From positions 1 to 36,622 of the forward strand of contig JAIRWL010000004.1 of the NCBI GenBank assembly GCA_031268935.1: a stretch of DNA of 36,622 nt, given 5' to 3'. A model generated the notes under the pieces. That model was not told the DNA's origin, did not search any database, and saw only the letters and a list, made by a program, of their open reading frames with translations. This DNA comes from Holosporales bacterium. GTDB lineage: Bacteria; Pseudomonadota; Alphaproteobacteria; RUG11792. Within the stretch, counting starts at the first letter, position 1. Each line of letters starts with the position of its first letter. Shown here piece after piece: positions 1 through 36,622 of the stretch. The position numbers and the translations under genes were made by a program.

Positions 1-3
1 CCC

Positions 4-46
4 ATTGGACGGATATTGGGGAGTTTAGACTCTTTATCCGTCCAAT
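4..46. repeat. 12-bp perfect inverted repeat
   Basis: Arms ATTGGACGGATA (4-15) and TATCCGTCCAAT (35-46) are perfect reverse complements around a 19-nt spacer. No T-run follows on the plus strand, so it is not a clear terminator. It could be a transcript hairpin of a gene that starts outside the window, a protein-binding palindrome, or one end of a mobile element. I cannot choose between these. Confidence 0.6.
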
Positions 47-100
47 CCGACCTTTAGTACTTTCTCTTACAAGGGTTCATTTGGGGGAGGGGCATTCGCA

Positions 101-286
101 ATGGAGGCCAGCTCGGGAAATAGGACAGGTGCGAGATCCTGGTGGAGCCCTCGGCCTCAGCTAGAGTCGCCCCCCCAAGGGGAGGCTTTTCCTATCCATC
201 CTTATAGAAGGGGCAGGGGCGGGCAGAAAACCTCTCCCCCAGTAGTGATCCCCTCCCACGCTAGACACCTACTGACCAGACTATAA
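101..286 (+). other. GC-rich open frame, possible 3' fragment of a secreted accessory gene
   Basis: The frame is open from 29 to 286; ATG 101 is the first ATG in it but has no convincing Shine-Dalgarno, and the frame may come from a longer gene cut by an upstream frameshift. The 61-residue product is rich in Pro, Arg and Gly and has no recognisable domain. It contains SGNRTGA, close to GNRSGA in one frame of the G16 locus at the other end of the window. A G5-A-G4 run at 83-92 lies just upstream. GC content is clearly above that of the housekeeping genes. A degenerate or partial member of the accessory secreted set is plausible; a chance frame is the alternative. Confidence 0.25.
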
Positions 287-350
287 TGTCTGAGAACCAG
301 AAATATCTGTAGGGTGATACACATAAAATTAACTAAAAAACAGGATAATT

Positions 351-378
351 TGAATCAGTAAGATTCATTCCTGAGGTG
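351..378 (+). promoter_or_regulatory. Hairpin plus Shine-Dalgarno ahead of ATG 383
   Basis: TGAATC (351-356) and GATTCA (362-367) form a 6-bp hairpin with a 5-nt loop. It is followed by a GAGG Shine-Dalgarno core (373-376) placed 6 nt before ATG 383. This ribosome binding site is what picks ATG 383 as the start rather than GTG 376, which overlaps the GAGG itself. Confidence 0.55.
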
Positions 379-382
379 TCTC

Positions 383-858
<476 letters not shown>

Positions 859-906
859 TAATCTATTACCGGGGGTTGCTTTCTCCTGCGCGGATATTTC
901 ATAAGG

Positions 907-1631
907 GTGATAACGCCTCTACGAATATTGAGCAAAAGAGAAGGCGACCAATATTCTGGGACCGCTTCTGAGTTCATCTGGGAATTGTTGGGAGGAAATG
1001 TTGGTGGTAAAGAATTTAGTCAATATGCAGTGAGGACTTCAGAAAATTCTTATGCTACAAGTGAATGTTGCTTGGGGCTTTCCGGTGGTATCTTACCGAT
1101 AGCAGGGTCTCTGTCCCTGTGGGAGACTCACCTACCGGGTCCCCAAGTGGGCCGGTCCCAACAGAAGGCCACCAATCCCAGTCAAAGTGTTCCAGTCCTA
1201 GAGGGGGTTGTTTGGAGAGTTACGGTGAAACAGTAACGGCAGAAGGCTCTCTATACCTGGGGAGACTCAAATTAACGTTCCACCGTGGGTCTCTCCCAAC
1301 AGCAATCCACCAACCCCACCCAAAGAGTTCCAGTCATAGCGGGGGTTGTCTGGAGAGGTACGGTGATACAGTCACGGTAGCAGGCCCCCTATCCCTGGGG
1401 AGACTAACCTTCCGGCTCCACAGTGGGTCTCTCCCACCAGCAGGACAAAACAACCCCACCCAGCGGGTTACAGCGTCCTTCCCCCTCGGTGCCGAAAGGA
1501 TTGGGAAGTCGAGCATTCCGCTTTTTCCCCGACCCTTCCTCCACGCAATGAATTCGAGCGGCCCTCCCCAGCGAATAGTTTGTCGATTGATGGAGATTAG
1601 GTCCGTTAACCAAGCGGATCATCGATCTTAG
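907..1631 (+). pseudogene. Decayed accessory gene region with GC-rich overlapping frames
   Basis: Two overlapping plus-strand frames (907-1236 and 1065-1631) cover this stretch. Neither has a good ribosome site, and they overlap through the tandem repeat. Across the repeat copies the best conserved reading register (for example SQQ..TNP.Q.VPV..GVVWR.TV) is broken by in-frame stops, as expected of a decayed repetitive gene. The 11-base GGCGACCAATA at 942-952 repeats bases 847-857 at the end of the preceding gene, hinting at local duplication. I do not recognise a family. Confidence 0.35.
1085..1490 (+). repeat. 138-bp tandem repeat, about three copies
   Basis: The landmark GTGGG...TCCCA recurs at 1147, 1285 and 1423, exactly 138 bp (46 codons) apart. 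Other blocks repeat in step: GGGGGTTGT.TGGAGAG, GGGGAGACT and CAACCCCACCCA. The copies have diverged by many substitutions but hardly any indels, so spacing is kept. A period divisible by three suggests an origin as coding repeats. Confidence 0.8.
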
Positions 1632-2100
1632 TATAAATGAAAGCGAATGATGTATCGGGATAGCAAATAATTCTTTTCTATTTCAGTTTATTGTCTAGAT
1701 TTTCTTGATTTCATTGGCCCAAATAGTTAAAATATAGTAAAGTCCTCTGTAAGCATTGCTGCGGCATGATTCATGACCAACGTCCAGGGAGGATCTCTCA
1801 AGTAATCCTTATCTTACTCTCTGTAGACTCCCGCTTTCTAGCATATGGAGCCTTCCGCCCGGAAATGGTGTATAACGCTACCCACGATTCGGACTACAGG
1901 AGAACTTTAACCTTTCAATTTCCACTTTGGGGAAGGTCTTAAGAAGTTCACCTAACATTTTCGCATCTCGTCTGAGATCTCCTGATTGTAATGAGAAGAA
2001 GTAAGGTTCAATAAAGCGATCGTAACGGACGCCCTAAAAAAGCTCTCAAATTGTTACCTCCGGAAAATGCAATACGAGTCAATTTAGGAATTAGTCAAAC
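1632..2100. other. Gene-free stretch with a possible decayed minus-strand ORF
   Basis: No intact gene. On the minus strand, between about 2080 and 1700, short protein-like stretches lie in alternating frames: LTRIAFSGGNN and then RFIEPYFFSLQSGDLRRD, each cut by stops. The Leu spacing is faintly like a leucine-rich repeat, but this is too weak to name. It may be the remains of a gene. Confidence 0.25.
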
Positions 2101-2120
2101 ATCCTCAAATCACGGAGGAT
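2101..2120 (-). terminator. Possible terminator of the 2138-3025 gene
   Basis: ATCCTC (2101-2106) and GAGGAT (2115-2120) pair. Read on the minus strand, the stem follows the stop codon of the upstream gene by about 20 nt and is followed by GTTT. The stem is short and the T-run weak. Confidence 0.35.
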
Positions 2121-2137
2121 CATTTGGTTTCTCCGTC

Positions 2138-3025
2138 CTAAACTACCGTCATGGGATCAATCGAAGATAATATCATTTCGGCTAAATATATGAGTTCGCT
2201 GGTATCGATATATCTTTGAGCAACAATGTCATCGTCCATGGCATCTATCAAAGTACCCACGAATGGGTCGATTGCCCCTGAAGCTAGGGTCAAATAATAA
2301 GAAGGGGGAGAATCTTGGCCGGAGGTTGCGATCGCACACCCACTAGCTGTCCCGCAGAGGAATGAACCTAACCTTCCACCATAAAGAGCTACCTTCATCC
2401 AAGCACTTTGATCGAATAATTCATTGTATAGATGGAGTAATCTATCATACAAATTCCTTTCTTCTATCGATAGTAACTCTGGATCTACAATTCGCATGGT
2501 CGTGTTCATGATGGCGAACAGCTGCCGCATTGTCTTTTCGTGGATAGACAAAGTCGGAAAATCGGGCATGACTTGATTAGCTGGCTCGGAGTTTGATGCT
2601 CCCAGAAAGTGATAAACGATCCTATTTGTTAACTTTTTGAGATAATAATCTACACCGCGAAGAATAGCGCTTCCAATTCGAAGTCCGATCATAGTTGTCC
2701 CTAAGTACGTCCGATCTGGGTGAAAAATACTTAATCTGGCAATGGCCCCCTTTGCCCCCTCCAACGCCATTGACGCTAACAAAATAACGCGCCGAGAAAT
2801 TGAAATTTTCTTGGAGTAAATCTCTGGCGGAATTTGCCCATACTCGGTGACATTGTAGATACCTTCCATGATCCGAATACCGTAATTAAATTCGGGAAAT
2901 TTATTTTTAAAGGCCAGCAATTGGGCCAGAGGCATCGAAATTTCTTCATCTTGCATTGCTCGGATTTTGCCTGATGTAACCCATGTAAAAATAGCAATAA
3001 AAAAAACGCACCTCAAGTTTTGCAT
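2138..3025 (-). CDS. Secreted hypothetical protein
   Basis: A 295-residue protein of unknown function. It starts MQNLRCVFFIAIFTWVTSG, a short positive start and hydrophobic core, so it probably has a Sec signal peptide cleaved near residue 20-24. The rest is mixed helical sequence with a moderately hydrophobic Gly/Ala-rich stretch late on (GGRLGSFLCGTASGCAIATSG) that might insert in a membrane, and an acidic end. I recognise no domain or catalytic motif. The gene stands alone between an accessory island and the efflux operon, with its own minus-strand promoter just upstream. Its base composition is like the core genes, unlike the GC-rich secreted genes. ATG 3025 lacks a strong Shine-Dalgarno. 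Confidence 0.75.
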   Translation of the reverse strand: MQNLRCVFFIAIFTWVTSGKIRAMQDEEISMPLAQLLAFKNKFPEFNYGIRIMEGIYNVTEYGQIPPEIYSKKISISRRVILLASMALEGAKGAIARLSIFHPDRTYLGTTMIGLRIGSAILRGVDYYLKKLTNRIVYHFLGASNSEPANQVMPDFPTLSIHEKTMRQLFAIMNTTMRIVDPELLSIEERNLYDRLLHLYNELFDQSAWMKVALYGGRLGSFLCGTASGCAIATSGQDSPPSYYLTLASGAIDPFVGTLIDAMDDDIVAQRYIDTSELIYLAEMILSSIDPMTVV

Positions 3026-3054
3026 GCTATATATGCGATATAATAACAGAATTC

Positions 3055-3060
3055 ATTATA
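3055..3060 (-). promoter_or_regulatory. -10 element for the 2138-3025 gene
   Basis: On the minus strand this reads TATAAT, preceded by TGT, 30 bp before ATG 3025. A poor -35 (TTCTTA) lies 18 bp upstream. Confidence 0.45.
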
Positions 3061-3122
3061 ACACTAATGAAAAATACTTAAGAAATCGTGAAAATCCGTA
3101 AGTGACAGATGTTGTTTCTAAT

Positions 3123-3142
3123 GGTAACAGATTTGGTAACTT
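3123..3142 (+). promoter_or_regulatory. GGTAAC direct repeats upstream of the RND operon
   Basis: GGTAAC occurs at 3123 and 3135. The second lies in ATTTGGTAACTT, which also occurs ahead of carD at 33869-33880. A shared operator is possible but unproven. Confidence 0.3.
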
Positions 3143-3327
3143 ATCGACCCTTTTTGTAGAGCCGCATAGAGCTCCGTATGATATACTGAACCCTGTAGCT
3201 TGTTTTTATATATTTCATCATGCTAAAGAAGATATCGCAACTACTAAGATCTTGTTGTTCGTTTTGGAAGGATTTTTTATTATCATCGAACAAGAAGAAA
3301 TACATAAGTGATAATGTTGGCGGCATT

Positions 3328-4557
3328 ATGACTCAGCTTATTGTGATTTTGGTTGCATTCTTGATTTGTTATGTATGCTATCAATCGATGAAGCCAGCCG
3401 TGAGAGGTGTTTGTAGACTCGTTCTGCAAACCGAGGAAGATATGCCTGATATGAGAGGCAGGGTAATCGGAATTGAGGCTAAGAAGGCCGTACTTGGGAC
3501 TACTCAACGCGAGGTCAAGGCGATCGGTGTTTTGAAATCGAATGCTGAGGTCGTTATCAAGACCGAACTTCCATCAGGAAAGATTAGTGAGATATCGTTT
3601 ACTGAAGGTGCAGACGTTGTAAAAGATCAAATTCTAATAAAATTTGAAGATAGTTATTATAAAGCTGAAAAGGAGCGACACGAAGCTGAATATATAATGC
3701 GTAAAGGAGAGTTTGAGCGTGTAAAAAAATTGTATACGCAAAAAGCTGGGACACAAAAGACATATGATGAGGCTCTGGCGGCTGTAACTGCCGCTAAAGC
3801 TCAGCTTGATTCCGCAATTTTCCAGCTATCGAAAACGGTTATAAAGGCACCATTTAACGGAGCGATTGGAATTTTGAAGGGATCGGCGACTCCAGGAAAT
3901 ATTGTGCAGCAGCATACCGAATTGGTAACCATCGTCGATAACTCAGTCGTGAAGGTTGAGTTCATGGTCCCGGTGAGATATATCGAAGATATAGCAGTCG
4001 GCCAATCTGTCGAAATTTCTGTCGATGCATTCAAGGGGCGGACGTTTTCTGGAACCGTTGATGCGATCGATTCTGAAGTTGATATGAAGAATCACAGTAT
4101 TATGGTTAGGGCCGTAATTCAAAATAAGAGTGGCGCTTTAAGGCACGGAATGTTTGCCAGTGTGAGGCTCGTTACCGGCGAGAAGAGCAATGTCGTTATG
4201 GTCGATGAAGATGCGTTAGATCGAGAGGGGTCTATAGAGTTTGTTTGGGTAATAGACGAGAAAGGTAGAGCGTATAGGAAGAGGGTGTTGACCGGAGCTA
4301 AAGATGTAAGCGGCGTAGAAATTCTAGCCGGTCTCAAAGAAGGGGAGATCGTTGTTATAACGGGACAACTAAAGTTAACCGATGGATCGTTGACCAAGAT
4401 TTTGAATAAGGGGGAAATGGATGGTACGGCTGATCCTGACGGTTCTGATGGTGAGAGAGATGAATCGACATCTCCTCAAGAAAATCCTGCCCAAGCGGAA
4501 TCTGTTGATAAAGATAAAGTGACTGAAACGAATGAAGAAGGCGAGAGGGCTCAGTAA
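3328..4557 (+). CDS. RND efflux periplasmic adaptor (HlyD/AcrA family)
   Basis: Periplasmic adaptor that links an inner-membrane RND pump to an outer-membrane channel. ATG 3328 gives a single N-terminal hydrophobic anchor (MTQLIVILVAFLICYVCY); the frame is open back to ATG 3220, which would add 36 residues, and neither start has a strong ribosome site. In order, the protein shows a beta-barrel/lipoyl half (SGKISEISFTEGADVVKDQ), a helical hairpin with YIMRKGEFERVKKLY, the second lipoyl half (KTVIKAPFNGAIG), a beta-barrel domain and a membrane-proximal domain, then an acidic low-complexity tail of about 45 residues. The stop overlaps the permease start by one base (TAATG), so the two are co-translated. 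No TolC-type channel gene is present in the window. Confidence 0.9.
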   Translation: MTQLIVILVAFLICYVCYQSMKPAVRGVCRLVLQTEEDMPDMRGRVIGIEAKKAVLGTTQREVKAIGVLKSNAEVVIKTELPSGKISEISFTEGADVVKDQILIKFEDSYYKAEKERHEAEYIMRKGEFERVKKLYTQKAGTQKTYDEALAAVTAAKAQLDSAIFQLSKTVIKAPFNGAIGILKGSATPGNIVQQHTELVTIVDNSVVKVEFMVPVRYIEDIAVGQSVEISVDAFKGRTFSGTVDAIDSEVDMKNHSIMVRAVIQNKSGALRHGMFASVRLVTGEKSNVVMVDEDALDREGSIEFVWVIDEKGRAYRKRVLTGAKDVSGVEILAGLKEGEIVVITGQLKLTDGSLTKILNKGEMDGTADPDGSDGERDESTSPQENPAQAESVDKDKVTETNEEGERAQ

Positions 4558-7500
4558 TGAAATTATCTGAAACTTGTATTAATCGGCCAGTTTTTGCTTG
4601 GGTTCTTACCTTAATTCTCGTATTACTGGGACTCGTAACTGGGGACAGATTGCCCGTCAGGCAGTACCCGAGAATGGAAAAGAATCACGTTACGATAAAA
4701 ATGACATATGTAGGTGCTGGGCCAGAAATTATAGAAAATCTGCTTACGAGAGTTATAGAGGAAGCGATCGCTGGTGTCGAAGGGATCGAAACGATCGAAT
4801 CTAAAAGTGATAGCGAAGTTAGCGAGGTTTCGATCGAGATTGCCGAGGGTAGGGATTTGGACTCGGCAACGAATGATATAAGGGATAGACTTAGTAAATG
4901 GAGAGATAGGTTTCCAGATGCGGCGCAAGAACCGATCTTGACGAAGGCCGGATCGAATGAAAAATCTATAATGTCGCTCGCGATGATCAGCAGTAAATTG
5001 AATGAAAGTGAATTATATGTCTATGCAAACAACGAAATAAGTCATGCATTGGAGGCCGTTCCCGGAGTAGCTAGAGTCGATGTTTATGGAGCCGGTGATC
5101 ATCAGATGACGATCTCGTTGGATCCACAGAGAATGGCATTTTACAACTTAACTGTTATAGATGTAATTCATGCCCTCAAGAGACAGAATGTTGAAAGTCC
5201 GGCCGGAAAGATCGTCAATAAAGATAGGGAATATGTTGTGACGATGGTCGCTGATATTCAAAGCGCCGAGGAATTTGATGAAATTCCTATCGTTACCAAG
5301 AAGAATAGTATCGTTAAATTAAAGGATATCGGCAAGGCGAAATTGGATAAGAGTAATAAAAGGGTTTTATCGAGATTTAATGGAGAGAAGATGGTGAGCT
5401 TGGCCGTCATTTCTCAGTCATCTGCGAACCCCATTCAGGTTGCTCGTGAAGTCAAGATTAAGTATGAAGAATTGAAAAAACAAATTCCAGAAAATATAAG
5501 TTTCAGTGTAGCGTACGATAGTACGACATTTATCGAGCGTTCACTTCACGAAGTCTACCGTACGATCTTAGAGTCCATATTACTGGTCGTTGTAGTCGTC
5601 TTCGTTTTCTTGAGATCATTTAGGGCCGCTTTAGTTCCTCTCATTACGGTACCGATCTCATTGATTGGTTCACTCTTCATTATGTATTTATGTGGATTTA
5701 GTTTGAATAGCATGACGTTGATGAGCATGGTTTTGGCGATAGGTCTTGTCGTCGATGATGCGATTGTGATTCTGGAGAATATATATAAGCATATAGAGAA
5801 GAAAAAAACGGCGTTGCGAGCTGCGATCGATGGAACGAAAGAAGTTAGCTTTGCCGTTATCGCGATGACGCTGACGTTGTGTGCTGTGTATGCCCCGGTT
5901 GCGCTAGCTCAAGGAGTCACGGGCAAATATCTCAAAGAGTTTTCTATAACTTTGGCTGGAGCCGTCTTTTTATCCGGCTTTGTCGCATTAACCTTATCGC
6001 CGATGATGTGTTCCAGAACATTAATAACACATAAAAAGAAAAACTCTGATAGTAGGGTTTTAAGTGGTAAGTTTTTCGTATGTTTAGGTAAATTTATACG
6101 TATGCTTAATACGGAGAAAATAATTAATGGAGTGGAAACTTGGTATTCCGATGCTCTCTCTAAAGTCTTGGAAAGAAAAAGGTTGGCATTATTCTCGGCG
6201 ATAATATTCTCTTTATTTGGATATTTGATTTTCTGCTTCATGCCAAGAGAGCAAATGCCGTATCAAGATATGAAATATTTCAGTTTCGATGGGCATGCTC
6301 CACAAACGGCAACCCTGGATTTTACGCAGCGATACGTCGATGCAATAGATAAGGTTGTTGGAAAAGTTCCGGAGGTAGAATCCAGGCAGTATACCATCAC
6401 GAATCCTGCGTTCGAAGGTGTCGCGATTTTAAGGGAGGAAGATGGTAGGGCGACAGAAGAGGTGCTCGAGCAAGTAAGAAAAGAAAGCGAGGAGATTTCT
6501 GGGATCGATGTTCGTTTTAGCTCTGGGCGCGGAGGGATGGATGATAGCTCGAAGGTTGTCATGTTCGTCGTCAGAGGTAATAAATCTCACAGAGAATTAA
6601 GGGAAATTACTGGAAGCTTGAGTGCTGAATTATACGCGAGTGGTATCGTGAGCGCGGTAAGATCGACGGCCAAAAATGAGGCTGAGGATTATATTATCGA
6701 AGTTAACAGAGATAAGGCCTCCACTCTCAATATTGAGCCGAGGGTTATTGCGGATACGATTGCGGGATTGGTACAAGGAACGGTCGCAACCAAATTCAAA
6801 AAAGATAATAAAGTTTATGATGCAAAGGTCGAGGTCGAAGAGGGGCGTAAGAGATCACCAGATCAACTCAATGATATATACATCAAAACATATTTGGAGC
6901 GAGAGGATTTATTGGTTCCAGTTGCAGAATTGATTAATGTTTATGCCAGATCGGGGCCTGTTTCGATTCATCGATACAACAGAACGCGCGCCAATACTGT
7001 CATTCCGATCTTGAATGATAGAACATCTCTGGGTGAGGCAATCGAAATTATTAGAGGGCTTGCTCATAAAGTATTGCCAGACGATGTATTTATAGAATTC
7101 ATTGGCGAAACGAAGAGATATTTAACAGAATCCAATACGATGCTTTTAATTTTCATATTGGCTCTGAGCTTCATTTATCTGGTAATGGCTGCTCAATTTG
7201 AAAGCTGGAAAGATCCGTTCATAATAATGTTGACGGTGCCATTGACTCTCGTCGGTGGTGTTTTGACGTTGGCTTGTCTTAAGGGCGGCACCCTGAATAT
7301 GTTTTCTAATATCGGATTTTTGACATTGATTGGCCTCATAACGAAGCATGGTATATTAATTGTTGATTTTGCGAATAAATTGGTTGATCAGGGGTTGCCT
7401 CCGGTACAGGCCGTGAAAAAAGCGGCATCGATGCGTTTGCGGCCGATTTTGATGACGACATTTGCTATGGTTTTGGGAGCGATACCGTTGGCTTTGGCAA

Positions 7501-7679
7501 AGGGAGCTGGCTGCGAGATTCGTGTTCCTCTTGGAGCCGTGATATCCGGAGGAATGACGATCGGAACGTTGTTTACGATTTTTATAATTCCGGTTGTGTA
7601 TGTTTACATGTCTAGATTCAGAAAAAGTAAAAAAAAGACTAAGTCACCACTTGCAGCAGAGGAGGAGGCTATCGGTTGA
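4557..7679 (+). CDS. RND multidrug efflux permease (AcrB/HAE-1 type)
   Basis: Proton-driven inner-membrane transporter, probably exporting lipophilic or toxic compounds across the envelope. The 1040-residue length and two-fold organisation (TM1, large porter loop, TM2-6, then TM7, loop, TM8-12) are standard for the family. The TM4 acidic pair is present in GLVVDDAIVILEN (about residues 400-401), and the TM10 lysine in LITKHGILIVDFAN (about 928), so the proton relay appears intact. The opening CINRPVFAWVLTLILVLLG and the PREQMPYQD stretch at the start of the second loop also fit. It is translationally coupled to the adaptor. The substrate cannot be told from sequence. Confidence 0.93.
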   Translation: MKLSETCINRPVFAWVLTLILVLLGLVTGDRLPVRQYPRMEKNHVTIKMTYVGAGPEIIENLLTRVIEEAIAGVEGIETIESKSDSEVSEVSIEIAEGRDLDSATNDIRDRLSKWRDRFPDAAQEPILTKAGSNEKSIMSLAMISSKLNESELYVYANNEISHALEAVPGVARVDVYGAGDHQMTISLDPQRMAFYNLTVIDVIHALKRQNVESPAGKIVNKDREYVVTMVADIQSAEEFDEIPIVTKKNSIVKLKDIGKAKLDKSNKRVLSRFNGEKMVSLAVISQSSANPIQVAREVKIKYEELKKQIPENISFSVAYDSTTFIERSLHEVYRTILESILLVVVVVFVFLRSFRAALVPLITVPISLIGSLFIMYLCGFSLNSMTLMSMVLAIGLVVDDAIVILENIYKHIEKKKTALRAAIDGTKEVSFAVIAMTLTLCAVYAPVALAQGVTGKYLKEFSITLAGAVFLSGFVALTLSPMMCSRTLITHKKKNSDSRVLSGKFFVCLGKFIRMLNTEKIINGVETWYSDALSKVLERKRLALFSAIIFSLFGYLIFCFMPREQMPYQDMKYFSFDGHAPQTATLDFTQRYVDAIDKVVGKVPEVESRQYTITNPAFEGVAILREEDGRATEEVLEQVRKESEEISGIDVRFSSGRGGMDDSSKVVMFVVRGNKSHRELREITGSLSAELYASGIVSAVRSTAKNEAEDYIIEVNRDKASTLNIEPRVIADTIAGLVQGTVATKFKKDNKVYDAKVEVEEGRKRSPDQLNDIYIKTYLEREDLLVPVAELINVYARSGPVSIHRYNRTRANTVIPILNDRTSLGEAIEIIRGLAHKVLPDDVFIEFIGETKRYLTESNTMLLIFILALSFIYLVMAAQFESWKDPFIIMLTVPLTLVGGVLTLACLKGGTLNMFSNIGFLTLIGLITKHGILIVDFANKLVDQGLPPVQAVKKAASMRLRPILMTTFAMVLGAIPLALAKGAGCEIRVPLGAVISGGMTIGTLFTIFIIPVVYVYMSRFRKSKKKTKSPLAAEEEAIG

Positions 7680-7778
7680 AGAAAATATCCTGCTATCGAG
7701 ATCAAAATTTCCAAAAAATTTTTTCGGTTTATCGATTGCCTTGTGTTGGGAATCTGATGTACGGTTTTCTCGCATCAT

Positions 7779-8633
7779 ATGGAACAAATTAGTCACATAA
7801 CGGTCGACGCCTTTGTTGGGTTTGTCGTTTTCGTTTCGTTGGTCATAGGGTGGATTCGTGGAGCCACTCGCGAGATTTTTTCCGTTATTTCGTGGATCGG
7901 TGGCATTTATCTGACGGTCCTATTTTTCCCTCAGGCTAAAGGGATTGCTCGTTCTCATATTGATCATGGCTTAATTGCAGATTTTGTAACGGCATGCGTT
8001 CTGTTTATAATATTTTTGACGCTCTTGAGTCTGCTTAATTATTTTTTTTCGAATTTTGTCAAAAAAAGCGCGCTTAATACGACCGATAAGGCTCTCGGTG
8101 GCGTATTTGGGATTGCAAGGGCCGCAGTTTTATTAGCTATCGTTGATATTGTTTTATTTCAATATGTATTAACCGAAACGCCGGAATGGGTTAAACATTC
8201 CAAGACTCACCCTATCATCTCTAGTGTCTCAAATTTTATTATTTTAGTGTTGCCAGATGCATTGCAGGATAAGATAGTTTCTCATTTATCTATGATAAAA
8301 AAGCAAAGCTTAATGGATTTTGTAAAAGATAATGTTATCGAGAATTTAGATGGTGATTTAAAGGAAGATTTGTTGCAAGACAATGAAATCAATAAGGTAG
8401 TTGCGGAAGGTAAGATACAACTCGAAGATATCGAAGAAGATGATGACGACGACGATACAAACATTTCTGTTATTGATGAAAAAGAATCAAATCCGCAGAC
8501 GGCAAAAAATCTCGCGACTTTGAAACCAAAAAGGGTTACGGACGGTGATAAAGAGAGGGAAACCCCTGTAATTTCGGAGAGGAGGGTACGGATGGATATG
8601 GACAGAATTCTGGCTCAAACCGCTGATGAATAA
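7779..8633 (+). CDS. cvpA: CvpA family membrane protein
   Basis: The first 160 residues match the CvpA/colicin V production family. An N-terminal segment (DAFVGFVVFVSLVIGWIRGATREIF) carries the family's typical G-x-x-RG-x-x-RE turn, and further membrane segments follow (ISWIGGIYLTVLFF, FVTACVLFIIFLTLLSLL, LGGVFGIARAAVLLAIVDIVLF). The remaining 120 residues are a hydrophilic tail with the acidic run EEDDDDDDT, longer than in typical CvpA proteins. In other bacteria CvpA affects envelope integrity; its molecular role is not settled. It starts 100 bp after the RND permease on the same strand and could share its transcript. Confidence 0.8.
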   Translation: MEQISHITVDAFVGFVVFVSLVIGWIRGATREIFSVISWIGGIYLTVLFFPQAKGIARSHIDHGLIADFVTACVLFIIFLTLLSLLNYFFSNFVKKSALNTTDKALGGVFGIARAAVLLAIVDIVLFQYVLTETPEWVKHSKTHPIISSVSNFIILVLPDALQDKIVSHLSMIKKQSLMDFVKDNVIENLDGDLKEDLLQDNEINKVVAEGKIQLEDIEEDDDDDDTNISVIDEKESNPQTAKNLATLKPKRVTDGDKERETPVISERRVRMDMDRILAQTADE

Positions 8634-8646
8634 TAGAATTACGTGG

Positions 8647-8676
8647 TTGACCGTATAATATAGTATATGTTATAAT
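8647..8676 (+). promoter_or_regulatory. Sigma70-type promoter for the secreted coiled-coil/prepilin pair
   Basis: TTGACC (8647-8652) and TATAAT (8671-8676) are separated by 18 bp. A second TATAAT at 8654-8659 is part of a direct repeat of TATAATATAG. Confidence 0.6.
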
Positions 8677-8706
8677 ATAGTTATAGTGACAGGGAGGTCA
8701 GTGATT

Positions 8707-9369
8707 ATGTTCCGTTTTATATATAAAATTTTTACAATCTCTGTTTTTTGTATTGCATTGGCTTTGGCGGATTCTCCAGAGAGACGAATGGCTGAACTTG
8801 GAGATCTGAGGAGCCAATGCTTTGTGCTCATGATAAGGATCGGGCAAATTGTCGCTCGGATTGACCAGCTTGTCAGGGAAGCTCAAGCAGATTTGCTAGA
8901 TTTAACAGGTACATCTGACGACAATCGCGACAAAGTGGCGAATTTGAAGAAAGAGATGAACAGGTTGAAAAGTCAGTTTGATAATGTTACTAAGCAAATA
9001 GCTGAGCTCGAAAATAGCGAAAGAAAACCCAAAAATCCAGAGCGACCTAAGAAAGAAGAGAATTCAAAGGAGCCTGAAGCAGAACCCGATAAAATCAGTA
9101 AAGAAGAACTCAATAAAGAAGAACCCGATGAAAAACCTGAAAAGAAACCAGCTGAGGAAGAAGACAAAAAAGACAAAGACGGTAAATTGAATAAATTGGA
9201 CAAATTGACGGCTCAAATGAAGGATATGGAAGAGCAGCTATCAGAATTAAGGGCTCAGATGAAGGCTAGCGAAGAAAAAGAAAATGATAAAAAATCTGAC
9301 GGCGAACCCAGCGAATCAGGTAGCAAAAGTGACGATGATCTACAAAAAGAGAGGCCGGTAGCGGAGTAA
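8707..9369 (+). CDS. Secreted charged coiled-coil protein
   Basis: Unknown function. ATG 8707 is preceded at 9 nt by GGGAGG (8692-8697); GTG starts at 8686 and 8701 are in frame but badly spaced. The protein has a Sec signal peptide ending near ALALA-DS. A heptad-rich segment follows (ELGDLRSQC through VTKQIAELEN), then a long Lys/Glu/Pro low-complexity region, then a second coiled coil (KLNKLDKLTAQMKDMEEQLSELRAQMK) and an acidic Ser-rich end. It ends 6 bp before the prepilin-like gene, so the two form an operon and may act together at the cell surface; that is inferred from position only. Confidence 0.75.
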   Translation: MFRFIYKIFTISVFCIALALADSPERRMAELGDLRSQCFVLMIRIGQIVARIDQLVREAQADLLDLTGTSDDNRDKVANLKKEMNRLKSQFDNVTKQIAELENSERKPKNPERPKKEENSKEPEAEPDKISKEELNKEEPDEKPEKKPAEEEDKKDKDGKLNKLDKLTAQMKDMEEQLSELRAQMKASEEKENDKKSDGEPSESGSKSDDDLQKERPVAE

Positions 9370-9375
9370 TAAAAA

Positions 9376-9975
9376 ATGCATGCATACTGCGGGCCTGAGT
9401 TGCTTACGAGAACTCGGAGAATATACCGTGCAAAGGTACCTGGATTTTCGTTAGTAGAAATATCGATCGTTTTGCTAATTATAGGTATTTTAGCTGGGGC
9501 GATGATGAAGGGGAAAGATTTAATCGAATCGGCCCAGCTGCGATCAGTCGCAAATGATATGCACACTTTTCGAATGGCGTTCGCTGAGTATGTTAATACA
9601 TATGGCAGTTTCCCAGGGAACGATGGAGCCGCTACCGCAAAATTTGGAAGCGATGTTAAGAATGGCTCTGGGAACGGAAAAGTAACTCCGGATGAAGCAA
9701 AGGAAGTATTTAAGCATCTAAACGCCGCCAAATTGATTCAATCCGAGAATTTTAAAATTCCGAAGATAGGCGGACGGTATGAGGTCATCTCTGAAAAAGG
9801 AGTCGTTAAACTGAAATTATCTGATGAGGGCCAAGGATTTTTGTCATACAATCAAGTTGTATCTTTGACCGCCAAAATTAAAGAATTAACTGGTGATGAT
9901 CAAGGTGATATCGAAATGATTCCTGCGGGAAGTTCTACGGCTGGGAAATACGCTATACAAGTCAAAATCTGGTAG
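9376..9975 (+). CDS. Type IV prepilin-like protein
   Basis: A pilin or pseudopilin precursor. A basic leader of about 22 residues is followed by the prepilin peptidase motif G-FSLVE (Gly-Phe cleavage, Glu at +5) and the hydrophobic helix ISIVLLIIGILAGAMM, all hallmark features. The C-terminal domain has no disulfide pair of the major-pilin kind; it contains TYGSFPGNDGAATAKFG, resembling the surface loop of pilin-like proteins annotated in Rickettsiales-type bacteria. GGAG at 9363-9366 is 9 nt ahead of ATG 9376. No other pilus assembly gene is in the window, so whether it forms a filament is unknown. Confidence 0.85.
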   Translation: MHAYCGPELLTRTRRIYRAKVPGFSLVEISIVLLIIGILAGAMMKGKDLIESAQLRSVANDMHTFRMAFAEYVNTYGSFPGNDGAATAKFGSDVKNGSGNGKVTPDEAKEVFKHLNAAKLIQSENFKIPKIGGRYEVISEKGVVKLKLSDEGQGFLSYNQVVSLTAKIKELTGDDQGDIEMIPAGSSTAGKYAIQVKIW

Positions 9976-10464
9976 ATGAAAAATATTGGGGGAAAATAAT
10001 TCATTAATCAGAATTAAAATGATCAGGATAGTATCAATGTCAATATTTAATCGCTGAATTCTAAAGCAATAGGGCGTCTCAAGAATTTTGTCCATTTGAG
10101 AAAATGTCAACCTCTTGCAGCGTTTTAACTAAAGTCAAACGCTTAATTTTCTACTCATTTCTCGCTATTTGAGATTGTTTTTTTTGAAACAATTGAGGGG
10201 TTTGTTGAAACAACGGAGGAGATAGCTAAGAGATATTAAAAGAATCTTTCTTGCTGCGGATTATGTTGGATGTTAATGAATTGTGAGAAATTGCTTGAAG
10301 CACAGGATTTAGAATGATATTTTTATCAAAATATATGATGATGCAGGATATGTTTGATTTAACGTTTGGGAATAATACTTATGTAAAGATTACAATTTAG
10401 AGATCATGAGTGACAAAATTGTTTTTATAACGCGGTCGCCTTTAATTTTGTAAGGTTGACAGCG
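9976..10464. other. Intergenic region without a gene
   Basis: No supported gene in 489 bp. GCGTTT (10120-10125) and AAACGC (10137-10142) make a 6-bp hairpin followed by TTAATTTT, a weak terminator candidate for the prepilin pair. ATTGTTT (10174-10180) and AAACAAT (10187-10193) form another hairpin with a T-rich loop, and TTGAAACAA is repeated at 10184 and 10205. The murD promoter must lie here, but I see no clear -35/-10 pair. Confidence 0.4.
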
Positions 10465-11847
10465 ATGTTGAGATTGTTGTCTTATTATCACTGTATCGAT
10501 TATAGGCACTCATCTCCGGTGATTAAGACAAATTTTTTCGCTTCTAAGAGGAATGTATTAATCATTGGGTTTGGTAAGACTGGGCGTTCTGCTCATCGGT
10601 TTTTGAAAGAAAGAGGACATAGGGTCTTTGTACATGATGATTTCAACGAGAGTGTTCCAGATTCATTCGATCCTGGACAGATGTCTGATATCGATATCGC
10701 CATTAAGAGTCCTTCCGTTCCGTTGTCTTCTCACAATCGTCATGCCATTATCGAGAATCTACTCAAAGATAACATTCCAATAATTTCTGCCTTCGACGTT
10801 TTTATCTTGTATAATCCGACCGCGAGAGTTATTGGGATTACTGGAACCAATGGAAAATCTACTACTACCGCTCTAACTTATCACATCATGAAGAATGCAG
10901 GAATTGATGCGCAGATTGGGGGAAATATTGGTATTCCATATCTTGATGTGCCTGAATCGACCGTATATATTTTTGAAATGTCTTCCTATGAATTGGAAAG
11001 TTCTCATCATCTGAAATTTGAAATCGGATGCATATTAAATATCTATCCAGACCATCTTAAATTTCATGGAGATTTTGTAAATTACGTGGCCGCCAAACAT
11101 AAATTACTCGAGCATTCGCAAATTAAAATCTTATCCTTAGAAGATATTGTTACGGCTGAAAAATTTGGGTATATGAGGGATGTTATAACGGTATCTACGG
11201 AATATACACCACGAGCAAATGTGTATGTTTTCGAACGAGCTATGATGGGAGGAGCAAAATCTGTTGTCCTGGATTTGACCGAAGTTCCAGGCCTCATAGG
11301 ACAACATAACTACCAGAATATAGAATTTGCCTACGCTATATGTCGCCATTATGGAATTCCTGATTACATTATCGCGAAAGGTATCCGTACATTTGATTCG
11401 CTTCCACATCGATTAAATATGATTAAAAAAAAGCTTGGAAACGTTCTGTTCGTAAACGATAGCAAGGCAACCAATCCGGAATCGGCATCAAAAGCTCTCG
11501 CAACCTTCCTGGGATACAAAATTTTCTGGCTCGTTGGAGGAAGAAGTAAAAATGCCGATACTTTGAGCTCCGTAGGCGCATATCTGGATAGCGTCCAGAA
11601 AATATACCTATTCGGAGAAAGTGCTGATGAATTTACTAGGACTTTTGAGGGCATTAAGAAAACTGTAGATTGCAAGACGATGTTAAGCGCATTACGGCTT
11701 GCGTATAAAGATGCCGCAAATGAGGAAGGATCGGTTGTGATTCTGCTATCCCCTATGTGTGCAAGTTTTGATCAATTTGAAGATTTCGAACATAGAGGTA
11801 ATGAATTTGTAAAGGCAGTTGAAGCCTTATCAAATGATGCGATCTAA
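10465..11847 (+). CDS. murD: UDP-N-acetylmuramoylalanine--D-glutamate ligase
   Basis: Cytoplasmic Mur ligase that adds D-Glu to UDP-MurNAc-L-Ala in peptidoglycan precursor synthesis. The N-terminal domain has NVLIIGFGKTGRSA. The ATP-binding loop ITGTNGKSTTT lies near residue 125, followed by the family motifs SSYELES, NIYPDHLKFHG, the AAKHKLL carbamylated-Lys region, LPHRL, NDSKATNPESA and LSPMCASFDQFEDFEHRG. Length is normal for the family. ATG 10465 is preceded at 9 nt by AAGG; a TTG nine bases earlier is in frame. Presence of MurD implies that the organism still makes murein or a reduced form of it. The end overlaps lolD by about 14 bp. Confidence 0.95.
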   Translation: MLRLLSYYHCIDYRHSSPVIKTNFFASKRNVLIIGFGKTGRSAHRFLKERGHRVFVHDDFNESVPDSFDPGQMSDIDIAIKSPSVPLSSHNRHAIIENLLKDNIPIISAFDVFILYNPTARVIGITGTNGKSTTTALTYHIMKNAGIDAQIGGNIGIPYLDVPESTVYIFEMSSYELESSHHLKFEIGCILNIYPDHLKFHGDFVNYVAAKHKLLEHSQIKILSLEDIVTAEKFGYMRDVITVSTEYTPRANVYVFERAMMGGAKSVVLDLTEVPGLIGQHNYQNIEFAYAICRHYGIPDYIIAKGIRTFDSLPHRLNMIKKKLGNVLFVNDSKATNPESASKALATFLGYKIFWLVGGRSKNADTLSSVGAYLDSVQKIYLFGESADEFTRTFEGIKKTVDCKTMLSALRLAYKDAANEEGSVVILLSPMCASFDQFEDFEHRGNEFVKAVEALSNDAI

Positions 11848-12550
11848 TTCAGTCGAAAAGATGAATATTAACGAGACGCATGGGGGGAAGTGTCGGGAAA
11901 TTCTAGGTCTGAGAGGTATATCGATGGATCATAAATCCGGAGAATCCATCGTTCATGTCTTGCAAGATTTTAATGCCAGCATCGGTATTAGCGAAAAAGT
12001 CGCCTTAATTGGTGCCAGTGGAACTGGTAAATCAACAATCCTTCAAATATCGGCCCTCCTCGAACGACCGACAAGTGGCTCCATTTTTATCAATGCTAAG
12101 AAAGCAAACAACCTTACAGATGATGAGCAAGCCAAAATTAGACGAGATAATATCGGATTTGTCTATCAGGCCCATAATCTATTGCCAGAGTTTAGCGCCA
12201 TGGAAAATGTAGTAATTCCACAATTAATCAAAAGAATAGCAAAAACAGAGGCCGAAAATCGATCAAAGGAATTACTGCACGCGGTCGGCTTATCTCACAG
12301 ACTACATCACAGACCATCGCAATTATCCGGTGGCGAACAGCAAAGAGTGGCCATAGCGCGAGCTCTAGCCAATAAACCAGACATCATCATAGCCGATGAA
12401 CCAACCGGAAGCTTGGATCCACAAACGGCCAATGTAATTTTTGAGCTCTTTATGGATTTGGGAAGCAACTTTAAGGTATCCATTTTCATGGCGACCCACA
12501 ACTTAGAGTTGGCAAAGAGAATGGACAAAATCATCACGCTCACTCCCTAG
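11834..12550 (+). CDS. lolD: Lipoprotein-releasing ABC transporter ATPase LolD
   Basis: ATPase of the LolCDE complex, which releases lipoproteins from the inner membrane for transfer to the outer membrane. It shows Walker A GASGTGKST, the Q-loop region GFVYQAHNLLPEF, signature LSGGEQQRVAIARAL, Walker B IIIADEPTGSLD and H-loop ATHNLELA. The spacing and the AHNLLPEFSAMENV segment fit the LolD/FtsE/MacB class, and LolD is the best fit. Start is uncertain: ATGs at 11834 and 11837 overlap the murD stop and suggest translational coupling, while ATG 11861 would also leave a complete domain. The partner membrane subunit is not adjacent, unlike the usual lolCD layout. Confidence 0.85.
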   Translation: MMRSNSVEKMNINETHGGKCREILGLRGISMDHKSGESIVHVLQDFNASIGISEKVALIGASGTGKSTILQISALLERPTSGSIFINAKKANNLTDDEQAKIRRDNIGFVYQAHNLLPEFSAMENVVIPQLIKRIAKTEAENRSKELLHAVGLSHRLHHRPSQLSGGEQQRVAIARALANKPDIIIADEPTGSLDPQTANVIFELFMDLGSNFKVSIFMATHNLELAKRMDKIITLTP

Positions 12551-12682
12551 GTAGGAATTACTGAACAATATTGGTGGGGATTAGGTTAAATTTAAGTTGT
12601 CTTGTTTTATAGGCTAGTAATGTAGTATCCTTATTGGTAAGGGTATTGTTATATCACCCTGCGCAAAGGAGGTCATCACTCA

Positions 12683-13153
12683 ATGATAAATTTCAAATAT
12701 TTTAAGGCTAGTTTCATCATTCCAATAGTTATTTCATGTTTTGCCGGGTCAGGCCAATCATCTCAAAGATGGGGGGGGGGATGGGAAACTGGGAACGTAG
12801 ACCCCTTGCCCAGGCAGGCCACGGCGGCCAGAGGCTGGGGCAGTCTTTTCCTTTTAATGGATTGGCTCCGCTCAGGTATGAACCAGGATAACCCGAAATT
12901 CTGGAGGGCAGCGTCAGTAATCGTCTCATCCCTCCGGAATGGTCTACCTGACACTCCCGATAAGGAATTCTGTTCAAACATACTCGAAGAAGCAAGTGAG
13001 ACAATATATCGAGCCCTCCAGCTATCCGAAAGATCGGGGAAAGACACAGAGGACAAACGCTCGTCAGAGAATACATTCCAGGCGGCTACCGAGGCGGTGA
13101 GAGCAGTAGCTACCCTCCTCAGAAGGAAGGGGCTGAGAGGTCCCTGGGAATAG
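12683..13153 (+). CDS. Phase-variable secreted hypothetical protein, in frame here
   Basis: Unknown function. ATG 12683 has a near-perfect AAAGGAGG site at 12666-12673, spaced 9 nt. The first 25 residues (MINFKYFKASFIIPIVISCFAG) form a signal peptide, followed within ten residues by a G10 tract coding for WGGG. With ten Gs the frame runs on for 157 codons; with nine it stops within about ten codons, and with eleven after about 35. The mature part has a Trp/Arg-rich start and a helical C-terminal half (EFCSNILEEASETIYRALQ through ATEAVRAVATLLRRKG) that looks folded rather than repetitive. The sequence becomes GC-rich right after the signal peptide, and tandem duplication follows the 3' end. 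No homologue recognised. Confidence 0.7.
   Translation: MINFKYFKASFIIPIVISCFAGSGQSSQRWGGGWETGNVDPLPRQATAARGWGSLFLLMDWLRSGMNQDNPKFWRAASVIVSSLRNGLPDTPDKEFCSNILEEASETIYRALQLSERSGKDTEDKRSSENTFQAATEAVRAVATLLRRKGLRGPWE
12771..12780 (+). repeat. G10 homopolymer tract after a signal peptide
   Basis: Ten uninterrupted Gs about 88 nt after the start codon of the 12683 gene. Ten is the in-frame count; 7 or 13 would also be. Homopolymeric G tracts of this length are known to slip in other bacteria with contingency loci. Confidence 0.8.
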
Positions 13154-13223
13154 TAAGTTGACCTGCTGAGAGCAATGGGCTGAGAGGTCTCTGGGAATAG
13201 TAAGTTGCCCTGCTGAGAGAAAG
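13130..13223 (+). repeat. 47-bp tandem duplication over the stop codon of the 12683 gene
   Basis: Two copies, starting at 13130 and 13177, share GGGCTGAGAGGT.CCTGGGA and AGTAAGTTG.CCTGCTGAG with only a handful of differences. The gene's stop TAG lies in the first copy, so the duplication extends past the gene. Confidence 0.8.
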
Positions 13224-13251
13224 GGGCTACTGAGTTCTTTGGTTGGATTGT

Positions 13252-13335
13252 GGGATAGAGGTCCATCCCCGCTAAAGGCCCAGGGCTGGTCCAGGGGTGG
13301 TGCTGACTACCTCTCTGGCCCTGGGCCGCTATCCC
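13252..13335 (+). other. Long GC-rich imperfect hairpin, terminator or structured RNA
   Basis: Nested complementary arms: GGGATAG (13252-13258) with CTATCCC (13329-13335) outside, GGCCCAGGGC (13277-13286) with GCCCTGGGCC (13318-13327) inside, and a further G.U-containing stem around AGGGGTGGT and ACTACCTCT in the centre. The fold would span about 84 nt. There is no T-run, so it is not a standard intrinsic terminator. A structured RNA end, a repeat element or a recombination remnant are all possible. Confidence 0.5.
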
Positions 13336-13400
13336 CCTGCTGGGATGGGCTGCCCCCGCACATCCCTGTGTGTCTAATGATCTCCCTTACTTAATTTTTT

Positions 13401-13674
13401 GATACCTGCGAACCCGGCCGGCAAGATATGTCAGGTCTGATTGCAAAACAAAGCCGACTGGTGATCTAGATGAGTTTTTTTTGATCCGTTCGACCGCCGG
13501 CTGGTCAAATGGATCGCTCTCGGCCCTTCTTGCCTTGGATACCGGCGGCCCCTGCCGGCAAGATATGTTAGGCCTGGTTGCAAAACAAAGACGACTGGTG
13601 ATCTAGCTCAGTTTTTGTTTGAGCCCTTCGACTGCCGGCTGGTCAAATGGATTGATGTCAGCCCTTCTTGCAAG
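13401..13674. repeat. 137/138-bp tandem duplication of the 3' end of pgi
   Basis: Two head-to-tail copies, 13401-13537 and 13538-13674. Matching landmarks are GATACC, GGCAAGATATG, TTGCAAAACAAAG, CGACTGGTGATCTAG, GCCGGCTGGTCAAATGGAT and CCCTTCTTGC. The right-hand copy holds the last codons and stop of pgi. The left-hand copy is beyond the stop, still encodes NPFDQP-like DPFDQPAVE on the minus strand, and differs by substitutions and a 1-bp indel in an A-run. Confidence 0.85.
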
Positions 13675-14778
13675 CGTTATGACTACTATAATTTCCCTCA
13701 TCATCACTTCCCCGAGACTGGGTTCGTCGAGGCCATCTAGCAATATCTCCCGCACGACTCCACATTCTTTGAGGGCCGCTATGGTCGATCTTCTGTGCAT
13801 ATTCATGATCTCATATATCGTTTTATTTTCCAGTCTTTCGATAACCCGGTTTTGTCCCGATGGCGAATTATGTCCTCGCTCTATTCGAGGGATCCTGTCT
13901 GAATTCGACTCCCTCTCGATTCCTAACACGGTGTATAGTTTGTTCTTCGGGCCGGCTAGAAAGAGCTGCAACAATGAATGCTGATCGATGCTTCCGATCG
14001 CTCGGACCGGGGTTATCCCAAAACACTCACTTTTGCCGAGACTTTCCCCGATGAGCTGAGCAAACCACTTCCCGTAATCTTCAAGCAAATCGGAATAAAT
14101 CATCAGAACATGTTGGTCTATAGTTCCCGTTGAGAATTCTTCAAACATCCCGATTGCTTCAAGGAATAATGCCGATTCTTTATAATGATGACAGATCTCT
14201 AGTTGATTCAGGACCTCTCTTCCTCCTTGTCTGAAAGAATCAATGTCCCAACCTTCCAAAAACGCCGGAAGGAGACCAACGACAGAGAATACCGAAAATC
14301 TCCCGCCAATGTTTTTATCATGCTCGACAATCTCCATATCTAACGAATCCGCGAGATTCCTGAGGTCGTTATCTTCTGATAGTTCCGTAATGGCCATCGC
14401 ACGGGATTTATAATCGAAATTAGGCCACAATTCTAGCAGCGTTAAAAATAACATTAGTGATTCTGTTGTCTTTCCGGACTTAGAAATCACGATGATTCCA
14501 GTTTTATTCTGATCCAGCCTCTGAATTGAATTCAAGAATGTCAGAGAGTCCACGTTTTCCAGAAAAATGACTCGGGGACTCTTTCCTTTCAATCCAGCCG
14601 CTATATTAACGAGGCATTTACCACCAAGACTTGAGCCTCCCGTTCCTATTACCACTATCTTCTCGCACCCATCAAATTTGCTTGCCATTTTTTTGATGGA
14701 GATAGTATCTTCTCTTGCTACATTAAGTATTCTCAACTCCTTCAGCTGAGTCTGCAAATAATCGAAAATAAGTTCCAA
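13603..14778 (-). CDS. pgi: Glucose-6-phosphate isomerase, short form
   Basis: Cytoplasmic enzyme interconverting glucose 6-phosphate and fructose 6-phosphate. Both SIS domains are present: GTGGSSLGGKCL and VISKSGKTTESL in the first, FAQLIGESLGKSE with catalytic Glu and IGSIDQHSLLQLF with catalytic His in the second, and NPFDQPAVEGLK at the end with the expected Lys. At 391 residues it is the compact bacterial form. It begins at TTG 14778 immediately after the pdhC stop, with GGAG 9 nt upstream, so it is the last gene of the pdh operon. The C-terminus lies in the tandem duplication at 13401-13674, and the catalytic Lys sits only five residues from the stop, so the ending may have been reshaped recently. 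Confidence 0.93.
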   Translation of the reverse strand: MELIFDYLQTQLKELRILNVAREDTISIKKMASKFDGCEKIVVIGTGGSSLGGKCLVNIAAGLKGKSPRVIFLENVDSLTFLNSIQRLDQNKTGIIVISKSGKTTESLMLFLTLLELWPNFDYKSRAMAITELSEDNDLRNLADSLDMEIVEHDKNIGGRFSVFSVVGLLPAFLEGWDIDSFRQGGREVLNQLEICHHYKESALFLEAIGMFEEFSTGTIDQHVLMIYSDLLEDYGKWFAQLIGESLGKSECFGITPVRAIGSIDQHSLLQLFLAGPKNKLYTVLGIERESNSDRIPRIERGHNSPSGQNRVIERLENKTIYEIMNMHRRSTIAALKECGVVREILLDGLDEPSLGEVMMREIIVVITLARRADINPFDQPAVEGLKQKLS

Positions 14779-16227
14779 TTAAGATTGCTCCGAAAACGAA
14801 TCTATAATAAGCAACACTGGGTCAGATAAAAACTTTTTGATAGAGACCAGGAAGCGAGCGGCCGATTGCCCCTCAATTACTCTGTGATCAATTGCGTAGC
14901 CGATCTGCACAATCATGGCCTTTCGTATACGGTCATTCTCATCGAAAATCGGAGTCTTAAGAGCTGGGCCGACAGATAAAATACTGGCCTGAGGAATGTT
15001 GAGAATCGAGTAGAACGAATCGATCTCATACATTCCGAGATTGGAAATCGTAATCGATCCACCAGTATACATTCTAGGTTTCAGTTTTCTTTTTCTCGCC
15101 AAGTCTGCCAATTCTTTTAGTTCGGTCGAAATTACACGTAGATTTTTCTTATCGGCATGCAAGATTATTGGAGTAAAAAGCCCAAATTCTGTCGCAACGG
15201 CTACAGATATATCTATCGATGCAAATCTCCTGATCATATTATCTTCTTTATAGGCAACATTAATATCTGGATTTTCTCTGATAGCCATAGCCACGGCCTT
15301 GATCAGAAAATCGGTAACGGTCAGGTTTAAATTCGACGATTCATTGATTTTCTTTCGCAATGCCAGGAGATCGGTTACGTCCGCCGAAATAGACATATAA
15401 AAATGCGGGCATTCATTCTTCGCTTTTCTCATCTTTTCGGCGATAACCCTTTTGATTCCGGGAATAGTTTCATCAATAAATCTTTTCACCACAATTTGCC
15501 CTTCGGCCAATGGTTTTTTACCGTCAGAAGCCACGGTAGCAGATGCGGGTTCTTCTTCCGTAGTAATGTCAGCACCATCATCGTCGATATCATCGTCTGA
15601 ATCACGGCGTTCGGCTAACATCAGCAATACATCTTCCTTGACGATGCGGCCACCCGGGCCCGTTCCATTGACGCCCGACAAATCGATACTATGAAGGGTC
15701 GCTACTTTTTTGGCTAGAGGGCTGGCAAATATTCTTTGCGGCCGGTCATCAGTCTGCTTCTCAGTAATAATCCGTGTTGCATCAGTCATTTCTCGTAATA
15801 AATCATCCGTTTTTGGAAGCGAGGTAAAATCTGCCGTTATGTTAGGTACAAATTTTGCCGCAGAGCTAGGAATAATTTTCGAGATCTGCTCGGCAGAATT
15901 CGATGTCTGAGGCGATACCAGATTTTCTTCCTCATGATCCGCGCTCAAATTGGCCATAAATTTCTGAATTTGCTCGTGGGAATCACTCTTCTGGCGAATA
16001 ACGGCGATAGGTGTCTGGATCTTAATATTTTTGGTGCCCGCGTTAACTAGAAATTTCTCAAGAAACCCAGCCTGTGTAGATTCAATTTCCATAATTGCCT
16101 TGTCGGTATCAATCTCCGCCAAGACGTCCCCAATCTCGATGGCGTCCCCCTCCTTTTTACACCATTTGACTAGATTGCCTTTCTGCATCGTAGGACTCAT
16201 GGCTGGCATTTCTAATACACTTGGCAT
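14779..16227 (-). CDS. pdhC: Pyruvate dehydrogenase E2, dihydrolipoamide acetyltransferase
   Basis: Core of the PDH complex; transfers acetyl groups from lipoyl-lysine to CoA. One N-terminal lipoyl domain (MPSVLEMPAMSPTMQKGNL; lipoyl Lys43 in DTDKAIMEIE), a linker, a peripheral subunit-binding domain near residues 168-205 (FASPLAKKVATLHSIDLSGV), an acidic linker, and a C-terminal catalytic domain. The usual active-site HRVxDG appears here as HRVIEG (His448), a conservative Asp-to-Glu change. Length (482) is typical of alphaproteobacterial E2. It starts 9 bp after pdhB and abuts pgi. A branched-chain or 2-oxoglutarate E2 is less likely given the adjacent E1 genes. Confidence 0.93.
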   Translation of the reverse strand: MPSVLEMPAMSPTMQKGNLVKWCKKEGDAIEIGDVLAEIDTDKAIMEIESTQAGFLEKFLVNAGTKNIKIQTPIAVIRQKSDSHEQIQKFMANLSADHEEENLVSPQTSNSAEQISKIIPSSAAKFVPNITADFTSLPKTDDLLREMTDATRIITEKQTDDRPQRIFASPLAKKVATLHSIDLSGVNGTGPGGRIVKEDVLLMLAERRDSDDDIDDDGADITTEEEPASATVASDGKKPLAEGQIVVKRFIDETIPGIKRVIAEKMRKAKNECPHFYMSISADVTDLLALRKKINESSNLNLTVTDFLIKAVAMAIRENPDINVAYKEDNMIRRFASIDISVAVATEFGLFTPIILHADKKNLRVISTELKELADLARKRKLKPRMYTGGSITISNLGMYEIDSFYSILNIPQASILSVGPALKTPIFDENDRIRKAMIVQIGYAIDHRVIEGQSAARFLVSIKKFLSDPVLLIIDSFSEQS

Positions 16228-16236
16228 ATAATTTTT

Positions 16237-17232
16237 CTAAACCTCCTGTTTACGCTTCCCTTTGCATAGAAGTACCGCCGCCCTAACCACATCGGCGATC
16301 TTTGGCAAGGCCGCCTCCTCGAGATTTTTTGCATACGGAATAGGCGCATCGAATGAACATATCCGAGTCGGTTCTGCATCGAGATAGTCGAAAGCGTTGG
16401 CGGTTACGATCGAGATAATTTCAGAACCGACTCCGCATACCGACCACCCCTCTTCAATATTCATGATACGTCCCGTTTTCTTTACCGATTCTATGATTGT
16501 AGATTTATCGATCGGACTAAGGCTAATCAGATTAATAATCTCCGCAGAAATTCCATGTTTTTCTTGCAAAATGTCGGCCACTTTAATGGCGTGATCCAAT
16601 GAGATCGAGAATGCCGTTAAGGTAATATCAGTTCCTTCCCTCATGATAATGGCCTTATCGAGGGGCATCAATTCCAATTTTTTATTAAATGGGAATTCCC
16701 TAGAATAGAGCAATTCATGCTCCAAAAATATGACTGGATCGTCGATTCGAATCGCGGCCTTTAGGAGACATTTAGCCTGCTCGGAAGTATATGGAGCTAC
16801 GACCCTAAGTCCCGGAACATGCGCAAACCAGCTCGCAAAACACTGCGAATGTTGAGCGGCCACATTACGCGGAATTCCATTTGGACCTCTGAACACGATT
16901 GGACAGGAAAGCAGGCCGCCCGACATGAACCTGATCTTGGCGGCTGAATTAATGATGTGATCCATAGCCTGCATCGCGAAATTAAAGGTCATAAACTCGA
17001 CGATGGGTCTAAGTCCGGCGAGGGCCGCTCCGACTCCTAATCCAGTAAAGCCATGTTCGGTAATAGGAGTATCGATAACTCTCGTCGCTCCGAATTCCCT
17101 TTCCATATCTTTGCTAACTTTGTAAGCTCCTTCGTAACGACCAACTTCCTCCCCGATCAAGAAAACTTTCCTGTCTAGGCGCATCTCTTCCACCATCGCC
17201 TCCCGAAGGGCATTTCTTACAGAAACTCTCAT
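16237..17232 (-). CDS. pdhB: Pyruvate dehydrogenase E1 subunit beta
   Basis: Beta subunit of the heterotetrameric E1. It shows IGEEVGRYEGAYKVSK, DTPITEHGFTGLGVGAALAGLRP with the conserved Glu that activates thiamine diphosphate, the FMSGG and QHSQCFASWFAHVPGL segments, and the C-terminal transketolase domain ending near GSEIISIV and DAPIPYA. At 331 residues it has no N-terminal lipoyl domain, unlike many free-living alphaproteobacterial PdhB proteins. Its ATG overlaps the pdhA stop by 4 bp, so the two E1 subunits are translationally coupled. Confidence 0.95.
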   Translation of the reverse strand: MRVSVRNALREAMVEEMRLDRKVFLIGEEVGRYEGAYKVSKDMEREFGATRVIDTPITEHGFTGLGVGAALAGLRPIVEFMTFNFAMQAMDHIINSAAKIRFMSGGLLSCPIVFRGPNGIPRNVAAQHSQCFASWFAHVPGLRVVAPYTSEQAKCLLKAAIRIDDPVIFLEHELLYSREFPFNKKLELMPLDKAIIMREGTDITLTAFSISLDHAIKVADILQEKHGISAEIINLISLSPIDKSTIIESVKKTGRIMNIEEGWSVCGVGSEIISIVTANAFDYLDAEPTRICSFDAPIPYAKNLEEAALPKIADVVRAAVLLCKGKRKQEV

Positions 17233-18185
17233 ACCAATATATCCATGCTTAATTGAGAGGTAGGAGGAGGTGGCGCATTGATTGCGACCTCGGCTGCTTT
17301 ATTTATTTCCTCTTGCAGACCTTCTTCTAAAGTTTCTAAAATCCTTTTCGTTACTCCATAATTGGTATGTATTACTTGAGCGAGAGCTTTAATCGGATCA
17401 CGTTTATTTTTGACGGCCTCAACCTCGGAGCGAGCTCGATAAGTTCCAGGATCCGACATCGAATGCCCTCGCAAGCGATAAGTATCGACATGAAGTATGA
17501 TTGGTCCACCTCCCGCCCTTATATGATTAATAGCATCTTTCGATTTTTGCAACACTTCGAGTACATTCATTCCATCGACCAGCACCGTGCGAATCCCGAA
17601 GGGATCACCTCGATGTTCTAACGACGCCATGGCGGTCGATCTCGAGAGAGACGTCCCAAGAGCATATCGATTATTTTCCAGAATGAAGAGCACCGGTAAT
17701 TTCCACAGTGCCGCCATATTAAACGATTCATAGACTTGCCCCTGATTGGCGGCCCCATCACCATAAAAAACGAAGGCTACCCCTCCATCGGAGTTATATT
17801 TATGAGCGAAGGCGAGACCCGTTCCGATCGAGACCTGCGCTCCAACGATCCCATTTCCACCATAAAAATTAAGAGCCCGACAAAAAAGGTGCATTGAGCC
17901 ACCCTTTCCCTTGGCGCAACCCGAAATCTTCCCGCACAACTCCGCCATAACATATTTTGCATCCACTCCGAGGGCCAACATATGGCCGTGATCCCGATAA
18001 CTAGTGATCATCGAATCTTTATCGGTATAATGAGGGACGATTCCGGTAACGACCGCTTCCTGACCAATATATAGGTGACAAAACCCGCGGATATACCCCT
18101 GAGTGTACAATTCGGCCGACTTTTCTTCGAACTTCCTGATCTCGACCATCTTCCGATACAAATCTAAAACTTCCTCGGTCCGCAT
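17229..18185 (-). CDS. pdhA: Pyruvate dehydrogenase E1 subunit alpha
   Basis: Thiamine-diphosphate subunit that decarboxylates pyruvate. The cofactor motif GDGAANQGQVYESFNMAAL...LENN is complete, preceded by LYIGQEAVVTGI, YRDHGHMLALG and GKGGSMHLF. The regulatory-loop region TYRLRGHSMSDPGTYR is also conserved. The 318-residue length is normal. It heads the operon pdhA-pdhB-pdhC-pgi. The complex also needs an E3 (lpd), which is not in this window. Confidence 0.95.
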   Translation of the reverse strand: MRTEEVLDLYRKMVEIRKFEEKSAELYTQGYIRGFCHLYIGQEAVVTGIVPHYTDKDSMITSYRDHGHMLALGVDAKYVMAELCGKISGCAKGKGGSMHLFCRALNFYGGNGIVGAQVSIGTGLAFAHKYNSDGGVAFVFYGDGAANQGQVYESFNMAALWKLPVLFILENNRYALGTSLSRSTAMASLEHRGDPFGIRTVLVDGMNVLEVLQKSKDAINHIRAGGGPIILHVDTYRLRGHSMSDPGTYRARSEVEAVKNKRDPIKALAQVIHTNYGVTKRILETLEEGLQEEINKAAEVAINAPPPPTSQLSMDILV

Positions 18186-18489
18186 AAGAGATATCAGAAC
18201 AACACATTCCGGCGGATTGTAACATTTCCTGACAGTAATTTTGCAAGATTTTGGACAAGGGAGATCCGTAGTCAGAGGATATTAAAACCGTCTTGAATAT
18301 CGCGAAAAAAATCCTCTGGCAATGGAAGAGTTATCAAGGAGTAAGATTGGAAATGAGCTACAGTAAAAAAAGGAGTAAGAACTTCTTAAGTAAATAAAAG
18401 GAAATATACAAAGAATAGTTGAATGGAGGTTCGTCTGAGTATATAATGTGCTGGTAGAGTAGGAAAGATCAAACAAGGTTTCAGGAACG
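18186..18489. other. Divergent intergenic region, pdhA and secreted gene
   Basis: No gene in about 300 bp. It carries the divergent promoters: a plus-strand promoter for the 18490 gene is visible, while for pdhA I see no clear consensus pair. Confidence 0.5.
18419..18447 (+). promoter_or_regulatory. Sigma70-type promoter of the 18490 secreted gene
   Basis: TTGAAT (18419-18424) and TATAAT (18442-18447) with an ideal 17-bp spacer, 42 bp ahead of ATG 18490. Confidence 0.65.
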
Positions 18490-19245
18490 ATGAGAAATAT
18501 CATCTATTTAACTATCGCAATAGGTACCATAATTAGTTTCTCTCTCAGGGCCAACGACTTCAAAGGCCCAGAGAAAAATTCGGACACTCGGGGGGCGGGG
18601 GATCAAGCCCCAGTCCCGGAGGATGATCCGAGCCAACTTTTCAATCTGCCGTTTTGGAATTTTACTGGAGACTCTGATACTTCAGGAGGTTTGGACACAG
18701 GGCCCGAACCAGCAGAGTACTCAGCCCCTTTACAGACCGGTATGCCATATAGGTCTATGCTCACACCACATCCGTCAACTTCGGGAAGGGGTCGCCCAGG
18801 TCAGGGACAACATACATTGGAGGGGGAGCAGGGGCGCCGGGTCCTGGGGCCAGGCAGGAGAGTGAATGCGGTGGATTTTTGGGCGGCTGAGGAATCCGAA
18901 CTGCTCACTAGGCTCTTCTCATCAACGGGTTCCATTCCTCCATACAGCAGGGCAGCAGTCGGGATCGGTCCAAGGGGCCTGCCACACTCATCAAGCAGGA
19001 GTAGCAGGGATCAGAGAGCCTCAGTGGCTCCTAGATTAGGCCGGCCCGAGGGAGGGTTAGCATTGCGCCCTCAAAGAAGCTCGTCGGGAGATTCATTAGG
19101 TCATCCCGATTGGAGTGGGGCCCTCTTCAGAGATGAAGTGAATTATCACAATGCGCCGTACATCATCCCGCAGGGCCCAGATTATACAGACTATCCCGGC
19201 ATGTGTCAGCTTTCATTGATCAACACCCGCAGAGGCGTGGTATAA
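18490..19245 (+). CDS. Secreted Pro/Gly/Arg/Ser-rich protein, N-terminal part
   Basis: Unknown function. ATG 18490 is preceded by AGGA and a good promoter. A signal peptide (MRNIIYLTIAIGTIISFSLRA) leads into 230 residues of low-complexity, Pro-, Gly-, Arg- and Ser-rich sequence with no recognisable fold. As in the phase-variable genes, a G-rich run (G6-C-G5, 18590-18601) lies about 100 nt into the gene, but the C interrupts it and would stabilise it. The frame ends at 19245 inside the next frame, which is open from 19137. A single base change in the 100-bp overlap would fuse the two into a protein of about 490 residues. High GC and unusual composition set it apart from the flanking pdh and divL genes. 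Confidence 0.6.
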   Translation: MRNIIYLTIAIGTIISFSLRANDFKGPEKNSDTRGAGDQAPVPEDDPSQLFNLPFWNFTGDSDTSGGLDTGPEPAEYSAPLQTGMPYRSMLTPHPSTSGRGRPGQGQHTLEGEQGRRVLGPGRRVNAVDFWAAEESELLTRLFSSTGSIPPYSRAAVGIGPRGLPHSSSRSSRDQRASVAPRLGRPEGGLALRPQRSSSGDSLGHPDWSGALFRDEVNYHNAPYIIPQGPDYTDYPGMCQLSLINTRRGVV

Positions 19246-19970
19246 TCCTACAGAATATCATAGGCAAGTTCATCAGAGCTGGAGGCAATCGAGCCCTGGC
19301 AGCCTTAGGTGACACAACGCTCGCATCATTGATTGGGGCGGAAGAACTAGGTGGCCCGGGGCCCGATGTTGCCGCCCCAGAGGAAGAATCCAGTGCCCCC
19401 TCGCCGGATCCCCAGTTGGAAGCATCCGGAGGTGCCACACCGGTACCAGACGGACGTGGGGATATACCCCCGGAGGCCCCGATTCCCCCGATACCGGACG
19501 CAATACCACCGTCTCCCGACCTCACGGCGGAGGAGGGTTCAGTCCCCCTCAGTGGGAGCACCCCGCAGACACCGACCGATTTACCTACCTTCTCCTCTGG
19601 GGTTCGAGCCGGATTAACAGTTCTGCTCACTACTTTGCCACACGAGCCATACGAAGGACCCTTGGCGAAGATTGATCTTACTCCCTTCCCGGCGATGATA
19701 CATGATTTATATGTTAAACTAATTGAGTTAAATCTCTCCACGGATGACATCTGTGAATTATACTCTTTAGCCATTAGCTTATCTTCAGGGGGCCGAAGCC
19801 GAGAGACACTTTCTTTCCAGGTGCGTCAAAATATGGACAGTTCTCGCGCGACGAGAGACAACAACTTGAAATTTACTACCAGGCTACTCATAAAGGCGGG
19901 TAGAGATCAGTTACAGGAAGCCATAGCTGCACTTTCGGCCGGGGGACTTGATGTGCCCGTTCGACCGTAG
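19203..19970 (+). CDS. Downstream frame of the split secreted protein
   Basis: No signal peptide and no ribosome site at GTG 19203, so this is more likely the C-terminal part of the 18490 gene, separated by a frameshift, than an independent gene. It starts with a short helical stretch (QNIIGKFIRAGGNRALAALG), runs through an acidic Pro-rich linker with PP repeats, and ends in a folded-looking domain (GLTVLLTTLPHEPYEGPLAK through LKFTTRLLIKAGRDQLQEAI). An intrinsic terminator follows directly. I recognise no family. Confidence 0.5.
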   Translation: MSAFIDQHPQRRGIILQNIIGKFIRAGGNRALAALGDTTLASLIGAEELGGPGPDVAAPEEESSAPSPDPQLEASGGATPVPDGRGDIPPEAPIPPIPDAIPPSPDLTAEEGSVPLSGSTPQTPTDLPTFSSGVRAGLTVLLTTLPHEPYEGPLAKIDLTPFPAMIHDLYVKLIELNLSTDDICELYSLAISLSSGGRSRETLSFQVRQNMDSSRATRDNNLKFTTRLLIKAGRDQLQEAIAALSAGGLDVPVRP

Positions 19971-19979
19971 ATTGCCATT

Positions 19980-20013
19980 GCCCCGCTCGACCTATCCCAT
20001 GGCGGGGCTTTTT
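19980..20013 (+). terminator. Rho-independent terminator
   Basis: GCCCCGC (19980-19986) pairs with GCGGGGC (20002-20008), followed by TTTTT. It lies 10 bp after the stop at 19970. Confidence 0.8.
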
Positions 20014-20129
20014 AAAAAGCTCTGCGGTCGCCGTGGGGCAGGGCTGACCCCAATTTCTCTAGCCTCTGCCATATCACATCACTCATGCGCCGCCTAGTAT
20101 ATCCGATTATTTAGGAGTATTTAGGAGGT

Positions 20130-22319
20130 TTAAAGGCTATATATGTTGCTCAAGCGACATAGAATTGCGAGATGATTATTTTCATCAATCGAAATATCTA
20201 ATTTTGCTCCGTGGAGGTTAAATATTGTGTTCGCCAGAAGTATTCCGAAATCGTTAGGATTGTTGGTGTCACTAGCTCCCGGTTCTGAACTAACAATTCG
20301 TTGTAACAGAGTTATTTCACCCCTAGATGCATTTAAATCTTCGCTCGCAATGCTCAGTTCCATAATTTTATCATCAATGAAGTTTACCGAAATTACAATT
20401 TTCCCTTTCGTAGCGACGATTCTTTCTAACCGGCACATCGTATGAAAAACAGCCAATATCATGGCACTTTCGTCTACGCATAGTGTAGCCGATTTATCGT
20501 AAGCTTTCGCATCTACGATAACTTCTAGAGCGGAAGATTTCGATCTATATAAGTTGGTTGCTTCCTGAATGAGGTGATCGATCGATATCTCTGAGCGATT
20601 TAGGGTCGCATTTCCTGCTTCGAGTCCAGCAAGTTTGGAAATGGTTTCGACGGTTTCATCTAGCATTTTGGCAGAAGCCGTTATTCCTCGGCAGTATCGT
20701 AATTGTTTCTCACTCAATATTCCAAAATAATTTTTTTCTAATATTTCGGCGAAACCAACAATTGTATTTATAGGGCCGCGCAAAGCCAGAGAAATATTTT
20801 CTAGCAAGCGGTCCTTTAGTTTGTCAATTCGTGCCACGATGTCTATCTTTTCGCGAAGAGTTTTTTCAAGATTCGCCCTATCTGTAGCGTCAAAAAAACC
20901 AAGCAGATGGAACCCATCTGGTAATGGAATATAGCTATAGTCGAATGTTTTGCCATTTGAAAGAGAGAAAGAATCGGCAACCTCGATTCTTTGGATGGAA
21001 ATATTGATCAAATTATCAGCCAACAATTTTGATTCTTCGATCGATGTAAAGCACTCTTTAGCCAATTCAAAAAAATCTTGCACGTGAAGCCCAACCACAT
21101 CCTTAGGCTCGTCAACACCCCACATAGTCATAAATGAGGGATTCGTAATTTTAATTCGTATATCAGAGCCGAAAACGATAATTCCCTCCCTGAGGTGCCT
21201 GAGAGTCTCTCTCTGCACGGCCGCGATGGCGTTCATCTCGCGCTCGAGAGAAACCTTATCGGAAATATCTTCACAGATCACGATCAATCCTCCCCCTCTC
21301 GGATTGGGAGAAATGTTAAGATTCATGAATTTGTCATTTTTGAGATGCAAGGTTGCATGATATGGCTCGATAAGATCGAGAAAAATTCGTTTAAACTGAT
21401 CTTTGTGGTCTAAATTGAGGATGGTCCCATTCTCAAAAAGTGAGTCTAAGATGTCTGCGAAATTTTTTCCGAAGTAATCACCTTGCCAATCTGAGCCAAA
21501 CAATTTGATAAAGCTAACATTTGCAAAAACGAGTCGGATCTTCTCGTCGCAAATGGCGATAGGTATCGAAACATTATCCAGCGTTTCTTCTGTTTGTTTT
21601 TTATAATTTTCGTACTCTTTTTGGAGAAATTCCGTATTCGTTACGTCGATGGCAAATCCAGTTATCGGACTATGCCCGACTCCGGGCAGTTCGGTCACCT
21701 CTAGAAATCGCCGATCCCCCTTAATCACCACGTGTTCATTAAATTTTTTTGCTCGAAATTGATTGGTGGCATGAGCCGACGACAATGAATTGTGTTTATG
21801 ATTTGCCAATAAATTTAAGTTTTTAGCGAGAACGGCTTCTTTCGAAGTCTCGAGAGCATCGGAATATCGTTTATTGCAATAAATGAGTTGAAGATCTCTG
21901 TTTTTTTGCCAGATGTACAATGGGAGAGTATCTAAAATCGAAAGCAACGGATTGTTTTCGGTCTTCTTTGGATCATCCACAATTAACATGTAAAGTTGAA
22001 GCTTCCGATAAAATATGAGTCGCAAAGTTAGGATTTTTCCCGATTCATGCAAAGATACAGAAGATACATAATCGGTAACATTAGAAGTGCTCGAAGAAGA
22101 AACGGCCTCGACGGCCGTTACTAAGAAATTTCCGAAAGCAGCCTGACAGAGACGAACGAACTGCAGTGGAGCAAGAAAATTTGGAGATTCCGAAGACTGG
22201 AGAACTCCAAGAAGGGGCGCCGTAACAAAAATTTCATCGCCCACTAGAAACCAGGCGGCACAAGGCAAAGGCAATAGAGGTACAGCATTCCTTAATAAGC
22301 TAATTTTCTCATCAGACAA
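20130..22319 (-). CDS. divL: DivL-like PAS-domain pseudo-histidine kinase
   Basis: Multi-PAS signalling protein of the alphaproteobacterial DivL type, which in Caulobacter controls CckA and the CtrA cell-cycle pathway. Tandem PAS-like segments run from about residue 120 to 480 (LPLYIWQKNRDLQLIYCNKR, IPIAICDEKIRLVFANVSF, EGIIVFGSDIRIKITNPSF). The diagnostic FDYSYIPLPDGFHLLGFFDATDRANLEKTLRE linker leads into the dimerisation helix. The phospho-acceptor position reads ISLALRGP near residue 510, with Leu in place of the usual His or DivL's Tyr. The ATPase domain lacks a recognisable N box and DxGxG motif, keeping only a late FGILLANTIFNLHGAKLDI. It probably acts by binding, not catalysis. The gene stands alone; the symbol is by family. 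Confidence 0.75.
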   Translation of the reverse strand: MSDEKISLLRNAVPLLPLPCAAWFLVGDEIFVTAPLLGVLQSSESPNFLAPLQFVRLCQAAFGNFLVTAVEAVSSSSTSNVTDYVSSVSLHESGKILTLRLIFYRKLQLYMLIVDDPKKTENNPLLSILDTLPLYIWQKNRDLQLIYCNKRYSDALETSKEAVLAKNLNLLANHKHNSLSSAHATNQFRAKKFNEHVVIKGDRRFLEVTELPGVGHSPITGFAIDVTNTEFLQKEYENYKKQTEETLDNVSIPIAICDEKIRLVFANVSFIKLFGSDWQGDYFGKNFADILDSLFENGTILNLDHKDQFKRIFLDLIEPYHATLHLKNDKFMNLNISPNPRGGGLIVICEDISDKVSLEREMNAIAAVQRETLRHLREGIIVFGSDIRIKITNPSFMTMWGVDEPKDVVGLHVQDFFELAKECFTSIEESKLLADNLINISIQRIEVADSFSLSNGKTFDYSYIPLPDGFHLLGFFDATDRANLEKTLREKIDIVARIDKLKDRLLENISLALRGPINTIVGFAEILEKNYFGILSEKQLRYCRGITASAKMLDETVETISKLAGLEAGNATLNRSEISIDHLIQEATNLYRSKSSALEVIVDAKAYDKSATLCVDESAMILAVFHTMCRLERIVATKGKIVISVNFIDDKIMELSIASEDLNASRGEITLLQRIVSSEPGASDTNNPNDFGILLANTIFNLHGAKLDISIDENNHLAILCRLSNIYSL

Positions 22320-22779
22320 TTTTCTAACCGTTCAAATGGTCAAGATACGATGACACAGCACTCAACTTCAGTCAAATACTAGCGCAAAACCTATCGAAGA
22401 ACTACATAAGTTTTACCAAATCATAAAACATCGCTAGAATACAATAGATTTATAATTTTGGCTACCTTTAACGCTTAAAATAATTAAATCCTCCATCAAT
22501 AAACCATTAGATGCCTCGCTAAATAGTTGTTTCGGATTTTATCATTAAACATTTATGATTATCAAAGCCAAACAGGGCGTCCAAAGAAAATGAGCGATCT
22601 TTGTGATCACCTCATCGTGTACCGAAAATCTCTAAAATCAACGCCATGCGATGATTTTTTGTCATCTTTTCCTTTAAAATTTAAATTGGTCTTTCCAGGG
22701 GTAACTACGGTCATCCTTGATTTTTCCGGTATGATCGTGAGATAATCGGCGCGGTTACAGTCTTTTTTCCCAGTGTGAA
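22320..22779. other. Divergent intergenic region, divL and pntAA
   Basis: No convincing gene in 460 bp. A 72-codon plus-strand frame (22527-22745) has no ribosome site or recognisable product. AAAATCA and TGATTTTTT around 22636-22660 form a weak T-rich hairpin. Promoters for both flanking genes must lie here. Confidence 0.4.
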
Positions 22780-23896
22780 TTGAACCTTTTTGTATCAAAT
22801 GAAGATGTCTACTCAGATGACAGAGTATCGTTGTCTCCGGATATAGCGAAAAAGATCCTCGAGCTCAATCATCATGTTTTCATCGAGAGAGGGGCTGGAG
22901 TTAGAGCTGGCTACCTAGATTCCGATTACGAGTTCATCGGATGCGAAATAAAAAATCGCGATTATTCGGATGTTGATATTATCTTTGCTGTTAATCCATT
23001 GCCTGCTAAAGATATCAAATGCCTCAAAAGCTCCACGATAGTGATTTCTCCGCAAGAGCTGTTTAACCAGAGCAAGAACTTAAAATTGTTTACCGAATAC
23101 AAGGTCACGACCTTTGCCTTGGATCTTATTCCGAGAACTACCAGAGCTCAATACATGGATATCTTGTCCTCACAAGCAAATCTCGCTGGGTATAGAGCCG
23201 TCATTGAGGCTGCCCATATCTTGGATCGGGCGATACCGCTCATGATGACGACGGCCGGAACGATCCCGGCCGCAAAGGTTTTGATCATCGGGGCCGGTGT
23301 GGCCGGATTACAAGCTATCGCGACAGCAAAACGACTTGGGGCAATCGTAAGCGCTTTTGATGTCAGGGCGTCCGCCAAAGAACAGGTCGAAAGTTTAGGG
23401 GCAAAATTCGTTGAGGTCGAAGGTAACGAAAGGAACGATGGAGTCTACGCAAGGGAAATGACCAATTCATATAAAAAAGCCCAAGAATCCAAGCTTAGAT
23501 CAATCTTACCTCATCAGGATATCATCATTACAACCGCTCAGATACCAGGCAAAAAAGCTCCAATAATTCTAAAAACAGACATGATCGATACAATGAAGAA
23601 CAATTCCATAATAATCGATCTAGCTTCCAAAACGGGTGGGAATTGCGAGTTAACGAAGCACGGCGAGATCATCGAAATTAGCGGAGTTAAAATTATTGCC
23701 TTCGAGAATATTTTAAATTTGATTCCGCACGATGCTTCAAGATTGTTCTCCAAAAACATATTCGCATTTTTTGAATTATTGATGCAGAAAATGTCGGAAA
23801 ATCCTGATCTTTCTGCAATCGATGACGAAATAATAAAGGCTACTTTGGTAACATACGATGGAAAGGTCGTAAATGATAAGATAGGAGTATCAAAAA

Positions 23897-23904
<8 letters not shown>
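22780..23904 (+). CDS. pntAA: NAD(P) transhydrogenase subunit alpha, part 1
   Basis: NAD(H)-binding subunit of the proton-translocating transhydrogenase, which uses the proton gradient to make NADPH from NADH. Visible motifs are DDRVSLSPDIAKKI near the start, RTTRAQYMDILSSQANLAGYRAV, the Rossmann loop VLIIGAGVAGLQAIATAKRLGA, FDVRASAKEQVESLGAKFVE, and TTAQIPGKKAPIIL. Start is TTG 22780, directly after an in-frame stop and without a clear ribosome site; the protein begins a few residues shorter than usual. The next gene is the membrane part, but pntB is not here. First gene of a tightly packed six-gene operon. Confidence 0.93.
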
Positions 23905-26868
<2,964 letters not shown>

Positions 26869-26872
26869 TTCC

Positions 26873-28150
26873 GTGTCGAACCGATTTAATGAATCTTTTA
26901 TGCTCAAAGAGAAACCTTGCAGGCGGTGGATAGTATGGTGGATTGCTTCTGCCTTTTACTTATATGAGTTGGTACTGAGAGTATCTCCAAGCGTTATGAC
27001 CGAAGGGTTGATGTCCTCATTCAATGCTACCTCAACTTTAATCGGAATTTTAGTTTCATTTTACTATTATTCTTATACAATCCTGCAGCTCCCTTGCGGA
27101 GTTATTATAGATAAATTAGGAGTGAAGAATTTATTATTATCTTCCGCTTTTCTATGTGTCATTGGATCTTGCCTTTTCGCGAGCGCTGAAAAAATTTACA
27201 TTGCACAAATAGGTAGATTTCTCATCGGAGCAGGCTCGGCCTGCGCTTTTATTAGTTGTCTTCAAATCGCGACCGATCTTTTTACGAAGAAATACTTCGT
27301 AATTTTGGTAGGGATTACGAATGTGATGGGTACTTTGGGTGGCCTCTTGGGAGGATTCCCGATAGCCAAATTGGTTAATACCATGGGCTGGCAAAATACT
27401 ACTTACGTTCTCGCATCGATTGGTATTATCATATTGATCTTAATCTTGGTATTTATTCCCAACAATCTCAAAAAATCCTCTGTCGACAAAGAGAAGAATT
27501 CCTCCGTTTCGGGCAATATTGTTGGTCTCTTGAAAAATCATCAAATCGTGTTATCTGGGGTTATTTCGGGCTTAATGTACCTTCCAATTTCTGCATTCGC
27601 AGAACTTTGGATAGTGCCATTTTTTATGACGAAACACGGTATCGATAATGAGACGGCATCGACAGCTGCGGCGATAATTTTTGTTGGTATTGCGATCGGC
27701 AGTATTGTCCTAGCAATGTCCGCAAGAAAACTTGGGGGATATATGCGAACCCTCAGGCTCTCCTCTTTAAGCACCGCCATAATGTTTTTTGTACTTATAT
27801 TTTGTTCGGACAGTATGACACTATCTTTGGTAATAGTTTTTATCATAGGATTTTTGACGGGGGCTCAACCCATCTGTTTTACATGTGCAAAGAATAACGC
27901 CTCTTCTGATCTTTCTGGCACGGCCCTGGCGCTAACTAACTGCATAATCATGTCTATTGGAGCCATATTTCAGCCATCCATCGGAGCATTGCTAGATACT
28001 TTCTGGAATGGAATAATTTCTGAGAATGGGATGAGGGTATACGATATCATGTGCTACAGATTTGCTATCTTAACAATTCCAGTTTCGCTGATTGTATCTT
28101 ATATCATCTCATTCTTTGTGAAAGAAACCATCAATCTGGAAGATGAATAA
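26873..28150 (+). CDS. Major facilitator superfamily transporter
   Basis: Twelve-helix secondary transporter in the inner membrane; substrate unknown. The family signature between TM2 and TM3 is present as GVIIDKLGVKNLLL, and the TM4-5 region reads GRFLIGAGSACAFISCLQIATDLF. A central hydrophilic loop (NNLKKSSVDKEKNSS) separates the two halves. Length (425) is typical. GTG 26873 lies 4 bp after nth; ATG 26900 (MLKEKPCRRW) is an equally possible start. Intracellular bacteria often use MFS proteins for host metabolites, which is only an inference here. Confidence 0.85.
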   Translation: MSNRFNESFMLKEKPCRRWIVWWIASAFYLYELVLRVSPSVMTEGLMSSFNATSTLIGILVSFYYYSYTILQLPCGVIIDKLGVKNLLLSSAFLCVIGSCLFASAEKIYIAQIGRFLIGAGSACAFISCLQIATDLFTKKYFVILVGITNVMGTLGGLLGGFPIAKLVNTMGWQNTTYVLASIGIIILILILVFIPNNLKKSSVDKEKNSSVSGNIVGLLKNHQIVLSGVISGLMYLPISAFAELWIVPFFMTKHGIDNETASTAAAIIFVGIAIGSIVLAMSARKLGGYMRTLRLSSLSTAIMFFVLIFCSDSMTLSLVIVFIIGFLTGAQPICFTCAKNNASSDLSGTALALTNCIIMSIGAIFQPSIGALLDTFWNGIISENGMRVYDIMCYRFAILTIPVSLIVSYIISFFVKETINLEDE

Positions 28151-28919
28151 ATCATCTTCTATCATTTGTTTTAAAATTCTTTTTGGTATAGGAATGTGTG
28201 CTTCTCAGAAATTTTCTGCCGATCAGTTGCCTTTATCAAAATCATTACAAAAAGCTTTCCCAATTATAAATTCTAAAGATTTTATTATCGTTAACATAGA
28301 ATCTAGAGTTATTTTACATGGGAAGAGATTTAATGAGAAAACTCCAACGGGAGCAAGTTTGTACGACATTTGTACCAGTCTTGCTAATAATTTTTATCAA
28401 AAAACTCATGTGATCTTTTTTCAAATTTGCGACTCTTGTCATAGCTGTGTACTTTGGTACAAAAATGAAAATTCTTGCACTTTTCTATGCATTCTATATG
28501 GGGCTACATCGAAGCAAGGCCTAGAGCAAGATATTAAACTCGTATCTAAATGGTTAGATCAATTCTATCTCTATAAATTATCGCAGCAAGGCGAAGAGAT
28601 CGCTACAATTCCAGTGTTTTATGGAAAAAAGAATTTCGTAAGGGTGGTTTTACCTGAAGATCATTTCGTAGTACTATCCAAAAAAGAGAGTAATAATGCC
28701 ACAAAGATCGTCAGATACAGAACCGCTTTTGGGGCTCCGATACATAGCGAAGACTCTGCCGGGTGTATTTTTTATAAGATTAGCACTTTTCAAAATTTTA
28801 TTATTAGGAATTTACAAATCAACACTGTAATCGATAAAACAAATCGTTTTCGCACACTGTGCGACTCCGTAAATTATTTAATATTTGGGGCCGGCAAGAT
28901 GTCTAAAGAAAGTGGTTAA
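28143..28919 (+). CDS. Degenerate D-alanyl-D-alanine carboxypeptidase-like protein
   Basis: Resembles the two ends of a DacC/PBP5-type DD-carboxypeptidase with the middle missing. Residues 45-80 (FIIVNIESRVILHGKRFNEK..TGASLYDICTSL) follow the start of the transpeptidase domain, but the catalytic SxxK is replaced by SLYD (Ser72-Asp75). Sxn and KTG motifs are not recognisable. Residues 110-220 (ILYGATSKQGLEQD through APIHSEDSAGCIFYKI) look like the end of the catalytic domain and the PBP5 C-terminal domain. A hydrophobic N-terminus may be a signal peptide. Overlaps the MFS gene by 8 bp and closes the operon. Inferred to be a non-catalytic relic or a repurposed periplasmic protein. Confidence 0.55.
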   Translation: MNKSSSIICFKILFGIGMCASQKFSADQLPLSKSLQKAFPIINSKDFIIVNIESRVILHGKRFNEKTPTGASLYDICTSLANNFYQKTHVIFFQICDSCHSCVLWYKNENSCTFLCILYGATSKQGLEQDIKLVSKWLDQFYLYKLSQQGEEIATIPVFYGKKNFVRVVLPEDHFVVLSKKESNNATKIVRYRTAFGAPIHSEDSAGCIFYKISTFQNFIIRNLQINTVIDKTNRFRTLCDSVNYLIFGAGKMSKESG

Positions 28920-29029
28920 TACACCAAATTATTCACTACTCGAGGCAATTTTAAAGAATTGATTTCTTCGCCACTTAAAAATATGATACAATCCTGGGTC
29001 TTTTTCGATTTCAGTGTATTTTCTTAAAT

Positions 29030-30544
29030 ATGAAGCGTTTGTTTTTGTTGTGTCTATTGATGCTGTCATTACCGTCGTTGTATGGCTCTACTCCAGTTAC
29101 GTCATTGTATGGATGTACTCCGATTACGCCATTGACCGAGACAAAAACACAAAAAGAAGACAAGGACCAGAAAGCTGACGAATCAGTTCAGAAGGAATTA
29201 TTTAACTTGGCCAGAAGGGGGGTTGTTGCAATAGACGTTACGGCACACGTAATCGTCAACCAACTCATTAACGAGAAACTGTGGCATGGGACGGGATTTA
29301 TAGTTGATGTAGGAAAGGGCCTCGTCGTTACCAATGCTCATATCGCGGGAGACATAGCGGTTTGTACTTACAGAGTCAAATTCGGTAATGGAAAAACGGC
29401 TGAGGCAAGGATCGAATATATCGACGCAGCCTACGATTTCGCAATTCTATCGGTTGAGCCAAAAGACATTCCGGATTATTGCATTGCTCTCAAATGCTCG
29501 GAAACTCCGATCAATATTAATTCGAGCATCTTTGCCATGGGAAATTCCGGTTGCAACGAGTTTTCGACTTACCCGGGATGCGTTTTCGATACAGAAAGTA
29601 TTCTATGGTTAAAGCCATTGGCCGAACAATCTTTTCAATTTTCAGGATTGACGGTAGGTGGAGCTAGCGGTTCTCCGGTTTTCAATAATTCTGGAGAAGT
29701 CGTTGGAGTTTTGTATGGTGGCAAAATCGTTTCTGGCGCTGCTTTGCCGATTTCCTATATTGTTCCTGTCATCAAGGCGATCAAAAATGGACAGAAATTC
29801 TCCAGATATTTTAGCGGATTAATTTTGAATTACACATCTCTTCAGGATGCCGTCGATGCTGAGGCAATACCGATAGATGCCGTGGCAGAGTACGAAAAAG
29901 AGTTTCCGAAGGCAAACAATAAAATTGTGTTCATTAACGACAAATTGACTGCCTTTGGCGGCGACAAAAGTCCTGCCATGGCCGGTGATATAATCTGGGC
30001 CGTTAATGGCGTTCTCATCGGAGCTGACCTCAAGAAAATCGATGAAATTATCCATGAAAATCCCGGGAAAAATCTGATGTTTACGGTATTTCGTGACGGC
30101 GTTAAAAAAGAATATGAAGTACCAGTTCACGAGTTATCTCCCGGTGTGAAGAAGAGGATATTGGTGTTTGCTGGAGTTACTTTCTTCGAAACAACCGATG
30201 ACTTAAAAATTAGCTCTGGTAAAGGGGAGACTAGGGTCTGTGTCATTGACAGTGAACCTGGATCTCCATTTGCTGCGATGACATCTCCTTCCGATGGAAG
30301 ATATTCTGGTGGCGTATTTATTATAGTTAGCATTGACGGGAAGGAGATCTTATCTCTTGACGATTTATGGGCGGTTATTCCTTCCCTGCTCAAGAAAAAA
30401 GTATTTACGGTACATTTTAACAAATTAGGTTGTGATCCACAGAAGTGTAGTGTAATCATGAGATACAACCCAGAATTCGCAAATGCTACATTTTACAAAT
30501 TCGACCAAGAAGACAAAAAATGGAGCGCAACGCCAATCAAATAA
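29030..30544 (+). CDS. Periplasmic trypsin-like serine protease with PDZ domains (Deg/HtrA-like)
   Basis: Likely envelope quality-control protease. A signal peptide (MKRLFLLCLLMLSLPSLYG) is followed by a short tandem repeat, a charged linker and a chymotrypsin-fold domain: His104 in TNAHI, Asp136 in YDFAILSVE and Ser213 in GGASGSPVFN form the expected triad. One PDZ-like domain follows (PAMAGDIIWAVNGVLIG), and a second may follow at the C-terminus (GGVFIIVSIDGKEILSLDDL). LYGC near residue 29 resembles a lipobox, so a lipoprotein is possible. Order and length (504) suit DegP/DegQ, but the PDZ parts are divergent, so I give no symbol. Ends 4 bp from the convergent Lrp gene. Confidence 0.85.
   Translation: MKRLFLLCLLMLSLPSLYGSTPVTSLYGCTPITPLTETKTQKEDKDQKADESVQKELFNLARRGVVAIDVTAHVIVNQLINEKLWHGTGFIVDVGKGLVVTNAHIAGDIAVCTYRVKFGNGKTAEARIEYIDAAYDFAILSVEPKDIPDYCIALKCSETPININSSIFAMGNSGCNEFSTYPGCVFDTESILWLKPLAEQSFQFSGLTVGGASGSPVFNNSGEVVGVLYGGKIVSGAALPISYIVPVIKAIKNGQKFSRYFSGLILNYTSLQDAVDAEAIPIDAVAEYEKEFPKANNKIVFINDKLTAFGGDKSPAMAGDIIWAVNGVLIGADLKKIDEIIHENPGKNLMFTVFRDGVKKEYEVPVHELSPGVKKRILVFAGVTFFETTDDLKISSGKGETRVCVIDSEPGSPFAAMTSPSDGRYSGGVFIIVSIDGKEILSLDDLWAVIPSLLKKKVFTVHFNKLGCDPQKCSVIMRYNPEFANATFYKFDQEDKKWSATPIK
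29075..29128 (+). repeat. 27-bp in-frame tandem repeat at the signal-peptide junction
   Basis: Two copies (29075-29101, 29102-29128) encode SLYGSTPVT and SLYGCTPIT. The copy change creates the Cys of a possible lipobox. Confidence 0.75.
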
Positions 30545-30548
30545 TTCA

Positions 30549-31034
30549 TCAGATGGCGGCTTGCTTAATCGATTCGATTGGGATTCCGTGTTCTGCTTTG
30601 TGTTTCTTCATGAGAATGAACGTCTTGACACTTCTGATGTTTTTATCTCTCTGAATCTTTTTTTGAATAATATCTTCATAATCTTCAAGACTCTTCGCGA
30701 CAATTAATAATACAAAATCGCTGTTCCCAGGAGTCGCAAAACAGTATCTCACATTTTTCAATTTAGTTATATTATCGACAAAATCAGAAACTTCCCATGA
30801 ATTTTGAGAAATTAAATTGATGATACAGATAGCTTTAAAACTGTATCCAAATGTGAAAGCATTAATTTCGGCATGGTACCCAATGATAACTCCATTTCGC
30901 TCCATTGCCTTTAAACGTCTCAGACACGGAGGAGCCGAAATTCCAGCATTCTTAGCAAGTTGAACGTTGGTCATTCTGCCATTTTCCTGCAAATCTGATA
31001 GAATGGAGATATCGATATCGTCAAATTTTATCAT
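30549..31034 (-). CDS. Lrp/AsnC family transcriptional regulator
   Basis: DNA-binding regulator with an N-terminal winged helix (DDIDISILSDLQENGRMT, then LAKNAGISAPPCLRRLKAMERNGVI) and a C-terminal RAM/AsnC ligand-binding domain (VRYCFATPGNSDFVLLIVAKSLEDYEDII). The start MIKFDDIDIS at 31034 fits the family; the frame extends seven residues further to 31055. At about 161 residues it is standard. Family members respond to amino acids; the effector and targets cannot be read here. It converges on the protease gene with a 4-bp gap. Confidence 0.9.
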   Translation of the reverse strand: MIKFDDIDISILSDLQENGRMTNVQLAKNAGISAPPCLRRLKAMERNGVIIGYHAEINAFTFGYSFKAICIINLISQNSWEVSDFVDNITKLKNVRYCFATPGNSDFVLLIVAKSLEDYEDIIQKKIQRDKNIRSVKTFILMKKHKAEHGIPIESIKQAAI

Positions 31035-31212
31035 AATCCGGATTGCAAAAAACACATTCTCAATCCTGGCACGATACGATATAACAATCGGCAGTTAGAA
31101 GGCGAATTCAGATTAAATTGACACCCAGGAAGAGAAAACATAATTTATCATCAATCGAAAAAGGTGTACAATCATGCATCTTGTGTTTAAAGATTTTTAA
31201 TGCATTACCCTG

Positions 31213-32187
31213 ATGATTTATGAAAATTTAGAAGCGATTTATAAAATGTATGATTCGTTTTTGATAGATGTTTATGGGGTTCTATATGATGGTAAAAAAC
31301 TTTATCACGGTGTTCTTGATATTTTAAAAAAAATAAAAGATTCTGGAAGGAAGATAATTATATTATCCAATACGACGTTGATTTCCAAAATTTGTAAAAT
31401 TCAATATGCTGAATTTGGATTAATCGAGGGGGTTCACTACGATCAATTCATGAGCTCTGGAGAAGTGTTCAAAAGAATGATTCCAGATATTTTTACCCCA
31501 TCTGCGAGGTATTATCAGATTTTTCAAAGAAATTTGCTGATTTTTGAGGGAAGTAATTTAGTTGAGGTAGAAAAAATTGAAGATGCAGATTTTGTATACG
31601 TCGGAATAGTTTTCGCAAATGGACAGAGATATCCAGTAGATAAACTCAGAACGAAATCTGGAGCGGAAATCAGGATAGACGAATTGCTCAAGGTCAGCGT
31701 AGATGAAATAGATGGATTTGATGACATAGCTACGATCCTCAAAAAATGCTTAGAGAATCAGAAAAAATTAGTAATTTCTAATCCGGATATATTCGCGATG
31801 GACTCGATCGATGGAGCGACGCGCCCAACTTTATGCCAAGGAGGTATCGGTGAATTTTACGAGCAAATGGGTGGAGAAGTATTGTATTTCGGCAAACCGT
31901 ATCAGCCCATATATAGTTTCGTTGAACAATATTTGACGGGGAGTGAGGAGACGGCCATGATAGGGGATACCCCGTGGACCGACATATTGGGAGGAAATAT
32001 GGCTGGGCATTCCACTATCCTTACATTAACGGGGGTTGCCAACTGCTACCTCAGCGAGATGTCTCCGGAGCTGGGAATCGACCATAAAATAGAAAGGCTA
32101 ATCGAGGAAGTGTCCGCAATAATGACCCATAAAAGCATGCGGCATTTTTCCAAACGGCCTACCCAAATAATCAAAAGCATGGCTTAA
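31213..32187 (+). CDS. HAD-superfamily subfamily IIA hydrolase (TIGR01459 type)
   Basis: Haloacid dehalogenase-type phosphatase. Motif I is DVYGVLYDG (nucleophile Asp and acid Asp), motif II the Ser/Thr in ILSNTT, motif III Lys near YFGKPYQPIY, and motif IV GDTPWTDILGGNMAG. Cap insertion between motifs II and III is of the IIA kind, related to NagD and 4-nitrophenylphosphatases. This subfamily is common in alphaproteobacteria; its substrate is not known. ATG 31213 matches the usual N-terminus. It lies just upstream of tRNA-Ser. Confidence 0.85.
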   Translation: MIYENLEAIYKMYDSFLIDVYGVLYDGKKLYHGVLDILKKIKDSGRKIIILSNTTLISKICKIQYAEFGLIEGVHYDQFMSSGEVFKRMIPDIFTPSARYYQIFQRNLLIFEGSNLVEVEKIEDADFVYVGIVFANGQRYPVDKLRTKSGAEIRIDELLKVSVDEIDGFDDIATILKKCLENQKKLVISNPDIFAMDSIDGATRPTLCQGGIGEFYEQMGGEVLYFGKPYQPIYSFVEQYLTGSEETAMIGDTPWTDILGGNMAGHSTILTLTGVANCYLSEMSPELGIDHKIERLIEEVSAIMTHKSMRHFSKRPTQIIKSMA

Positions 32188-32242
32188 ACACAGTGACATT
32201 TCATCTCGAATTGAGGTAGAATCGACAGGGTCATAGCATGCG

Positions 32243-32332
32243 GGATGGGTGGCCGAGTGGTTGAAGGCACCGGTCTTGAAAACCGGCAAGGAGGCAACTC
32301 CTTCGTGGGTTCGAATCCCACCTCATCCGCCA
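32243..32332 (+). tRNA. tRNA-Ser (anticodon UGA), CCA encoded
   Basis: Seven-bp acceptor stem GGATGGG / CTCATCC (one G.U), D-arm GGCCGAGTGGTTGAAGGC, anticodon loop CTTGAAA with TGA, an extended variable arm (AAGGAGGCAACTCCTTC) as in all tRNA-Ser, T-arm GTGGGTTCGAATCCCAC and encoded CCA at 32330-32332. Confidence 0.97.
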
Positions 32333-32723
32333 AATGGTCATAAATTAAGACAAATGTCAAAAGTAGATAAGCGAAGCGTCTTTTGATGTTTGTGTTAACT
32401 TATGAGAATATGGCAAGATGGGGGGAGTCGAACCCACGAAGGAGGGGGAGGCGTGGTCCATCCCTGAGCTCCTAGATACAATGATTTGGTCTCTTCTTTG
32501 GGTTGGAGGATACGAGGTCTCGCTCATCCTGGGCGGGAGTTCCACTTAGATGGCCCATAACCTGGGGGCAGGGAGGCGGATTCCGCTTAGGCAAAATGCC
32601 TAAGCTCTGAATAGAACTTTTGGATAGACCGCCCGGAACTATTTCCGATGCCGTCTCTTGGGGATTGAGGGATAATCAAAGCCATCGGTTAATCAATGAA
32701 AATCCCATAGATCAGGACGTCCC
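32333..32723. other. GC-rich gene-free region after tRNA-Ser
   Basis: No gene supported. It holds an inverted, decayed copy of the tRNA-Ser 3' end (32411-32444) and a perfect 8-bp hairpin, GCTTAGGC (32585-32592) and GCCTAAGC (32598-32605), with AAAAT as loop and no T-run. Composition matches the accessory islands. Confidence 0.5.
32411..32444 (-). pseudogene. Inverted remnant of the tRNA-Ser 3' end
   Basis: Seventeen bases (32428-32444, TCGAACCCACGAAGGAG) are an exact reverse complement of 32298-32314 in the tRNA-Ser variable/T-arm. The match continues imperfectly to the CCA end (TGGC at 32411). No complete cloverleaf can be formed. It may mark a past integration or duplication at the tRNA. 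Confidence 0.6.
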
Positions 32724-33119
32724 CTACCTAGCGGGGGGAGGATTTTGATCCGGCGCTACTCTATCCTGAACTTCCGGATCCATTTCCGCCTGTTCCAACT
32801 CCCGCCCTGCGGCCTCTTCTTCCCGTTGCAGTCTGGCCTGATCCTCCCTCTCCTGAGTGATGCTTCTTAGCTGGGAGAACGACCGTTCCGCCCACAAATA
32901 CCTCTCCCATGCCGTCTCACATAGATCGGGAGGTACCGGGAACTCTACCAAGCTTGCAATACTCAGGACAGGCGGTAGATACGGAGGCTCCCTTGGGATA
33001 GTAAGGCCGGGGGCCGGGTGCAACATTCCGTCAATGGCTCCTTCAATGCAAGCATTGAGTACATCGTTACCTTGGATTACATCGGTGTCAGTCATCCTGG
33101 TAGTGACCCAGCCTAACAC
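32724..33119 (-). CDS. C-terminal frame of a broken secreted protein
   Basis: A 131-codon frame that begins at GTG 33119, overlapping the TAG stop of the previous frame (33113-33115) by 7 bp. It could be a coupled second gene, but without a signal peptide or ribosome site it is more likely the C-terminus of the 33638 gene after a 1-nt indel near 33113-33128. The product has a Pro-rich middle (IPREPPYLPPVLS) and a charged helical end (RLQREEEAAGRELEQAEMD). No family recognised; GC-rich. Confidence 0.5.
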   Translation of the reverse strand: MLGWVTTRMTDTDVIQGNDVLNACIEGAIDGMLHPAPGLTIPREPPYLPPVLSIASLVEFPVPPDLCETAWERYLWAERSFSQLRSITQEREDQARLQREEEAAGRELEQAEMDPEVQDRVAPDQNPPPAR

Positions 33120-33514
33120 AACCGAATCTCATCACCAGCCCTTAAATGAATGGATCGGTTCCGTCCTGGCATACAAACATCAAAACACTCGCACCTATCA
33201 TCAGCGGTGATAAAGGATATGCCCCCCGACCACTGCCAGATACGGTTAGGTCCCCCTACCCGGTTCAGCCCGTCCTGAGCTGCAGCCGCTAGAGAGAAGA
33301 GGTGATCATTCAATCTCTGCCCTTCCGCCAATACCTCAGCCTGAGCACGCAAAGACAAGAAACCGTAGTCTATTAAAATATCATGCCCTGAGGTCACAGC
33401 GTTTACCTCGGACTGTGGGCTTCGGTCCCCCCGGGGGGCGGGGCTGCCATAGCAACCTATAACCCCTGATACCCCCGCAAATTCGTAACTGAAAGTCTGG
33501 GAATGATACGAGCC
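33113..33514 (-). CDS. Middle frame of a broken secreted protein
   Basis: Open from 33514 to the TAG at 33113; the first start-like codon is GTG 33397 without a ribosome site. It becomes continuous with the signal-peptide frame if one base is lost from the C6/G6 tract at 33427-33438. The sequence looks like ordinary folded protein (HDILIDYGFLSLRAQAEVLAEG, NRIWQWSGGISFITADDRCE). Function unknown. Confidence 0.5.
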   Translation of the reverse strand, partial: GSYHSQTFSYEFAGVSGVIGCYGSPAPRGDRSPQSEVNAVTSGHDILIDYGFLSLRAQAEVLAEGQRLNDHLFSLAAAAQDGLNRVGGPNRIWQWSGGISFITADDRCECFDVCMPGRNRSIHLRAGDEIRLC

Positions 33515-33638
33515 TTAGAGGGGGCGCATCGGATGGTTCCTGCCCCCGGCTACCTTCTGGTGGCTGTTCAGCCGCCGTAGCACTCCCAATCAGGAGCATC
33601 ATTACAAGAACCCCTTTATTTGTTAACTTCTTTAACAT
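33381..33638 (-). CDS. Signal-peptide end of a broken secreted protein
   Basis: ATG 33638 has AGGG 9 nt upstream and a consensus promoter; ATG 33647 is also in frame but has no room for a ribosome site. Residues 1-23 (MLKKLTNKGVLVMMLLIGSATA) are a clear signal peptide, followed by a Pro/Gly/Arg-rich stretch. At the C6/G6 tract the frame runs on to an early stop at 33381, giving about 85 residues. Losing one base in that tract joins it to the 33113-33514 frame. So the locus is off or a pseudogene. Same architecture as the other island genes. Confidence 0.55.
   Translation of the reverse strand: MLKKLTNKGVLVMMLLIGSATAAEQPPEGSRGQEPSDAPPLRLVSFPDFQLRICGGIRGYRLLWQPRPPGGPKPTVRGKRCDLRA
33427..33438 (-). 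repeat. C6G6 run at the frame break
   Basis: CCCCCC (33427-33432) followed directly by GGGGGG (33433-33438), then C and GGGG. One fewer base restores the downstream frame of the secreted gene. Confidence 0.6.
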
Positions 33639-33680
33639 ATCTTTCATCCCTAAAACTGAACTGTTGATTACTTGTGAGCG

Positions 33681-33709
33681 ATAATAAACGGAATAATTGC
33701 ATTTGTCAA
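33681..33709 (-). promoter_or_regulatory. Consensus sigma70-type promoter of the 33638 secreted gene
   Basis: On the minus strand, TTGACA (33709-33704) and TATTAT (33686-33681) are 17 bp apart, about 43 bp ahead of ATG 33638. This is the best promoter match in the window. Confidence 0.75.
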
Positions 33710-33840
33710 GGATATGGTAGGATGGACATCATCCCTCTCAAGAGGGCCCCCGTTCCATTCCTCGAGGCCTCTTTCGTTATGCCCCCGAGTCCTTTGCGGA
33801 CGCCGTTTACTTAACTGGCAAGGCGCAATTCATGCGGCGA

Positions 33841-33896
33841 TTGACTTTTCTCTCCATATGTGTTAACTATTTGGTAACTTTGGTAACTAAGGTTAC
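33841..33896 (+). promoter_or_regulatory. Putative carD promoter with 9-bp GGTAAC repeats
   Basis: TTGACT (33841-33846) lies 17 bp ahead of TAACTA (33864-33869), a weak -10. Directly after it, GGTAAC (33873), GGTAAC (33882) and GGTTAC (33891) recur every 9 bp, an operator-like array in the 5' leader of carD. Confidence 0.4.
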
Positions 33897-33924
33897 GACG
33901 ACGAGCTCTTGAGAAAATCAGCAG

Positions 33925-34431
33925 ATGATGGGTACAAGTGAACAAACTACATTCGAAGTCGGGGCTTGGATGGTGTATCCATCTCATGGAGTGGGCCGAC
34001 TCGATCGAATTGATAAAATCGATATCGATGGAACGGTCGTGGAGTTTTTTGTAATTTCTTTTCGAAAGACTAAACTGGAGTTAAAACTACCAGTAAAAAG
34101 AGCGATAGAGGCAGGGTTGCGTAGAGTCGTCAGTAAAGAGGATATGGAAAAGGCTCTTGGGGCTTTAGTCCAGAAGACGAAAAAACGTAGATTGATGTGG
34201 AGCAAAAGGGCTCAGGAGTACGAAACGAAGATCAATTCCGGAGATCCGGTTGCGATAGCGGAAGTCATTAGGGAATTGTATAAAGGGGCCGGAGATGCTG
34301 CACAATCTTTTAGCGAACGTCAGATATATCAGGGGGCGCTCGAGAGATTGGCTAGAGAGGTTTCGGTCGTCGATGAGATTGGGGAAGATGATGCGATTAG
34401 GAAGCTCGAATCGATCTTACAGGCTGCTTAA
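33925..34431 (+). CDS. carD: CarD family transcriptional regulator
   Basis: RNA polymerase-binding regulator that stabilises open promoter complexes in other bacteria. The N-terminal RNAP-interaction domain is seen in FEVGAWMVYPSHGVGRLDRIDKIDIDG and YYV-like FFVISFRKTKLELKLPV; the C-terminal helical DNA-binding domain follows (LMWSKRAQEYETKINSGDPVAIAEVIRELYK), including the Trp that CarD proteins use at the bubble edge. Length 168 is standard. Start ATG 33925 or 33928. It sits next to a GC-rich island and upstream of mipZ, in the same direction, with a 111-bp gap. Confidence 0.93.
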   Translation: MMGTSEQTTFEVGAWMVYPSHGVGRLDRIDKIDIDGTVVEFFVISFRKTKLELKLPVKRAIEAGLRRVVSKEDMEKALGALVQKTKKRRLMWSKRAQEYETKINSGDPVAIAEVIRELYKGAGDAAQSFSERQIYQGALERLAREVSVVDEIGEDDAIRKLESILQAA

Positions 34432-34542
34432 GACGAGTTAGTTAAAAACATGACGGGACAGTGCTTGTGACCGTATCCCTTTCGCTGTCAGGTGAATGCG
34501 TGTTAAAATCGAGCTCGTGAATTAGCTTATAAGTTGTGTGCC

Positions 34543-35361
34543 ATGTCCCCAAAAGTCGTCGTTTTCGGTAATCAAAAGGGCGGGACTGGAAAATCGACCT
34601 TAGCCGTTCATCTCTCTGTCAGCCTCCTCACTCAAGGATTTAAAGTAGCGACGATAGACGTCGATGCCAACCAGGGAACCTTTTCTCGATATATCGAAAA
34701 TCGAAAAAAGACTGGCCTCAACTCCCCAAATCTACCGATCTCGACTCATTTCCCCGTTTTTAACCACAACAGTGATTCGATTGCAGAAATGGAAAAAGTA
34801 AATAAAGAGAATTTTACAAAATTGATAGCTTCTTGCTTGGAATTCGATTTTATCATAATCGATACTCCAGGGAGTGACAACTATATATCAAAATTGGCGC
34901 ATTCTTACGCGGATGTGGTCGTTACTCCGATGAACGAAAGCTTCATCGATTTAGATCTTTTGGTGAGAATAAATGGATCAGAAACGAATCAGCTGAAGCC
35001 AAGCATTTATGCTGAAATGATCTGGAATCAGAAAAAGGAGCGAGCCATCCGAGATAAGGGAACGATCGATTGGATAGTGCTCGTCAATAGATTATCTAAC
35101 GTTGCTTCAAAAAATGGGTATGAATTGGAAAAAATATTAACGGCATTATCCAAAAGAATCGGATTTCGAATTGCCCACGGGTTTAAAGAGCGCGTAATAT
35201 TCAAGGAATTGTTCCCATCCGGTCTGACAATCCTGGACAAAGATCAACTTTCTTCGCAGGTTACCCTATCGCATATCGCCGCACGCCAGGAGCTAAATTG
35301 TTTACTAAAGACGCTCAATATAGATCATAAAGACGAAAATACCACTAATTCCAATCTTTAG
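34543..35361 (+). CDS. mipZ: Division-site positioning ATPase MipZ
   Basis: ParA/MinD-type ATPase; in Caulobacter it forms a gradient from ParB at the poles and keeps FtsZ at midcell. Deviant Walker A KGGTGKST at residues 12-19, followed by VATIDVDANQGTFSRYIENR, Walker B FIIIDTPG, and the MipZ-specific segments DWIVLVNRLS, RIGFRIAHGFKERVIFKELFPSGLTILD. ATG 34543 is chosen over an in-frame TTG nine bases upstream. A normal-length alphaproteobacterial protein. Its last 4 bp overlap the convergent PhzF-like gene. Confidence 0.93.
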   Translation: MSPKVVVFGNQKGGTGKSTLAVHLSVSLLTQGFKVATIDVDANQGTFSRYIENRKKTGLNSPNLPISTHFPVFNHNSDSIAEMEKVNKENFTKLIASCLEFDFIIIDTPGSDNYISKLAHSYADVVVTPMNESFIDLDLLVRINGSETNQLKPSIYAEMIWNQKKERAIRDKGTIDWIVLVNRLSNVASKNGYELEKILTALSKRIGFRIAHGFKERVIFKELFPSGLTILDKDQLSSQVTLSHIAARQELNCLLKTLNIDHKDENTTNSNL

Positions 35362-36170
35362 AAAATTGACATTTTCCCTTCGGTTGAGATAACACATTGC
35401 CCCGTCACAAATGTGAATTCTTCTCCATAATTCAAGATTACATAGCAGTTTCTTCCGAGTGATGGTTGAAATCCAATAAAATCATTCTTTCCCATTCTTC
35501 CAGACCAATATGCCGCCAGCTTTGCACTAGCTATAGGAGTAAGAATATCGTAAAATAATCCTAATTTTGGAGCGAATACTTTTGCACAGAAATCGTAATC
35601 CAGATCCGTTTCATAGTGGGTATCCGTCGTGATAATAAACGAATTATAGTAATTAATCCGCTTAAATTTATCGATATCTGGACTAAGATTCAGTAGCTTT
35701 TTTGGGCTCCTTATTTCCACGATTAAATCGGAATCACATTGCGCGACAGAAACAATCAGTCCTCCCATTAATGCAGAATGCAAAAAGGTCGGTACTACGG
35801 CTTTTTTTACGTTGGTGCTTTGGATTCTTGCTCTAACCGCACCATCATCGAGAATTCGGATCAGGATCACTTTTTGATCGACGATCAAACTAAACTCTAC
35901 TAAGGATTGATTGCGCGAGTTGATCACTTTGGCGGCCGCAAAGAGTGAGTTACCGAAGTACATTCCACGACATCTCGGAGAAAAACATCGACACGAAAAA
36001 CTATTACTGCTCTCTTTTCTGACGAAAACGGTTTCCGCCGTGTTGATTTCCATGGAAATATTCTGTAGAATACCGTCATCTGGGAAGTTTTCGACAAAGA
36101 ATACGGTGGACGGATTACCGCATAGCAGCTCTTTGCTTAAAGTGTCTACGATCCAGAAATCGGTTACCAT
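35358..36170 (-). CDS. PhzF-like protein with a degenerate active site
   Basis: Follows the two-fold PhzF/diaminopimelate-epimerase fold: VDTLSKELLCGNPSTVFFVE and EINTAETVFV keep the catalytic-type Glu46, and DFCAKVFAPKLGLFYD through AAYWSGRMGKNDFIGFQPS follows the C-terminal half. Two hallmark motifs are altered: the GHATLA segment reads GNSLFAAA (Asn74 for His), and the EDPVTGSA loop reads YDILTPIAS. It may bind a ligand without isomerising it. PhzF homologues of unknown role are widespread in bacteria. ATG 36170 starts 11 bp from a divergent ORF. Confidence 0.75.
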   Translation of the reverse strand: MVTDFWIVDTLSKELLCGNPSTVFFVENFPDDGILQNISMEINTAETVFVRKESSNSFSCRCFSPRCRGMYFGNSLFAAAKVINSRNQSLVEFSLIVDQKVILIRILDDGAVRARIQSTNVKKAVVPTFLHSALMGGLIVSVAQCDSDLIVEIRSPKKLLNLSPDIDKFKRINYYNSFIITTDTHYETDLDYDFCAKVFAPKLGLFYDILTPIASAKLAAYWSGRMGKNDFIGFQPSLGRNCYVILNYGEEFTFVTGQCVISTEGKMSIF

Positions 36171-36181
36171 ACTTTCTGTCT

Positions 36182-36409
36182 GTGCTCCGTGAGCAAAAAC
36201 TTACCCGTAAACGCAGACTTAAAAGCGAGCAGCAATTTAAAAAAATCCAATTTTTAAGACTCCACAAACAAACGATACGCGCACTCGGCCAGGCATCGGA
36301 TACAAAGGGCAGTATCGCACAAATGGAAAAACCTAGCAAGCGATCAAGTCAGCTTGATAGGTTGCTTCGTAGAGCCCGTGCGAGCAGAATCAATTTAATC
36401 ATCCAATAA
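36182..36409 (+). CDS. Small highly basic protein, unknown
   Basis: A 75-codon frame from GTG 36182, divergent from the PhzF-like gene. It is rich in Lys, Arg and Gln (LTRKRRLKSEQQFKK, LLRRARASRINL), so the product could bind nucleic acid. No clear ribosome site and no recognised family; it does not match ribosomal protein S21 or S20. It could be real or chance. Confidence 0.3.
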   Translation: MLREQKLTRKRRLKSEQQFKKIQFLRLHKQTIRALGQASDTKGSIAQMEKPSKRSSQLDRLLRRARASRINLIIQ

Positions 36410-36445
36410 ATATATTTTTAATAAAAATAGAAGATAATCCTAAGA

Positions 36446-36464
36446 GCGATAAAGAACTTATCGC
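36446..36464 (+). other. Perfect 7-bp hairpin in the leader of the G16 gene
   Basis: GCGATAA (36446-36452) and TTATCGC (36458-36464), loop AAGAAC-like of 5 nt, 36 bp before ATG 36500. No T-run. It may be a leader structure or the end of the preceding ORF's transcript. Confidence 0.45.
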
Positions 36465-36499
36465 GAAGTTAATCAACGCATGATAAAGGAGAATAAATA

Positions 36500-36622
36500 A
36501 TGAGAGCTACGCAGGGAATAGCAAAATTCTTAACAATGACGGCAATCGTAGGAACCAGCCTCACGGGGGGGGGGGGGGGGCGGGAAACAGAAGTGGGGCC
36601 GATGTGATTTTATTACAGGATT
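36500..36622 (+). CDS. Phase-variable secreted protein, 5' end, out of frame here
   Basis: Cut by the window end. ATG 36500 has AAGGAG (36485-36490) 9 nt upstream. The signal peptide MRATQGIAKFLTMTAIVGTSLT leads straight into a G16 tract. With 16 Gs the frame stops at TGA 36605-36607 after about 35 codons. One more G opens a frame beginning AGNRSGADVILLQD to the window end; one fewer opens another. GNRSGA resembles GNRTGA in the 101-286 fragment, favouring the first. Unknown function. Confidence 0.6.
36565..36580 (+). repeat. G16 homopolymer tract after a signal peptide
   Basis: Sixteen uninterrupted Gs beginning 65 nt after ATG 36500, right at the predicted end of the signal peptide. The count leaves the gene out of frame. 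Confidence 0.8.

Follow-up and report, generated by a model that had tools for sequence, protein, structure and literature searches.

Caulobacter crescentus DivL couples DivK~P to CckA and, according to Childers et al. (PMC4211667), carries out its essential functions without a phosphorylated DHp domain and with a dispensable CA domain. In 4q20 a PAS array precedes the DHp-CA module, which also reads DivK~P; the protein has the non-histidine residue Tyr550 at its phospho-acceptor position, keeps the N, G1 and G2 residues of its ATP site and does not need kinase activity; one DivL with an alanine at the phospho-acceptor site is also named there. In the Rhodobacterales, as given in PMC9430884, the kinase and CA domains of DivL became degenerate after the loss of DivK and were then truncated, leaving a long degenerate DivL in one group (Oceanicella, Albimonas) and a short one in the rest. 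A further DivL relative, DvlL of Wolbachia and the Anaplasmataceae, is described in PMC4426382 as an approximately 400-aa PAS-only N-terminal fragment without a catalytic domain, in reduced symbionts that run CckA-CtrA without DivK. Literature searches on Holosporales together with DivL, CckA or CtrA turned up no report of the DivL family described here: Holosporales appears once, in the reference list, in the part of PMC8116508 that was available, and the terms CtrA, two-component and cell cycle do not occur in a 2025 Holosporales review (PMC11909080).

We propose a model for a DivL encoded in the genome of a reduced alphaproteobacterial (Holosporales-like) symbiont, on a stretch of 36,622 nucleotides that was analysed whole and is called the window. 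The protein has lost its phospho-site and ATP site, while its PAS array, its DHp and the predicted fold of its CA domain remain; it is probably a kinase-dead CckA adaptor that is no longer read by DivK~P, perhaps as a result of the loss of DivK. It would act as a dimer, the PAS array and DHp helices binding CckA and biasing it between its kinase and phosphatase states, and CckA would then drive a ChpT-like protein and CtrA. Without DivK, the receiver-facing and ATP-site residues would have been freed of constraint and drifted or been replaced, with the fold kept. The orthology, the residue losses, the relaxed constraint, the presence of CckA, CtrA and a ChpT-like gene and the lack of a detectable DivK are shown below; we infer that ATP is not bound, that CckA is bound, the direction of the effect on CckA and the causal role of DivK loss. 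The features of the gene are as follows.

20130..22319, minus strand: divL-like gene, 729 aa, TTG start (open frame; family matches)
21975..22319, minus strand: N-terminal PAS-like domain, residues 1-115 (AlphaFold2 secondary structure reading only; without Pfam match)
21645..21956, minus strand: PAS domain a, residues 122-225 (Pfam PF00989 127-207; AlphaFold2 model)
21264..21587, minus strand: PAS domain b, residues 245-352 (Pfam PAS_7 247-358)
20886..21224, minus strand: PAS domain c, residues 366-478 (AlphaFold2 model; TIGR00229 370-417)
20619..20852, minus strand: DHp dimer helices, residues 490-567 (HisKA match 502-568, under the Pfam cut-off; model helices 479-528 and 537-567)
20787..20789, minus strand: Leu511 (CTG), phospho-acceptor position, equivalent to Tyr550 of Caulobacter DivL (alignments)
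20148..20597, minus strand: CA (ATPase-fold) domain, residues 575-724, nucleotide-binding motifs lost (alignments, model, fold comparison)
20430..20432, minus strand: position of the N-box Asn, here Arg630 (alignment)
20331..20345, minus strand: G1 box position, residues 659-663, SEDLN (DTGRG in Caulobacter DivL; alignment)
20232..20252, minus strand: G2 box position, residues 690-696, DFGILLA (GLGLALV in Caulobacter DivL; alignment)

The host genome has 0.955 Mb and is 96.67% complete. We compared it within a family of 35 genomes (group f1), 32 of which have a match to the window DivL, and against 24 other genomes of the class, 59 genomes in total. DivL matches at E<=0.001 were missing from three family genomes (G003, G019, G023) and five outside genomes (G042, G050, G051, G052, G057), and a further outside genome with weak matches only (G056, best 2.1e-6) was not included among the DivL rows. 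Matches in the family start mostly at query residue 2-25, so that the non-ATG start of the window gene is plausible. In Pfam the protein gives PAS domains and a sub-threshold HisKA; HATPase_c has no Pfam match in it, and none at the gene in the whole-genome search (E<=0.1). The order of PAS array, DHp and CA is present, the CA by predicted fold only. No claim is made for control of divL by CtrA, since TTAA-N7-TTAA boxes (<=1 mismatch) are as frequent in the window as expected (36 observed, 35.8 expected) and none lies in the gap upstream of divL (22320-22779). Elsewhere in the window, positions 18490-19970 hold two overlapping Pro/Gly/Ser-rich frames without Pfam match and with a GC content of 54-56%, where the divL gene has about 40%; comparable frames rich in Pro or Gly occur at two other loci viewed (L009, L085), and a second stretch of raised GC (51-54%), with short frames only, lies at 32001-33500.

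The original prediction had described a DivL-like protein with leucine at the phospho-acceptor position, and this holds: the phmmer alignment sets ENISLALRGPI of the window opposite GNVSYELRTPL of 4q20, with Leu511 at Tyr550. As four of the five frames from the same genus carry Leu (codons CTG, TTG, CTA, CTG), the fifth carrying Phe and the sixth genome of the genus (G003) having no DivL match, the residue is not a sequencing slip. Across the 31 family proteins in which the site is readable there are 11 different residues (five Tyr, five Cys, four each of Leu, His and Asp, three Phe, two Ser, and one each of Gly, Gln, Lys and Glu), so that five members still have Tyr, whereas the 17 rows from outside the family, the Caulobacter fragment included, have 14 Tyr and one each of Cys, Gly and Glu; these counts exclude three PAS-only proteins (G018, G040, G058). 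Tyr is therefore usual in a DivL and not absolute, being absent from 3 of the 17 outside rows. Judged by this alignment, Leu is not special to the window gene and the site residue is free across the family. The family being one clade, its 31 rows do not stand for as many independent events; a tree of the 47 rows with a site residue requires at least 19 residue changes there, with 8 changes between Tyr and non-Tyr. The position of Arg553 follows the same course, with Arg in 11 of 31 family rows against 15 of 17 others. When 597 columns were ranked by entropy gained in the family relative to the outside rows, the second G1 Gly came 1st, the phospho-acceptor site 10th, a G2 Gly 11th, Arg553 12th and the G1 Asp 16th; the N-box Asn came only 70th because it has been replaced by Arg or Lys and not freed. 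The catalytic and docking positions are thus, in the aligned columns, among those losing most constraint, though a large share of the first 30 ranks goes to PAS columns as well. Four family loci (L020, L023, L028, L038), in two separate places of the tree, have His at the phospho-acceptor site despite a lost N-box Asn.

Six residues of the ATP site were scored (the N-box Asn; Asp, Gly and Gly of G1; Gly and Gly of G2), and the window DivL keeps one of them, so that with Leu511 it lacks both the phosphorylatable His and the ATP site of an active HisKA kinase. All six are found in 14 of 17 outside rows and in 0 of 30 family rows, where the maximum is four. Binding of ATP by the window DivL is unlikely on these grounds. 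The N-box Asn, kept by 14 of 17 others and by none of the 30 family members, has become Arg or Lys in 23 of the 30, and the first G2 Gly has become Asp or Glu in 25 of 29. One could imagine that the dead CA has been rebuilt, with fixed charges filling the ATP pocket and holding one conformation without nucleotide, which would turn DivL into a CckA switch that is driven by the PAS domains and needs no nucleotide; we regard this as an unlikely, tentative extension. A simple salt bridge between the two positions was considered and dropped, as the replacements do not covary (of 29 members 18 have both replacements, 4 have Arg/Lys alone, 7 have Asp/Glu alone and 0 have neither), and plain inheritance from one ancestor may also account for them.

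The original prediction spoke of a wrecked ATPase domain with unrecognisable N and G boxes, which is right for the nucleotide site (one of six residues, no HATPase_c match) and too strong for the domain, whose fold is predicted intact. By its secondary structure, an AlphaFold2 model built on 36 aligned sequences can be read as two DHp helices and a complete CA fold preceded by four PAS-like units; with a mean pLDDT of 81.9 but a pTM of 0.39 the domains are credible and their mutual arrangement is not. Of 36 DivL proteins scanned, 31 still give an HATPase_c match (E<=0.01), the window copy not being among them; 27 of the 36 belong to the family, hence at least 22 of these 27 still have a recognisable domain. 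Mean identity in the family is 45% for DHp, 36-39% for PAS, 31% for the N-terminal part and 24% for CA, against 50% for DHp, 30-42% for PAS and 35% for CA outside it, and this fall of CA relative to PAS means that CA has lost constraint in the family. Within the genus CA changes fastest, with a mean identity of 36% where the PAS domains have 60-74%; PAS domain b, at 74%, is the slowest-changing part of the protein. The dN/dS ratios of nine pairs (NG86, several with saturated dS) are 0.10-0.35 for CA and 0.03-0.21 for the joined PAS domains, one of the nine having CA about equal to PAS. By these comparisons, constraint on CA is relaxed in the family, though not wholly lost.

The fast CA and the existence of a PAS-only relative would also suit a gene that is simply being lost, its C-terminal half decaying without function ahead of a truncation as in G018. 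In that genome (L057) DivL stops right after the last PAS, and no kinase remnant is visible by eye in the three frames read behind it. The gene is followed by frames that look like ribosomal proteins. All other extracted family frames, however, run through CA or to a contig end, and the low CA dN/dS (with dS partly saturated), the predicted intact fold and the retention of two CA residues, His703 in 27 of 29 and Gly705 in 28 of 29 family rows, argue for a maintained domain, which makes such decay improbable.

The suggestion of a pure PAS-based scaffold is not supported as worded: with DHp more conserved across the family than any other part and an intact CA fold predicted, the protein still keeps its dimer helices and a dead CA. 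In the 36-row alignment the DHp residues I520, F523, I526, L527, Y531 and F532 are near-invariant and G533 and Q539 invariant. Conservation of this kind would also be expected if DHp paired directly with the DHp of CckA (or of the EnvZ- or NtrY-like kinase) and silenced that kinase as RetS does, without the PAS array. Indeed, the RetS kinase region (6dk7, 6dk8) matches the fold of the window DHp-CA part and ties with DivL in VIA-align (Z 19.9 against 20.0). There is, however, no sign of a shared partner in the window case. The window DivL also has a PAS array in place of the RetS sensor. Hetero-dimerisation of this type is improbable, as the PAS-only DivL of G018, G040 and G058 have no DHp at all and the PAS domains are kept in every scanned member (PAS_7 in 36 of 36), and we retain the proposed adaptor, which would bind CckA through both PAS array and DHp.

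The pathway in which the adaptor would act is present in reduced form. Both cckA and ctrA, named for look-up in the original prediction, are in the window's genome, where their top NCBIfam matches are to the models for CckA (NF046020, E 7.1e-175) and CtrA (NF045991, E 6e-97), both scores being under the curated cut-offs; of the 35 family genomes, 34 have CckA (E<=1e-60) and 30 have CtrA (E<=1e-45). HisKA occurs in four genes of the window's genome (NtrY-like, CckA, EnvZ-like and divL) and HATPase_c in six (CckA, NtrY, EnvZ-like, GyrB, MutL and a small kinase beside the HTH-receiver gene), so neither PleC nor DivJ is found there. Its five receivers are the NtrX-like protein beside NtrY, CtrA, CckA, an OmpR/PhoB-like regulator and the HTH-receiver protein; the profile search returned no single-domain receiver, hence neither DivK nor CpdR, and the predicted reduction of the circuit is confirmed to this extent. 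In a further difference from the Rhodobacterales case (PMC9430884), a single-domain receiver such as Osp is not found in this genome. The small kinase (L009:212-1923, G000:C5) is a 326-aa HATPase protein without Pfam HisKA match, followed directly by the HTH_3-plus-receiver protein, and many family genomes have low-scoring receiver frames of comparable length (about 230-300 aa).

Of chpT and divK, also proposed for look-up, the first is represented only by a very divergent candidate and the second was not found. Pfam PF10090 detects ChpT in 0 of 35 family genomes and in 18 of 24 others; loss of ChpT was nevertheless dropped as a conclusion when a profile of 15 ChpT proteins, followed by a profile of three family hits, found a divergent ChpT-like gene in 33 of 35 family genomes, the window's included (L085:1498-2085, minus strand; G000:C7:21097-21693) and one of them weak (G034, 2.1e-4). 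Compared with the 15-ChpT profile the family set scores 98.5% with E 2.2e-15, a match of limited independence, since the same profile had served to collect the set in the first place, and Cys-His-Glu is invariant in ten aligned proteins. At the four loci viewed (L078, L079, L080, L085) the ChpT-like gene adjoins a Methyltransf_4 gene, which we take to be TrmB-like.

With the Caulobacter sequence as query, none of the 35 genomes in the family has a DivK match at E<=1e-15, and 18 of the 24 others have one, 12 of them at E<=1e-30; the six between the two thresholds (G042, G050, G052, G055, G056, G057), among them a 127-aa single-domain frame in G055 (1.0e-17) that may be a DivK, were not counted as DivK. 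Seven family receiver frames are shorter than 150 aa (G006, G010, G013, G021), all at contig ends, that of G010 being the tail of CckA. None of the genomes with PAS-only DivL, one in the family (G018) and two outside (G040, G058), has a DivK match. G039 and G054, however, have no DivK match and still carry Tyr together with a complete set of six ATP-site residues, and G047, also without a match, has Gly at the site and six of six, so that loss of DivK is not sufficient; conversely G036 has a DivK-grade match (8.4e-31, the weakest of the twelve) but Cys at the site. The loss is therefore permissive at most, and as the tree holds two independent DivK/Tyr pairs only, the association cannot reach significance. 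In Caulobacter, moreover, PMC4211667 has Y550H leaving DivK~P binding undisturbed, with harm to growth and morphology, and Y550F also binding DivK~P, so that DivK binding is not a plain reason for keeping Tyr. Brilli et al. (PMC2877005) state, as data not shown, that wherever DivL lacks its kinase domain DivK is absent too. The window family, with no DivK found, a degenerate long DivL and one PAS-only form, reads as an independent instance of a course known from another lineage.

The assignment to DivL itself is well supported by homology searches. Caulobacter DivL 4q20 (C-terminal part) was the first of 11 phmmer matches in the PDB (E 1.8e-8) and the top row of VIA-align (Z 20.0, 225 residues aligned, rmsd 4.2), though Foldseek's own ranking places it 42nd; DivL is the nearest relative found, so that neither of the conditions named as refuting in the original prediction, absence of CckA/CtrA or closer similarity to another PAS kinase family, applies. 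In large, kinase-rich alphaproteobacterial genomes the window query picks the Tyr-bearing DivL far above other kinases (in G035, 9.8e-72 against 1.0e-18 for the next), and in a tree built from the PAS region (50 rows) all 32 rows of the family share the same side of a branch supported at 100/97. That the gene is another PAS histidine kinase of PhoR, PleC, DivJ or PdhS type with a mutated site is highly improbable, for although the NCBIfam ranking is led by models for PhoR, MASE3 and DivJ, each far under its cut-off, and has no DivL model among the 17 returned, both structure-database leads are DivL and the DivL Tyr stands in the best matches of 13 of 16 readable outside-family genome frames, these matches covering the PAS array and DHp.

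The window DivL is therefore known in kind and informative in detail, its catalytic loss being deeper than in Caulobacter: where Caulobacter DivL reads DivK~P and retains Tyr550 along with the N-, G1- and G2-box residues (PMC4211667), the window has Leu, one of six residues and no DivK found. It belongs to a lineage other than the Rhodobacterales and to a family that is mostly long with one PAS-only form (compared with PMC9430884), and this family keeps the kinase-like half that DvlL lacks (compared with PMC4426382). A family without detectable DivK and with 11 residues at the former active site amounts to a natural mutagenesis of the kinase-like module of DivL. It may separate what is needed for the regulation of CckA (PAS array, DHp) from what is needed for reading DivK (Tyr, Arg553, ATP site), and it supplies ready DivL variants for tests in Caulobacter.
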